A DNA stretch of 55,507 nucleotides from an uncultured Clostridia bacterium (GTDB lineage Bacteria > Bacillota > Clostridia > Oscillospirales > Ruminococcaceae), in NCBI GenBank assembly GCA_947166275.1, contig CAMVDP010000012.1:1-55507 (forward strand), read 5' to 3'. The position numbers were made by a program, and so were the translations under genes. The notes below the pieces were generated by a model, which was given only the letters and a program-made list of their open reading frames with translations, made no database searches and was not told where the DNA came from. Below are positions 1-55,507 of this stretch, piece after piece (positions within the stretch are counted from its first letter, which is position 1; the number at the start of each line of letters is the position of its first letter).

Positions 1-6
1 AGCACC

Positions 7-507
7 TTATGGAGGTGTACGGCGACCAGGGAGGACTTGTCTGCTCGATATCCGATCATCGATTATCTGCGGGAAATCCCCGAATGTTGCCGAAGCCCAG
101 TTCATGAAGTTGTCGGCATAGCTGTTGAAGTTGGTCGCGAGTCCCGAGAGGCTCTGGATGAACTGCGGCACAATGAGGAGCACGAGTCCGGTGAGAAGCC
201 CGAGGGAAAGTATCACGACGATGAATATTGAAAGGTTCTTTATGATCTTGTAGGTCTTGGGGGAGTTTTTCTTTTTCTCCGCCCATTTGCCGAACACCTT
301 ATGGCGGAAGAACTCCACTGCGGGGTTCATAAGATAGGCTATGACGATGCCCCAGAGTATAGGTGCTGCGGCCTCTCCGAGCATATCGAACATCTCGCGC
401 AGATTCGGTATCGCCTGCGCGCTCATCAGCAGGAACCCGCTGACCACTATCACGATGACAGCGAGAATTGCTATCTGTTTATATTTTCGGTTTATCTTTA
501 TTTTCAT
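7..507 (-). pseudogene. AI-2E/PerM-family membrane protein, N-terminal part only
   Basis: The 166-residue product has a short basic start, a membrane segment at about residues 12-32, a second hydrophobic stretch with PILWGIVIAYLMNP at about 49-62, and a third at about 92-115. This is the usual N-terminal layout of AI-2E-family (PF01594-type) transporters, which run to about 350-400 residues with around eight membrane segments. The frame closes at a stop 7 bases from the window edge, and its last 15 or so residues (rich in R, P and S) do not look like the family. Either a frameshift or premature stop has cut the gene, or this is a contig-end artefact. The continuation cannot be seen. The substrate is unknown. 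Family assignment is fairly secure; the pseudogene label is an inference. Confidence 0.55.
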
Positions 508-536
508 ATAACGTTCTCGCTTGATGTGCTTATAAA

Positions 537-690
537 CTGTAAACGGTACGGCATATAGCTTTCTTTTTTCAGAAAAGCACCATACGGTATTGCGCCCCCG
601 CGCTGCGCCATGCAGTCTGTAAATGGTACGGCAGGAACTGCCGGCTGCGAGGCAGATAGCTTTCTTTTTCAGAAAAGTATCATACGGATT
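537..690. repeat. Two diverged copies of a short intergenic repeat
   Basis: The copies lie at about 537-590 and 617-690. Both begin CTGTAAAYGGTACGGCA, then share ATAGCTTTCTTTTT, CAGAAAAG and CATACGG. The second copy has an extra GC-rich hairpin-forming insert between the first two blocks. They lie between the truncated membrane protein and tRNA-Arg and have no coding potential. They look like a dispersed intergenic repeat family. Function unknown. Confidence 0.5.
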
Positions 691-707
691 CGGCGGCGCC
701 GTGCGCC

Positions 708-782
708 TGGCACCCCCTACCGGAATCGAACCGATAACTAACCCTTAGGAGGGGTTTGTTATATCCATTTAACTAAGGAGGC
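708..782 (-). tRNA. tRNA-Arg (anticodon CCU)
   Basis: A full cloverleaf can be drawn on the minus strand. The acceptor stem GCCTCCT pairs with AGGGGGT (with G-U pairs), the D stem is GTTA/TAAC, and the anticodon stem AACCC/GGGTT encloses the loop CTCCTAA with anticodon CCT. The T arm is ATCGG-TTCGATT-CCGGT. The 3' CCA is encoded (708-710). It reads the codon AGG. A promoter lies just upstream at 801-829. Confidence 0.95.
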
Positions 783-800
783 ATAAATATAGCTTTGACT

Positions 801-829
801 ATTATACTACATTCCTTCCGAAAATACAA
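801..829 (-). promoter_or_regulatory. Promoter of tRNA-Arg
   Basis: On the minus strand a -35 TTGTAT (824-829) and a -10 TATAAT (801-806) are separated by exactly 17 bases. The expected start lies about 12 bases before the tRNA 5' end. Confidence 0.7.
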
Positions 830-943
830 GAGTAAAAGGCAAAGTTTTTTCAAAAAAAGCGGATTTTGTGAAAAATGATCATTGATCGCGCGGCAGAGCG
901 GACCTGATATAAAAGCATATCAGTGAAATTTTGTGAGTAAGTA

Positions 944-972
944 TTGACAAACGGGATAAAATAGTGTATAAT
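944..972 (+). promoter_or_regulatory. Consensus sigma-A promoter of the rimP-ribF operon
   Basis: TTGACA (944-949), a 17-base spacer and TATAAT (967-972) match the consensus perfectly. It lies about 55 bases before the rimP start and is the only clear promoter before the nine-gene operon. Confidence 0.88.
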
Positions 973-984
973 ATTGACAGTTTG

Positions 985-1008
985 AGACCGGATTGACAAG
1001 TCCGGTCT
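985..1008 (+). promoter_or_regulatory. Leader hairpin upstream of rimP
   Basis: AGACCGGA (985-992) pairs with TCCGGTCT (1001-1008) around an 8-base loop, followed by an A/T-rich run. It lies at the start of the predicted transcript. It could be a weak attenuator or a 5' stabilising hairpin; which one cannot be told from sequence. Confidence 0.45.
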
Positions 1009-1027
1009 TAAATTTTTAAAAACGGGG

Positions 1028-1504
1028 GTGAGCGGTACGGCGGAAAAAGGCTCAAAGATCGAGGAACTTGCGAGAGCGGCGGTAATGCCCGTGATAGAGC
1101 AGTACGGACTGAAGCTCTGGGATGTGTGCTTCGAAAAAGAGGGCGCGATGTGGTATCTGCGCATACTCGTGGATAAGGATGGCGGACTCGACAGCGATGA
1201 ATGTGAAGAAGTGTCGCGGCCGATCAACGAGATAATCGATAAACAGGATTTCATCAAAAGCGTCGATATCCTTGAGGTAGGCTCGCCCGGGCTCACCAAA
1301 AAGCTGCGCAGGCCGGAACACTTCACGGCGTGTGTCGGTGAGAAGATACGGGTCACGCGCAGAAACGAAAAAGGCAAGGAGTTCAGTGTTTACGGCGTGC
1401 TTGAACAGTATGACGAGACAAACGGCACGTTCGTCATCGACTGCGGCGACAGCAAGGAAACATTTACAGCCGCAGAGTGTGTAAAGGTAAATTCGGACTT
1501 ATAA
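1028..1504 (+). CDS. rimP: Ribosome maturation factor RimP
   Basis: RimP binds the 30S subunit and helps its late assembly. The 158-residue product is of normal family length. It shows the expected N-terminal alpha/beta domain (LDSDECEEVSRPINEIID at about 58-75), the VGSPGLTKKLRRPEHF region at about 87-102, and a small C-terminal SH3-like barrel. The start is GTG at 1028 with GGGG directly before it, so the Shine-Dalgarno spacing is poor and the exact start is uncertain. It is the first gene of the operon and nusA follows within about 30 bases, the classic Firmicute pairing. Confidence 0.93.
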   Translation: MSGTAEKGSKIEELARAAVMPVIEQYGLKLWDVCFEKEGAMWYLRILVDKDGGLDSDECEEVSRPINEIIDKQDFIKSVDILEVGSPGLTKKLRRPEHFTACVGEKIRVTRRNEKGKEFSVYGVLEQYDETNGTFVIDCGDSKETFTAAECVKVNSDL

Positions 1505-1533
1505 TATAATTGTCACAGGAGGAAATGAGTAAA

Positions 1534-2604
1534 ATGGCAAGATCCAATACGGCGGAGTTTATGGAGGCTCTCACCCTGCTCGCGAAGGAGAAGGGAATAG
1601 ACCCCGAGGTCCTTATAGAGAAGATCGAGACAGCGCTTACCACAGCGATAAAGAAGGACTTCCCCAAAAATGAGGACATCCATTACGATATAGATGTTGC
1701 GAGAAACAAGTTCGACGTGTCTATCATGAAGACCGTGGTAGAGGAAGTGACCGACCCCGCTAATGAGATAACGCTCGATGAAGCGCGCCAGGTGAGCAAA
1801 AGGCTCAATGTCGGCGACAAATGCCCGATAAAGGTCGATACCAAGCATCTCGGAAGAATAGCGGTACAGTCCGCGAAGCAGATGATAAAGCAGAGCATCA
1901 AGGAGATCGAGCGTGAACAGCTCGTGGCACAGTGGGGCGGACTTCAGGATTCCGCAGTCTCCGCTGAAGTAAAAAAAGTGGAGACAGACTCGCTCAACGC
2001 TCTGGTAAGTGTCAACGGGACCGAGGTCATGCTCTTCAGGAGCGACCAGATACCTGCCGATGACCTCCATGAGGGCGATGTGATCAAGATATATGTATCG
2101 GGAGTGTCATCTTCGGACAGAAGACCGACCCTGCGCGTTTCGAGAACGCGTCCCGAGCTGATAAAGAGGCTCTTTGAGCTTGAAGTTCCCGAGATAGCGG
2201 ACGGCACCGTCGAAATAAAGTCGGTGAGCCGTGAGGCGGGTTCGAGAAGCAAGATAGCCGTTATAAGCAACAATGAGAACGTTGACGCGCTCGGCGCTTG
2301 TATCGGACCGCACAAGAGCCGTATATCCAAGATATGCGAGGAGCTCTGCGGCGAGAAAATAGATGTGGTGCTGTACAGCGATGACCCGAAGGAGTTCATC
2401 AAGCAGGCTCTCAAGCCCGCGGATGTCATCAGTGTGGATATACCCGATGAGGAAGTAAGAGCTTGCTCGGTAATAGTGCCGGCAGGACAGCTCTCACTCG
2501 CGATAGGCAACAAGGGTCAGAACGCGAAGCTCGCTGCAAAGCTCACGAGATACAAGATAGATATAGAGCCCGAGGGCGGACGCTTCTTTGAAGACAAGAA
2601 CTGA
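1534..2604 (+). CDS. nusA: Transcription termination/antitermination factor NusA
   Basis: NusA binds RNA polymerase and controls pausing, termination and antitermination. The 356-residue product has the N-terminal polymerase-binding domain (about 1-125), an S1 domain (about 130-205), KH1 with IGPHKSRISKICEELCGEKI near residue 257, and KH2 with AIGNKGQNAKLAAKLT near 323. It ends soon after KH2, so it is the short Gram-positive form without the C-terminal acidic repeats of proteobacteria. ATG 1534 was chosen because the AGGAGG at 1517-1522 sits 11 bases before it. The upstream TTG 1510 lies before that site and ATG 1525 is only 2 bases from it. It is second in the operon. Confidence 0.96.
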   Translation: MARSNTAEFMEALTLLAKEKGIDPEVLIEKIETALTTAIKKDFPKNEDIHYDIDVARNKFDVSIMKTVVEEVTDPANEITLDEARQVSKRLNVGDKCPIKVDTKHLGRIAVQSAKQMIKQSIKEIEREQLVAQWGGLQDSAVSAEVKKVETDSLNALVSVNGTEVMLFRSDQIPADDLHEGDVIKIYVSGVSSSDRRPTLRVSRTRPELIKRLFELEVPEIADGTVEIKSVSREAGSRSKIAVISNNENVDALGACIGPHKSRISKICEELCGEKIDVVLYSDDPKEFIKQALKPADVISVDIPDEEVRACSVIVPAGQLSLAIGNKGQNAKLAAKLTRYKIDIEPEGGRFFEDKN

Positions 2605-2622
2605 TACGGAGACTGAAATACG

Positions 2623-2886
2623 ATGGGAAAGAACATACCGCTCCGCAAATGCCTCGGGTGCGATGAGATGCTCGGGAAGAAGGGCATGCTCCGGGTCGTG
2701 AGGACGAAGGACGGCGAGATAAGCATTGACCTTACGGGCAAGATGTCCGGGCGCGGCGCGTATGTATGCCGCGATGCGGAGTGCCTTGAAAAGGCAAGGC
2801 GGAAGAAAAGCCTCGAGCGTGCGCTGAAATGTACGATACCGCCCGAGACATACGACAGCCTCAAGGAGCAGATACAGGATGAATAA
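2623..2886 (+). CDS. rnpM: YlxR/RnpM family RNA-binding protein
   Basis: This 87-residue basic protein has the family hallmarks RKCLGCDEM near residue 8 and GRGAYVCRD near 44. In Bacillus subtilis the YlxR protein (RnpM) binds and modulates RNase P; the role here is inferred from family and position. It sits between nusA and the L7Ae-like gene, the usual place, and its last 8 bases overlap the next gene, which suggests translational coupling. The short C-terminal helix is rich in Lys and Arg. Length is typical. Confidence 0.92.
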   Translation: MGKNIPLRKCLGCDEMLGKKGMLRVVRTKDGEISIDLTGKMSGRGAYVCRDAECLEKARRKKSLERALKCTIPPETYDSLKEQIQDE

Positions 2887-3184
2887 CAGACTTGCGACGC
2901 TCGGGCTGTGCAGACGGGCAGGAAAGCTCGTGCTCGGGTTCGACGCGGTGATCGCGGAGATAAAGGCTCCGAAGAAAAAAGTGAGCGGAGTGCTGCTTGC
3001 GGCTGACCTGTCGGAGAAAACAAAAAAAGAAGTTCGATACGAATGTGAAAAAGCGGGAACGGCGGTCGAGGAGATACCGGAAACGCTTGACGATATCAAA
3101 CAGATAACAGGCAAGAGAGCGGGAGTTATAGCCGTTCTCGATGACGGACTTTACGGTTCGGCAATAAAAACAATCACTCATTGA
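2879..3184 (+). CDS. YlxQ-like L7Ae/L30e-family ribosomal protein homologue
   Basis: The 101-residue product is a single L7Ae/L30e fold domain. It starts with [17 protein letters not shown], the typical K-turn RNA-binding entry, and continues to [15 protein letters not shown]. Family members bind kink-turn RNA; the cellular role of YlxQ is not settled. Its start lies inside the end of rnpM and it runs to within 15 bases of the infB start, so the genes are co-translated. Length and position match the conserved nusA-infB block. Confidence 0.9.
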
Positions 3185-3198
3185 CCGGGGGAAAACGA

Positions 3199-5787
3199 AT
3201 GGCAACAAAAGAGCAGAAATGCAAAATAAAGGACGCGGCTAAGGATTTGAACCTTACGGCGAACGATATCATTGAGATCGTGAAGGAACGGACGGGCGCT
3301 GAAAAGAAGCCTGCCGGGTCGCTTCTGGCTTCGGAAATGAATATCGTGCTTGAATACGTCTCGCAGAAGCATCAGGTGAAGAATTTTGACGCTTATTTTG
3401 CGACTGCCGCCAACAAGGAAAAGACGGAAAAGAAGGCGGCTCCGGCAAAGGCGAAGCCTGCACCAAAGGCCGCGAAGGCGGATAAGCCTGAAAAGCCGGA
3501 AAAGCCTGCCGTAAAGGATAAGACCGAGAAATCTGCGGATAATAAGAAAGAGCCGGTAAAGGAGACTCCGAAGGAGCCGTCCGGGGAGCCGGTGAAGGAG
3601 ACTGCTGTAAAGGCGCCTGCAAAGCCTCAGCAGCCCGTGCAGCAGACCAGAAGCTCTGAAAAGCCCCAGGAGCCGCGCCGCAAGGAGAACAAGCCTGTAC
3701 CGCGCCCTGTCGCAGCAAAGGTGGATCTAAGCACGGTCAAGACCAACGACCCGCCCAAGGCTAAAGTCAAGGGTGAAGCCGTACAGAGAGGCGAGGTGGT
3801 CACAAAGCGCGTTGACACAAGAGGAAGCTATGTCGACCTCGACAAGTACAACGAGCGCTATGAGACCATGGCGTCGCAGAAGAACGGCAGCGGCGGACGC
3901 AGAGATGACAGCTTCTCGAAGAAGCAGAAGATAAACCAGAAATCACAGCAGAAGGGCCGTGACAAGTTCGGCGGCAAGAACCGTGAGACCGAGGCGCAGA
4001 AGCTAAAGCGTCTTGAGCTTGAGCGCGCGAGAAAGCAGCAGCTCAAGGTGCAGATCCCCGATGAGATCGTGGTTTCCGAGCTTGCGCAGCGCCTGAAGGT
4101 GACAGCTACCGAGGTCATCAAGAAGTTAATGATGCTCGGAGAGATGTGCACCATAAATCAGGTCATAGACTTTGACACCGCGGCACTCGTTGCGGAGGAG
4201 CTCGGCGCGAAGGTCGAGAAGGAAGTCGTTGTGACCATTGAGGAGAGACTGTTCGAGGTAGACGAGGATAAGGAAGAAGACCTCAAGCCCCGTCCGCCGG
4301 TCGTTGTTGTCATGGGTCACGTAGACCATGGTAAGACATCGCTTCTCGACAGGATCCGCCACGCTTCGGTCGCAAGCGGTGAGGCGGGAGGAATTACCCA
4401 GCACATCGGTGCTTACCGTGTCAATGCCGGCGGCAAGGACATCACGTTCCTCGACACCCCCGGACATGAGGCGTTCACAGCTATGCGTGCGCGCGGCGCG
4501 AATATGACGGATATCGCTATCCTCGTTGTTGCGGCGGACGACGGTATCATGCCGCAGACCGTTGAGGCTATCAATCACGCGAAGGCTGCGGGAGTAAGCA
4601 TAATCGTAGCTATCAACAAGATGGATAAAGAAGGTGCGAACCCCGAGAAGATAAAGCAGGCGCTCACCGAGCACGACCTCGTTATCGAGGAGTGGGGCGG
4701 CGACATAATCTGCGTACCTGTGTCGGCAAAGACCGGCGAGGGTATCGACAACCTGCTCGAAATGGTGAACCTTACGGCAGAAGTGCTCGATCTTAAAGCC
4801 AACCCCGACAGACTCGCGAAGGGCGCAGTCGTCGAGGCAAGACTTGACAAGGGCAAAGGTCCGGTAGCGACACTGCTCGTACAGAACGGTACTCTGCATA
4901 CCGGCGACATCATCATCGCGGGTACGTCGGTAGGACATGTGCGCGTTATGCGCGATGACCGCGGCAAGGTGGTCAAGGACGCAGGTCCGTCCACTCCTGT
5001 GGAGGTAATGGGACTCTCCGAGGTGCCGAGCGCAGGCGACAGCTTCGCGGTCGTAGAGGACGAGAAGCTTGCACGTGAGCTCGTTGAGAAGCGTAAGTTC
5101 GACGCGAAAGAGGAGCAGTTCAAGCTCTACAAGAAGGTTACGCTCGATAACCTGTTCTCGCAGATAGAAGAGGGCGAGATGAAGACCCTGCCGATCATCG
5201 TGAAGGCGGACGTTCAGGGCTCCGTCGAGGCGGTAAGACAGTCGCTTGAAAAGCTATCGAACAACGAAGTGCGCGTTCAGGTCATCCATGGTGCGGTCGG
5301 CGCTATCAGCGAGAGCGATGTAATGCTCGCGAACGCGTCCAACGCTATAATCGTAGGCTTCAATGTGCGTCCTCACCCGGACGCTGCCGAGAGCGCAAAG
5401 CGTGACGGTGTTGATATCCGTCTGTATCGCATCATCTACGATGCTATCGAGGAGGTCGAGGCTTCCATCAAGGGCATGCTTGCTCCGAAGTTCAGAGACG
5501 TTGACTGTGCGCGCATCGAAGTCCGTCAGGTATACAAGATCACCGGTGTCGGTGTTGTCGCAGGCTGCTACGTGCTTTCCGGCAAGGTGGAGCGCAAGTG
5601 CAGCATCCGTGTGGTACGTGACGGTATAGTTGTCGCAGAGGACAAGATCGGCGGACTGCGCCGCTTCAAGGACGACGTAAAGGAAGTCGCGGAGGGCTAC
5701 GAGTGCGGCATCAGCCTTGAAAAGTTCAGCGATATCAAGGAAGGCGATATCTTTGAAGCCTATATCACCGAGGAATACCGCGACTGA
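3199..5787 (+). CDS. infB: Translation initiation factor IF-2
   Basis: IF-2 is the GTPase that brings initiator tRNA to the ribosome and promotes subunit joining. The 862-residue product has an IF2-N domain at about 1-55, a long Lys/Pro/Ala/Glu-rich linker to about 270, a second IF2-N domain near 280-330, and the G domain from about 368. The G domain has GHVDHGKTS (G1), GGITQHIGA (G2), DTPGHE (G3), NKMDK (G4) and SAK (G5). Beta-barrel and C-terminal domains follow. ATG 3199 was chosen over an in-frame TTG at 3181 because GGGGG lies 7 bases before the ATG, and the TTG overlaps the previous gene's stop. Confidence 0.97.
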
Positions 5788-5808
5788 TAGAAAAAAGGGG
5801 GTCGGCTT

Positions 5809-6198
5809 ATGGCTAACCACAATTTAGGCAGACTGACCGAGGACGTAAAGCGCGAGATATCAGCCGCCCTTCCCGAAATAAAGGATCCGCGTGTGAGCGG
5901 GGAGATAGTTTCGGTGTCAAGGGTGGAGATAACGAGCGATCTTTCGTATTGTAAGATATATGTGTCCGTGCTCGGTGACGAGGAAAAGACGGACGGTGCG
6001 GTGAAGGCGCTGGAAAAATCGGCGGGATTCATCGTGAGACGCATAAACGCGCGTATCAAGATGCGCAAAATGCCAAGGCTCATATTCCTGCCCGATAATT
6101 CGCAGGAGTATTACGAGCGGATAACCGGTATCATAGACAAGCTGCACATCCGCGGAGACGAGGATGAAGGCGGAGACGGCGATAACGACGAAGAATGA
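5809..6198 (+). CDS. rbfA: 30S ribosome-binding factor RbfA
   Basis: RbfA binds the pre-30S particle and helps 16S rRNA 5'-end maturation. The 129-residue protein has the KH-like fold signatures REISAALPEIKDPRVSG at about 12-28 and YCKIYVSVLGDEE at about 46-58, with MRKMPRLIF near 84. The C-terminal tail is strongly acidic (Asp/Glu/Gly). AAAAAAGGGGG lies just before the ATG. The gene follows infB by 21 bases and belongs to the same operon. Confidence 0.94.
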   Translation: MANHNLGRLTEDVKREISAALPEIKDPRVSGEIVSVSRVEITSDLSYCKIYVSVLGDEEKTDGAVKALEKSAGFIVRRINARIKMRKMPRLIFLPDNSQEYYERITGIIDKLHIRGDEDEGGDGDNDEE

Positions 6199-6218
6199 CA
6201 GCAAAGGGAGGCGCGGTA

Positions 6219-7184
6219 ATGAGTTCGGAACGAATAGGCTTCGGAGAGGCGGCAGCCTTTATCCGTGAGCATGACAACTTTATCATAATATCCCATGCCA
6301 ATCCCGACGGCGATACCATCGGGTGCGCCTTCGGACTCTGCAGGGCGCTCCGCAGGCTCGGAAAGCGGGCTGAAAACATCTGCGCCGATGAGATATCGTC
6401 GCGCTTCGATTTCATGCGTGAGGGAATGGAGAAACAGGAGTTCGCCCCCGAGACCTACATTACCGTTGATGTGGCGGACAGGAAGCTGCTCGGCGACTTT
6501 GAAAAGCTGTACGGCGATAAGATCGCGCTTGCCATCGACCATCACGTTTCGCACTTGGATTTCGCGGAGCGCCTGCTTCTTGAGCCGGACGCAGCTGCGG
6601 CAGCGCAGACGGTGTATAAGCTGATAAAGGAGCTCGATTCCGGGATCATTGACGCGAAGATAGCAGAGTGCCTGTACACGGGCATTTCCACTGACTCGGG
6701 AAGCTTCAAGTATTCCTGCGCCAACGCTGAAACACACCGTATCGCGGCGGAGCTTCTGGATCACGATTTCGACCACGCGAGAATAGATTATGTGTTCTTC
6801 GACATGAAGACTAAAGCGAGGATATCCCTCGAGGAAAAGATATACCGCGATATCGAGTACTATTTTGGCGGGAAGTGCGCAGTTGTGGCTCTCACAAAGG
6901 AGCAGCTCGCGAGTGTCGACTCCGAGGACAGCAACGGACTTTCGGCGATACCGCGCATGATAGAGGGCGTGGAGGTCGGAGTCGTGTTCAAGCAGCGCGG
7001 CAACGGCAGTTGGAAAGCGTCGCTGCGCTCAAACTCGAACGTCAATGTACAGAAAATATGCTCGGTATTCGGCGGAGGCGGACATATCAAGGCCGCAGGC
7101 TGTTCGTTCAGCGGTCTCAGCCTCGATGAAGCGAAGAAACAGCTTACCGATGAGATAGGAAAGGCTCTTGAATGGACGGAATAA
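6219..7184 (+). CDS. nrnA: DHH-family phosphoesterase, NrnA-like oligoribonuclease/pAp phosphatase
   Basis: NrnA-type enzymes degrade very short RNAs and pAp with a Mn-dependent DHH active site. The 321-residue product has SHANPDGDTIG at about 25-35 (motif I), VDVAD near 89, DHH near 106-108, STDSG near 156 and the C-terminal DHHA1 substrate loop GGGGHIKAAG near 285-294. ATG 6219 was chosen because AGGGAGG lies 7 bases before it; an in-frame ATG at 6195 overlaps the rbfA stop but lacks a site. Its end overlaps truB by 13 bases. The neighbourhood (rbfA-nrnA-truB) is conserved in Firmicutes. Confidence 0.9.
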   Translation: MSSERIGFGEAAAFIREHDNFIIISHANPDGDTIGCAFGLCRALRRLGKRAENICADEISSRFDFMREGMEKQEFAPETYITVDVADRKLLGDFEKLYGDKIALAIDHHVSHLDFAERLLLEPDAAAAAQTVYKLIKELDSGIIDAKIAECLYTGISTDSGSFKYSCANAETHRIAAELLDHDFDHARIDYVFFDMKTKARISLEEKIYRDIEYYFGGKCAVVALTKEQLASVDSEDSNGLSAIPRMIEGVEVGVVFKQRGNGSWKASLRSNSNVNVQKICSVFGGGGHIKAAGCSFSGLSLDEAKKQLTDEIGKALEWTE

Positions 7185-8173
7185 TCTGCATATATAAGGA
7201 AAAGGGCTACACATCGTTCGATGTCGTAGCTATAATGCGCAGGTTTTGCGGAACAAAGAAGATAGGTCACGGTGGAACCCTCGATCCCATGGCGGAGGGG
7301 GTTCTTCCCATTTTTGTGGGAAATGCGACGAAGGCGGTCGACTACTGTCCGGACAGTACCAAGGAGTACCGTGCGGGAATACGCTTCGGTGTGACCACGG
7401 ATACGCAGGACTTTACAGGCAAGGTGCTTGCCACCAGTGACGCACAGGTCTCCCAGAACGCACAGTACGTGCTCAAATCGAAGTTCACCGGCGAGCTTAT
7501 GCAGACCCCGCCGATGTACAGCGCAGTACAGGTGGACGGAAAGCGGCTGTACGAGCTTGCGCGCAAAGGCATAGAGGTCGAGCGTGAGCCGAGAGCGATA
7601 CAGGTATACTCGCTTGAGTTCGACGATTTTAAGGATAATACGGCGACGATGACGGTTTCCTGCTCAAAGGGGACATACATCAGGACGTTGATACACGATA
7701 TGGGCGTGGAGCTCGGTACAGGCGCGATAATGACGAGCCTTGTGCGCACACGCTCGGGAAACTTCACACTGCGTGACTGCTATAAGCTGTCAGAGGTCCG
7801 TGAGGCGAGCGAACGAGGCGGCAAGGACGCGGTGGAAGAGCTGCTGATGCCGCTCGATATCATATTCAACGCGCTGCCCGCGGCGAGGCTGAACGAAATA
7901 CAGACCCGGATGTTCCTCAACGGGGTCGTGCTCGATATCGGCCGTGTGAGCCTTGACCGTCAGCAGGGTCCGTTCAGGGTGCTCTCGGCGGCGGGTAAGG
8001 TCATAGCGATAGCGGAGAAAGGCGAAAACTCCGACCTCGCGGTGATACAGCGTTTTTTCGGAGGTCCGGATAAAAAGCCCGAGGATGAGAACGGTACCGG
8101 CGACGAGTCCAGTGAAGACGGTCCCTCAAGCAGGCTCAAGGACGTTTCCGGACTGAAAGGCGTGAAACTGTAA
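7172..8173 (+). CDS. truB: tRNA pseudouridine(55) synthase TruB
   Basis: TruB makes pseudouridine 55 in the T loop of most tRNAs. The catalytic motif GGTLDPMAEGVLP is present with the catalytic Asp at residue 38. YRAGIRFGVTTDTQD (about 67-81), MYSAVQVDGKRLYELAR (about 113-129) and KGTYIRTLIHDMG (about 167-179) are further family blocks. The 333-residue length is slightly long because of a charged C-terminal tail (Asp/Glu/Gly/Ser) of about 40 residues. The start overlaps nrnA by 13 bases, and the stop overlaps the ribF start as TAATG, so translation is probably coupled. Confidence 0.95.
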   Translation: MDGIICIYKEKGYTSFDVVAIMRRFCGTKKIGHGGTLDPMAEGVLPIFVGNATKAVDYCPDSTKEYRAGIRFGVTTDTQDFTGKVLATSDAQVSQNAQYVLKSKFTGELMQTPPMYSAVQVDGKRLYELARKGIEVEREPRAIQVYSLEFDDFKDNTATMTVSCSKGTYIRTLIHDMGVELGTGAIMTSLVRTRSGNFTLRDCYKLSEVREASERGGKDAVEELLMPLDIIFNALPAARLNEIQTRMFLNGVVLDIGRVSLDRQQGPFRVLSAAGKVIAIAEKGENSDLAVIQRFFGGPDKKPEDENGTGDESSEDGPSSRLKDVSGLKGVKL

Positions 8174-9069
8174 TGGCGCTGACTGACAAAAAAACGATAG
8201 CGGTGCTCGGGATGTTTGACGGCATGCACCTCGGGCACCGTGCCGTGTTCGAGCGGGCGCAGCGGATAAAGATGATGACGGGACTTCCGATAGCGGTGTT
8301 TACGTTCCGTGTCGATGTATTGCTGCCGAAGTTCGGCGGACGGCGGGATATACTGCTTATGAGCGCTCCCGACCGTCGTAAAGAGATCGAAGCTCTCGAT
8401 GCCGGGCTGATAACGGAGGCCACGAAAGACTTCCTCGATCTGAACCCGGAGGAGTTCTTCGACAGCAGGATAAAAAAGGCGTTCAATGCGGGATTTGTTG
8501 TGTGCGGCGAGGATTTTCGCTTTGGCAAGGGTCGTGCGGGCGATGTGGAAACGCTGAAAGCGCTGTGCGAAGGCTGCGGTATGGAGCTTTGCACTGTACC
8601 GATAGCGCGCGGAGGCAAGCCGTTCATGCCGATAAGCTCCACGAGGATACGCGAGATGCTGCGTGAGGGCGATATCACGGGGGCGAACGAGCTTCTCGGG
8701 CATGAGATGTACTATACTCTGCCCGTGGAAAGCGGCAGGCAGCTCGGGAGGACGATTGGCTTCCCGACGATAAATCAGCGGATACCGGAGATCATGGTAC
8801 GCCCGAAATATGGGGTCTATGCGAGCCGGGTGGTAATTGACGGTACGGAATACCCCGCCATGACCGATATCGGCGTGAAACCCACGGTGGAGTCTGACGG
8901 CTCCGAGATAATGGAGACGCACATCATAGGCTTTGACGGCGACCTGTACGGCAGCACCGTGAGGGTGTATCTGCGCGGATATATCCGCGGGGAAAAGAAA
9001 TTCAGAGATATCGGAGAGCTTAAAGAGCAGCTCGCGTCCGATAAGGAAAATGCGGTCACGCATAAATAA
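8173..9069 (+). CDS. ribF: Bifunctional riboflavin kinase/FMN adenylyltransferase
   Basis: RibF phosphorylates riboflavin to FMN and adenylylates it to FAD. The nucleotidyltransferase domain shows GMFDGMHLGH at residues 13-22 (the usual form is GNFDGVHLGH) and ISSTRIR near 155-161. The kinase domain begins near 180 with GRTIGFPTIN near 193 and KYGVYAS near 215. The 298 residues cover both domains. It is the last gene of the operon; truB-ribF adjacency is conserved. A short gap with a weak GC/T-rich hairpin (about 9069-9092) and then a new Shine-Dalgarno separate it from the ABC genes. Confidence 0.94.
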   Translation: MALTDKKTIAVLGMFDGMHLGHRAVFERAQRIKMMTGLPIAVFTFRVDVLLPKFGGRRDILLMSAPDRRKEIEALDAGLITEATKDFLDLNPEEFFDSRIKKAFNAGFVVCGEDFRFGKGRAGDVETLKALCEGCGMELCTVPIARGGKPFMPISSTRIREMLREGDITGANELLGHEMYYTLPVESGRQLGRTIGFPTINQRIPEIMVRPKYGVYASRVVIDGTEYPAMTDIGVKPTVESDGSEIMETHIIGFDGDLYGSTVRVYLRGYIRGEKKFRDIGELKEQLASDKENAVTHK

Positions 9070-9156
9070 CGGCTTTTTCGCGGTTTTTTCATTTATATTT
9101 CACTTATATATAGTATCATATACCAAGCAAATAACATGATCGGAGGTAGATCTGAC

Positions 9157-10152
9157 ATGATAGAGGTCAGGCATCTGACGAAGAGCTACGGCTCCAAGAA
9201 GGCGGTAAACGACATCTCGTTCACTGCGGACGAGGGGCAGGTACTCGGTTTTCTCGGGCCGAACGGTGCGGGAAAATCCACGACAATGAACATACTTACG
9301 GGGTATATCTCGTCAACGGAGGGCCAGGCGTTCATAAACGGCATAGATATCCTTGAAGACCCGATAAAAGCGAAGAGCTTCATCGGCTATCTGCCAGAAC
9401 AGCCGCCGCTTTATTATGATATGACGGTGGACGAGTACCTGAATTTCGTATACAGCCTGAAAAAGTGCAAGCTTCCGAAGAAGTCGCATCTGAACGAGAT
9501 CTGCGATATCGTGAAGCTGACGGATGTACGCGGGCGGCTGATAAAGAACCTCTCGAAGGGCTATAAGCAGCGTGTGGGATTTGCGCAGGCGCTGGTAGGC
9601 AATCCGAAGGTACTGATACTTGACGAGCCCACCGTAGGACTTGACCCGAAGCAGATAATTGAGATACGCACGCTTATCAAGCGGCTCGGGCGAAATCATA
9701 CAGTGATACTCTCGTCGCACATACTGCCCGAAGTTCAGGCGGTGTGCGACCGCATAGTCGTTATCAATAAGGGCAGAATAGTCGCGAACGATAACGCTGA
9801 CACCCTTGCGCGCAATCTGTCCGCCGATCACAAGCTCGTGCTTCAGATAGAGGGCGGAAGCGAGGATGTCAAGAAGGTGCTCGCCTCCGTTACCGATGTT
9901 GAGCGCGTATTTGTCGGAAGACAGGTGGACGAGCGGGTCTTCGAGTACCATGTCGAGGCTAAAGAAGGCTCCGATGTGCGCCGTGACATATTCCGCAAGC
10001 TTGCGTCGCGTAATTATCCGATATTGCTGATGCGTTCGAACGAGCTGTCGCTTGAAGAGGTGTTCTTAAAGCTCACTACCGGCGACGAATACGGCGGCGC
10101 AGAAAAGCTCGAATCGAAATATGACAAGCTGGAGAAAGGAGAGAACGCATAA
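9157..10152 (+). CDS. ABC transporter ATP-binding protein, GldA-like
   Basis: This is the ATPase of an ABC-2 type exporter. Walker A GPNGAGKST lies at about 36-44, signature LSKGY near 132, Walker B VLILDEPTVGLDP near 152, and the switch His in SSHI near 187. About 100 residues after the ATPase core form the C-terminal domain found in GldA/CcmA-like proteins. ATG 9157 was chosen because GGAGG lies 10 bases before it; ATG 9136 is upstream of that site. It heads a four-gene operon with overlapping or near-overlapping junctions (permease, GldG-like, DUF4340-like). The substrate is not known. Confidence 0.9.
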   Translation: MIEVRHLTKSYGSKKAVNDISFTADEGQVLGFLGPNGAGKSTTMNILTGYISSTEGQAFINGIDILEDPIKAKSFIGYLPEQPPLYYDMTVDEYLNFVYSLKKCKLPKKSHLNEICDIVKLTDVRGRLIKNLSKGYKQRVGFAQALVGNPKVLILDEPTVGLDPKQIIEIRTLIKRLGRNHTVILSSHILPEVQAVCDRIVVINKGRIVANDNADTLARNLSADHKLVLQIEGGSEDVKKVLASVTDVERVFVGRQVDERVFEYHVEAKEGSDVRRDIFRKLASRNYPILLMRSNELSLEEVFLKLTTGDEYGGAEKLESKYDKLEKGENA

Positions 10153-10856
10153 TGACAGCAATACTGGGGCGCGAACTTTCCGCGTATTTCAAGTCGCCGA
10201 TAGGCTATGTTTTCATAGCTGTGTCGTTCCTGTTTTCAGGGTTCTTCTTCTGGGCATTCTCTCTGAGCGTGGGCAGCACCGATGTTTCTTACGTGTTCCT
10301 CGGTATGTTCTACGTTTATATGATATTCGTGCCTGTTCTCACCATGCGCCTTATGGCGGATGAGAACAAGCAGCGTACCGACCAGCTCCTGCTTACGGCA
10401 CCGCTCGGACTGATGCGGCTCGTGGCGGGGAAATTTCTCTCCGCGTACTGCGTGTTCATGCTCGGTGATGTTATCATGCTGATATACGGCGTGGTCATGA
10501 GCGCATTTGCGACCGTCAACTGGGCAATAATCCTCGGCAACTTCGTGGCGCTCGCGCTGATCGGCGCTGTGTTTGTGTCGGCGGGGCTTTTCGTATCCAC
10601 TCTGACAGAAAGCCAGATGGTGGCAGCGATCGGCTCGATAGCGCTCAATGTGGCGCTCGCGCTGATAAACGTCATAGCGAGCATCATTCCCGTACAGTTC
10701 ATTTCCGATGCTATTTCAAAGATATCGGTCTTTGACAGATACAGCGAGTTCACAAAAGGAATATTCAGCTTTAGCAGCGTTATTTTCTTCGTCAGCGTTG
10801 TCGTCATTTTCCTGTTCCTTACCGTAAGGATACTTGAGCGTCGCCGCTGGGCATGA
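10152..10856 (+). CDS. ABC-2 type permease, GldF-like
   Basis: The 234-residue integral membrane protein has about six hydrophobic segments, starting with GYVFIAVSFLFSGFFFWAF near residue 18. MRLMADENKQRTDQLLLTAP near 64-83 is the conserved coupling region of GldF/NosY-type permeases. It ends in LERRRWA on the cytoplasmic side. Its start overlaps the ATPase stop as TAATG. It should form the membrane channel of the exporter whose ATPase is immediately upstream; GldG-like and DUF4340-like proteins follow. Substrate unknown. Confidence 0.88.
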   Translation: MTAILGRELSAYFKSPIGYVFIAVSFLFSGFFFWAFSLSVGSTDVSYVFLGMFYVYMIFVPVLTMRLMADENKQRTDQLLLTAPLGLMRLVAGKFLSAYCVFMLGDVIMLIYGVVMSAFATVNWAIILGNFVALALIGAVFVSAGLFVSTLTESQMVAAIGSIALNVALALINVIASIIPVQFISDAISKISVFDRYSEFTKGIFSFSSVIFFVSVVVIFLFLTVRILERRRWA

Positions 10857-10914
10857 TGTATCGGTCACATCAGAGATTAGTCAGTTTACAGCACATTAAG
10901 GAGATCATCGTTTT

Positions 10915-12564
10915 ATGGCTGAAAATGAAGAGATAAAGAACGAAGTCGCCGAAGATACGGCAGAGGCGGCTGAAAATACAGAGAACGCGGCTCCGGAAAA
11001 GGCAGAAAAGCCCGAAAAGCCGAAGAAAAAGCGTTCAAATCCGTTTAAAAGCAAGAAATTCAAGCACGGCTCGCTGTCCGTGGTGTTCACCGTCATGTTC
11101 ATAGTGGGCGTGGTGCTTGTGAACGTGGTACTCGGACTGGTGCTTGAGCGCTTCAACGTCGAGGCGGATCTCACCGCGGGCTCGGTATTCACGCTGGGTG
11201 CGGAGACGGAGGATTATATCAAAGGCGTCAATGATGATGTGACTTTCTATATCACCACCGAAAAGGATACGCTCAAAAACGCCGGAAGTGTCTATGAACA
11301 GGTCATTGAGTTCCTGGACAAGATGGCATCGCTCAACCGCCGCTTCAGGGTGGAGTATGTCAACCTGCTCACCGACCCTGACTTCTCCAATAAGTTCGTC
11401 GAGGATCTGCGCAGCAACCAGATAATCGTACAGAGCGCCAAGACGAGCCGCTACCGAATACTCACTATCAACGATTTCATGAAGTACACGTTAAGCGACG
11501 GCAAGACCTATTCCTACACCGAAGCGAGCATGTACGTGAATTACTACGGCTACACTGTCGCAAGCTATTCCAGCGCGGCAGAAGAGGAGCTCGTCTCCGC
11601 TATCCAGTCAGTGTCTCTGGAAAACCCGACAGTCGTGACGTTCCTCTCGGGCTACGGCGAGTCTGACAGTTCCTCGCTCCAGAGCATACTCACCGCCAAC
11701 GCTTACGTAACACAGACCACCGAGATCGAGCGCGTTGAGAAGATACCCGATAATACGGATATCCTCGTTATCCACGGTGCGGTCAAGGATTACAGCAAGG
11801 AATCCATAACCAAGATAGACGAATGGCTGTCCAATGACGGCAAATACGGCAAGAATCTCGTGTATATCGCGAGCGCGGACGCAGTTGAGACACCGAACCT
11901 CGACGAATACCTCAAGGAATGGGGCCTTGAGATAGGCAAGGGATATGTGCTCCAGAGCGACTCCGACCACGCGTACTATACTATGGGCTCATCGCTGCCG
12001 CTGATGCAGGACATCGAGATGAAGACCGGCACTGACTACTATACCAACATGAAGCAGTCCACCGGCTCAAAGTTCGTAGGCTATCCGATACGCCCGGTTA
12101 TTTCGCTCTGGGAGGAAGAGGGCAACTTCGCCAACAAGGTGATCGCCGGCGCGTTCGGTGACAAGTGCCTGCTGTACCCGTTCAGCGCGGACGAAAGCTG
12201 GAGCCCCACCCATGACGATCTGACAAGCTATGATGTCATCGTGGAAGCCTCGAAGGTCCAGTTCGACAGCAGCAACAACCCCGTATTCAGCAAGATCATC
12301 GCTGTCGGAAGCGACCAGCTCTTTACGAGCTACTTCACCACCGCTTCGAATTACAGCAACGGCGAAGCGGCACTCTCGCTGTTCGATACGAACTCCGAGC
12401 AGACCGGCGATAAGATAAAGATCGTTGCGAAGTCGTTCACAGCCGAGACATACCAGATAGACCGCACGACCCAGCTTGTGATCGGCATAATCTTCGCTGT
12501 GGCCATCCCGATAATCATAATAATCGTCGGCATTGTCGTATGGGCAAGGAGAAGAAGGCTGTAA
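10915..12564 (+). CDS. GldG-like auxiliary protein of an ABC exporter
   Basis: The 549-residue protein begins with an acidic then Lys/Pro-rich cytoplasmic tail (about 1-52). A membrane segment follows at about 54-76, then a large extracytoplasmic domain and a C-terminal membrane segment (about 520-543) ending in WARRRRL. The extracytoplasmic part has the FNVEADLTAGSVFTL entry and the TFLSGYGESD and VYIASADAV regions expected of the GldG/ABC-type uncharacterised periplasmic family. In Bacteroidetes GldG works with GldA and GldF in gliding; in Clostridia the role is unknown and gliding should not be assumed. It follows the permease by 58 bases. Confidence 0.8.
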   Translation: MAENEEIKNEVAEDTAEAAENTENAAPEKAEKPEKPKKKRSNPFKSKKFKHGSLSVVFTVMFIVGVVLVNVVLGLVLERFNVEADLTAGSVFTLGAETEDYIKGVNDDVTFYITTEKDTLKNAGSVYEQVIEFLDKMASLNRRFRVEYVNLLTDPDFSNKFVEDLRSNQIIVQSAKTSRYRILTINDFMKYTLSDGKTYSYTEASMYVNYYGYTVASYSSAAEEELVSAIQSVSLENPTVVTFLSGYGESDSSSLQSILTANAYVTQTTEIERVEKIPDNTDILVIHGAVKDYSKESITKIDEWLSNDGKYGKNLVYIASADAVETPNLDEYLKEWGLEIGKGYVLQSDSDHAYYTMGSSLPLMQDIEMKTGTDYYTNMKQSTGSKFVGYPIRPVISLWEEEGNFANKVIAGAFGDKCLLYPFSADESWSPTHDDLTSYDVIVEASKVQFDSSNNPVFSKIIAVGSDQLFTSYFTTASNYSNGEAALSLFDTNSEQTGDKIKIVAKSFTAETYQIDRTTQLVIGIIFAVAIPIIIIIVGIVVWARRRRL

Positions 12565-14090
12565 TGGGAAAGAATGCAAGAATAATCGTATTTTCGCTGA
12601 TCGGGCTCGCTGTTCTCGGCGCGGTGGCGGCAGTGCTTATGCTTACCGCCCCCGAAAAGGTCGAAGAGCCGCAGGAGAATATCCTGCCGCAGACCCAGAA
12701 CGTACAGAGCGTCAAGCTCTCGGAGCGCGACGCGAAAGATGTGACCAGCCTTGAGATAACCAACGATAAAGGCAGCTATTCAATAACTCCGAGCGGCAAT
12801 ACCGATGCCGACGGCAATATCATCTGGACTATCGCGGAGCTTGCATTTGCGCCTCTCGATACATCATCTCTGAAGCTCGCGGTGGAATATGCCGCGACCT
12901 TCGAGACCCGCGAGTTCGCAGAGACTGTCTCCGATGCGTCAGAGCTTGCCAAATACGGGCTGGATAAGCCTACCGCCACGGTGAAGGCTGTGTTCGGCGA
13001 TGGGAGCGAGTTCTCGTTCAGGCTCGGCAGCGATGTGCCGAATACCGCCACCACGGCCTATATGACCGCCGACGGCAAGAATGTCTATACCGCCTACAAG
13101 AGCCGCACAGACAGCTACCGCGGCGGCAAGCTTGACTTTGTGAGCTGTTCCGCAATGCCCGCGTATGACCAGAACGGGTCCGAGGAAGTAAAGCTGCTCA
13201 CAGTGGAAAGATATAACCAGGAGCCTATAGTGCTTGAAAATATACTGACGGACGACCCGGACGCGATACAGGTGTATTCCTACCGCATGGTGAGCCCGTA
13301 TACAGCCTATGTTGACCTTACCGACGGCCCGACCTTTGCGTACAGTATCTTCGGTCTCAACGCGCTCAAGGTAGTGGAAGCAGGCAAAATAAGCGATGAA
13401 AAGCGTGTGGCATACGGGCTTGAAACGCCGTTCTGTACCATAAAGGCAGAAACGAACGTCAAAACCTACACTGTTACGCTCGGTACCGGCGCGTATCATA
13501 CCGAGACCGACGATGACGGCAAGGAGTACGAAGCCCTTGACGGCATATTCGGCACATCAAGTGAACACCCGGATATCGTGTACCTGTTCGATATGTCCGC
13601 GATATCGGCGATGTCCATAGATCCCGAAAAGCTGATATCCAAGCTGTTCCTTATGCCGTACATTTACGACCTCGACTCGATACACTACTCCGACAGCACC
13701 GGAAGAAGCATAGACTTCGGAGTAAAACTGCTCGAATCCGCCGAAGCGAACAAGGATATCGTGGGTGAGTATACAGTCAACGGCGAGAAGTGGGACGAAC
13801 AGCAGTTCAAGAACCTCTACCAGTTCTTCATTTCCGCTGCGGGTGAGGAGCTGTATCTGGACAGCGACAAGGGCGAGCTTATCGCAGAGATCACCTACAA
13901 TTACCTCGATAAAGCAGACGGTATCGACGGTAAGGATGTCGTGCGCTTCTATGAGTCTACCAACGATCGGAAGACCGTTATCGAGCTGAACGGCAAAAAC
14001 ATCTTCAAGACCCGCCGGCTCTACACCACGCAGCTTTTCAAGAACGTTGAGAGCTTCATGAACGGTGGAGAGATAGTCCTGACTTATTGA
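12564..14090 (+). CDS. DUF4340-like membrane-anchored protein
   Basis: The 508-residue protein has a single N-terminal membrane segment (about 7-25) and a long extracytoplasmic region with two repeated beta-rich modules. Each has the pattern of DUF4340 proteins, including EVTSLEI-like VTSLEITNDKGSY near 53 and YGLDKPTATVKAVFGDG near 129. DUF4340 proteins regularly follow GldA/F/G-type genes. The start at 12564 overlaps the previous stop (TAATG); an in-frame ATG at 12540 lies inside the previous gene. It is the last gene of the operon and runs into the bidirectional terminator at 14098. Function unknown. Confidence 0.78.
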   Translation: MGKNARIIVFSLIGLAVLGAVAAVLMLTAPEKVEEPQENILPQTQNVQSVKLSERDAKDVTSLEITNDKGSYSITPSGNTDADGNIIWTIAELAFAPLDTSSLKLAVEYAATFETREFAETVSDASELAKYGLDKPTATVKAVFGDGSEFSFRLGSDVPNTATTAYMTADGKNVYTAYKSRTDSYRGGKLDFVSCSAMPAYDQNGSEEVKLLTVERYNQEPIVLENILTDDPDAIQVYSYRMVSPYTAYVDLTDGPTFAYSIFGLNALKVVEAGKISDEKRVAYGLETPFCTIKAETNVKTYTVTLGTGAYHTETDDDGKEYEALDGIFGTSSEHPDIVYLFDMSAISAMSIDPEKLISKLFLMPYIYDLDSIHYSDSTGRSIDFGVKLLESAEANKDIVGEYTVNGEKWDEQQFKNLYQFFISAAGEELYLDSDKGELIAEITYNYLDKADGIDGKDVVRFYESTNDRKTVIELNGKNIFKTRRLYTTQLFKNVESFMNGGEIVLTY

Positions 14091-14097
14091 TAAAATG

Positions 14098-14270
14098 AAT
14101 GACCCCCGCAGCAAGACACGGATGTCATAAGGAAGTTTTCCAAAGCGCCTCACGGATGAGGCGCATACGAAAGAAAACTTCCGAAAGACACGGATGTCAT
14201 AAGGAAGTTTTCCAAAGCGCCTCACGGATGAGGCGCATACGAAAGAAAACTTCCGAAAGCGGGGGTCATT
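14098..14270. terminator. Bidirectional terminator with a repeat-filled loop
   Basis: AATGACCCCCGC (14098-14109) pairs perfectly with GCGGGGGTCATT (14259-14270). A T-rich run follows on both strands (TTTTTATATT on plus, TTTTATC on minus). It lies between the convergent ABC operon and trpA. The loop between the arms is about 150 bases because it holds two copies of a 72-bp repeat. Each copy is itself a hairpin, so the arms may still be brought together. Confidence 0.7.
14115..14258. repeat. Two tandem 72-bp hairpin repeats
   Basis: Two identical 72-bp units lie at 14115-14186 and 14187-14258. Within each unit GGAAGTTTTC pairs with GAAAACTTCC, and inside that GCGCCTC pairs with GAGGCGC. The units sit in the loop of the terminator. 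There is no gene, no spacer diversity and no transposase. It resembles a REP-like palindromic element that has duplicated. Confidence 0.85.
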
Positions 14271-14271
14271 T

Positions 14272-15039
14272 TTATATTGCGTTTTTCATCTCTTTGATGT
14301 AGTCTCCGACAACGGGAGCGGCGTCTTTTCCATGCTGGGCTATGAGCTTGACTATCGCCGAGCCGACGATGCAGCCGTCGGAGAGCGCAGCCATTTTAGC
14401 GGCCTGTTCGGGGCGGGATATGCCGAATCCCACAGCGCAGGGAACTTTACAGTACTTACGCACGGTCTCGGTCATGGAAGCTATATCGGTCTTTATCTCG
14501 CTGCGCACGCCGGTAACGCCGAGGCTTGACACTATGTAGAGGAAGCCCTCTGCGTTCTTCGCTATCATCTCGATGCGGTTCTCCGAGGTAGGCGCTATCA
14601 GCGAGATGAAGTCGATACCGTTTGCGCGGCACGCGGGAGCGAACTCCTCCTTCTCTTCGAAGGGTACGTCCGGGAGGATGATGCCGTCGATGCCGACCTC
14701 GGCGCAGGTCTTCGCGAAACGCTCGATGCCGTATGAATATACCACGTTAGCGTAGGTCATGAACACGAGCGGCACTTTGACGTCCTTGCGGAGCTCACGG
14801 ACGAAATCGAAGATCTTGTCTGTGGTCACGCCGCCTGAAAGCGCACGGATATTTGCCGCCTGGATAACAGGCCCCTCGGCGGTGGGGTCAGAAAACGGAA
14901 TTCCGAGCTCTATGAGGTCTGCGCCGTTCTTTTCCATTTCCCTTACGATCTTTCCCGTGGTTTCGAGATCCGGATCGCCGCAGGTCACGAACGGTATGAA
15001 TGCCTTGCCGTTTCTGAAGGCTTCTGATGTCTTACTCAT
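14272..15039 (-). CDS. trpA: Tryptophan synthase alpha subunit
   Basis: TrpA cleaves indole-3-glycerol phosphate to indole, which passes to TrpB. The 255-residue TIM-barrel protein has [12 protein letters not shown] near 17 and [20 protein letters not shown] near 36-55; these include the catalytic Glu (IELG) and Asp (PFSDP) regions. [14 protein letters not shown] is near 117, and the phosphate loop GFGISRPEQ is near 208. The start overlaps trpB by 8 bases. It is the last gene of the trp operon and ends at the shared terminator. Confidence 0.95.
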
Positions 15040-16216
15040 GGATATCCTCCCCTCTGTAACGCGCTATCGCGGCGCAGTCCTTGTCTCCGCGGCCGGATAT
15101 CGTGATGACGATTATCTTATCCTTGCCCATTTCGGGAGCTATCTTCATTGCGTGAGCCACCGCGTGGGCGGATTCTATCGCCGGGATTATGCCTTCGGTC
15201 TTTGCGAGGAACTCGAACGCGTTGACTGCCTCATCGTCCGTTATGGGAACGTACTCCGCGCGGCCGGTATCGTGCAGATAAGCGTGCTCGGGGCCAATGC
15301 CGGGGTAGTCGAGACCTGCGGATATCGAATAAACAGGTGCTATCTGACCGTACTTATCCTGGCAGAAGTAGGATTTCATGCCGTGGAAGATGCCGAGCTT
15401 GCCGGTAGCTATGGTCGCGGCGGTCTCAAAGGTGTCGACTCCGCGTCCGGCAGCTTCGCAGCCTATCAGCCGCACGCCCTTGTCCTCGATGAAGTGGTAG
15501 AAGCTTCCGATCGCATTGGAGCCGCCGCCTACGCACGCCATTACCGCGTCGGGAAGGCGACCCTCCTTTTCGAGGATCTGCTGCTTGATCTCCTTTGATA
15601 TCACAGCCTGAAAGTCGCGAACTATTGTGGGGAACGGGTGCGGGCCCATTACCGAGCCGAGGCAGTAGTGCGTATCGGCGATACGGCTCGTCCACTCACG
15701 CATTGCCTCGGATACTGCGTCCTTGAGCGTCGCTGTACCGGTGGTGACCGGTATTACCTCCGAGCCGAGAAGCTTCATGCGGTAAACGTTGAGCGCCTGA
15801 CGCTTGGTGTCCTCCTCGCCCATGAATACCACGCACTCCATGCCCATGAGAGCTGCCGCGGTGGCTGTTGCGACTCCGTGCTGACCCGCGCCGGTCTCTG
15901 CGATGAGGCGGGTCTTGCCCATTTTCTTCGCGAGAAGTGCCTGTCCGAGCACGTTGTTTATCTTGTGAGCGCCGGTGTGGTTGAGGTCCTCGCGCTTTAA
16001 GTATATCTTTGCGCCGCCGAGCTTCTCGGTGAGCTTCGCAGCGTAGTAAAGTCTTGACGGTCTGCCGGCGTATTCGTTGAAGAGCGTTGTGAGCTCGCTG
16101 TTGAATCCCGGGTCGTCCTTGTATCTGTTGTATGCTTCTTCAAGCTCGATGACAGCGTTCATCAGCGTTTCGGGGATATACTGACCGCCGTGTATGCCAA
16201 ATCTTCCGTTATTCAT
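15032..16216 (-). CDS. trpB: Tryptophan synthase beta subunit
   Basis: TrpB joins indole and serine in a PLP-dependent step to make tryptophan. The PLP lysine lies in [11 protein letters not shown] near residue 83; the phosphate loop GGGSNAIG lies near 228 and [12 protein letters not shown] near 105. Length is 394 residues, normal for TrpB1. The start at 16216 was chosen because AAAGGAG lies about 6 bases before it; an in-frame ATG at 16234 overlaps the trpF stop and precedes the site. It forms a complex with TrpA, whose gene overlaps its end. Confidence 0.97.
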
Positions 16217-16230
16217 AGTTTTCTCCTTTC

Positions 16231-16839
16231 TCAAAATGTACCTGAAGTGCGGACTGCCTCAATGAAGCGGCGGATCTTGTTGTTGTCCTTTGCTCCGTCA
16301 GTTTCAACTCCGCTGCTCACATCCACGCCGTAGGGCGAGTATTTCCGTGCGGCACCGGCTACATTCTCGGGTGTGAGTCCGCCCGCAAGGAAGTACAGCC
16401 TGTCAACGTCCTCAAGGTAATCCCAGTCGAAGCTTTCGCCCGTGCCGCAGCCGTTGTCCAGCAGCAGCATGTCTGCCGCGGATTCGGTGGCGGATATGAT
16501 GTCGACCCCGCTCCGTACCGTGAACGCCTTTATTACCGTGAGTCCGGTGAGCTCCTTGACACGCTGTACGTAATCGTTCTTCTCGCTGCCGTGGAGCTGT
16601 ATAGCGTTGATCGCTCCTGTGCGGGCGATGTCGCAGACGGTGTCGATATCTTCATTCAGGAACACACCGACGGTCTGTATGCGCTTATCAAGCTTCTCGC
16701 GCAGTTTCATCGCGGTCTCACGGGTGATGCAGCGGCGGCTTTTCGGTGCGAAGATGAACCCCGCATAGTTCGGAAGCAGCTCATTCAGTACGCCGCAGGT
16801 CTCCTCCCGCATTATCCCGCATATCTTTATCTTACACAT
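16231..16839 (-). CDS. trpF: Phosphoribosylanthranilate isomerase
   Basis: TrpF converts phosphoribosylanthranilate to CdRP. The 202-residue TIM barrel begins KIKICGIM, whose Cys is the usual catalytic base. It has [11 protein letters not shown] near 26, IQLHGSE near 79, [15 protein letters not shown] near 124-138 and [11 protein letters not shown] near 150. The last Asp block, GVDVSSGVE near 171, is also present. It starts one base after the trpC stop. A normal monofunctional enzyme. Confidence 0.94.
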
Positions 16840-16840
16840 A

Positions 16841-17623
16841 TCATAGTCCTTTCAGTTCAGCGAGCTTTGCCCGCTTGTCCGCCGCCCTCATGAGTGTCTC
16901 TCCTATCAGCACCGCGTTCACGCCTGCCTTGCGCAGTGTTTCGATGTCTGCGGCGGTCTTTATGCCGCTTTCCGCGACAAATATCGTGTCCTCCGGTACC
17001 TTTTCGCGGAGCTTCACTGCGTTGTCGGTACTTACGGAGAAATCACCGAGGTTACGGTTGTTAACGCCGATGATACGGGCTCCCGCGTTCACCGCTATGG
17101 CGATCTCGCGCTCATCGTGTGCTTCGACGAGCGCCGACAGCCCGAGCGTATCACATACAGCGATGTACTCCCGGAGCCTGTCCTCGCCCAGCAGCGTACA
17201 TATCAGGAGCACCGCCGCCGCGCCGAGGGTTCTTGCTTCGTATATCATGTACTCATCTACCGTGAAGTCCTTGCGTATGCAGGGGATATCCACCGCGGCG
17301 GCTATCTCCCGCAGATACTCCGTGCTGCCGAGGAACCACTGCGGCTCCGTCAGCACGCTTATGCAGTCCGCGCCTGCCGCTTCGTACTCCTGCGCTATAT
17401 CGAGATAAGGGAATTTTTTGGCGATAATTCCCTTGGAAGGGGATGCCTTCTTGCATTCACAGATAAACGCGATGTCGGGCTTTTTTAGCGCTTTTTCAAA
17501 TGTGAAGCCGAGCTTCGGCAGCGCGAGTGCCGCCGCTTTCATCTGTTCCGCAGATACAGTGTTCTTCGCCTGTTCCACGCGCTTACGGGTGCTTTCGGCT
17601 ATCGTTTCGAGTATGTTTGCCAT
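16841..17623 (-). CDS. trpC: Indole-3-glycerol phosphate synthase
   Basis: TrpC closes the indole ring to give indole-3-glycerol phosphate. The 260-residue product has FICECKKASPSKG near 51-63 with the catalytic Lys, the CISVLTEPQWF loop, IRKDFTVDEYMIYEA near 115-129, LVEAHDE near 161, GVNNRNLGDF near 182-191 and VAESGIKT near 211. The start at 17623 lies one base after the trpD stop; the longer frame to 17674 lies inside trpD and is not used. Monofunctional, not fused to trpF. Confidence 0.95.
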   Translation of the reverse strand: MANILETIAESTRKRVEQAKNTVSAEQMKAAALALPKLGFTFEKALKKPDIAFICECKKASPSKGIIAKKFPYLDIAQEYEAAGADCISVLTEPQWFLGSTEYLREIAAAVDIPCIRKDFTVDEYMIYEARTLGAAAVLLICTLLGEDRLREYIAVCDTLGLSALVEAHDEREIAIAVNAGARIIGVNNRNLGDFSVSTDNAVKLREKVPEDTIFVAESGIKTAADIETLRKAGVNAVLIGETLMRAADKRAKLAELKGL

Positions 17624-17624
17624 G

Positions 17625-18644
17625 TTACTTGTTGGACTCCTCGGCGAACCTGTTGAGCACCCCGATAGCCGCACCGCTGTCGATGAGCTCCGCGGCTTTC
17701 TTCACGCCGTTTGCGAAGGAATCAGCCTTGCCGCCTACATATATTGCCGCGCCTGCGTTCAGCAGAACTGCGTTTCTCTTGGCGGTCTTGTCCTTGCCTT
17801 CGAGTATCGCACGGGTGATAGCTGCGTTCTCTGCCGGTGAGCCGCCGACCAGTTCAGCCTTCTCACAGCGTGTGAAGCCGAAGTCTTCGGGCTTTATCGT
17901 ATATGTCTTGTACCAGCCGTCGTTGAACTCGCAGACTGTTGTTGGTGCGCTCATGGATATCTCATCGAGCTTGTCCTGTCCGTAAACCACCATACCGCGC
18001 TTCATGCCGAGAGTTGTAAGCACCTGTGCTATCGGCTGGACGAGGTATTCGTCATAAACGCCGAGCACAGCGAACTGCGGATTTGCGGGGTTGGTGAGCG
18101 GCCCCAGTATATTGAACACGGTGCGGACGCCGAGCTCCTTGCGTATCGCGCCGACGTACTTCATCGAGGTGTGGTATTTCTGTGCGAAGAAGAAGCAGAT
18201 GCCCACCTTATCCAACAGCTCGCGGCACTTATCCGGCGCCAGGTCGATATTCACGCCGAGGGCTTCGAGGCAGTCCGCAGCTCCGCATTTTGAAGAAGCC
18301 GCGCGGTTGCCGTGTTTTGCAACCTTAACGCCCGAAGCGGCTATGACCATAGCCGAGGTGGTCGAGATGTTGAAGCTTCCCGCGTTGTCACCGCCTGTTC
18401 CGACGATCTCGAGCACATCGAAGCCATGCTCGACTTTTGTTGCGTGGTCACGCATTGCTGCCGCACAGCCGGATATCTCGTCGATAGTCTCTGCTTTTGC
18501 GCTCTTGGTCGAGAGTGCAGCGAGAAAAGCCGCATTCTGGGTCGGGGTGGTCTCGCCGCTCATTATCTCGTTCATCACCGCGTATGCCTCATCGTATGTG
18601 AGATCCTGTTTCTGTACGATCTTTACAATTGCTTCCTTGATCAT
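17625..18644 (-). CDS. trpD: Anthranilate phosphoribosyltransferase
   Basis: TrpD joins anthranilate to PRPP. The 339-residue product has the PRPP-binding motif GTGGD near 81-85, NISTTSA near 91, [15 protein letters not shown] near 108-122 and the [12 protein letters not shown] block near 165. It is the monofunctional form without a TrpG domain. The start at 18644 has GGAGG about 8 bases upstream. The frame extended to 18722 runs back through the T-box terminator and is rejected. It is the first gene of the operon; trpE and trpG are not in this window. Confidence 0.95.
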
Positions 18645-18686
18645 GGTCTTTTCCTCCGTTTTTGTTGATAGGGCTCCCGGGGAGAA

Positions 18687-18730
18687 AACAAAAAGCTCGT
18701 CCCCGACTTGAATAAAAGTCAAGGACGAGC
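18687..18730 (-). terminator. T-box regulated terminator before trpD
   Basis: On the minus strand CTCGTCC pairs with GGACGAG, with an inner GACTT/AAGTC, followed by TTTTTGTTTT. The 5' arm lies just after the T-box element, so antiterminator and terminator are mutually exclusive. Confidence 0.88.
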
Positions 18731-18965
18731 GTTAAACTCGCGGTGCCACCTTGATTCGCAGTATATACTGCGCCCTTCACGGGATACTGTCATACCCCTG
18801 ACAACTCACGTATGTCATCACGTCGCAGTTTGATCGGAGGCTTCCGCCTTTTACCCGACTGCGCCCTCTGCGGGCCATTTGATGAACCGTATCACGCCCG
18901 GCTCTCACCTACCCGGGCTCTCTGTTGAGTCGTGTTTCACCTTTATCTCCGCATCAACGGTTTTC
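18687..18965 (-). promoter_or_regulatory. T-box leader, probably tRNA-Trp responsive
   Basis: The minus strand carries AAGGTGGCACCGCG (18739-18752), the conserved T-box element, followed by the terminator at 18695-18730. Further 5' is AGAGAGC...GGTGAGAG (about 18901-18922), which fits the Stem I distal AG-rich bulge. A UGG triplet at 18875-18877 is a candidate specifier codon for tRNA-Trp. Uncharged tRNA-Trp would stabilise the antiterminator and turn on trpDCFBA. The T-box call is firm; the exact specifier is inferred. Confidence 0.92.
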
Positions 18966-18974
18966 ATTGTGATT

Positions 18975-19003
18975 ATATTATCACACCAAAGCCATTTTGT
19001 CAA
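18975..19003 (-). promoter_or_regulatory. Promoter of the trp operon
   Basis: TTGACA (18998-19003), a 17-base spacer and TAATAT (18975-18980) on the minus strand, just upstream of the T-box leader. An overlapping TATAAT lies 3 bases further on. Confidence 0.75.
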
Positions 19004-19052
19004 TAGTTTTTTAAAATTTTCCGGGAAATTTTTTCTCGAAGCGCCGGACATC

Positions 19053-21455
19053 TTACTTTACAACAATATTGACCAGCTTTTTCGGCACGGCTATCTTCTT
19101 AACGATGGTCTTGCCCTCAACGAGCGGCTTTACGGTATCGTTGGCAAGCGCAGCTTCGATCATCTCGTCCTGCGATGCTTCCGAGGGAACGTTGAGCTTT
19201 GCGCGCACTTTGCCGTTGATCTGAACGACGATCTCGACCTCATCCTCAACACACAGAGCCTCGTCATACGTTACCCAGCTCTGCTCGGAGAGTATGCCGC
19301 CGAATACATTATGGTACATTTCCTCGGTTATGTGCGGCGCAAACGGATTGAGCATCGTCAGCAGGGCTTTGAGCTCGCCCTTTGTGATGCTGCCCTTGTC
19401 GCTTATCTGGTTCAGCAGGGTCATCATAGCTGCTATCGCGGTATTGAACTTGAGCTGTTCGATATCCGCGGAAACCTTCTTGACAGTCCTGTGGAATGCC
19501 GCCGAAAGCTCCTTGCTGTAGCCGTCATCATCGGTGAGCGTGTCCTGAAGCGCCCAGATGCGCTCAAGGAAGCGCTTACAGCCCTTGAGACTGCTCTCGC
19601 TCCACGGCGCAGCCTGCTCATAGTCGCCCATGAACAGTACGTATACTCTCAGAACGTCCGCGCCGTACTCATCGACCACATCATTCGGGTCAACGACATT
19701 TCCGCGGGATTTGCTCATCTTCACGCCGTCGGGGCCGAGGATAAGACCTTGTGCCGTTCTCTTTGCGTAAGGCTCGGGAACTGGAACGGCTCCGATGTCG
19801 TACAGGAAGCGGTGCCAGAAGCGTGAGTATATCAGATGCCTTGTAACGTGCTCCATGCCGCCGTTGTACCAGTCCACCGGCAGCCAGTATTTCAGTGCCT
19901 CGGGAGATGCCAGCGCGCTGTCATTGTTCGGGTCGCAGTAGCGCAGGAAGTACCACGATGAACCAGCCCACTGGGGCATGGTGTCGGTCTCGCGCTTTGC
20001 GTCGCCGCCGCACTTCGGGCACTTACAGTTCACGAAACTTTCGATCTTCGCCAGCGGGCTCTCACCGTCCTGACCGGGCTGGAAGTTCTCCACCGGCGGA
20101 AGTCTGAGCGGAAGCTCGTCATACGGTACAGCGACCATGCCGCACTTCGGGCAGTGTACTATCGGGATCGGCTCACCCCAGTAGCGCTGACGGTTGAATG
20201 CCCAGTCCTTCATCTTGTACTGTACGCCTGCCTCTCCCACACCCTTGGCTTCGAGGACCTTCAGCACCTTCGCGATCGCATCCTTCTTGTTGGTTATACC
20301 GTTGAGCTCACCGGAGTTGACCATCTCGCCGTCGCCGGTGTAGGCTTCCTTGGAGATATCGCCGCCCTTGATGACCTCGATTATCGGTATTCCGAACTTG
20401 TTCGCGAACTCGTAGTCGCGGGTATCGTGCGCCGGAACAGCCATAATAGCGCCGGTGCCGTAGCCCATCATTACGTAGTCTGATATATAAATAGGTATCT
20501 CGGTGTCGTTTATCGGGTTTATCGCGGTAAGGCCGTCGATACGTACGCCGGTCTTGTCCTTGACGAGCTGGGTACGCTCAAATTCGCTTTTCTTCGCGCA
20601 CTCATCCTTGTAGGCGTCGAGCTCGGCGATGTTCTTTATGCTGTCGCGGTACTTCTCGATCATCGGATGCTCGGGAGCCATTACCATGAATGTAACGCCG
20701 TACAGCGTATCGGGACGGGTGGTGTAGATCTTCAGCTCCTCGCCGTTCTCCTTGATCCTGAACTTAACGAACGCGCCGGTGGACTTACCTATCCAGTTTT
20801 CCTGCTGGAGCTTTATATTCGGCAGGAAATCAACGCTGTCAAGACCCTGCAGGAGCTTGTCCGCATACTCGGTTATGCGCAGGTACCAGACTTCCTTCTC
20901 CTTCTGGATTATGTCGGAGTGGCAGACATCACACTTGCCGCCCTGTGAGTCCTCGTTCGAGAGCACGACCTTGCAGCTCGGGCAGTAGTTGACGAGCGTT
21001 CTGTCACGGAACACGAGTCCGTTTTCGAACATTTTGAGAAATATCCACTGCGTCCACTTGTAGTACTTTTCATCGGTGGTGTCCACAACGCGGGACCAGT
21101 CGAACGAGAAACCTACCTTGCGGAGCTGGCTCGTGAACTTTTTGATGTTGTTGTCGGTGACGGTGCGCGGATGAACGCCGGTCTTGATCGCGGTGTTCTC
21201 CGTGGGCAGTCCGTAAGCATCGAAGCCTATCGGGAACAGCACGTTATAGCCTTCGAGCCTTCTCTTGCGGCTTACTACCTCAAGTCCGGAGTATGCCTTG
21301 ATGTGACCTACGTGCATTCCCGCTCCGGATGGGTAGGGAAACTCCACGAGGGAGTAGAACTTGGGCTTTGAGCTTCCGGTCTCCGCCTTGAAGCTCTCGT
21401 GTTCGTCCCAGTATTTCTGCCATTTGGGTTCTATTTCTTTAAAATCGTACTTCAT
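19053..21455 (-). CDS. leuS: Leucyl-tRNA synthetase
   Basis: LeuRS charges tRNA-Leu. The 800-residue class I enzyme has PYPSGAGMHVGH with the HIGH-type motif HVGH at 48-51, a zinc-like CPSC...CDVC pair near 165-185, the CP1 editing domain (TTRPDTLYGVTF near 245) and KMSKSRGNV near 577. The C-terminal anticodon-binding helical domain and final small domain are complete. AAAGGAAA precedes the start by about 9 bases. It lies 30 bases after galM and is probably co-transcribed. No T-box was seen directly before it. Confidence 0.97.
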   Translation of the reverse strand: MKYDFKEIEPKWQKYWDEHESFKAETGSSKPKFYSLVEFPYPSGAGMHVGHIKAYSGLEVVSRKRRLEGYNVLFPIGFDAYGLPTENTAIKTGVHPRTVTDNNIKKFTSQLRKVGFSFDWSRVVDTTDEKYYKWTQWIFLKMFENGLVFRDRTLVNYCPSCKVVLSNEDSQGGKCDVCHSDIIQKEKEVWYLRITEYADKLLQGLDSVDFLPNIKLQQENWIGKSTGAFVKFRIKENGEELKIYTTRPDTLYGVTFMVMAPEHPMIEKYRDSIKNIAELDAYKDECAKKSEFERTQLVKDKTGVRIDGLTAINPINDTEIPIYISDYVMMGYGTGAIMAVPAHDTRDYEFANKFGIPIIEVIKGGDISKEAYTGDGEMVNSGELNGITNKKDAIAKVLKVLEAKGVGEAGVQYKMKDWAFNRQRYWGEPIPIVHCPKCGMVAVPYDELPLRLPPVENFQPGQDGESPLAKIESFVNCKCPKCGGDAKRETDTMPQWAGSSWYFLRYCDPNNDSALASPEALKYWLPVDWYNGGMEHVTRHLIYSRFWHRFLYDIGAVPVPEPYAKRTAQGLILGPDGVKMSKSRGNVVDPNDVVDEYGADVLRVYVLFMGDYEQAAPWSESSLKGCKRFLERIWALQDTLTDDDGYSKELSAAFHRTVKKVSADIEQLKFNTAIAAMMTLLNQISDKGSITKGELKALLTMLNPFAPHITEEMYHNVFGGILSEQSWVTYDEALCVEDEVEIVVQINGKVRAKLNVPSEASQDEMIEAALANDTVKPLVEGKTIVKKIAVPKKLVNIVVK

Positions 21456-21485
21456 TTGTCGGGTTTCCTTTCTTTTGCCGGCGGC

Positions 21486-22511
21486 TCACTTGCGAACGCC
21501 GAATTTATAAATAGTTGTGAAGTTGTACTCCTCATCCTTCTTCAGAATGCAGCTCGGGAAGTTCGGCTGGTTCGGGGAGTCGGGCGCGTACTGGCTCTCA
21601 AGGCACAGCGCGGTCTGTATCTTCATCATAATGCCGTCCTTGCCTATCTCGCCCTGCAGGCCGATAGCGGTGTAGAACTGGATAGCGGGCTTGTCGGTGG
21701 AGACGGTCATTTCTCTGCCGGTCCCGGGGTCGTATACTACTGCGGCGGTGCGCATTACATGCGGCTCACCGAGCATGAAGTTGTGGTCGTAGCCTATAAG
21801 GTCGCTCTGGTCGAGGTCGCGGCAGATAGCCTTGGGCTGTCTGAAATCGAACACGGTGCCCTCAACGGGAGCGATCTCGCCTGTGGGGATAAGCTTCGAG
21901 TCCACGGGAGTGTAGCTTTCGGCGTTTATCTGCACTATCTGGCTGAGCACGGAGCCGGAGTGTATGCCGCCGAGGTTGAAGTAGGAATGGTTGGTCATAT
22001 TGAGCACTGTGTCCGCGTCGGACTTACCTTTGTATTCAAGCTTGAGCTCGTTATCCTCGGTGAGCGTGTATTTGCAGGTCACTTTGAGGTTTCCCGGGAA
22101 ATTCTCCTCACCGTCCGGGCTGAAATAGCCGAATGTCACGCTGTCGTCAGTTGTGTCGTCCACCGTCCACACTCTCTTGTTATAGCCGATGATACCGCCG
22201 TGCAAGCAGTTGGTGCCCTCGTTTGCGCGGAGCTGTATCTCCTCGCCGTTCAGGGTGAACTTCGCGTCCGCGATACGGTTTGCGTATCTGCCGACAAGCG
22301 CTCCCTGCGAGCTCGTGCCTTTCACATAGCCCTCAAGGTCGTCATAGCCGAGAACGACATCGTCGGTATTGCCGTTTTTGTCGGGGACGAGGATGCTTAC
22401 GATAGCTCCGCTGTAGTTGGTGAGCTTTACGGTCATGCCCTTGCTGTTTTTCAGTGTGAAAAGAGACACCTTGTAGCCGTTCGTCATTCCGAATACTTCT
22501 TTTTCGATCAT
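21486..22511 (-). CDS. galM: Aldose 1-epimerase (mutarotase)
   Basis: GalM interconverts the alpha and beta anomers of galactose and glucose and feeds the Leloir pathway. The 341-residue protein shows VGRYANRIADAKFTLNG near 76, NCLHGGIIGYNKRVW near 100, TNHSYFNLGG near 170 (catalytic His region) and the C-terminal Glu-containing ESQYAPDSPNQPNFPS region near 311. It could work with the alpha-galactosidase encoded at 44.4 kb, though the genes are not adjacent. The start site is uncertain because the nearest Shine-Dalgarno is about 14 bases away. Confidence 0.93.
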   Translation of the reverse strand: MIEKEVFGMTNGYKVSLFTLKNSKGMTVKLTNYSGAIVSILVPDKNGNTDDVVLGYDDLEGYVKGTSSQGALVGRYANRIADAKFTLNGEEIQLRANEGTNCLHGGIIGYNKRVWTVDDTTDDSVTFGYFSPDGEENFPGNLKVTCKYTLTEDNELKLEYKGKSDADTVLNMTNHSYFNLGGIHSGSVLSQIVQINAESYTPVDSKLIPTGEIAPVEGTVFDFRQPKAICRDLDQSDLIGYDHNFMLGEPHVMRTAAVVYDPGTGREMTVSTDKPAIQFYTAIGLQGEIGKDGIMMKIQTALCLESQYAPDSPNQPNFPSCILKKDEEYNFTTIYKFGVRK

Positions 22512-22552
22512 ATCAGTTTTACCATTCCTTTCAGATAATGCTTAATATTTGA

Positions 22553-22575
22553 ACCTGCACACTGCACATGCAGGT
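22553..22575 (-). terminator. Weak hairpin after the MBOAT gene
   Basis: ACCTGC pairs with GCAGGT around an 11-base loop and is followed on the minus strand by TTCAAATATT. It is too weak in T residues to be sure; it may only partly stop transcription before galM. Confidence 0.35.
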
Positions 22576-22589
22576 AAGTTCCGAAGGTG

Positions 22590-24005
22590 TCAGAACTGCC
22601 AGTAGAGGAAGGGGTTGTTGGTGCTGTTTACAAGCAGTAAAGTTCCTCCCGCGAGTATAAGCGCGTTACAAACCACGGTAGAAACACCGATCGCGTTTCT
22701 TCCCGCCTCCGAATCCTGGAGCTTCGCACGGAGCCATGGGATAAGCGGTGTGCTGAACACCACAGCAGCGGTAATAAGGAAGATGTTGTTCATAAACGAG
22801 GTCTGGGTACCTATATCCATGAACGGGTTGCCGCAGGCTCCCACAAGGTCGCCGAGGAACGTTCCGAGTGCCGCGAGACCGCCGCTTTCGTCGTTGAAGT
22901 AGAAGATGCCGAAGCCGACAACAATTATCAGCTTCGCGTAGATGTGCATGATGACAGGCGGTACTTTTCGGAGCCGCTTGCTGCCTATAAGCCGCTCGAT
23001 CAGGATAAACACGCCGAAATACAGTCCCCAGATTATATAGTTCCAGCTCGCGCCGTGCCAGAAGCCGGTGCAGAACCATACGAGGAACAGGCTCGCGTAC
23101 TGTCTGCGCTTGCCGAATAGTGGCACATACAGCAGATAGTCGCGGAAGAAGGTGCCGAGGGAGATGTGCCAACGCTGCCAGAACTCGGTGATGTTCTTCG
23201 AGACGAAGGGATAGCGGAAGTTTTCATCGAAGTGGAAACCAAAGATGCGCCCGAGGCCGATAGCCATGTCGGAATAGCCCGAAAAGTCGTAGTAAACGTA
23301 CAGAGCGTAGAGTATCACAGCGTACCAAGTGCCTGCTACGGAAAGCGTAGACAGGTCGCCGCCGAAGTACTTTTCAACGATATCGTAAAGGCTGTTTGCA
23401 AGTATTGCCTTTTTGCCGAAGCCGAAAATGAACCGGGTTATGCCGGAGCTTATATCCTCGGAGGAGCTGCGGCGGTTGGCGATCTCATTCTCGATAAGGC
23501 TGTAACGAACTATGGGTCCTGCGACAAGCTGCGGGAAAAGGGAGATATACAGAAGGAGCCTTCCGTAGTTCGTCTGCACCTGTACCTTGCCCCAGTATAC
23601 GTCCATGATGTAGGAGATGATCTGGAAGGTGTAGAAGCTAATACCGATCGGGAGAACGATATGAGGCAGAGGGATATCGACCCCGAACCAGCCGTTGATG
23701 TTTGAGATGAAGAAGTCGGTGTACTTGACGACTATCAGCATCCCGAGACTGTAAACGAGAGAGCATGCCAGCCATATCTTTGCTCCGGGTGAGCCTTTGT
23801 TTTTGTCGATAAGACGGGCGAACACATAGTTGAGAGTTATGCTGAGCAGAAGGAGCAGCAGCCAGAACGGGTTGCTCCACGCATAGAAGATCAGGGAAAA
23901 GGCGACGAGCACAACATTCCTGTATGCTGTTTTCCTGCCGACGAAGTAGATCGGAATCAGTGCCGTCATAAAAATATAGACGAATATCAGGTCGGTATAT
24001 TTCAT
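22590..24005 (-). CDS. MBOAT-family membrane O-acyltransferase, AlgI/DltB-like
   Basis: These enzymes move acyl groups across the membrane onto cell-surface polymers. The 471-residue protein has about ten hydrophobic segments. The family motifs are FPQLVAGPIVRY near 160, ALYVYYDFSGYSDMAIGLG near 234, NITEFWQRWHISLGTFFRDY near 268-287, and WHGASWNYIIWG near 316 with the catalytic His. AlgI-type genes usually sit beside an AlgJ/DHHW or SGNH partner; none is here. The acceptor polymer is unknown. It has its own promoter at 24040-24068 and GGAG 8 bases before the ATG. Confidence 0.92.
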   Translation of the reverse strand: MKYTDLIFVYIFMTALIPIYFVGRKTAYRNVVLVAFSLIFYAWSNPFWLLLLLLSITLNYVFARLIDKNKGSPGAKIWLACSLVYSLGMLIVVKYTDFFISNINGWFGVDIPLPHIVLPIGISFYTFQIISYIMDVYWGKVQVQTNYGRLLLYISLFPQLVAGPIVRYSLIENEIANRRSSSEDISSGITRFIFGFGKKAILANSLYDIVEKYFGGDLSTLSVAGTWYAVILYALYVYYDFSGYSDMAIGLGRIFGFHFDENFRYPFVSKNITEFWQRWHISLGTFFRDYLLYVPLFGKRRQYASLFLVWFCTGFWHGASWNYIIWGLYFGVFILIERLIGSKRLRKVPPVIMHIYAKLIIVVGFGIFYFNDESGGLAALGTFLGDLVGACGNPFMDIGTQTSFMNNIFLITAAVVFSTPLIPWLRAKLQDSEAGRNAIGVSTVVCNALILAGGTLLLVNSTNNPFLYWQF

Positions 24006-24039
24006 TACTTATCTCCATGTTTTGTATTGTAACGATTAT

Positions 24040-24068
24040 ATTATACATTAATAAGGTATTATTTGCAA
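24040..24068 (-). promoter_or_regulatory. Promoter of the MBOAT gene
   Basis: TTGCAA (24063-24068), a 17-base spacer and TATAAT (24040-24045) on the minus strand, about 35 bases before the ATG. The phased 21-bp array begins about 70 bases upstream. Confidence 0.75.
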
Positions 24069-24137
24069 CCTTTTTAAGAAATTTTTTCAAAAAAACTGTC
24101 TGATCGGGAGCTTTTAGCTCAGAAAACCGGCAAAACA

Positions 24138-24305
24138 TATGTTTCAGTGAAATCCGAGTATATTTTGCCTGAAATCAACGATATTTCGGGTCAAATCAAC
24201 GATATTTCAATTGAATTTGGCGATATTTTGACCATTTTCAGTGATATTTCTTCCAAAGAAACGGATATTTATAATCAAAATCCGGATGCTTTTCAATAAA
24301 TCACA
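24138..24305. repeat. Degenerate 21-bp periodic array (GATATTT every 21 bp)
   Basis: GATATTT begins at 24180, 24201, 24222, 24243 and 24264, exactly 21 bp apart. Weaker units at 24138, 24159 and 24285 extend the register. In most units the second half carries another A- or T-tract near position 14, so A/T tracts recur about every 10.5 bp. Only the GATATTT core is well conserved. The array lies upstream of the MBOAT promoter. It also reads as an open frame with a 7-residue period, but no start codon or Shine-Dalgarno was found. Confidence 0.75.
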
Positions 24306-25179
24306 TGATTTGATTTATCACAATGTGATGAAAGTGTGAAAAATAGGATGAAGTAAATTATGCTCTGAAATCCGTTTGTAGAGCGGGTTTGAAATTTGAC
24401 TATGCTTCTTCGGCACAAAAAAATGGGTAACAGCGGCAATTTCTATCACATTCGGACTGCATTGACCAAATACACAATAAAATATGCTTTCCGGGAGTAC
24501 AGAACAGGATCGGATCTGAAGTATTCGCAAAAAAATGATCTGAAAAATGAAGGAAAATGAATGAAAAGAGTCAAAAATCAGAAAGATATTCGACATTCAT
24601 AAAAGACATAGTCAAGTGATCCATGCAAGGATTTGACCAAGTTTTTTCTGAAATATAAAGATTTACATAAAAATTTTTTATGAATGATATCGACATCTTA
24701 AGTCAGGCTGAATATTTTAACATGGGATAGAAACTAAAATTTTGAATCGGGAATAAAAACTGTCTTCTGAATGACCTGCAAAAATCTATAGGTCAGTGGA
24801 AACTGATCGGTCAGTTCAGAGAAAACTGGCAAGGAAAAGGACGTTTGTGTAAAGAGGCGAGAGATAACAGACAAAAACAGATCAGTATGTCTGTTTTGGC
24901 GAATTGTTCAAATTTCAAGCCTGTTAACGTACAAGAAAAGAACAGGACATGGCGCGGCTTAGAGAGTGTAGAGTCAAGTTATTGTGATCATGGATCGGTA
25001 CTGGAAGGCAATGGGTAGTAAGAAATCACAGAATGATGTAAATCGAAACAGAAACGGCAAGAACATACGACAAACATATAGAAACAGCGACCAATACATG
25101 GAAATACAGAAAAGATAGCAGATAGTGCATTGATTTGTGCAGTATGCACACAGATCCGACGTTATTACAGCATAGCACC

Positions 25180-25197
25180 GACAGCTTCGAAGCTGTC
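25180..25197. repeat. Perfect 18-bp palindrome
   Basis: GACAGCTTCGAAGCTGTC is perfectly self-complementary. As RNA it would form a GC-capped hairpin with a TTCG-centred loop. It is the most GC-rich palindrome in the AT-rich region. No T-run follows, so it is not a typical terminator. Confidence 0.6.
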
Positions 25198-25210
25198 CCG
25201 GAATACATGT

Positions 25211-25319
25211 ATGTGAAAATCAGATCGTTTGAATTTTCACATTACGTCATTTTTAATGCGAGAAATACGCATAGTTAACGAAGAGAAATGTGAAAAATCA
25301 ATCTAATTGAATTTTCACA
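25211..25319. repeat. Pair of TGTGAAAAT/ATTTTCACA inverted repeats
   Basis: ATGTGAAAAT (25211-25220) pairs with ATTTTCACAT (25233-25242). About 75 bp on, TGTGAAAAAT (25289-25298) pairs with ATTTTCACA (25311-25319). Loops are 12 bases in both and share the ending TTGA before the right arm (the first has TTTGA). They could be paired operators or RNA hairpins. Confidence 0.6.
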
Positions 25320-25745
25320 AAAAATATCATATTCATAGCGGATATGTAGCAAACAATGGCAAACTGCTGATCGAACAGGATCGATCGAAGCGAAACTCAT
25401 TGGTGAGAGCACACTGAATACTTGATATAATAAGGTGACCGGATTAATCGAGCAGATGTTTCGCGGGTATTTGTTCACATTTCACAATGTTAGTGAATAA
25501 AACAATTCATTTTATAGCTGTGCGTGAACGATATATATGTGAACGAGCGAAAAAGCAACGACACTATTTTTTATTAAATCAAATGACCGCTTTTTTTAAA
25601 AGCTGCCATTCACCGGGATAATGGCGTGGATTTTCTGTCGATGACGCGGAATTAATGTCGAAAAATGAGAGAATAAATCGCATGGTTAAGTGAAATATCG
25701 GACTTTGCGCAAATAGGACGAATAGCATCTCAAATCTGATTGCCC

Positions 25746-25768
25746 GATTTTTCAACCGGTTAAAAATC
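25746..25768. repeat. Near-perfect 23-bp palindrome with a TTCAACC core
   Basis: GATTTTT and AAAAATC flank AACCGGTT with a single mismatch. The half-site TTTTTCAACC matches the left arm of the hairpin at 25846. Confidence 0.5.
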
Positions 25769-25845
25769 AAATGATATGAATATTGTATAAAACGACATAA
25801 ATAGGACAAATAGTAGTACAATTCAACACAATTCAACAGTAATTA

Positions 25846-25881
25846 CCCGCTTTTCAACCAGAAAATGGTTGAAAATCCGGG
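25846..25881. repeat. Hairpin CCCG-TTTTCAACC / GGTTGAAAA-CGGG
   Basis: TTTTCAACC (25851-25859) pairs with GGTTGAAAA (25867-25875) over a 7-base loop. The stem is continued by CCCG (25846-25849) and CGGG (25878-25881) across a small internal loop. TTCAAC/GTTGAA sequences recur around it (25820-25838 and about 25943-25957). Confidence 0.6.
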
Positions 25882-26222
25882 ATTTTCAGTAGAAAGTTTA
25901 GCGAAATAAATCGAATGAAGAGAATTAATCATAAACCGAATTGTTGAAAACTCAACGTGAATTTGCACAATAAACTATAATGAGAACAACGGAGAATACA
26001 GAAACACATGTCAGAGGATCAGATAAAGAACAAAAAGCCTATCCCGACAGTAGGATATACTTACGAATAATCTCTGTTAAGAAAAGAGAAAACATCATCC
26101 CGTGGAGACTGATAAGTATATTAAGAAAATGACCGGGGAACACACAGTTTTCGGAGAGAGACGAGGTAATAGCAGTCATTTTTGAGATGTTCATATTTTA
26201 AGAAAAATATATAAATTTAGTA

Positions 26223-26300
26223 TCTTCGTTTCAGTTCGCCAGAAATTTCCTGAATGATACGATATATCTCTCAAAAAAACAGGAGGGTCTGAAACGAAGA
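26223..26300. repeat. Long-range 12-bp perfect stem with internal pairing
   Basis: TCTTCGTTTCAG (26223-26234) is the exact complement of CTGAAACGAAGA (26289-26300). Inside the 54-base loop TCCTG (26248-26252) pairs with CAGGA (26280-26284), and GATA...TATC can pair further in. Such nested pairing in otherwise random AT-rich sequence suggests a folded RNA or a protein-binding site. No T-run follows. Confidence 0.5.
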
Positions 26301-26470
26301 ATTATTTACGTTAAAAAAGGTATGAAAAAGTACGAGTATACCTGAAAACAAGAACATAAGATCTACTTATGCTTAAAATATGAACACACAGAAATAACAT
26401 TAATATAGTCGAAACTTAAAAGCAGGAAAAAACTTTTTTTCAAAAAATGCGGTTTGGATATAAAAATTAC

Positions 26471-26499
26471 TTGACAATTTAATATAAATAAGGTATTAT
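26471..26499 (+). promoter_or_regulatory. Promoter of the NodB deacetylase-bactofilin genes
   Basis: TTGACA (26471-26476), a 17-base spacer and TATTAT (26494-26499), about 35 bases before the TTG start. Confidence 0.82.
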
Positions 26500-26533
26500 A
26501 AAATATATATGTGATAGAACCGGGGGACTTAAT

Positions 26534-27637
26534 TTGTATTTCGGAAGTGTCAAATTCTTCAAACATGTGATCGTAGCGGTCACAATACTTTTAATAGTAA
26601 TCCCGTGCGTGTTCTGTTTCCTGCTCGGCTTAAAGAACGCAAAGCTTGAAACGGAAAACGAAAAACTAAAAACGGAGATCGGCGAGTATCAGCTTTCCGG
26701 ACATCAGTCAAGATACGAATCGGACGAACTGTTCTCGCTGTATAAGGAAAACCTTGAAAATAAGGAAGGCTTTCTGAAGCTTGCCTACGAATATGACGAA
26801 GGGCTGTACAAGGCTGCGGCCGGGCTAAATGGCGATGCCGCTCCCACAGCTTCCACCGAAGCGATCACAGCAGCGCCTGATACTACTGCGGAGTTCACCC
26901 ACTCGGGCACGATAATCCTCGATGATGACCCCGATAAGATCGACAGCGGCAGAGCATCGTACGAGATGCTGTATCCCGATCTGTATGCGGAGCTTCCCGA
27001 TAACATCGTGTACAATGATGACATGGATTACGTTTATCTTACTTTTGATGACGGTCCGTCAAAGTACACCCAGAACATTCTTGACTATCTCGATGCCTAT
27101 AAAATAAAAGCCACATTCTTTGTAGTTCCGGACGGCAGCGAGGAAAGCAATGCAAGACTCAAGAAGATCGCTGAAAAGGGTCACACTATCGGCATCCATA
27201 CCGCTTCACATGAGTATAACAAGATATATGAGAGCGTAGATGCCTACCTCGAAGACTTCAAGACCGCGTACGACCGTGTATATGAAGCTACGGGCATCAA
27301 ATGCACGTTGTTCAGATTCCCGGGCGGAAGCATCAACGACTATAACAAGGAGATACGTGAGGAGCTTATCGCCGAAATGACAAGGCGCGGGTTCGTATAC
27401 TTCGACTGGAATGTTGATACAAGCGACGCGCTCGGCGCAACATGGACCGAGATGTACAATAATGTGCGTACACAGACGATCGACAAGAACCGCGCTGTGA
27501 TTCTAATGCACGATTACAACGGCGGGTGGAACACGATACTCGTACTTGAGGACATCATCAAGTGGATCATCGGCAACGGAAAGAGAACATTTCACATAGA
27601 CAAGCTTACAGAATATGTTAAGCCTGTTCAGTTCTGA
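26534..27637 (+). CDS. Membrane-anchored polysaccharide deacetylase (NodB domain)
   Basis: Probably removes N-acetyl groups from peptidoglycan or another wall polymer. The 367-residue protein has one N-terminal membrane segment (about 11-35), a charged coiled-coil stretch (about 36-65), a Thr/Ala/Asp-rich linker, and a NodB domain from about 165. The metal Asp pair is in LTFDDGPS near 169, the zinc histidines in GIHTASHEY near 222, FRFPGGS near 259, and the last block ILMHDYNG near 325. The start is TTG 26534, with GGGGG 7 bases before it. It sits 36 bases before the bactofilin gene, so a shared envelope role is likely. Confidence 0.88.
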   Translation: MYFGSVKFFKHVIVAVTILLIVIPCVFCFLLGLKNAKLETENEKLKTEIGEYQLSGHQSRYESDELFSLYKENLENKEGFLKLAYEYDEGLYKAAAGLNGDAAPTASTEAITAAPDTTAEFTHSGTIILDDDPDKIDSGRASYEMLYPDLYAELPDNIVYNDDMDYVYLTFDDGPSKYTQNILDYLDAYKIKATFFVVPDGSEESNARLKKIAEKGHTIGIHTASHEYNKIYESVDAYLEDFKTAYDRVYEATGIKCTLFRFPGGSINDYNKEIREELIAEMTRRGFVYFDWNVDTSDALGATWTEMYNNVRTQTIDKNRAVILMHDYNGGWNTILVLEDIIKWIIGNGKRTFHIDKLTEYVKPVQF

Positions 27638-27673
27638 TAACACACATATTGAAAGGAGTACGGGAGCAATTGT

Positions 27674-28798
27674 TTGCACCCGGTCAGCAAAATGGGAATT
27701 AAGGACAACTTTCAGCAGGCGTTGAGAGAGCTTACTGGTACTGAAAAAGAGGAAAATACCGCCAAACAGAACAAGGCATCGCTCGACGCTATGAAAAACG
27801 CAGTTGCAGCCGGTGATACCGGCGAATTTGACGCAATAAAGGAGATAGACAGGCGTGCAGCAGCTGCGGCAAGCGAATATGACAGACAGCAGCGTGCATT
27901 TGCCGATGGCGTCGGCGATCCGTACCTCAACAATGTTCAACAGCCGCAGGAGGATCCCCAGATACAGACTGATATGTTCCTCGGCGTTGAGGAGAATAAA
28001 CCGGATCTCTCTATGGGACAGTCAAATCCCGGTGTCAATAACGGTGTGGATGCAGGGCTTTCGTTCACCGATCCCGGACAGCCCCATAAAGCTCCCGGCG
28101 CATATCAGCAGCCCGGCGCATATCAGCAGCAGCCCGGTGCATATCAGCAGCAGCCCGGCGCATATCAGCAGCAGCCCGGTGCATACCAGCAGCAGCCCGG
28201 AGCATATCAGCAGCAGCCCGGCGCAGGAAGCGCAAATTCCGTATATTCCGGTGCTCCCGCAGCGTCGGATCCTTCGGCGGATCAGGCAAAGATCTTCGGT
28301 CCTGCTCGCTTCAAGCAGGCGCAGAGCGAAGATGACGAGATCACCGTGATATCCAAGAATACCGTTATCGACGGAAATATCCGTTCTTTTGCCAATATGG
28401 CGGTGGACGGCAATGTCAAGGGCAACATCGAGACGACCAAGGATATAGACTTAAACGGCAAGATCGTCGGCAATATAGCGTGCAACAACGCACAGATGCG
28501 CACATCGCAGATACAGGGCAACATCCAGATGAAGGGCAACGCGTACATGGAGCGCGATACGCTGCTCATCGGCGACCTCACCTCGACATACGCCAATGTA
28601 AACGGCAAGATCAAGGGCAACCTCGATATCACAGGCAAGGCGGAGCTCAAGAGTGATGCGGTCGTATTCGGCGACATAAGCGCATCAACTATAACCGTCA
28701 ACGACGGAGCCATAATCCAGGGCTACGTCAGCACAACGTTCCTCAACAAGGAGGAAAGCAAGAATATCTTCCCCGATACCATTACTATCGGTGAATAA
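27674..28798 (+). CDS. Bactofilin-family protein with heptapeptide repeats
   Basis: Bactofilins polymerise into membrane-associated filaments that organise cell-wall enzymes. The C-terminal half (about 215-360) is a right-handed beta-helix domain with repeated I-x-G-N/D-I units such as VDGNVKGNIET and LNGKIVGNIAC. The first 130 residues are helical and charged. A Pro/Gln linker at about 139-183 carries consecutive PGAYQQQ repeats encoded by a 21-bp unit, which could change length. The start is taken as TTG 27674 with GGGAG 7 bases upstream; ATG 27692 is possible but has no good site. Long for the family because of the N-terminal extension. Confidence 0.87.
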   Translation: MHPVSKMGIKDNFQQALRELTGTEKEENTAKQNKASLDAMKNAVAAGDTGEFDAIKEIDRRAAAAASEYDRQQRAFADGVGDPYLNNVQQPQEDPQIQTDMFLGVEENKPDLSMGQSNPGVNNGVDAGLSFTDPGQPHKAPGAYQQPGAYQQQPGAYQQQPGAYQQQPGAYQQQPGAYQQQPGAGSANSVYSGAPAASDPSADQAKIFGPARFKQAQSEDDEITVISKNTVIDGNIRSFANMAVDGNVKGNIETTKDIDLNGKIVGNIACNNAQMRTSQIQGNIQMKGNAYMERDTLLIGDLTSTYANVNGKIKGNLDITGKAELKSDAVVFGDISASTITVNDGAIIQGYVSTTFLNKEESKNIFPDTITIGE

Positions 28799-28804
28799 AA
28801 AGCT

Positions 28805-28844
28805 GTCCCCCCGCTCACGGATCACCGAGGCAGGGGGACTTTTT
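28805..28844 (+). terminator. Rho-independent terminator after bactofilin
   Basis: GTCCCCC (28805-28811) pairs with GGGGGAC (28833-28839), followed by TTTTT. Confidence 0.8.
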
Positions 28845-28863
28845 ACGCATGGAGCGCTGAACA

Positions 28864-29676
28864 ATGGAATATCACTATAAAACGGGCTGTCTCGACCTTG
28901 CGCAGACGCTTGAGAGCGGTCAGTGTTTCCGCTGGCGTCGCTGTGAGGACGGTTCATACGTCGGGATATCCGGCAGATACACACTGAATGTGCGGCAGGC
29001 TCCCGACGGGGTCATCATGGAAGCTGACAGCGATGAAGCTATACGATACTGGCTCAGCTACTTTGACAGCGAGACGGATTACGAAGCCGTTATACGGCAG
29101 TTCGAGGCGGACGAGACGCTGCGGCTCGCGTCAAGTGAGAACCGCGGCATACGCATATTGCGGCAGGAACCGTTTGAGACGCTTATAAGCTTCATAATCT
29201 CACAGAACAACAATATCCCCCGCATAACAGGCATCATAGGACGGCTCTGCGAGAGCTTCGGAGAGAAGATAAGCGGTGAATACGGCGGAATGTGGAGCTT
29301 CCCGGACGCTGAAACGCTCGCATCACTCACCGCGGACGACCTTGCTCCGCTGCGAGCGGGTTTTCGCGTGAGATACATACTTGACGCGGCAAACAAGGTC
29401 GCATCCGGGCAGGTAAGGCTCCCCGAGATATATGGCATGAGCTATGACGAAGGCAAGGCATACCTCAAGACCATAGTCGGCGTGGGCGACAAGGTCGCTG
29501 ACTGCGTATTGCTGTTCGCATATCATAAGACGGAGGCTTTCCCGTCGGATGTGTGGATAAAGCGCGTTGTCGCGGAGTATTACAGCGACGGGCTTCCCGA
29601 GTGCATGGGTGACTATAAGGGCATCGCCCAGCAGTACCTCTTCGAGTATTTCAGGAAGCGTACCCCGGTGGAATAA
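28864..29676 (+). CDS. DNA glycosylase of the OGG/HhH-GPD family
   Basis: Expected to excise oxidised bases such as 8-oxoguanine and cut at the abasic site. The 270-residue protein has an OGG_N-type domain (GQCFRWRR near 20), a helical core with FETLISFIISQNNNIPRI near 102-119, and the helix-hairpin-helix GVGDKVADCVLLFA near 207-220. The catalytic Lys lies in GDKVADC, and the Asp in FPSDVWIKR near 229. This resembles the OGG1-like enzymes found in some Clostridia rather than MutY or Nth, as no Fe-S cysteine cluster is seen. It starts 20 bases after the bactofilin terminator. Confidence 0.87.
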   Translation: MEYHYKTGCLDLAQTLESGQCFRWRRCEDGSYVGISGRYTLNVRQAPDGVIMEADSDEAIRYWLSYFDSETDYEAVIRQFEADETLRLASSENRGIRILRQEPFETLISFIISQNNNIPRITGIIGRLCESFGEKISGEYGGMWSFPDAETLASLTADDLAPLRAGFRVRYILDAANKVASGQVRLPEIYGMSYDEGKAYLKTIVGVGDKVADCVLLFAYHKTEAFPSDVWIKRVVAEYYSDGLPECMGDYKGIAQQYLFEYFRKRTPVE

Positions 29677-29698
29677 GTCAGAGAAAGGAAATACTGAT

Positions 29699-30049
29699 AT
29701 GATTTGTACAAAATGCGGCTGCAGGATAGACGAGGGCTCATTATTCTGCCCGGTATGCGGAACAAAGCTTACCCAGCCTGCCGAACCGCCGGCAGCAGAT
29801 GAAGTTGAGCCGACCGCGGCAGAGGTGATACCTTCCGTGGCAGAAACAGTATCGGCGCCGGTCACGGTACAGCCGGAAGCACCCCGTGTACAGAGCTCCG
29901 AGCGTAAGGAGAAGGCTGTTAAGCCCGAACAGGATAAGGATTTCTTCGGCAGGGGCGCGTTCATCTTCTGCCTGCTGCTTATCATGCTGCTTGCGGCATC
30001 GACGGGTATGTTCGCTTATCTGTACTTTTCTGCGATAGGAGCTGTATGA
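29699..30049 (+). CDS. Zinc-ribbon single-pass membrane protein
   Basis: The 116-residue protein begins with MICTKCGC and FCPVCGTK, a four-Cys zinc ribbon. A Pro/Ala/Glu/Val-rich linker of about 55 residues follows, then a hydrophobic segment near residues 85-110 and a very short tail. Such zinc_ribbon_2 plus membrane helix proteins are common in Clostridia; function unknown. ATG 29699 was chosen because AAAGGA lies about 10 bases before it; a longer frame runs back into the glycosylase gene. Its stop overlaps the start of the metallopeptidase gene (ATGA), so the two are coupled and may act together at the membrane. Confidence 0.78.
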   Translation: MICTKCGCRIDEGSLFCPVCGTKLTQPAEPPAADEVEPTAAEVIPSVAETVSAPVTVQPEAPRVQSSERKEKAVKPEQDKDFFGRGAFIFCLLLIMLLAASTGMFAYLYFSAIGAV

Positions 30050-30666
30050 GTGACAGTGTAAAGAAGGTCGTCCGCCTCTCGCTGATAATAATCGTATCCG
30101 CGTTTATCGGGATACTGTTCGGACAGCTTGTGAGCAGCTACGAGCTGCGGTTCATGCTCTCGCGCGAGTATCTCGGCGAATACCGCGGCATTGAAATATA
30201 TACCGCCGGCAGTGTGAACGAGGAAAACATGAAGCTTCACCTTCAGGTACTCAAGGAAGCTCCGGAGCAGCTTACGAAGTGCGTTGAACGTATATACTTC
30301 ACAGGTACCGACCTTGAGCTTCCCGTGCAGGACTCGGGCATGGGTAAGGCGCTTGGGCTCACCCAGGGACAGACGGTTTATTTATCCACCGAGAGTTTCG
30401 GGTCATACGTGGCATTACATGAGATGTTCCACGCCTACGACTACGTTCACGGTGATCTGTCGGAAAACTCCGTCAGGTTTCAGAGGGTGTACGAGCGCGG
30501 AAAAAACGTCATACCGATCTTTGCGCCGAATGTGGGCGCTTATCCCGCCGAGTTTTTCGCGCAGGCGGGCGCAATGTGCATAACAATGCCGTTCGAGATG
30601 AGCATAGCTGCGCCGGAGGTGTATGAATACTTCACGGAGCTGCTTGCCGCGGAAGAAACGTCATGA
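30046..30666 (+). CDS. Membrane-anchored putative zinc metallopeptidase
   Basis: The 206-residue protein has an N-terminal membrane segment (about 9-31). An outward-facing domain with the zinc site HEMFH lies at 125-129, in VALHEMFHAYDY. A likely third ligand Glu lies about 40 residues later, in YPAEFFAQAGAM. That spacing and the E-F-F-A block recall the anthrax lethal-factor-like/Ppep (M34) gluzincins, though the N-terminal half is unlike them, so the assignment is tentative. It overlaps the upstream zinc-ribbon gene by 4 bases. A strong terminator follows. Substrate unknown. Confidence 0.62.
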   Translation: MSDSVKKVVRLSLIIIVSAFIGILFGQLVSSYELRFMLSREYLGEYRGIEIYTAGSVNEENMKLHLQVLKEAPEQLTKCVERIYFTGTDLELPVQDSGMGKALGLTQGQTVYLSTESFGSYVALHEMFHAYDYVHGDLSENSVRFQRVYERGKNVIPIFAPNVGAYPAEFFAQAGAMCITMPFEMSIAAPEVYEYFTELLAAEETS

Positions 30667-30676
30667 CCAATAGAAA

Positions 30677-30711
30677 ATCCGCCCGTGATATTTCCCGGGC
30701 GGATGTATTTT
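30677..30711. terminator. Terminator between convergent genes
   Basis: ATCCGCCCG (30677-30685) pairs with CGGGCGGAT (30696-30704). TATTTTT follows on the plus strand, and TTTT on the minus strand, so it can serve both neighbours. Confidence 0.82.
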
Positions 30712-30729
30712 TGTCATCTGTTTTTAGTG

Positions 30730-32616
30730 TCAGTCGCTGGACCAACCAGGGTTTTCCGCGACTACCACTTTTTCACTGTCGCTTGATACTACACTGTAAT
30801 TGCTTTCCGCTTTTGCGAGGAAGTTTACGGACGCATTAGTCTCTGCGAGCGATCCGTCAACGGATACGGTGTAGTTCTTGCCGCCGAAGCCGATATATAT
30901 CGTGCCCTTTTCGGAGCTTATCGATGCGTCGGAGGAGATGGTGACCGGTATCAGCGATGCGGTAGAAGCGTCGAATACGAACGTTGCGGTATCCGTGCTG
31001 TCTGTGCCGCTTACTGTGAGCAGGAAGCTGTCAAAGTGTCTGCTTCTGCGGATCTTGCATTCCGTTCCGAAGCCGCACAGCTTTTCCTGCGCGCCGGTCT
31101 TGATATCGAAGGAGTACAGGCTGTACTTCATATTCTCGTCGGTTGCTGCGAACCAGAGCTTTCCGTTCTTGCTGCCTGCGGGAGAAACTGTACCCGCGAA
31201 TTCGAACAGCGGTCTGAACTGGATATCTGTCTCGCCGCCGAGTATGAGCTCGTACATATAAGTTGTGGAGCCCGCTACTGCTTTGAGGAAGTACTTATTC
31301 TCGGGGAAGCTGTGGTGGATGGTGCCGATCTCGGCTTCACCGAAGCTTTCGCCCGCTTCCTTGTAGGAGACCTTGCCGTGCTTTGTGTTAAGCACAAGGA
31401 CTGTATTCCTGCGCTTGGAGCTTCCGCAGCCGGTGAGTATCACCGTGTTGTTGCCGGAGTAAGCAAGCTTCGGACTGTCTATTTTGTATACGCTCGCACT
31501 TTCGTTTATCAGTCCGCCGAGAGTATAGATATAAGCCTCGCTTCGTGTGAGAACTATCGCGTAGTTGTCTGCGAGCACTGTTTCGAGTGCGTTCTCGACA
31601 TTGAGCTGGTATATCTGCGTCATAAGACCGATAGTGGGAGCGGATGTAAGCTCTGTGGTTTCTACCGTGATCTCCGCTGTAGTTTCGGAAACTTCGGGAG
31701 CGTCATCGGTCTCTGCTGTTGTTGTATCGGAGGGTTCAGCATCCGAGCTTTCGGGGACCGCATCATTTGTGTCGCTGTCGGTCTCTGTGATCTCGGGGTC
31801 ATCGCCCTGGTCATCGTAGTCGCTTTCATCGGGCTCGGAGTCTTCTTCGGGCTCGGTGGTGGTATCTATGCTGATATCGGTGGAGGCAGCGGAAGTGCTT
31901 CCGGGTACTGTTATCTCTGCTTCGAATACGAACGGAGTCGTTGTGGACTCTGCGGAAGCTGTGGTAACAACGATATCGTAATCATTGGTAAGCGGATCCT
32001 TGTCGTCAAAGTCTATGGGGGCAAAAGTATCATCGTTTATCTCATCGGAGCCGAGCTCTGCGAGATATACCTTTGAGAGATCCTGGATATCACGGTAACA
32101 CTTTACGGGAGCGAAAAGCTTTGCGCCTGCTATACAGGCATCCGAGACATCGGACTCGGCGTATGTGTCAACAGCATCCTTCCCTCGGATAACTGTCGAA
32201 TCGTTCAGATATAAACACTCTATCTCTATCTCATCACAATCTGTAAGAGCGGAGAGGGATACCGACAGATCTCTGAAGCTCAAGTATTCGAGGAAGGAGA
32301 CATAGATGTTAGTCATGTCATCGGTCTCGGTACTGCTGTAATAGTTCTGCTCTGCTGCTTTGAGTCTCTGTGACGCTGAAAGCAGTGTATCGGGAGATTC
32401 AATATCAATTGAGCTGCCTGAATTGCCGACGGTATAGGCAACAGCTCCGACTGTGACCGCTACTGCCGCTGCGGCACCGACTGCTGTTTTCCAGTGTGTG
32501 CTTACAGCTCTCTGCCATGCGGGAGTTTTAGCGGCTTTCAAAGCGTTGCGTTTGATCTTCTTTTCATCGAGAGCATATTTCTCGAACAACTCTTTGTAAA
32601 AGTCGTTGGTATTCAT
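30730..32616 (-). CDS. Probable transmembrane anti-sigma factor with extracellular sensor region
   Basis: The 628-residue protein has a short charged cytoplasmic part (about 1-43) and one membrane segment (about 44-63). A first outside region runs to about 230, then a Thr/Ser/Asp/Glu-rich low-complexity linker (about 230-335). The C-terminal domain of about 290 residues has repeated beta-strand patterns that may form a propeller. It follows an ECF-type sigma gene and a zinc-ribbon gene in the same direction, with AAAGGAGG before its start. One-pass topology plus position suggests it holds the sigma factor until an outside signal arrives. No classical zinc anti-sigma motif (HxxxCxxC) is seen, so the role is an inference. 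Confidence 0.6.
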   Translation of the reverse strand: MNTNDFYKELFEKYALDEKKIKRNALKAAKTPAWQRAVSTHWKTAVGAAAAVAVTVGAVAYTVGNSGSSIDIESPDTLLSASQRLKAAEQNYYSSTETDDMTNIYVSFLEYLSFRDLSVSLSALTDCDEIEIECLYLNDSTVIRGKDAVDTYAESDVSDACIAGAKLFAPVKCYRDIQDLSKVYLAELGSDEINDDTFAPIDFDDKDPLTNDYDIVVTTASAESTTTPFVFEAEITVPGSTSAASTDISIDTTTEPEEDSEPDESDYDDQGDDPEITETDSDTNDAVPESSDAEPSDTTTAETDDAPEVSETTAEITVETTELTSAPTIGLMTQIYQLNVENALETVLADNYAIVLTRSEAYIYTLGGLINESASVYKIDSPKLAYSGNNTVILTGCGSSKRRNTVLVLNTKHGKVSYKEAGESFGEAEIGTIHHSFPENKYFLKAVAGSTTYMYELILGGETDIQFRPLFEFAGTVSPAGSKNGKLWFAATDENMKYSLYSFDIKTGAQEKLCGFGTECKIRRSRHFDSFLLTVSGTDSTDTATFVFDASTASLIPVTISSDASISSEKGTIYIGFGGKNYTVSVDGSLAETNASVNFLAKAESNYSVVSSDSEKVVVAENPGWSSD

Positions 32617-32651
32617 ATACTGAACCTCCTTTCGTAAGATATTTCAAATAT

Positions 32652-32888
32652 TCAAGGCTTAATATACCGATCACCCGGCGGGTCGTCCATCGGGTAGTAT
32701 ATGCCGACGCTTTCGTTCCAGTAATCTATCGGGTCGCTGAAGCCATGATCCTTTGCTTCCTGCAGGCTGAAAACCAGACCGCATTCCGAGCAGTAGATCC
32801 TGACTATCGGACCGGAATTCTGATACCGGATCTTTGTTTTATCCGCGAAGCACCGCGGACACGAGGCTCTTATCCTCTCGTTTTCCAT
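32652..32888 (-). CDS. Small zinc-ribbon protein
   Basis: The 78-residue soluble protein contains CPRC near residue 10 and CSEC near 33, forming a probable zinc ribbon. An acidic/aromatic tail (DYWNESVGIYYPMDDPPGD) follows. It lies 15 bases after the sigma gene and 35 bases before the membrane protein gene, so the three form one operon. GAGGG precedes the start. Not recognised as a named family. A role in the sigma regulatory circuit is possible because of position only. Confidence 0.7.
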   Translation of the reverse strand: MENERIRASCPRCFADKTKIRYQNSGPIVRIYCSECGLVFSLQEAKDHGFSDPIDYWNESVGIYYPMDDPPGDRYIKP

Positions 32889-32903
32889 TTGCAGTCCCTC
32901 GTT

Positions 32904-33455
32904 TTACAAGTCAAACTTTTTCTTCTGGCGTTCGATGGTGCGGTAGAGCTTGTTCTTGACGGAGGAGAGCGTAAGGTCGAGCTCTCTTGCGATGTCATCG
33001 AGCTTCATATCGCACACGAAGTGCAGGTAGAAGATACGACCGATAACGGGGTCGTCTTTTGCGATATCTTCGAAGATCTGCCGTGCGAGAAGCTCGTTTC
33101 CGATGACATCCTCAAGGTTTTTCTGCTCTTTGGACATCTCTTTTTCTATCTCGACCATCTGTTCTTCGGTATACTCGGAGAAGCTTGTGCTCACACTGTG
33201 CTTCTTGAGCGCGCCGAAGTAGTTGCGGCATTCGAATTTGGCAATATTGATAAGGAAAGCCTCGGCGCTTTCGATATCTTCATACCCTTTCTTTGCTATT
33301 CGCTGATAAAAACGGGTATAAATATTCTGTACGATGTCTTCCGAGTCCTGGATGCTTCCGCATTTTGAGACTACGAAGCGTGACACGGCACGGAACGTTT
33401 CGCCGTAGACTTTATTAAAATAGGCATCAAGCGCATCGCTTCCCAACAAGCTCAC
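32904..33455 (-). CDS. ECF-type RNA polymerase sigma factor
   Basis: The 183-residue protein has a region 2 domain (SIQDSEDIVQNIYTRFYQ near 33-50, AFLINIAKFECRNYF near 65-79) and a region 4 helix-turn-helix near 145-178 (MKLDDIARELDLTLSSVKNK). It has no region 1 or 3, which fits the extracytoplasmic-function class. A 45-residue acidic linker joins the two regions. It directs RNA polymerase to a small set of promoters, probably including its own (see 33481-33510). The zinc-ribbon gene and the transmembrane protein gene follow. Confidence 0.88.
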   Translation of the reverse strand: MSLLGSDALDAYFNKVYGETFRAVSRFVVSKCGSIQDSEDIVQNIYTRFYQRIAKKGYEDIESAEAFLINIAKFECRNYFGALKKHSVSTSFSEYTEEQMVEIEKEMSKEQKNLEDVIGNELLARQIFEDIAKDDPVIGRIFYLHFVCDMKLDDIARELDLTLSSVKNKLYRTIERQKKKFDL

Positions 33456-33480
33456 CTCGCTTTTTACCCCCTACATATAA

Positions 33481-33510
33481 GTAGTAGGAGATTTCGGTAA
33501 AAAAGTTTCA
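33481..33510 (-). promoter_or_regulatory. Candidate ECF-dependent autoregulatory promoter
   Basis: On the minus strand TGAAACTTT (33502-33510) is followed by CCTACTAC (33481-33488), with 17 bases between TGAAAC and CTACTAC. AAC-containing -35 elements are typical of ECF sigma factors. No good sigma-A promoter lies closer. The sigma start is about 26 bases downstream. Confidence 0.5.
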
Positions 33511-33612
33511 CTTTTACAAAATTTTTTCCGAGAAATATTACTACTCCTTCCGGCACATATATTATATATTGTGCAGTTTCGGGAGAATAATACAATATGT
33601 GGAAAAACGCTG

Positions 33613-36600
33613 TTATTCAACAGATTTGAGTGCTTCTATCATGTTCACGTTCTGTAACCGCCTGTGCATCGCGAGTGTCACCATGACCGAGAAGACCATG
33701 GTTATCACGGCGGCGAGCACGAAGCTCATGGGGTATATATTCCGTCCGAACATCACGATATCGACTTCGGCGGTAGTTATTACGAACTGCGCAAGAAATA
33801 CTCCGAGTATAAGTCCGGCACCAGTACCGAGCATCGCCAGCAGTATGTTCTCACGGAACACGTAGCTGTCGACCTCGATATCATAGAAGCCAAGCACCTT
33901 GAGCGTAGCTATCTCGCGTATACGCTCGGTAATATTGATTATCGTCAGGTCGTACATGACCACGAACGCAAGCATTCCCGCAGACGCGATGATAACAATG
34001 ATGACCATGCTGAGCGTTTCCAGCATTTTTGTGAAGGTCACCATGGTATCCGCGTTGAAGGTCACGCTGAGCGCGCCGTCAACAGCGAGCAGCTCTTTTC
34101 CGAGCTGATCCTGCGCCTCCTTCTCTCCGTCCTTGTCATGCTCGTACCGGAAGTAAAGTACGTTGTACTCCGGCGCCTTTCCGAAGATACTGCCGTATCC
34201 CTCCTCGGTCATGTAGATATAGTGGTTCGGATAGTTCTCGAACGGCGCAGTCAGCGTGACAGTGACCGATTCCGTGTCGCTTATCTCGATATCCATGGTA
34301 TCGCCTGCTCCGATGTTGTTCAGCAGCAGCGAGGATTTCTCATCTATATATATAGTATCCCCCGTGAGGGTGTATTTTTCACCGGTAGTGCGGCTTCGCA
34401 GGTCGAAGAACTCTGTAAAGCGCGCCGCGTCCGACGGTACTGCAATGTAAGCGTTGACTGATTTGCCGTTTGCCTTCACCGTCACGAGCTTCTGGAAAAC
34501 GCGGATGCTGTCGCCGTTGTGGTCGCTTATTATGCGCGCGGTCTCGTCAGCGGCTTCAGGATGCTTCTCACGGTCAAACGCGAGTATGCCGTCGTAGCTC
34601 TGGATGTCCTCGAACTGCTTCGCGATAATATCGTTTATCGAGTCAAACAGCGCGAGTCCCGTCAGCAGCAGCGCCGTACACCCGGATATTCCTATCACGG
34701 TCATCAGCATCTTACGCTTGTATCGGAACAGGTTTCTTGCCGTTACTTTGCCGCTGAAGCCGAATCGCCTCCATACCGGCGTTACGCGCTCAAGCAGTAT
34801 GCGCTTGCCGTTTTTCGGAGCTTTCGGGCGCATAAGCTGTGCCGCCTGCTCCGCGAGCGCAGAGCGTACCGTGAGATACACCGTGAGAGCTATCGCCGCC
34901 GTGAATACCGCACTTGCGATGATCGCGGTGATGAAGTCGATGCTGATGCACATTACCGGCAGGTCATACATCATACCGTAAGCCTTGATGATAACGAACG
35001 GGAACAGGTACATACCCACTGCGCAGCCGATGACACAGCCAAGCACCGTCGCGGAAAGCGCATACAGCATATACTTGAAGATGATGCTGCCATTTCCGTA
35101 GCCGAGGGCTTTGAGTGTGCCGATAGCGACACGCTGCTCCTCCACCATACGTGACATTGTGGTAAGGCACACGAGCATCGCCACGATTATGAAGAACACG
35201 GGAAATACTCCCGCGATATTGTTGATCCTGTCGGCGTTTTCGCCGTATTCCGCGAAGCCGGGGAAGTCTCTGCGCGTGAAAACGTACCACTTCGGCTTCG
35301 AGAGATCGTTGAGCTTTTCGCGTGCGTCGGCGAGCTCCGATCTTGCGTCGGCTATCTTCTCTGCGCCTTCGGCTTTTTTCTCTTCGAGCTCTCTGCGTCC
35401 GTTCTCAAGCTCTGTTTTCGCTTCTTCAAGCTGCTTCCTGCCGTCCTCGAGTTCCGCTTTGCCGTCGTTCAGCTGCTTCCAGCCGTCATCCAGCTCCGCT
35501 CTCGCGTCCGCGAGCTTCTGCTCTGCATCGTCGAGCTCCTTTTTGCCCGCATCAAGCTTTGCCTTGTTTTCCGAGAGCATCTTCTCGCCCTCGGCGATCT
35601 GCCGTTCGCCGTCCTCAAGTGCGGCAATGCCGTCTTTGAGCATCTTCATATCGGGGCTTATGGCAGCGTACATATCTATTATCGCGGGTGTGAGCTCGGA
35701 AACGCCGAGTATCTCCATAGCACGGCGCTTGCCGTCATCGACGAGTTTCTTGCCTTCTTCGTACTGCGCCTTGCCCTCTTCGAGCTGTCTGACCCCGTCG
35801 TTGTATTCCGCAAGCCCGTCATTGTATTTTGTGAGCCCGTCGTTATACTTGTCAAGCCCGTCGGAGTATTCTTTTTCTCCGTCATTGAGCTTCTGTTCGT
35901 TCTCCTTTATTTCTGCTTCGCCGTCAAGCAGCTTCCGCTCATTCTCGGCGATCTCGCGTTCACCGTCGGCAAGCTTACGCTCGCCGTCCGCTATCTTTTC
36001 GTTGTATTCCTTTTCCGCGTCTGAAAGCTTTTTCTCCGCGTCGGAGATCTTCTCGTCCGCTTTGCGCATTATGCTGTCGAAGCGCTCATCCGCACGGCGT
36101 TCCCCGACTTGTTCCGCAGTCTTCTTGAGGTCGTCCGTTGAGTCCTTGTATTCATCGGAGTAGCAGTTCAGCTCCGCCAGCTTCGGTATTCGCAGATATA
36201 CCTCTGTGTAGTATTCTTGGCAGAAATTACTGTCAGGTATATAGTAAATAGACTCGATGGAGCCGCTGCCGATATTTGTGCTGCCGCGGGTGGTCTTGTC
36301 GATGTACATGGCTGAACGCGCCGTGCCGACAATGGTGTATTCGCTTACGGTAAGCATATCGTCGGGCGAGTCTCCGTTATTCTCGGTGAAGTATACGGTA
36401 TCGCCCACCTTCGGTCCGCCCATCATCTTGGTAGAGCTCACGAGGCACTCCCGCTCGTTTTCGGGCATTCTGCCCTCGGTGAGGGTTATGGAGTTCGCGC
36501 TCTCGTTCCGCATGAAATCGCTGAACGACATCAGCCTTGTTGCTGCGGGCGGACGGTCAGCGTAGTGTGCTATCAGGTCTGAAAAGTATGTCGGGTACAC

Positions 36601-36849
36601 CTCTGCGCCGCTGATACCGCATATCGCGGCGACATCGTCGTCATCGAAGCCATAGGTGGAGACGATGCGGATATCCGCGAGATCTGAAGAATCGAGGTAG
36701 TTGTCAACAGTATTGCGCATGTCAGGCGCTGCGGCCTTTACTCCCGAGAAAAAACCGACACCGAGAGCCACGATGCCGAAAATGGACAGGAAGCGGCTGA
36801 ACGTCGAACGTATTTCGCGGAAAGCGCTTTTGGTGAGTGCTTTTTTCAA
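33613..36849 (-). CDS. Large FtsX-type ABC permease with extended coiled coil
   Basis: The 1078-residue protein has an N-terminal membrane segment (about 15-37) and an outside domain. A coiled-coil/linker stretch of about 300 residues (about 230-530) is built from Lys/Glu/Asp-rich repeats such as KYNDGLTKYNDGLAEYNDG. An FtsX domain follows (about 555-690), then a central domain, and a second FtsX domain is at the C-terminus (about 950-1065). This is the MacB/FtsX-like DUF214 permease layout with two four-helix units. No ATPase gene is adjacent, so the partner must be encoded elsewhere. It starts one base after the DUF6106-like gene, in an operon. Confidence 0.87.
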   Translation of the reverse strand: MKKALTKSAFREIRSTFSRFLSIFGIVALGVGFFSGVKAAAPDMRNTVDNYLDSSDLADIRIVSTYGFDDDDVAAICGISGAEVYPTYFSDLIAHYADRPPAATRLMSFSDFMRNESANSITLTEGRMPENERECLVSSTKMMGGPKVGDTVYFTENNGDSPDDMLTVSEYTIVGTARSAMYIDKTTRGSTNIGSGSIESIYYIPDSNFCQEYYTEVYLRIPKLAELNCYSDEYKDSTDDLKKTAEQVGERRADERFDSIMRKADEKISDAEKKLSDAEKEYNEKIADGERKLADGEREIAENERKLLDGEAEIKENEQKLNDGEKEYSDGLDKYNDGLTKYNDGLAEYNDGVRQLEEGKAQYEEGKKLVDDGKRRAMEILGVSELTPAIIDMYAAISPDMKMLKDGIAALEDGERQIAEGEKMLSENKAKLDAGKKELDDAEQKLADARAELDDGWKQLNDGKAELEDGRKQLEEAKTELENGRRELEEKKAEGAEKIADARSELADAREKLNDLSKPKWYVFTRRDFPGFAEYGENADRINNIAGVFPVFFIIVAMLVCLTTMSRMVEEQRVAIGTLKALGYGNGSIIFKYMLYALSATVLGCVIGCAVGMYLFPFVIIKAYGMMYDLPVMCISIDFITAIIASAVFTAAIALTVYLTVRSALAEQAAQLMRPKAPKNGKRILLERVTPVWRRFGFSGKVTARNLFRYKRKMLMTVIGISGCTALLLTGLALFDSINDIIAKQFEDIQSYDGILAFDREKHPEAADETARIISDHNGDSIRVFQKLVTVKANGKSVNAYIAVPSDAARFTEFFDLRSRTTGEKYTLTGDTIYIDEKSSLLLNNIGAGDTMDIEISDTESVTVTLTAPFENYPNHYIYMTEEGYGSIFGKAPEYNVLYFRYEHDKDGEKEAQDQLGKELLAVDGALSVTFNADTMVTFTKMLETLSMVIIVIIASAGMLAFVVMYDLTIINITERIREIATLKVLGFYDIEVDSYVFRENILLAMLGTGAGLILGVFLAQFVITTAEVDIVMFGRNIYPMSFVLAAVITMVFSVMVTLAMHRRLQNVNMIEALKSVE

Positions 36850-36850
36850 A

Positions 36851-37462
36851 TCAATCCTCCGTGCCGGTACCGGTGCTTACGGTTTCCTCGCCGCTGGGAT
36901 CATTGTCATCGTCTTCGTTTTCCGTGAAGTGCGGAGCGAGGGTATCATATATCTCTCTGTATTTCTGCTTGACAGCGGGAGAGAACCCGCCTATCATATT
37001 GAAGATAGTGCGTTTGTCGGGGTTGAAAATGATGGCTACATCGCCGTAGTCCTTGGTGCCGCAGATAAAGCAGTACATATCAACGCCGGTCTCGTCATGC
37101 GCCATGACGGTGATATCTGCGTTTATCTCCGAGCCGGAGACGTACTCGGTGAGTTCTTTGGCTTCGCGAAGGCTCACGGTCATGAGTCTTTTACGCTTGC
37201 GGCGGCCGGTTATCTTGTCGATGTCGAGGTCATCGTTGGTGACGATATACTCGTACTCGGTTATCGTGCCCTGGAGTATCCAGACGAGACCCCATATCAC
37301 CGCTGCCGAGAGCACAACGCCCACCATCAGAGCACCGATGCCGGTGAGGAAGAACATGATCGCGCCGATGAGCAGCATGCCTGCCGCTATGAGAAGTCCG
37401 CGCAGGAACATATCCTTTCCTGTCGGCATTTTAGAAATCAGCTGTTCGGAAAATCTGTCCAT
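36851..37462 (-). CDS. DUF6106-like membrane protein
   Basis: The 203-residue protein begins MDRFSEQLISKMPTGKDMF and has two close hydrophobic segments (about 22-40 and 44-64). A soluble domain with EYEYIVTNDDLDIDKITGRRKR near 72-93 follows, then an acidic tail (last 25 residues). This matches my memory of DUF6106 proteins of Clostridia; the function is unknown. The start at 37462 has AAGGAG just before it; the longer frame to 37528 is rejected. It is the first gene of a two-gene operon with the FtsX-type permease and has its own promoter. Confidence 0.7.
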   Translation of the reverse strand: MDRFSEQLISKMPTGKDMFLRGLLIAAGMLLIGAIMFFLTGIGALMVGVVLSAAVIWGLVWILQGTITEYEYIVTNDDLDIDKITGRRKRKRLMTVSLREAKELTEYVSGSEINADITVMAHDETGVDMYCFICGTKDYGDVAIIFNPDKRTIFNMIGGFSPAVKQKYREIYDTLAPHFTENEDDDNDPSGEETVSTGTGTED

Positions 37463-37532
37463 TATTATCTCCTTTATCGGGGCTGTGCCCCGTGCTTTCT
37501 TTGTTTGGAAATTGTCATACAAATACACTATA

Positions 37533-37561
37533 TATTATATCATAAATAGCCAAAAATTACA
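37533..37561 (-). promoter_or_regulatory. Promoter of the DUF6106-permease operon
   Basis: TTGTAA (37556-37561), a 17-base spacer and TATAAT (37533-37538) on the minus strand. Confidence 0.75.
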
Positions 37562-37652
37562 AGCTTTTTTTGTGCAGATATTTCCGGATAGTTACATTCT
37601 CGGCTGAATACGCGGAAAGTTAAAAAGAAAACGCCCAAGTGTATAAAAAAGC

Positions 37653-37681
37653 TTGACATTTTTCCGATAATTGTATATAAT
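37653..37681 (+). promoter_or_regulatory. Consensus promoter of the cobU-like gene
   Basis: TTGACA (37653-37658), a 17-base spacer and TATAAT (37676-37681), a perfect match, about 75 bases before the start codon. It is divergent from the promoter at 37533-37561. Confidence 0.85.
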
Positions 37682-37758
37682 TAATGTGTGTATTTGTATG
37701 TTTTTACGAGTGCACTTTTCAACTATCAATAAAACATGGAGCCTCGGGAGGTAACAAA

Positions 37759-38301
37759 ATGGCGAGTATAACCCTCGTGACAGGCGGAGCTTCGAGCGGC
37801 AAGAGCCGCTGGGCGATCTCTTACTTCAAGACCTGCGATAATGTACTTTATATGAACGCAAATCCGGAGATGCCCGAAGATACGCTTCACAGACTTGAAT
37901 TCTCAAACCGCGAACACGATGTGCAGTGGGAGATCGTGAATAATGTATCTGATCCCGTTGCCGAGATGCACGACCACAAATTCTTCATATTCGACGATCT
38001 CGGGTCCTATGTTTTGAACACCATGAGAACTATGGTTGCGGATGTTCAGAATGTAACAAAGGAAGAGCTCGAAAAGGTGCGCACAGTCGTTGTGAACAGC
38101 GTTATAGGATGTATGAACCGAGCTGAAGAGCTCAACGGTGCGCTCGTCATCATCACTATCGAGCCCGGCTTTTCGGTAATGCCTCTCAATCCGGAGCAGA
38201 ACGCGTTCCGCGACATAATGGGCATGGTAAATCAGCGCATAGCAAATACCGCGCAGGAAGTATATCTTTCCGTCAGCGGTATACAGTTCAAGATAAAGTA
38301 A
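37759..38301 (+). CDS. CobU/CobP-like adenosylcobinamide kinase/guanylyltransferase homologue
   Basis: CobU-type enzymes phosphorylate adenosylcobinamide and add GMP during cobalamin assembly. The 180-residue protein has the P-loop GGASSGKSR near residue 8-16 and a CobU-like FIFDDLGSYVLNTM near 74-87. It ends in the typical VNQRIANTAQEVYLSVSGIQFKIK block. Family length is normal. No other cobalamin gene is nearby, and the next gene is pilT, so its substrate may not be cobinamide. GGGAGG lies 8 bases before the ATG at 37759; a longer upstream frame is rejected. Confidence 0.75.
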   Translation: MASITLVTGGASSGKSRWAISYFKTCDNVLYMNANPEMPEDTLHRLEFSNREHDVQWEIVNNVSDPVAEMHDHKFFIFDDLGSYVLNTMRTMVADVQNVTKEELEKVRTVVVNSVIGCMNRAEELNGALVIITIEPGFSVMPLNPEQNAFRDIMGMVNQRIANTAQEVYLSVSGIQFKIK

Positions 38302-38331
38302 ACATATTTTAATAAAGGAAGGTTCAAGGAT

Positions 38332-39381
38332 ATGAATATTGACCAGCTTGTTAATTTTGCCAGAAGCAAGAACGCGTCCGATGTGCATCTTACTGTCGGA
38401 GCGCCTACCGCTATCCGTATCAACGGCGAGCTCAAAAAGTTTGATGGTATCAACGATGAGGATATGACAAAGCTTATCCTTTCCATGCTTACAGCAGAAC
38501 AGGAAAAGCTTCTCGGTCAGAACATCGACCTCGACTTCTCGTTCACCTGTTCAAGCGGCGGCCGCCAGAGAGTCAACGTTTACCACCAGAACGGCGGCAA
38601 ACTCGCAGCGGCTATCCGTCTGCTCAATGATCACGTCCCGTCCTTCAAGGACATCATGCTCCCGAACGCGGCTATCGATATGACCAAGGAGATGAAGGGT
38701 CTTATCCTCGTTACCGGACCTACCGGCTCGGGCAAGTCCACTACCCTCGCTACCATGGTAGACCAGATCAACAATACCCGCGCCTGCCATATCCTCACTA
38801 TCGAGGACCCGGTCGAGTATATGTACGAACCCAAGCTCGCGACCATACATCAGCGTGAGATCGGCACCGATGTTTCGGACTTCAACAGTGCGCTGCGCAG
38901 CGGTCTGCGTGAGAACCCCGACGTTATCCTTGTCGGTGAGATGCGCGACTATGAGACTATCCGTCTTGCTATCACCGCTGCCGAGACAGGACACCTTGTG
39001 CTCGGTACTCTGCATACGACAGGAGCGGCACAGACTATCAACCGTATCATAGACGTATTCCCGTCCGAGGAGCAGAACCAGATACGCTCACAGCTTTCGG
39101 GCAACCTGCGCGGAGTCATCTCACAGGTCCTCATGCCGTGTGTCAGCGAGGAACGCGGCCGTGTAGCTGCATTCGAGATACTTATAAACACAGATGCCTG
39201 CGCAAACAATATCCGTACCGAGAAGATCCACATGATAGAGCAGGTAATGCAGGGCAGCGCGTCTATCGGTATGCGTATCATGAACGAGAGCCTTAAGCGT
39301 CTTGCTCGTGACAATATCATCACAAGAGATGTCGCATTCCAGTACAGCCCCGACAAGGAAGAGCTCAAGAAAATGCTCTGA
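38332..39381 (+). CDS. pilT: PilT-like twitching-motility ATPase
   Basis: PilT ATPases drive retraction of type IV pili. The 349-residue protein has an N-terminal PAS-like domain ([20 protein letters not shown] near 8-27), Walker [10 protein letters not shown] at 129-137, an Asp box [10 protein letters not shown] near 159, Walker [10 protein letters not shown] near 200 with the conserved Glu, and a His box [10 protein letters not shown] near 223. The C-terminal [14 protein letters not shown] region is also present. No pilin, PilB, PilC or prepilin peptidase gene is in the window. It follows the cobU-like gene by 30 bases, probably co-transcribed. Confidence 0.9.
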
Positions 39382-39406
39382 TAATATCCCGGAGGCATCT
39401 TTAGAT

Positions 39407-41224
39407 TTGAGAAACGTTAAATCCCGCCTTTCGTATGAGAGGCGGGTAAAGTTTACTTTATTATGTATTATCATAGCTGTCGCGGCGCTTCTTACGTACA
39501 ATACCTCGGCCTTCGCGGAGGAGGACATGTATGAACCGCGTGTTCGCGTCAACCTGATCCGTACATCTCAGACCGCGGATAATTACTCGGTCATCGAAGC
39601 GGACGGCGATAAGATCACTGCCCGCGGCAAATACGACCCCGACCGCGTGCGGAAGCTCTTCATCGATAACAGATCCGATGATTACCAGGGCGCGTACAGT
39701 ATAAGCGTTCACGGTGACGGCAGCTATGAAGCGGAGCTTACAATGAAGCCTGCCGACAAGGGGCAGCACACGTTGTACATCCAGCTGAATTCCGGCGCGT
39801 ATATGTGGTACTTTATGTTTTACGATGACGAGCGCGGCTGGTATTTCCCGGGCGCCGGTTACGACAAGACCAACAGAGACGTATTCGAACACATCTATGA
39901 AGCGCCCGCCGAGGCAGCGGCTCTGTATCTGAGCGCGTCGAACGACCCCGATGAGATATCGGTGGCGCTTGAACAGATAGACCTTATCACCGGACAGATC
40001 ACCAACGGGCTCGAAACCGACATGGACAAGGCGCTCGCCATATCGGGGTATATCTCCAGGCACCTGTACTATGACAACGACGCGAAGGAGACGAATGCCG
40101 ATCTTTCCACGATCGCGCTGTATAATGTGCTTCACACGGGAAGAACCGTATGCGGCGGCTTTGCGAATATATTCTGCGCCATGGCAGAGGCTGTCGGCAT
40201 TGACTCGGTGAATATCAAGGGCTGCATCGCCAATGGCACGATGAAATTCTCTGAACTTGAGGAGGGAAGTCATCCACATGAGTGGGCCGCGTTCTATGAC
40301 AGGCAGTCGGAGCGCTGGATATGGGCGGATCCGTGTTGGGACGGTGCGGGGACCTATGAGAAGGGCGAGTTCAAGGACGGCAGGCCTCGCATTATGTTCT
40401 TCAACATCAGCGATGAAGCACTCGGCATGACGCACCGTACCCAGAAGGCCGAGCGCAGGCATTACTTCTCCGCGAAGCCCGAGACATCACTGCTTGACGC
40501 AGGTGAAGGCGCTGAAGATACCGGACACAGCTTTGTGGTCACTTCACAGCAGACCGAGGCTCCCGAGTCCGATAACGTATCACCGGAACAGCTTCTTCCG
40601 GATGCCGGGAAGAACGAACAAAACACGAGTATCCCCGTATCCGAAGAGTCGGACACGGTGTATATCATCATTATCGCGGCACTTTCCGTTGTTATAATAA
40701 CGGTTGGCGTGATACTGATCAGAATTATGGTTAAAGGAAGGAAACAGGAAATGGTAGTAATTGAATTGGAAAACGGAAAGCAGATAAAGCTTGAGCTTTA
40801 TCCCGACATCGCGCCCGAGACAGTGGCAAATTTCGAGGAGCTTGTAAACAAAGAGTTTTATAACGGCCTCACATTCCACAGAGTAATATCCGGATTTATG
40901 ATCCAGGGCGGCTGTCCTCACGGCAACGGTACAGGTAATTCCGGCAAGCACATCAAGGGCGAGTTCGCAGCCAACGGCTTCAAGAACGACCTCAAGCACA
41001 CAAGAGGAGTTATCTCCATGGCGAGAGCTGCCGATCCGAACTCGGCAAGCTGCCAGTTCTTCATCATGCACAAGGATGCGCCGCACCTCGACGGAAGCTA
41101 TGCCGCATTCGGCAGAGTCATCGAGGGAATGGATGTCGTGGACGAGATCGCGGACTGTGAGACCGACTACTCCGACAAGCCCGTTGAACCCGTTATCATG
41201 AAGAGCGTTCGCATCGAGGGCTGA
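39407..41224 (+). CDS. Surface transglutaminase fused through a membrane helix to a cyclophilin
   Basis: The 605-residue frame has a signal/anchor near residues 15-36, an outside N-terminal region and a transglutaminase-like domain with the triad Cys249 (TVCGGF), His291 (HEW) and Asp near 307 (WADPCWD). A Ser/Glu/Pro-rich linker, a membrane helix (about 417-440) and basic MVKGRKQE follow, then a cyclophilin domain from 449 with [13 protein letters not shown] and CQFFIMHK. The topology puts the transglutaminase outside and the cyclophilin inside. There is no stop between them. AAGGAAGGAAACAGGAA stands directly before ATG 40751, so a free 157-residue cyclophilin could also be made. The start is taken as TTG 39407, with GGAGG 11 bases upstream. 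Confidence 0.82.
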
Positions 41225-41231
41225 ACACGGC

Positions 41232-41900
41232 ATGGTGAACATCGGCAATGACTGGGACGAGCTGCTCAAGGGAGAGTTCGACAAGCCGTATTATCTTCAG
41301 CTGCGCGAATTCCTGAAGGCGGAGTACAGCGGGTTCACGATTTACCCGGATATGTACGACATCTTCAACGCGCTGAAATTCACGCCGTACAGCAAGGTAA
41401 AGGCGGTCATACTCGGGCAGGATCCTTATCACGAGCCCGGGCAGGCTCACGGGCTGGCGTTTTCTGTCCGCCCGGGAGTCGACCTGCCGCCCTCGCTGAA
41501 AAATATATACAAAGAGTTGAATTCAGACCTTGGAATACCGATCGCAAATACCGGCGACCTCACGAAATGGGCGGCGCAGGGCGTGTTACTGCTGAACACA
41601 TCGCTCACCGTGCGAAAGGGTGTCGCCAACAGTCACAAGGGAAAGGGCTGGGAGGTATTCACCGACAGGGTCATATCTCTGTTAAACGAGAGGGAAAAAC
41701 CTGTGGTGTTTATACTCTGGGGCAACAACGCGAAGCAAAAGCAAGCCCTAATAACGAACCCTCAGCACTGCATACTGACATCGCCTCACCCGTCGCCGCT
41801 CTCCGCGAGCTACGGCTTCTTCGGGTGCAGGCATTTTTCTCGGTGTAACGAATTCCTGAAAAGCCGCGGCATAGAGCCGATAGACTGGAGCATAAGCTGA
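41232..41900 (+). CDS. ung: Uracil-DNA glycosylase
   Basis: Ung removes uracil from DNA as the first step of base excision repair. The 222-residue family 1 enzyme has the catalytic motif GQDPYH at 62-67, [20 protein letters not shown] near 123-142 with the uracil-binding Asn, and the DNA-intercalating SPHPSPLSA near 184. Family length is normal. It starts 8 bases after the cyclophilin end and is followed closely by the DUF6062 gene. Second DNA glycosylase in the window, of a different class. Confidence 0.96.
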
Positions 41901-41920
41901 ACCCTGCATGAGGTGATGAA

Positions 41921-42625
41921 ATGAGAGAAAGCATACTTACCATACCGATAAACGAGGCATTCGAGCCGAAGGACGGCTGTCCGTTCTGCCGTATGCGCGA
42001 CACCGTGGAGCAGCATATCTGCGAGTATATCATGGGTGCCGCGATGATGGAGCCCGATGTGCGCATGGAGACCAATGAACAGGGCTTCTGCTTTACGCAC
42101 TTTGAAATGCTGCTGCAGCAGAACAACCGACTCTCGCTGGCGCTGATGCTCAATACCTACCTTGAGAACGCGCGCAGCAACATATTCGAGAAAAAGAGCA
42201 TATTCTTCTCTAAAAACGCCAAGGCAAAGAAGTCCGCGGAAATGGAGGAGACCTGTTTCGTGTGCAGCAAGGTGCAGTGGGGCATCGACCACATGCTTGA
42301 GACGTTCTTCGTGATGTACGTCAAGGATCCGAAGTTCAGGAACCTGTTCAAGGCGCAGCCGTATATCTGCGTACCGCACTATAACATGATGAATGTGAGA
42401 GCGCAGGAGAAGCTGCAGAAGGGCGATCTGTCGCAGTTCCGCAAGGATCTTGATGAACTGGTCGAGGCATACGTGAAGCAGCTCAACTCCGATGTCAATG
42501 ACTTCTGCAACAGCTTCGACTATCGCAACGCCGGAAGTCTTCACAAGCCTGAAATGGAGCACGTTCGCAGCTCGATAGAGCGTTCCGTCGAGTTCCTTAC
42601 GGGCAGAAAGCCGAGGGTCAAGTAA
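41921..42625 (+). CDS. DUF6062-like cysteine-rich protein
   Basis: The 234-residue protein has CPFCRMRD near residue 20, FCFTHFEMLL near 56, CFVCSKVQW near 112 and YICVPHYNMM near 148. The Cys/His pattern suggests a bound metal or redox centre. It has no signal peptide or membrane segment. It matches my memory of the DUF6062 family common in Clostridia; function unknown. It ends one base before an ABC ATPase start, so it is probably translated with that exporter. Confidence 0.75.
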   Translation: MRESILTIPINEAFEPKDGCPFCRMRDTVEQHICEYIMGAAMMEPDVRMETNEQGFCFTHFEMLLQQNNRLSLALMLNTYLENARSNIFEKKSIFFSKNAKAKKSAEMEETCFVCSKVQWGIDHMLETFFVMYVKDPKFRNLFKAQPYICVPHYNMMNVRAQEKLQKGDLSQFRKDLDELVEAYVKQLNSDVNDFCNSFDYRNAGSLHKPEMEHVRSSIERSVEFLTGRKPRVK

Positions 42626-42626
42626 T

Positions 42627-43535
42627 ATGCTTGAGATACGCGATCTTTACAAGAGCTATAAGAGCTTCAAAGTACTGAACGGTCTGTACATGACCATAAA
42701 CAAGGGTGACATCTATGGTTTCCTTGGCAAGAACGGCTGCGGAAAGACCACCACAATGAGCATAATCTGCAACATAATCCCCAAGGACAGCGGCGAGATA
42801 GTGCTCGGCGAGGACGGCACCAACAAGATAAAGATAGGTTATCTGCCCGAGACGCCGTCGATGTACGAATACATGAACGGTTACGAGTATCTCGGCTACA
42901 TCGCGTACTGCATGAGATACGAAGGCGACGTACAGAAGCGCATAGCTGGCGTTCTCGCGCTTACCGGAATGACCGAGGGTGCCAAGCGCCGCATCAAGGG
43001 CTATTCCCGCGGTATGACCCAGCGTCTTGGCATAGCGGCGGCGATATTCGGCAAGCCCGACCTGCTTATCCTCGACGAGCCCACATCGGCACTCGACCCT
43101 GAGGGCAGAGCCGAAGTTATGAACATAATACGAAATCTCTCTGATACCGGCTGTACGATACTGCTCTGCACGCACATACTGAACGATGTTGAGCGTGTTG
43201 CCAACCGCGTCGGGATCATGCGCGACGGCAAGCTCGCGGTTGAGGGCAGTATAGAGCAGATAGTTGCAAGCTACGGCCTCGACAATGTGGAGATACAGCT
43301 TCCCGAGCCGGATGAACGTTCGTTTGAGCTGCTTCGCACGCTTCCGTTCTCGGAAAGGGTGCAGGTGAACGAAAAGGTCGGGCTCGTGATAGCGGATGTC
43401 AAGGACGGTAACGCGGGAATGGCGGAGGCGCTGCGGTTCCTCGCGGACAATTCCGTTGCCGTGACGAGCGTGAAGCTTGCCCGGCCTACGCTGGAGCAGG
43501 TATATCTGAGTATAGTAGGGGGGCATTGGAGCTGA
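42627..43535 (+). CDS. ABC transporter ATP-binding protein
   Basis: The 302-residue ATPase has Walker A GKNGCGKTT near residue 33-41, a Q-loop GYLPETPSMYEY near 71, signature GYSRGMTQR near 126, Walker B LLILDEPTSALDP near 146, and the switch His in LCTHIL near 181. A C-terminal domain of about 90 residues follows. It pairs with the permease that starts at its stop codon (TGATG). An export role is likely from the ABC-2 type permease; substrate unknown. It is the second GldA/CcmA-type ATPase in the window. Confidence 0.92.
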   Translation: MLEIRDLYKSYKSFKVLNGLYMTINKGDIYGFLGKNGCGKTTTMSIICNIIPKDSGEIVLGEDGTNKIKIGYLPETPSMYEYMNGYEYLGYIAYCMRYEGDVQKRIAGVLALTGMTEGAKRRIKGYSRGMTQRLGIAAAIFGKPDLLILDEPTSALDPEGRAEVMNIIRNLSDTGCTILLCTHILNDVERVANRVGIMRDGKLAVEGSIEQIVASYGLDNVEIQLPEPDERSFELLRTLPFSERVQVNEKVGLVIADVKDGNAGMAEALRFLADNSVAVTSVKLARPTLEQVYLSIVGGHWS

Positions 43536-44398
43536 TGATAAACGGATTCAAAAAGGAATTCATGTTTTTTCTGCGCGGCGGAAGGCTTATCGCTGCCGTG
43601 CTCGTGATGATAGGCCTTGCTATAATGTCTCCGTTAAGCTTCGGGGCTATGGGGCAGATGATGCAGGCGATGAAGGACGCTATTCCCGACGAGCAGTATT
43701 CCCAGATCGCGGAGGAGTTTATAAACTTTTCCGCGTCGGATATGCTTATTTACAATGTTGAATACGTGGGCGGAATAGGCTCGATAGTGATACTGTTCCT
43801 GTTCAAGGGAGCCGCGGGCGGTGAGCAGAAGCGCCGTTCGGTCATCATCCCGAGCTGTTCGGGACTGACGGCAGTGCGGTACACGCTTCCGAAGTTCATA
43901 ATCTACCCGGTGGTGACAGCCCTGATAGCGGTGTTAGCTCTGGTTCTCGGCGCTTTTCTGTCTTCCGCCATGTTCTCCGGCGGGCTTGACTGGGGCTATG
44001 TGATGATCGCAGTCGTGTGTACGGGAGTGTATCTCGCGTTTTCGACGGCTGTGCAGTTCTGCATCGGACTTTGCACCGGCAGAGCCAATCTCGCGGTAGT
44101 GAGCGTCATCATCATGCACATGATACTGCCTACACTGCTTTCGTTCTTCCGCGTTGACAGGTTCAACCCTCTCGCGTTGTATACCATAGGTCTGTCCGCG
44201 TCAAGCGCGTCGGGAGAGTCCGGAAGCGTACTGTTTTCATCTATTGAGACTGCATCGCTGTCGAACGACTTGTCCGTGCTCAATATAGCGGTAAGCCTTG
44301 CTACGGCAGTCATCATCTCGGTCCTTCTGTACTTTCTCACCGTGTTTGTGCAGAATACCAAGGAAGTTCACAATGAGGGCGACGAGCCCGTGCTTTAA
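43535..44398 (+). CDS. ABC-2 type permease
   Basis: The 287-residue membrane protein begins with MINGFKKEFMFFLRGGR, the usual cytoplasmic entry of ABC-2 permeases. It has about six hydrophobic segments (about 18-37, 75-92, 118-142, 150-176, 180-198 and 250-275). The last is followed by FVQNTKEVHNEGDEPVL. The ATG at 43535 overlaps the ATPase stop; a TTG at 43526 in the same frame is inside the ATPase gene. It should form the channel with the upstream ATPase. Confidence 0.87.
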   Translation: MINGFKKEFMFFLRGGRLIAAVLVMIGLAIMSPLSFGAMGQMMQAMKDAIPDEQYSQIAEEFINFSASDMLIYNVEYVGGIGSIVILFLFKGAAGGEQKRRSVIIPSCSGLTAVRYTLPKFIIYPVVTALIAVLALVLGAFLSSAMFSGGLDWGYVMIAVVCTGVYLAFSTAVQFCIGLCTGRANLAVVSVIIMHMILPTLLSFFRVDRFNPLALYTIGLSASSASGESGSVLFSSIETASLSNDLSVLNIAVSLATAVIISVLLYFLTVFVQNTKEVHNEGDEPVL

Positions 44399-44422
44399 CT
44401 AAAAAAGAAAGGTAATTGTTTT

Positions 44423-46615
44423 ATGCCGATAATCTATGACGAAAGATCAAGAGTTTTCAAGCTTGATACGCCTTGTTCCAGCTACGCTTTCCACGTTACG
44501 GACAGTAAAAACCTGCTCCATTTATACTATGGCGCAAGTGTTCCGGAGACTGACCTTACCTACAACCTTCGCATACCTGACGGAGCTCCGTTCGTTCCGG
44601 CGACGCATGACGCAATGGGACCGCACTCCTTCGACTGCGCGCCTATAGAGTTCTCCACGAGCGGTGTGGCGGATTTTCGCGAGCCGTGCTTACAGGTGCG
44701 CGACAAGCTCGGTATGACCGCCTGCGAGGTGTACTACAAGAGCCATGAGATATACAAGGGAAAGCGTAAGCTTGAAGGACTGCCCGCGACGTTCGCCAAC
44801 AGCGACGACGAGGTGACATCCCTCGACCTTATCTGTGAGGACCCGCATACGGGTCTGGAGATAATTCTGCAGTATAGTGTGTTTGAAAAGCTCGATGTGA
44901 TAACGCGCTCGGTGAAGGTCACCAACAAGGGCTCCGACCCGCTGGAGCTGTTGCGGCTGCTGTCCTGCTGTGTTGACCTTGACCGCATGGACTATGACAT
45001 GATAACGCTGCGCGGTACGTGGGCGAGAGAGCGCCATGTACAGCGTTTCCCGCTGCACTTCGGCAAGCAGTCGATAGACTCCAACCGTGGTGCCACGAGC
45101 CACGCGAACAACAACTTCATGGCGTTCTGCGATCATACGGCAACCGAGGATCACGGCGAGTGCTACGGTTTCTCGTTCGTCTGGTCGGGCTCCTTCCTCG
45201 CGGAGGCAGAGGTGTACCAGTACGAAAAGACCCGCGTGGTGGTGGGCGAGAACCCGTTCGACTTTCAGTGGCATCTTGAGCCCGGAGAGAGCTTCCAGGC
45301 ACCCGAGGTCATCATGACCTATTCCGCCGAGGGTCTCGGAAAGATGTCCCGGAACCTGCACGATGTGATGCGCCGCAACCTTATCCGTGGCAAGTGGAAG
45401 GATATCCGCCGCCCGATACTGATAAACAACTGGGAGGCTACATATTTCGACTTCAACACCGACAAGCTGCTTGATATCGCGCGTGAGGCGAAGAAAGCGG
45501 GCATTGAGATGCTCGTCATGGACGACGGCTGGTTCGGGCACAGGAACGATGACCATTCCTCGCTCGGCGACTGGTATGTCAATGAGGATAAGATCAAAGG
45601 CGGACTGAAGCACCTTGTGGACGAGGTCAACAGGATAGGGCTGAAATTCGGTATCTGGTTCGAGCCGGAGATGATAAGCCCGGACAGCGACCTGTACCGC
45701 GCACACCCGGACTGGTGCCTGCACATCGAGGGCAGACCGAGGACGCAGGCGCGCTCGCAGCTTGTGCTGGACTTCTCGCGCAAGGAGATACGCGACTATA
45801 TCTACGGACGTATGCACGAGATACTCTCGTCCGCGAACATAGAGTATGTCAAGTGGGATATGAACCGCCAGCTCTGCGAGGTCGGCAACGAGATACTGCC
45901 CCCCGAGCGTCAGCGCGAGATATGGCATCGCTATGTGCTCGGCGTGTACGAGCTTCAGGAGCGCCTTCTGACAGATTTCCCGGATCTGCTGCTTGAGAAC
46001 TGCGCGGGCGGCGGCTCACGCTTTGACGCGGGAATGCTGTATTATTCGCCGCAGATATGGACGAGCGACGATACCGACGCGATCGAGCGCCTTAAAATAC
46101 AGTACGGCACATCGATGTGCTATCCGTGCTCCTGCTTCGGGGCGCATGTTTCCGACAGCCCGAACCACTGCGTCGGCAGAATGACTCCGTTTAAGACCCG
46201 CGGTCATGTGGCTATGGTCGGTACCTTCGGCTATGAGCTGGATGTGACGCGCATCAGCGACGACGACAAGGCTGCGATAAAGGATCAGATCGCGGAGTTT
46301 GAGAAGTACAATCCTCTTGTGCGCACGGGCGATCACTACCGCCTCGGCGACCCGTTCGCGAATGACCGCTTCGACGCGTGGCAGTTCGTGGCGAAGGACA
46401 AGAGTGAGACCCTGCTTGAATACGTGACCGTGCTGAAAGAGCCGAGCGTTTTCGAGCACCGGATAAGGCTCCGCGGGCTTGACGCGGCAAAGAGCTACCG
46501 TCACGAGGAGACCGGCAGGGTATTCTCGGGTGCGTTTTTAATGAACAACGGCTTCCACATACCCAATATGTGGGGCGATTTCCAGAGCTATATCGCGTAC
46601 TTCAAGGAGGTATGA
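44423..46615 (+). CDS. Alpha-galactosidase, glycoside hydrolase family 36
   Basis: GH36 enzymes hydrolyse alpha-1,6-galactose from raffinose-type sugars and galactomannan. The 730-residue protein has the N-terminal beta-sandwich, then the TIM barrel with VMDDGWFGHRNDD near 365-377 and KFGIWFEPEMISPDS near 407. The nucleophile Asp479 lies in VKWDMNR, LENCAGGGSRFD is near 525, and the acid/base region WTSDDTDAIERL is near 545. No signal peptide, so it probably acts on imported sugars. AAGAAAGG precedes the ATG. The Big2 gene follows with a 2-base gap. Confidence 0.95.
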   Translation: MPIIYDERSRVFKLDTPCSSYAFHVTDSKNLLHLYYGASVPETDLTYNLRIPDGAPFVPATHDAMGPHSFDCAPIEFSTSGVADFREPCLQVRDKLGMTACEVYYKSHEIYKGKRKLEGLPATFANSDDEVTSLDLICEDPHTGLEIILQYSVFEKLDVITRSVKVTNKGSDPLELLRLLSCCVDLDRMDYDMITLRGTWARERHVQRFPLHFGKQSIDSNRGATSHANNNFMAFCDHTATEDHGECYGFSFVWSGSFLAEAEVYQYEKTRVVVGENPFDFQWHLEPGESFQAPEVIMTYSAEGLGKMSRNLHDVMRRNLIRGKWKDIRRPILINNWEATYFDFNTDKLLDIAREAKKAGIEMLVMDDGWFGHRNDDHSSLGDWYVNEDKIKGGLKHLVDEVNRIGLKFGIWFEPEMISPDSDLYRAHPDWCLHIEGRPRTQARSQLVLDFSRKEIRDYIYGRMHEILSSANIEYVKWDMNRQLCEVGNEILPPERQREIWHRYVLGVYELQERLLTDFPDLLLENCAGGGSRFDAGMLYYSPQIWTSDDTDAIERLKIQYGTSMCYPCSCFGAHVSDSPNHCVGRMTPFKTRGHVAMVGTFGYELDVTRISDDDKAAIKDQIAEFEKYNPLVRTGDHYRLGDPFANDRFDAWQFVAKDKSETLLEYVTVLKEPSVFEHRIRLRGLDAAKSYRHEETGRVFSGAFLMNNGFHIPNMWGDFQSYIAYFKEV

Positions 46616-46617
46616 GC

Positions 46618-47337
46618 ATGAGATTCATTAAAAGGGCAGCGGCACTTCTGACCGCGTGTGTTATGGCGATCACCGGGGTTTCCGTATGCGGCGCTGCCGC
46701 GGATTATTTCGAGATATATTCGGGTTCAGAGAGCACATACACCATGCCGGACAACGGCAAGCTGCGACTGCTTTACACGGCTGAGAAAAGCGGCGAGCTG
46801 ACCGTGAAAATAAGCTACGCTTCGAGGTATCTGGCAGGAGTCATGTCGTGGGGCGATGAATCCGGTGATGTAAGTAATATCAAGCCCACATCGGTAAAAG
46901 CATCGAAGGGCAACGGAACGCTGCTTGAGATCGACAGCGATATAAGCGGATTTATGCTCACAAATGATGATGGCGGCGGCTGCGAGTGTACGCTGAAATA
47001 TAAGGTGAAAAAGGGCTACAACCTTATCACGCTGTCCAACGAGAGCGAGTCCAAACCCGAAAACCGCAAGGGCGGCAAACTGACGGTCTCGGTGACATTC
47101 GGTAAGAGCAAGGCAACGATAGACCGCTTCTCCGTCACAGTGAGCAAGGGCAGTACTCTGCAGCTCGGCGCTCTGCTGTCCGACGGCACATCGGGCTCTG
47201 TCACATGGTCGAGCTCGAAGAAGTCCGTTGCGACAGTCAATTCCAAGGGCAAGGTCACAGCGAAAGCTAAAGGCACCGCGGTCATCACCGCCAAGTACGG
47301 CGACAGTACGCTTAAGATCACAGTCGTGGTGAAATAA
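46618..47337 (+). CDS. Secreted protein with a C-terminal Big2 (Ig-like) domain
   Basis: The 239-residue protein has a signal peptide (about 1-25, RFIKRAAALLTACVMA then GAAA) and a beta-rich middle region of unknown family. The C-terminal Big2 domain starts near residue 165 with GSTLQLGALLSDGTSGSVTW and VATVNSKGKVTAKAKGTAV. Big2 domains are found in bacterial surface and adhesin proteins. The start is ATG 46618, with GGAGG ending 7 bases before it. The last codons (ITVVVK and stop) lie inside the 55-bp direct repeat, so its 3' end has a second, orphan copy at 48745. Confidence 0.8.
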   Translation: MRFIKRAAALLTACVMAITGVSVCGAAADYFEIYSGSESTYTMPDNGKLRLLYTAEKSGELTVKISYASRYLAGVMSWGDESGDVSNIKPTSVKASKGNGTLLEIDSDISGFMLTNDDGGGCECTLKYKVKKGYNLITLSNESESKPENRKGGKLTVSVTFGKSKATIDRFSVTVSKGSTLQLGALLSDGTSGSVTWSSSKKSVATVNSKGKVTAKAKGTAVITAKYGDSTLKITVVVK

Positions 47338-47370
47338 CGAAAAGCCCGTGAGCTTTAAGGCTCACGGGCT
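47316..47370. repeat. 55-bp direct repeat, left copy
   Basis: Identical to 48745-48799. It starts GATCACAGTCG and contains the last seven codons of the Big2 gene and its terminator. The two copies flank the AT-rich FkbM cassette, which suggests an inserted segment with a duplicated target. Confidence 0.92.
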
Positions 47371-47374
47371 GTGT
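47343..47374. terminator. Terminator shared by the Big2 gene and FkbM gene
   Basis: AGCCCGTGAGC (47343-47353) pairs with GCTCACGGGCT (47360-47370) over a 6-base loop. On the minus strand TTTTCG follows. On the plus strand the T-run is broken (GTGTTTTATATT), unlike the right copy (TTTTTTCATC). Confidence 0.82.
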
Positions 47375-47375
47375 T

Positions 47376-48431
47376 TTATATTGCATAGAGAACAGTTTCG
47401 ATTGGAGACGGTTCGTAGCTTCGGAGATAAAGCTTATATTCGGGGTTGATGCTTTTTATGTATTGAGGAATGGTCACTAAATCATCGATTTTATGATAAA
47501 CACATACAGCAAGTTTAGGTTTATATTTGGTTATTGTTTGCTTTGCGCCTTTTAACGCGCTTAATTCAGAGCCCTCAATATCCATTTTTATATATGTCGC
47601 TTTTTCTCCGTTAAGTACATTGTCAATGGAATCAACGGCAACAGAGAATTCCCCGCTGTCAGAAAACCGTGAAGAGGAGTTTATTTCTCCTTCAAAATGT
47701 AAAACGTCTTTTTCCTCGTATGCTCCCATATTATAAAGCTCAATATTCTTATAAAATGCAAGGTTACGCTTCAGCTCCCCGAAATTTTCGCCATCGGGTT
47801 CAAATGCGACACATTTTTTGTACGACATAATATTATGCTGTTTCAGCCAATTGAAGAATCCCGTAATGGTATCACCGTTATACGCCCCACAGTCAACGAA
47901 AATTTCGTCTTCCGAAGGCTTTAAAATATCATCATCAAAGTATTGGGAATTACGAGAGAACTCTTTAGAATAACACCCTGTATATTTCTGTGCGACAAAC
48001 AACATCAAAGTACGTCTTGATTCAAAATCTTGCAGCATTTTTGCTGTCTCTATCAGCTTGGCGTGATTTTCATACATGAAATCGTCGTCAAACAGATTGT
48101 GCATGCTGATAGGGTCGTATAAATCCAGCCAATATATTTTTTTTATATGGCCTGTGAGTTTTACGTTTGGTATGGCTTTTAAAGAATTGATCGCAACTAT
48201 GACCGACACATCGGATCTAATGGCTTTTTCAACAAGCACAGGCTTACCGCCGATGTATCTGTCTGCCTCATTTTCAGGCAGATATTCAGGATCAACGATA
48301 TACCCGCAAATATCGATATTATGTTCTTCCAGAAACGTTCTTATAAAGTCTGCAACAACTCCCGCGCCAAAAAGATAGATATCGTTTTTGTCTTTTGTAA
48401 TTTTTTCCAAAAAATCTTTGATAAAGTCCAT
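47376..48431 (-). CDS. FkbM-family SAM-dependent methyltransferase
   Basis: FkbM-type enzymes O-methylate sugars or natural products using SAM. The 351-residue protein has an N-terminal Rossmann-like domain with DIYLFGAGVVADFIR near 17-31. The methyltransferase core has FVDCGAYNGDTITGFF near 179, CVAFEPDGENFGEL near 204, YIKMDIEGSELSALKGAKQT near 275-294 and the C-terminal KLAVCVYHKIDDL block near 301. G+C is about one third by eye, unlike both neighbours. The start at 48431 has GAGGAAAGG about 8 bases upstream; the frame to 48533 runs back through the terminator. It has its own promoter and structured leader and lies between 55-bp direct repeats. Confidence 0.87.
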   Translation of the reverse strand: MDFIKDFLEKITKDKNDIYLFGAGVVADFIRTFLEEHNIDICGYIVDPEYLPENEADRYIGGKPVLVEKAIRSDVSVIVAINSLKAIPNVKLTGHIKKIYWLDLYDPISMHNLFDDDFMYENHAKLIETAKMLQDFESRRTLMLFVAQKYTGCYSKEFSRNSQYFDDDILKPSEDEIFVDCGAYNGDTITGFFNWLKQHNIMSYKKCVAFEPDGENFGELKRNLAFYKNIELYNMGAYEEKDVLHFEGEINSSSRFSDSGEFSVAVDSIDNVLNGEKATYIKMDIEGSELSALKGAKQTITKYKPKLAVCVYHKIDDLVTIPQYIKSINPEYKLYLRSYEPSPIETVLYAI

Positions 48432-48473
48432 AATAAAAGCCTTTCCTCGATGCACCATATTTTCACGCAAAAC

Positions 48474-48500
48474 AAAAATGCGCAGCAACAAGGCTGCGCA
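48474..48500 (-). terminator. Intrinsic terminator in the FkbM leader
   Basis: TGCGCAGC (48493-48500) pairs with GCTGCGCA (48479-48486) over a 6-base loop, followed by TTTTTG. It lies about 45 bases before the FkbM start codon and downstream of the promoter, so it must be read through for expression. Confidence 0.8.
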
Positions 48501-48640
48501 CCGTAAAAATACAAGCCTTGATTGCTGCGACACAAACCGAAACGCAAAACAAATACTGTCTTTAACGCCACGAAAAAGCCCGCATTTCTACCTTAAATAG
48601 AAATAGGCACTAAAGACAATAATATTCGGTTTATGTCGCA
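48474..48640 (-). promoter_or_regulatory. Highly structured attenuator-like leader of the FkbM gene
   Basis: On the minus strand GCGACATAAACCGAA (48625-48639) pairs with TTCGGTTTGTGTCGC (48527-48541), 15 pairs with one G-U. Inside, GTCTTTAGTGCC (48606-48617) pairs with GGCGTTAAAGAC (48558-48569), 12 pairs. Inside that ATTTCTA (48598-48604) pairs with TAGAAAT (48584-48590). Further on, GCAGCAATCAAGGCT (48514-48528) can pair with AGCCTTGTTGCTGC (48482-48495), which would block the terminator at 48479-48500. This is the layout of a riboswitch or attenuator. I do not recognise the class. Confidence 0.68.
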
Positions 48641-48645
48641 TATAT

Positions 48646-48674
48646 ATAATACCATATTTTCTACTAAAAATCAA
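48646..48674 (-). promoter_or_regulatory. Promoter of the FkbM cassette
   Basis: TTGATT (48669-48674), a 17-base spacer and TATTAT (48646-48651) on the minus strand. The predicted start falls at the base of the first leader stem. Confidence 0.7.
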
Positions 48675-48744
48675 GACCATGTTAAACATTCTTTTTAAAA
48701 TTTCTGCATATTATCCCCGCCGCGGGTAAGGGAAAATCATCTAC

Positions 48745-48799
48745 GATCACAGTCGTGGTGAAATAACGAAAAGCCCGTGAGCTTTAAGGCTCACGGGCT
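48745..48799. repeat. 55-bp direct repeat, right copy
   Basis: Perfect copy of 47316-47370. Here the seven Big2 codons are orphaned: no open Big2 frame runs into them. Its terminator AGCCCGTGAGC/GCTCACGGGCT (48772-48799) keeps the full TTTTTT run. Confidence 0.92.
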
Positions 48800-48805
48800 T
48801 TTTTC
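48772..48805. terminator. Bidirectional terminator, right copy
   Basis: An 11-bp stem (48772-48782 with 48789-48799) with TTTTTT on the plus side and TTTTCG on the minus side. It probably now serves the Fn3 gene that ends at 48807. Confidence 0.83.
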
Positions 48806-48806
48806 A

Positions 48807-50345
48807 TCACTTGCATTCGTTCCAGGCACTGTAGTATTTCTTGCCGTCTATCGTCTTGTATGTGCGTATACGGAATATATAGGACTTATTTTTGGAGAGC
48901 TTGAGCGTTTTTGAGGTTTTATCCGAAGCGACTGTACAAGCTTTCTTAAAAGTCTTGCCGCCGTCGGTGGAATAGCGTATCTCGTACTTTTCGGCATCAG
49001 CTACCGCATTCCATGACAGCTTGTACTTATTGCCGGATCTCTTTACCGTGAGAGTCGGGGGCATGGGGCCAAATTTGAATGTCTTCTCGACATATCCGAG
49101 ATAATTGCCTTTACCGACGATCTTGACCTTGCATTCGCCAATATTAAAACTGCTGTCGAATGAAAAATCATAATCAACGTTAGGTGTTAACTCTTTGTCG
49201 CCGTCTGTTATCGATAATTTCGGATGAAGTATTGTTTTGGTATATTTATCATTTAAGCCGTTTTCGACTCCGCCGTTTTCGACCTGTTTGATCTTGAGAT
49301 CTTTGAGATACTTTGCGGTGGCAAGAGAAACAAACTGCATGGTAGTGCCGGACAGACTGCCATAGAAATTCCTGTCTCTGCCTGTAAGATAATATGTCAT
49401 ATTTGCAGTACGGATACCGGTCTTGGTCAGCAGCTCTTTACCGATGTCAGATGTCTTTTTGAACCATGCTATACTTGTATATTCGTAATAGGTCGTATAA
49501 TACTCGCGTTTGTCTACTTTGACAGATTTGGGCTTCTCTTCGTCGGTGACAACTCCGAAATACATTTCCTTACCGTCGTTTTCCAGGTATATAATGTAAT
49601 CAAATACATTTACGTGGCACTTAAAGTCGGGTTCATATCCCGCACTTTGCAGTTCCGTTACAAGATCGACAGCGCGGTGATCCACAACCAGCTTGAAGCC
49701 AATATAATCACCGTTCTCAACAAACGATATGTCGGGCGCTGTGTAATCTGTATCTTTACCCTCGTTGGGATTTTTTGTGCTGTCGGCTTTGCTGATAGGG
49801 AGAAGCACAGCATTGCTCCAGTGATCGGATCTGTAATCCGAACCATAGTAGTCTATGCTGTTATAGCCTATGCTTTTGATCGTTTTAAGATCGGTGACGG
49901 CTTTTTTGTCCGTAACTGTAACAGCAAATCCGCCTTTAAGCTTTTTTCCGTCTTTTTCATAATGCTTTACGGTTGCCGGTATTTCCGTTTCGCTGCCGTA
50001 TTCTGTCACTTTGGCTTCGAGATTTTTTCCCGAATATGACGAATCGACATCGCTGACATGAACGGTATATGCGCTTTTCTGTTCGTCCTTGTTAAGATTG
50101 ATATACGCGCTGCGGGAGATATAGTAAAAGCCGGAGGGCTTGGTCTGGTCTTTCTCCAGAGGAGCTATAGCCTCATCGAAACCGTCAATATACAGGATAT
50201 AGCTTCCGTCTTTTTCCTCCCAGTAGAAGCGCAGCGGGCTCTGGTCGATGCTGAGCGCGCCGGCAGTTACCGAGCCGAAGAACATCGTAGTTACCGCAAG
50301 TACCCCCGCCATAAAAACAGAGAGTATTCTCATTGCTTTTTTCAT
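48807..50345 (-). CDS. Secreted protein with a C-terminal fibronectin type III domain
   Basis: The 512-residue protein has a signal peptide (about 1-30, basic start then VFMAGVLAVTTMFF and AGA) and a long Lys/Asp/Tyr-rich middle region without a recognised family. A short MBG-like segment is near 395-425 (SFNIGECKVKIVGKGNYLG). A C-terminal Fn3 domain starts near 430 with LTVKRSGNKYKLSWN and AEKYEIRYSTDGGKTF. Likely surface-exposed. The start at 50345 was chosen for the signal peptide; the frame to 50489 is rejected. Its own promoter lies at 50480-50508. It is convergent with the FkbM insertion site. Confidence 0.8.
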   Translation of the reverse strand: MKKAMRILSVFMAGVLAVTTMFFGSVTAGALSIDQSPLRFYWEEKDGSYILYIDGFDEAIAPLEKDQTKPSGFYYISRSAYINLNKDEQKSAYTVHVSDVDSSYSGKNLEAKVTEYGSETEIPATVKHYEKDGKKLKGGFAVTVTDKKAVTDLKTIKSIGYNSIDYYGSDYRSDHWSNAVLLPISKADSTKNPNEGKDTDYTAPDISFVENGDYIGFKLVVDHRAVDLVTELQSAGYEPDFKCHVNVFDYIIYLENDGKEMYFGVVTDEEKPKSVKVDKREYYTTYYEYTSIAWFKKTSDIGKELLTKTGIRTANMTYYLTGRDRNFYGSLSGTTMQFVSLATAKYLKDLKIKQVENGGVENGLNDKYTKTILHPKLSITDGDKELTPNVDYDFSFDSSFNIGECKVKIVGKGNYLGYVEKTFKFGPMPPTLTVKRSGNKYKLSWNAVADAEKYEIRYSTDGGKTFKKACTVASDKTSKTLKLSKNKSYIFRIRTYKTIDGKKYYSAWNECK

Positions 50346-50479
50346 TGTTCCATTTCCTTCCCGGTGTGCGTTTGTGTAATTTCCCGGGTGTCCTGTCCGC
50401 ACACCGTTTTTCCGGCAGGACACAGCATTAACGCTATTTTGCACAAAACGAGTCGGTGTACATTCCGTACAATAAGTAT

Positions 50480-50508
50480 ATTTTACCATATTTTCGCAGA
50501 AATTTCAA
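50480..50508 (-). promoter_or_regulatory. Promoter of the Fn3 gene
   Basis: TTGAAA (50503-50508), a 17-base spacer and TAAAAT (50480-50485) on the minus strand. The leader of about 130 bases contains a TGTCCTG/CAGGACA stem. Confidence 0.7.
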
Positions 50509-50600
50509 GGGATTTTGAAAAAACAATTACCTTGACGCGGTAAAGCTTGTTGCTGTACCCGATGCGATGTCGTGTTTTAAATAAATATGCAATTTACATC

Positions 50601-50629
50601 TTTACAAATTGCAGAAAAAGTGGTATAAT
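50601..50629 (+). promoter_or_regulatory. Promoter of ilvE
   Basis: TTTACA (50601-50606), a 17-base spacer and TATAAT (50624-50629). The leader to the start codon is about 145 bases. Confidence 0.78.
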
Positions 50630-50682
50630 ATATAAGAATACAGTCCTCGTACTATATTTTGATACGAAGATAAAAGATACGC

Positions 50683-50711
50683 TTGTTTTTCCCGCCAGCG
50701 CGGGAAAACAA
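50683..50711 (+). promoter_or_regulatory. Leader hairpin upstream of ilvE
   Basis: CCCGC (50691-50695) pairs with GCGGG (50700-50704), extended by TTGTTTT/AAAACAA with one bulge. No T-run follows on the plus strand. A second weak pair, CGGA/TCCG, lies at about 50732-50746. It may act in regulation by leader structure; no known riboswitch class was recognised. Confidence 0.4.
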
Positions 50712-50781
50712 AAATCGGTATTATCTGTGTTCGGAATATCAGTCCGACAGGACAAAAAAACGAAAAAGGAAGGCAAAAAAT

Positions 50782-51846
50782 ATGGAGATCAAAGTTACAA
50801 AGACCACAAACCCGAAGCAGAAACCCGATCAGACAAAGCTCGGCTTCGGCAACTACTACACCGACCACATGTTCGTTATGAACTATGATGAGGGTGAGGG
50901 CTGGCATGATGCACGCATCGTTCCTTACGGCCCGTTTGAGCTTGACCCGGCTTCCATGGTGCTCCACTATGCGCAGGAGTGCTTCGAGGGCATGAAGGCA
51001 TACCGCACCGCAGAAGGCAAGATACAGCTCTTCCGCCCCGAGAAGAACATGGCAAGAATGAACACATCCTGTGAGCGTCTTTGCATACCGAAGTTCGACG
51101 GCGACTTCGTTATTGAGGCTATCAAGCAGCTCGTTAAGATCGATCAGGACTGGATCCCCACAGAGAAGGACACTTCGCTGTATATCCGCCCGTTCGTATT
51201 CGCAGTTGATAAGCATGTAGGCGTTCACCCCGCAAAGCACCTTATCTTCGCGGTGATCCTCTCGCCTGTAGGCGCATACTACGAGAAGGGCATCGAACCC
51301 GTAAAGATCTTCGTTGAGCAGAAATATGTCCGCGCTGTCATCGGCGGTACAGGCTTCACGAAGGCAGGCGCAAACTACGCTATCTCCCTTAAGGGTCAGG
51401 AGGAAGCTGCAGAGCAGGGCTATGAGCAGACACTCTGGCTCGACGGCGTTGAGAGAAAGTACGTTGAGGAAGTCGGTTCGATGAACGTTATGTTTGTTCT
51501 CGGCGATGAGGTAGTAACTCCGGAGCTTCGCGGTTCTATCCTCGGCGGTATCACAAGAATGTCCATGGTAGAGCTTCTCAAGGCAAAGGGATATAAGGTA
51601 TCCGAAAGACTTCTCTCGATCGACGAGATCGTTGACAACTACAAGAAGGGTACGCTTAAAGAAGCTTTCGGCACCGGTACTGCAGCAGTTATCTCGCCTA
51701 TCGGCGAGCTCAAGTACGGCGACCTCGTTATGAAGATAAACGACGGTAAGATAGGTCCGATATCTCAGATGCTCTACGATACCCTCACCGGTATCCAGTG
51801 GGGTCGCATCAAGGATGAGTTCGGCTGGACCCAGGTCGTTGAATAA
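50782..51846 (+). CDS. ilvE: Branched-chain amino acid aminotransferase
   Basis: IlvE moves the amino group between glutamate and leucine, isoleucine or valine using PLP. The 354-residue fold-type IV enzyme has LHYAQECFEGMKAYR near 61-75 and IRPFVFAV near 132. The PLP-binding Lys lies in GGTGFTKAGANYA near 193, EVGSMNVMFVL is near 231 and GTGTAAVISPIGEL near 298. Length fits the larger IlvE2 type found in Clostridia. The start at 50782 has AAAGGAAGG 8 bases before it. It stands alone with its own promoter and terminator. Confidence 0.95.
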   Translation: MEIKVTKTTNPKQKPDQTKLGFGNYYTDHMFVMNYDEGEGWHDARIVPYGPFELDPASMVLHYAQECFEGMKAYRTAEGKIQLFRPEKNMARMNTSCERLCIPKFDGDFVIEAIKQLVKIDQDWIPTEKDTSLYIRPFVFAVDKHVGVHPAKHLIFAVILSPVGAYYEKGIEPVKIFVEQKYVRAVIGGTGFTKAGANYAISLKGQEEAAEQGYEQTLWLDGVERKYVEEVGSMNVMFVLGDEVVTPELRGSILGGITRMSMVELLKAKGYKVSERLLSIDEIVDNYKKGTLKEAFGTGTAAVISPIGELKYGDLVMKINDGKIGPISQMLYDTLTGIQWGRIKDEFGWTQVVE

Positions 51847-51859
51847 TTGCATTATTCCT

Positions 51860-51895
51860 GCGATGACAGCTTTTTCGCTGTCATCGCAATTTTTA
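51860..51895 (+). terminator. Terminator of ilvE
   Basis: GCGATGACAGC (51860-51870) pairs with GCTGTCATCGC (51877-51887), followed by AATTTTTATT. Confidence 0.85.
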
Positions 51896-51904
51896 TTGCA
51901 GATG

Positions 51905-51933
51905 TTGACAAATATCGTGATTGCTGTTATAAT
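51905..51933 (+). promoter_or_regulatory. Consensus promoter of the zinc-ribbon/DUF4870-like gene
   Basis: TTGACA (51905-51910), a 17-base spacer and TATAAT (51928-51933), a perfect match, about 50 bases before the ATG. Confidence 0.87.
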
Positions 51934-51983
51934 ATATATAGTTATTATTAACACCAATTCCACTGAAAAGGAGATTTTTTACT

Positions 51984-52559
51984 ATGGCATTTTGTACTAA
52001 ATGCGGAGCACAGGTCCCCGACGGTTCCGGCTTCTGCACATCATGCGGCGCTCCTATCGCAGCAGCAGCAGCTTCCGCTCCCCAGCCGACTCCCCAGCCC
52101 GCTCAGGCTCCCGCTCCTGCACCCGCTCCCAACGGTCAGCAGCAGTATCAGCAGCAACAGCAGCAGGGACAGTTCCAGCAGCAGTATCAGCAGTTCCAGC
52201 AGGCACAGGCTGCTCCCGCTGAAAACTATGACCACACTGCCGAATTTGACGCGAAGGACATCTCCGAGAACAAGGTTTACGCAATGGCTACATACATGTT
52301 CGGCGTTTTCGGCATAATCATAGCGCTTCTCGCGAGCCGTGAGTCAAAGTATGCGGCTTTCCACGTAAGACAGGCTATGAAGCTTCAGATGACATCCATA
52401 CTTCTTGTTTTCTGCATGATCGTTCCGATCCTCGGATGGCTCGTTGCAGCTGTAGGTTTCCTCATCATCGAGGTGCTTACTATCATCGCGTTCTTCCAGG
52501 TCTGCAGTGGCAAGGCAAAGGAACCCGCTATTATCCGTTCCTTCCCGTTCATGAAGTAA
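51984..52559 (+). CDS. Zinc-ribbon protein with a Gln-rich linker and DUF4870-like membrane domain
   Basis: The 191-residue protein starts MAFCTKCGAQVPDG and FCTSCGAP, a four-Cys zinc ribbon. A Pro/Ala/Gln-rich linker (about 28-80) follows, then a membrane domain with about three segments (about 97-120, 133-152 and 150-172), including ESKYAAFHVRQAMKLQ near 119-134. That block is typical of DUF4870/TM2-like small membrane proteins. Function unknown. GGAG lies 9 bases before the ATG. It is a single-gene unit with its own promoter and terminator and is probably strongly expressed. Confidence 0.82.
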   Translation: MAFCTKCGAQVPDGSGFCTSCGAPIAAAAASAPQPTPQPAQAPAPAPAPNGQQQYQQQQQQGQFQQQYQQFQQAQAAPAENYDHTAEFDAKDISENKVYAMATYMFGVFGIIIALLASRESKYAAFHVRQAMKLQMTSILLVFCMIVPILGWLVAAVGFLIIEVLTIIAFFQVCSGKAKEPAIIRSFPFMK

Positions 52560-52574
52560 TTGCATAAATGATCA

Positions 52575-52607
52575 AAAGCTCCTTCACATGTGTGAGGGAG
52601 CTTTTTT
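52575..52607 (+). terminator. Terminator of the zinc-ribbon gene
   Basis: GCTCCTTCAC pairs with GTGAGGGAGC over an ATGT loop, followed by TTTTTT. Confidence 0.85.
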
Positions 52608-52688
52608 GTATAAAAACAGGATTTCCGCAGATACTATGTACGCATTGAAAAATGCCGAATATGACGATCTGAAAGGAAATGATATATC

Positions 52689-53678
52689 ATGAAGCTTAAA
52701 AAGACAACAGCGCTGTGCGCTTTGCTCGTGCTCACGCTCGGTATCACGGGCTGCGGCAGCAACAATGGTAAAACAGGCACCGGTACCACGACGACTCCCA
52801 TGACATCGGTGACATCGACCACCACAACCACCACTATGACATCTCCCGTGATGACGGATGACACCATGGACGGCGAGTATGACGCGGGCAAGGACGGTAT
52901 CGTGACCGATGACGGCGAGACCGCGGACAGCATGAACACGGAAAGCTCCGTGAAAAAGGACGAGGCGGCATTTGCCTCGTCATACATCGGCATGACTGCC
53001 AATAACAAGGAAGAGAAGATATGCTGGGGGCTCGGTAAGGAGCGTGACGACAAGAACCGTCCGATCGACGCGGTAAAAGCCGAGGAGAAGTATGCGTCAC
53101 TCGGCGGCAGGTTCCTGACCGCTGACGGCAGGATATGCCTGACGTTTGATGAGGGCTACGAGAACGGCTATACCGCGGCTATCCTCGATACGCTGAAGGA
53201 AAAGGGAGTAAAGGCGGTATTCTTCGTGACCTATGATTACTGCCGCACCGCTCCGGAGCTGGTGCAGCGCATGATAGACGAGGGCCATACCGTCGGCAAT
53301 CATACGTGGTCACACCCTTCTTTGCCCGACTGTACGCAGAAGGAGGTCTGGTCGGAGGTCACGAAGCTGCACGAGTACGTGAAGGATGAGTTTGGCTATG
53401 AGATGACCCTGTTCCGTTTCCCGAAGGGTGAGTTCTCCGAGCGCTCGCTTGAGGATGTGCACGGGCTTGGCTACACGAGCCTGTTCTGGTCGTTCGCGTA
53501 CGCGGACTGGGATACGAGCGTGCATACCGACCCAGCCGAGGCTCTCGCGAAGCTGAAGGACTCCACACACAGCGGCATTTACCTGCTGCACGCGGTCTCC
53601 GAGACCAATGCGCAGATACTCGCTCCTCTCATTGACTGCTGGCGCAGTGAGGGGTATGAAGTCGGCTCGGAAATATAA
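52689..53678 (+). CDS. PdaA-like polysaccharide deacetylase lipoprotein
   Basis: PdaA-type enzymes de-N-acetylate muramic acid for delta-lactam formation in spore cortex; the target here is not known. The 329-residue protein has a lipoprotein signal ending in LGITGC near 15-20, then a Thr/Met-rich linker and an acidic stretch. The NodB domain starts near 145 with LTFDEGYENGYT; PdaA itself has FDNGYENG there, while most NodB enzymes have DDG. The zinc histidines lie in GNHTWSHPSL near 203, FRFPKGEFS near 243 and the last block YLLHAVSE near 299. The second deacetylase in the window, anchored by lipid rather than a helix. Confidence 0.87.
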   Translation: MKLKKTTALCALLVLTLGITGCGSNNGKTGTGTTTTPMTSVTSTTTTTTMTSPVMTDDTMDGEYDAGKDGIVTDDGETADSMNTESSVKKDEAAFASSYIGMTANNKEEKICWGLGKERDDKNRPIDAVKAEEKYASLGGRFLTADGRICLTFDEGYENGYTAAILDTLKEKGVKAVFFVTYDYCRTAPELVQRMIDEGHTVGNHTWSHPSLPDCTQKEVWSEVTKLHEYVKDEFGYEMTLFRFPKGEFSERSLEDVHGLGYTSLFWSFAYADWDTSVHTDPAEALAKLKDSTHSGIYLLHAVSETNAQILAPLIDCWRSEGYEVGSEI

Positions 53679-53680
53679 CA

Positions 53681-53706
53681 AAAACCCCCGTATCTGCGGG
53701 GGTTTT
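53681..53706. terminator. Bidirectional terminator between PdaA-like gene and glyS
   Basis: AAAACCCCC pairs with GGGGGTTTT around GTATCTGC. The A and T runs on both sides allow use in either direction. Confidence 0.88.
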
Positions 53707-53714
53707 GCGTATTA

Positions 53715-55091
53715 TCAGAAGAATATCCTTTCCTCAATGTACTTCCTGACATCGTCGATCGGGATCCTTACCTGCTGCATGGAATCGCGTTCACGCACGG
53801 TCACGCACTTGTCGGTCTCGCTGTCGAAGTCGTAGGTGATGCAGAACGGGGTACCGATCTCATCCTCGCGGCGGTAGCGCTTTCCGATCGCTCCGGCATC
53901 ATCGTAATCAACGGGGAAGTACTTGCACAGCTCGTCCGCGATAGCCTGAGCGGGTTCGGCGAGCTTCTTCGAAAGCGGGAGCACTGCAGCCTTGAACGGC
54001 GCGAGGAACGGGTGGAAGTGCATTACTGTTCTTGTCGTACCGTCCTCAAGAGTCTCCTCGTCGTAAGCTTCGGTCACGAGCGAGAGGAAGAGTCTCTCTA
54101 CGCCGAGAGACGGCTCGATGACGTAAGGCACGTATTTTTCGTTGGTCTCCGGGTCGAAGTATTCGAGCTTCTGACCGCTTGTCTTGATGTGCTGCGTGAG
54201 GTCGTAGTCTGTACGGTCTGCGACTCCCCAGAGCTCGCCCCAGCCGAACGGGAACAGGTACTCGAAGTCAGTGGTAGCCTTTGAGTAGAAGCAGAGCTCC
54301 TCGGAGCTGTGGTCGCGCAGCCGGAGGTTTTCCTCCTTGATGCCGAGGGACAGCAGCCAATCTTTGCAGAAGTTCTTCCAGTAGAGGAACCAGTCGAGGT
54401 CGGTACCGGGCTTGCAGAAGAATTCAAGCTCCATCTGCTCGAACTCGCGCACGCGGAAGATGAAGTTACCGGGGGTGATCTCGTTTCTGAACGATTTGCC
54501 TACCTGACCCACGCCGAAGGGTATCTTCTTGCGGGTGGTGCGCTGTACGTTCGCGAAGTTGACGAAGATGCCCTGCGCGGTCTCGGGACGCAGATAAAGC
54601 TCGGACTTGCTGTCCTCGGTAACGCCCTGGAAGGTCTTGAACATGAGGTTGAACTGGCGGATATCGGTGAAGTTCGCTTTGCCGCAGTTGGGGCACTTGA
54701 TGCCCTTGTCGCGGATATAGTTCATCATCTGCTCGTTCGACCAGCCGGCAACGTTGGTGCCGTCGAAGTCCTCGATCAGGTTGTCCGCGCGGTGGCGGGT
54801 CTTGCACTCCTTACAGTCCATGAGCGGGTCGGAGAAGCCACCGATATGACCTGAAGCCACCCATGTCTGCGGGTTCATGAGTATCGCGCTGTCGAGGCCG
54901 ACGTTGTACTTGTTTTCCTGTACGAACTTCTTTGTCCATGCGCGCTTGATGTTGTTCTTGAGCTCAACGCCGAGAGGACCGTAGTCCCATGTGTTTGCGA
55001 GACCGCCGTAGATCTCGCTTCCGGGGTAGATAAAGCCGCGGCCCTTACAGAGCGCGACGAGCTTGTCCATTGTTTTTTCAGTGTTCTGCAT
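53715..55091 (-). CDS. glyS: Glycyl-tRNA synthetase, homodimeric type
   Basis: GlyRS charges tRNA-Gly. The 458-residue class II enzyme begins [20 protein letters not shown] (about 10-29). It has [18 protein letters not shown] near 31-48, a zinc-binding Cys set (CKECKTR near 92 and CPNCG near 133), motif 2 [20 protein letters not shown] near 205-224, motif 3 [12 protein letters not shown] near 329, and the C-terminal anticodon-binding domain from about 365. It is the alpha2 single-chain form usual in many Firmicutes. It follows the edge gene by about 18 bases and ends at a shared terminator. Confidence 0.96.
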
Positions 55092-55109
55092 TTTTTATGT
55101 TCCTTTCGT

Positions 55110-55507
55110 TTATTTGTCAATACTATCGATATCGGCTTTTACGGTTTTGATCAGCTCCAGAATTTCATCCGCCAGACCCGATTCAGTAAGCTTCATTTCG
55201 TTGGTGATACCTTCTAACTCGATCTGATCTTCCTCGGTGAGAGAGTCGCGTTTCTCGCAGAACTCCGTAAAACTCCTGCACAGACGCACATAATCATGCT
55301 CTATCGTTGCGCAGGTGCGAAGTCTTGCCTGATTCGGGACGTATTTCTCCGGAGCCGTTATATTCTGGAACTCATCGAGCGCTTTATCCATGTCATTCAG
55401 ACTGGAACGCGCGTCATCATATTTCTCCGCCTCCAAAGAGTCGGAATAAACTCCGCTTGCGTCAGCGTATCTGTGGAATGCGTCAGAGAGCGCATTGAGG
55501 TATTCCT
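55110..55507 (-). CDS. Partial uncharacterised helical protein
   Basis: The frame stays open to the right edge of the window with no start codon required inside it, so the gene is cut by the window; at least 131 residues are visible. The sequence is mostly charged and helical, with Asp/Glu/Lys/Leu repeats such as DDARSSLNDMDKALDEFQNI. It has no visible membrane segment or motif in this part. A TTG at 55436 is a possible but unneeded start. I do not recognise the family. It lies 18 bases before glyS in the same direction and may be co-transcribed with it. Confidence 0.55.
   Translation of the reverse strand, partial: EYLNALSDAFHRYADASGVYSDSLEAEKYDDARSSLNDMDKALDEFQNITAPEKYVPNQARLRTCATIEHDYVRLCRSFTEFCEKRDSLTEEDQIELEGITNEMKLTESGLADEILELIKTVKADIDSIDK

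Follow-up and report, generated by a model that had tools for sequence, protein, structure and literature searches.

Within the 55,507-nt stretch of Clostridia DNA analysed here (the window), we found that an FkbM-family methyltransferase gene is preceded by a conserved, folded leader RNA whose helices covary across a large family, as they do in riboswitches. We think it probable that this leader belongs to a new RNA class and attenuates transcription in cis in the manner of a riboswitch, for which it would work as an OFF switch by means of a pseudoknot. We also lean slightly towards a broader reading, in which the family is a riboswitch class confined, in the samples searched, to Clostridia, may respond to a possibly undescribed signal, and would govern a surface and secreted protein regulon that numbers up to about two dozen genes in a genome, in some cases by way of tandem arrays of complete promoter-leader-terminator modules. 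Neither the RNA family nor the pseudoknot figured in the original prediction, nor did the finding that FkbM genes are not the typical target.

The leader lies on the minus strand, as do all of its parts described below, and extends from helix P1 to the end of a U-tract (48472..48640). A covariance model of the family, R1, which was built from 42 members with the window left out, matches it with 82.1 bits (E 6e-15). Its computed folding energy is -68.5 kcal/mol compared with -40.9 (sd 3.8) for dinucleotide-shuffled sequences (z -7.3), and none of 200 shuffles reached this value. Three nested stems of 15, 12 and 7 pairs had been proposed; we found the three stems, with 13 (15 once the terminator is enforced), 16 and 9 pairs, respectively, in the minimum free energy (MFE) fold. 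In this architecture P2 is placed inside P1 and P3 on P2, and an intrinsic terminator follows. P1 joins 48637-48625 with 48541-48529, P2 joins 48621-48606 with 48569-48554, and P3 joins 48604-48596 with 48592-48584. The full P1 5' strand (UGCGACAUAAACCGAA; 48625..48640) is probably at or adjoining the 5' end of the RNA, and the last bases of the P1 3' strand (48526..48541) can, judging from the fold and pairing energies, also enter an antiterminator. The two strands of P2 occupy 48606..48621 and 48554..48569, and the P3 hairpin (AUUUCUAUUUAAGGUAGAAAU) occupies 48584..48604.

The intrinsic terminator (48472..48500) consists of a hairpin at 48500-48479 and a U-tract that runs to 48472. It had been placed about 45 bases before the start codon, and we found a gap of 40 nt between the end of the U-tract and the ATG (48431). 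The original prediction had further held that the strand GCAGCAATCAAGGCT, just after the first stem, can pair with the terminator loop and 3' arm such that the two hairpins exclude each other. Our calculations agree with this claim: the window can form an antiterminator of -28.6 kcal/mol between a 5' arm (GCAGCAAUCAAGGCU; 48514..48528) and a 3' arm (AGCCUUGUUGCUGC; 48482..48495) contained in the terminator loop and 3' arm, compared with -15.9 kcal/mol for the terminator. Throughout the family, the antiterminator, aided by the end of the P1 3' strand, likewise pairs with the terminator loop and 3' arm. Pairing with the member's own terminator averaged -19.3 kcal/mol versus -17.5 (sd 0.2) with swapped partners, a value that none of 5000 swaps equalled (66 distinct pairs); for the 42 pairs that have no CUUCGG in the loop segment, the corresponding energies were -19.6 and -17.1. 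Sequence and energy together point to a transcription attenuator with mutually exclusive terminator and antiterminator hairpins. For the window, P1 with the antiterminator gives the MFE structure (-68.5 kcal/mol) versus -65.2 for P1 with the terminator and no knot; this would be compatible with a default ON state, while energies computed without the knot cannot settle which state prevails.

Upstream of P1, at a distance of 5 nt, lies a putative extended -10 promoter (TTGATT-17-TATTAT, with TG before the -10; 48646..48674). As a single site, the promoter that had been predicted here is weak: it matches 9 of 12 consensus positions, and positions 47000-50500 contain nine promoter-like sites of the same kind versus 7.5 (sd 2.7) expected. 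The family gives it firmer ground. A -10 element matching at least five of six positions lies within the 18 nt upstream of P1 in 144 of 163 family elements versus 632 of 3260 shuffled sequences; in 120 of the 163 its spacing to P1 is exactly 5 nt, and 126 of the 144 elements that have it also show the TGn extension. Because this -10 is found right before P1 family-wide, transcription probably starts at or adjoining P1. We also looked for leader peptides: open reading frames of at least 8 aa led by a Shine-Dalgarno (SD) sequence occurred in 13 of 163 leaders and 47 of 489 shuffled ones, no excess, and we reject a peptide-leader attenuator on these counts.

The family was assembled from DNA and pattern searches. 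A DNA search yielded two partial copies elsewhere in the same genome; of the 71 genus genomes, 32 had matches. Named GTDB genomes were searched with a pattern composed of the P1 3' strand and the antiterminator arm, which matched at least 116 stretches. Among the 80 matches listed, 73 were in Clostridia or unspecified Bacillota metagenome-assembled genomes (MAGs), mainly from herbivore gut, with Ruminiclostridium, Ruminococcus, Monoglobus and Oscillospiraceae among the Clostridial ones; the other seven were in three Bacteroidetes-type genomes, Nitrotoga, Arenicella, a Woesearchaeote and one further bacterium. A P1 5' strand able to form at least 10 of 11 pairs was present upstream in 106 of at least 120 pattern matches (two viral contigs among them). 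Of the 14 matches that have no such strand, four (L052, L084, L086 and L133) look cut off or degraded, and the remaining ten were taken as chance matches (L066 has too little upstream DNA for a judgement, and L044 is a Ruminococcus MAG); these ten score at most 15.2 bits with R1. One member, L151 (2598-2626, minus strand), is in a 14.8-kb contig filed as viral in IMG/VR, and the element is identical to that of L089, a named Clostridiales MAG; the contig is possibly a prophage or misfiled.

To what extent the helices are conserved as helices was assessed on two alignments, one of 108 distinct members (A2) and one of 64 (A4), the latter drawn mostly from loci that the model, rather than the pattern, had picked up. 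On A2, 93.4% of the cells of the four helices (P1, P2, P3 and the terminator) were standard pairs, changes on both sides had affected 33 of 37 pairs, and 457 cells showed such two-sided changes versus 141 (sd 12) after shuffling, with none of 500 shuffles as high. On A4, the values were 95.0%, 33 of 37 pairs, and 387 cells versus 101 (sd 10). These figures are to be read with two properties of the tests in mind: both alignments were fitted to the tested structure, which favours that structure, and the shuffles leave relatedness among members in place. By helix, two-sided changes affected 11 of 11 modelled pairs in P1, 8 of 8 in P2, 5 of 8 in P3 and 9 of 10 in the terminator. RNAalifold, run on MAFFT alignments, displayed P1 and the terminator but not P2 and P3, which it missed because P2 is too variable; the latter stems were set by hand and then tested. 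Homologues with compensatory changes, which the original prediction had named as a check on itself, were thus found on both alignments.

The family also revealed a pairing that connects the folded part of the leader to the antiterminator. The conserved bulge between P3 and P2 has the consensus 5'-RUGCA-N-GCUCU-3', which is complementary to 5'-GGAGC-UNN-UGCAU-3' downstream of P1. In the window, the 5' strand of this pseudoknot (AAAUGCGGGCUUU; 48575..48587) comprises the foot of P3 and the bulge, and the 3' strand (AAGGCUUGUAUUU; 48507..48519) shares bases with the antiterminator 5' arm. Pairing of 48587-48575 with 48519-48507 would give an uninterrupted helix of 13 pairs, G-U pairs among them, with an energy of -13.0 kcal/mol. 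Although these pairs are absent from R1, 94.6% of the cells were paired on A2, where 8 of 10 pairs had two-sided changes (35 cells versus 7.7, sd 2.5, after shuffling; 0 of 500), and 91.9% on A4, where 9 of 10 pairs did (53 cells versus 12.8, sd 3.8; 0 of 500). In control registers slid by one to three columns, pairing fell to 23-72% and the two-sided counts were far lower. A register-free test, from which 5 of 108 rows with no bulge in the alignment were left out, was weaker, with a mean of 13.35 versus 12.80 (sd 0.21) and 24 of 5000 shuffles as high. The bases at the foot of P3 double as pseudoknot bases and covary with both partners, which would reflect either alternative pairing or base triples. 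Because P3 and the second pseudoknot helix have these bases in common, they cannot both be fully formed together. As a guess, a U.A-U triple helix could be built from the A-U-rich P3 and the U-tract that comes after the knot.

We propose the following sequence of events for the leader. Transcription would start at or beside P1, and P1, P2 and P3 would fold first, leaving the conserved 3' bulge between P3 and P2. This fold would be stabilised by a signal, for which a directly bound small molecule or ion is the likeliest candidate. The bulge would then pair with the downstream 5'-GGAGC..UGCAU-3' (AAGGCUUGUAUUU in the window), this segment would be lost to the antiterminator 5' arm, the terminator would form, and the gene would be off; when the signal is lacking, the antiterminator would form and the gene would be read. 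We infer both the switching and its OFF direction: the knotted fold should permit the terminator, and turn the gene off, because the 3' strand of the knot overlaps the antiterminator 5' arm. The same attenuator could conversely be an ON switch, in which the signal frees the antiterminator arm. This alternative concerns the direction only, and so overlaps the others considered below. It draws on the fact that the pseudoknot shares bases with P3, so that tightening of P3 by a ligand could disrupt the second pseudoknot helix and thereby set the arm free; set against this, the covarying pseudoknot occupies the antiterminator arm itself, which is most simply read as OFF. We regard an ON switch as possible but doubtful.

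Rather unlikely, in our estimate, is a leader of the same build that is read by an RNA-binding protein, acting as an antiterminator or repressor at a putative site UGCGACA.AA / UU.UGUCGCAGCAA in P1 or at the P3-P2 bulge. Its appeal lies in P1, which is more uniform than pairing requires, with 9 of the 11 modelled pairs being of one pair type in at least 99 of 108 rows (a uniformity in part imposed by the search pattern), and in the diversity of the exported targets described below, which would suit a global regulator. P1 can be replaced with pairing kept, however: GCCAAACA/UGUUUGGC take its place in L231 and GCCACAUA in L182, and a copy on another contig of the same genome (C6; 39.5 bits) has an unrelated P1 of 21 pairs with a 2-nt bulge. 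Such replacements argue against a sequence-specific P1 binder.

The leader has been rated a new RNA class of a known type. Like the terminator/antiterminator riboswitches and attenuators, it has a promoter, a folded leader, two exclusive hairpins and an intrinsic terminator before the gene; it differs from them in that it matches no family in Rfam 15. At gathering score, Rfam 15 returned nothing on the leader in the window, where the only match was a distant tRNA at 711-782, and for 18 member loci returned only a TPP riboswitch that lies outside the element (L118, 514-615). Permissive scans gave five sub-gathering matches around the leader (for example, the PrfA thermoregulator with 18 bits versus 88) and, at E up to 1, three sub-gathering matches at 11 member loci, none of them on the element. 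A match to a known Rfam family was another check that the original prediction had named for itself, and these results bear out its view that the attenuator looks undescribed. T-box leaders are Firmicute attenuators with an antiterminator, but the new RNA has no Rfam T-box match, and the targets scanned are mostly exported proteins rather than amino-acid genes. In the fluoride, ZTP and preQ1 riboswitches, whether transcription terminates depends on a knot that the aptamer forms with the segment upstream of the terminator. The new RNA resembles these, as a kind, in having a knot that adjoins the expression platform; unlike them, its knot takes the antiterminator arm, predicting OFF, and it has no Rfam match to them. 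Among the papers listed by full-text searches of the open-access literature, none fits this RNA. Passages of two discovery surveys (PMC11109978 and PMC8632094) contain no match, and their supplementary motif lists may hold this RNA as an unnamed candidate.

The gene downstream of the leader in the window (47376..48431, minus strand) encodes a 351-aa FkbM-family methyltransferase (PF05050, E 1.6e-14; TIGR01444, E 1.2e-16). The original prediction had taken this methyltransferase to be the controlled target, a view that does not extend to the family. We scanned 116 downstream proteins, cut at 700 aa (115 distinct ones and the window's own), and found FkbM in two, the window and L039; FkbM-specific control is rejected. 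The other domains included BspA-type LRR (32 proteins), Big_2 (6), SLH (5), AMP-binding (4) and zinc ribbon (4). Exported or surface proteins are the usual targets. Judged by a crude script, the first ORF after the leader, where it has 100 aa or more, has an N-terminus resembling a signal peptide or membrane segment in 84 of 105 cases, versus 119 of the 427 remaining ORFs at these loci, some of which are perhaps not genes; when ORFs of at least 200 aa were compared, the counts were 74 of 88 versus 83 of 303. A same-strand ORF lies close downstream of 133 of 155 elements, and a divergent ORF lies on the opposite side of 47 of 148. The exported proteins may be co-regulated through the leader. 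Further copies in the same genome precede a 221-aa (L003) and a 449-aa (L002) exported protein, and another precedes a small ORF, zinc ribbon-like by eye, and then a lipoprotein. Because the downstream genes are so diverse, no pathway points to a ligand. Few targets are non-exported; among them is an AMP-binding, acyl-CoA-ligase-like enzyme straight after the leader in L193, L205, L080 and L143, with an N-terminus that resembles TG[YF]PS[IV]DKPWLKYY. NCBIfam gave acyl-CoA-ligase matches below cut-off for three of these four enzymes, and no clue to a ligand.

An obvious candidate for the signal was c-di-GMP. The c-di-GMP-I riboswitch (RF01051) controls genes for surface and exported proteins in Clostridia too, and the genus is rich in GGDEF domains, which makes a new class of c-di-GMP riboswitch that coordinates surface proteins worth considering. 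All 71 genus genomes have GGDEF matches (26 in the genome of the window, G000, of 1.9 Mb, and up to 43 in relatives), whereas c-di-GMP-I itself occurs in one of the 71 (G038, also a carrier of the new RNA), where the copy is not at a member. Within the genus, the copy number of the RNA rises with GGDEF number (Spearman 0.78, without correction for clade or genome size). Beyond it, a sample of the order includes 109 RNA-positive genomes, of which 58 lack a GGDEF match, and GGDEF is less frequent in positives (51 of 109) than in negatives (145 of 237; Fisher p 0.014). Five of ten copy-rich genomes, including one with 26 copies, are also GGDEF-free. These data contradict c-di-GMP as the family-wide ligand and make a c-di-GMP riboswitch very improbable. 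RF01051 itself has no match in the window or at the member loci. The DAC domain of c-di-AMP synthases was present in all 20 RNA-positive genomes tested, but is so widespread as to have no discriminating power.

The R1 model allowed us to assess how far the family extends. It matched at 120 places in 35 of 71 genus genomes, with 1 to 9 places per genome; the other 36, some of which are nearly complete, had no R1 match, a result that counts against our preferred explanation. In the order sample, 109 of 346 genomes had R1 matches, spread over 65 of 154 genera; in a class sample the matches fell in 65 of 293 genomes and 43 of 180 genera, a few of them already covered by the earlier samples. In a phylum sample of 348, the window's own genome was matched and the 347 others were not. 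The copy numbers from these large searches are lower bounds, because filters were stricter and few candidates were scored per genome; with fuller scoring, ten copy-rich genomes had 8 to 26 matches each (E up to 0.001). An RNA with no Rfam match and as many as 26 copies per genome, present in 109 of 346 order and 65 of 293 class genomes, would be among the larger ligand-orphan classes of regulatory RNA. Its targets are mainly proteins by which gut Clostridia contact host, mucus and plant fibre; identification of the signal would open up the regulation of the Clostridial surface, and the covarying pseudoknot makes mutational testing of the leader simple.

Some members occur in arrays. Four complete units stand before one gene in L231 (866-1834, plus strand) and in L182 (1070-153, minus strand), spaced by 240-272 nt and each seemingly with its own promoter, leader and terminator, and paired units occur in L112, in L195/L232 and in four further genomes (L269-L272). 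A promoter and terminator for each unit count against our preferred explanation, because a simple leader does not need them. We consider it barely credible that the family is a mobile, MITE-like repeat with inverted repeats that only resemble RNA stems, for although there are many copies per genome and whole units in tandem, all four modelled helices carry two-sided compensatory changes across many genera, and the orientation to genes, the fixed promoter spacing and the covariation of pseudoknot and antiterminator also speak against it.

A shortened member in the same genome (L002, 1454-1562, on contig C4; 32 bits) has a small P1 loop and has kept the terminator part, and P2 and P3 are absent by eye; this leader has possibly lost its sensor. 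In the window itself, both neighbours of the leader and its gene look exported: a Big_2 protein is encoded at 46570-47337 (plus strand), and a 560-aa ORF at 48807-50489 (minus strand) has a signal-like stretch by eye. Neither is preceded by an R1 match. Finally, a strong terminator-like hairpin of closely similar sequence (AGCCCGTGAGC..GCTCACGGGCT) flanks the FkbM gene and its leader on both sides, at 47343-47370 and 48769-48802.
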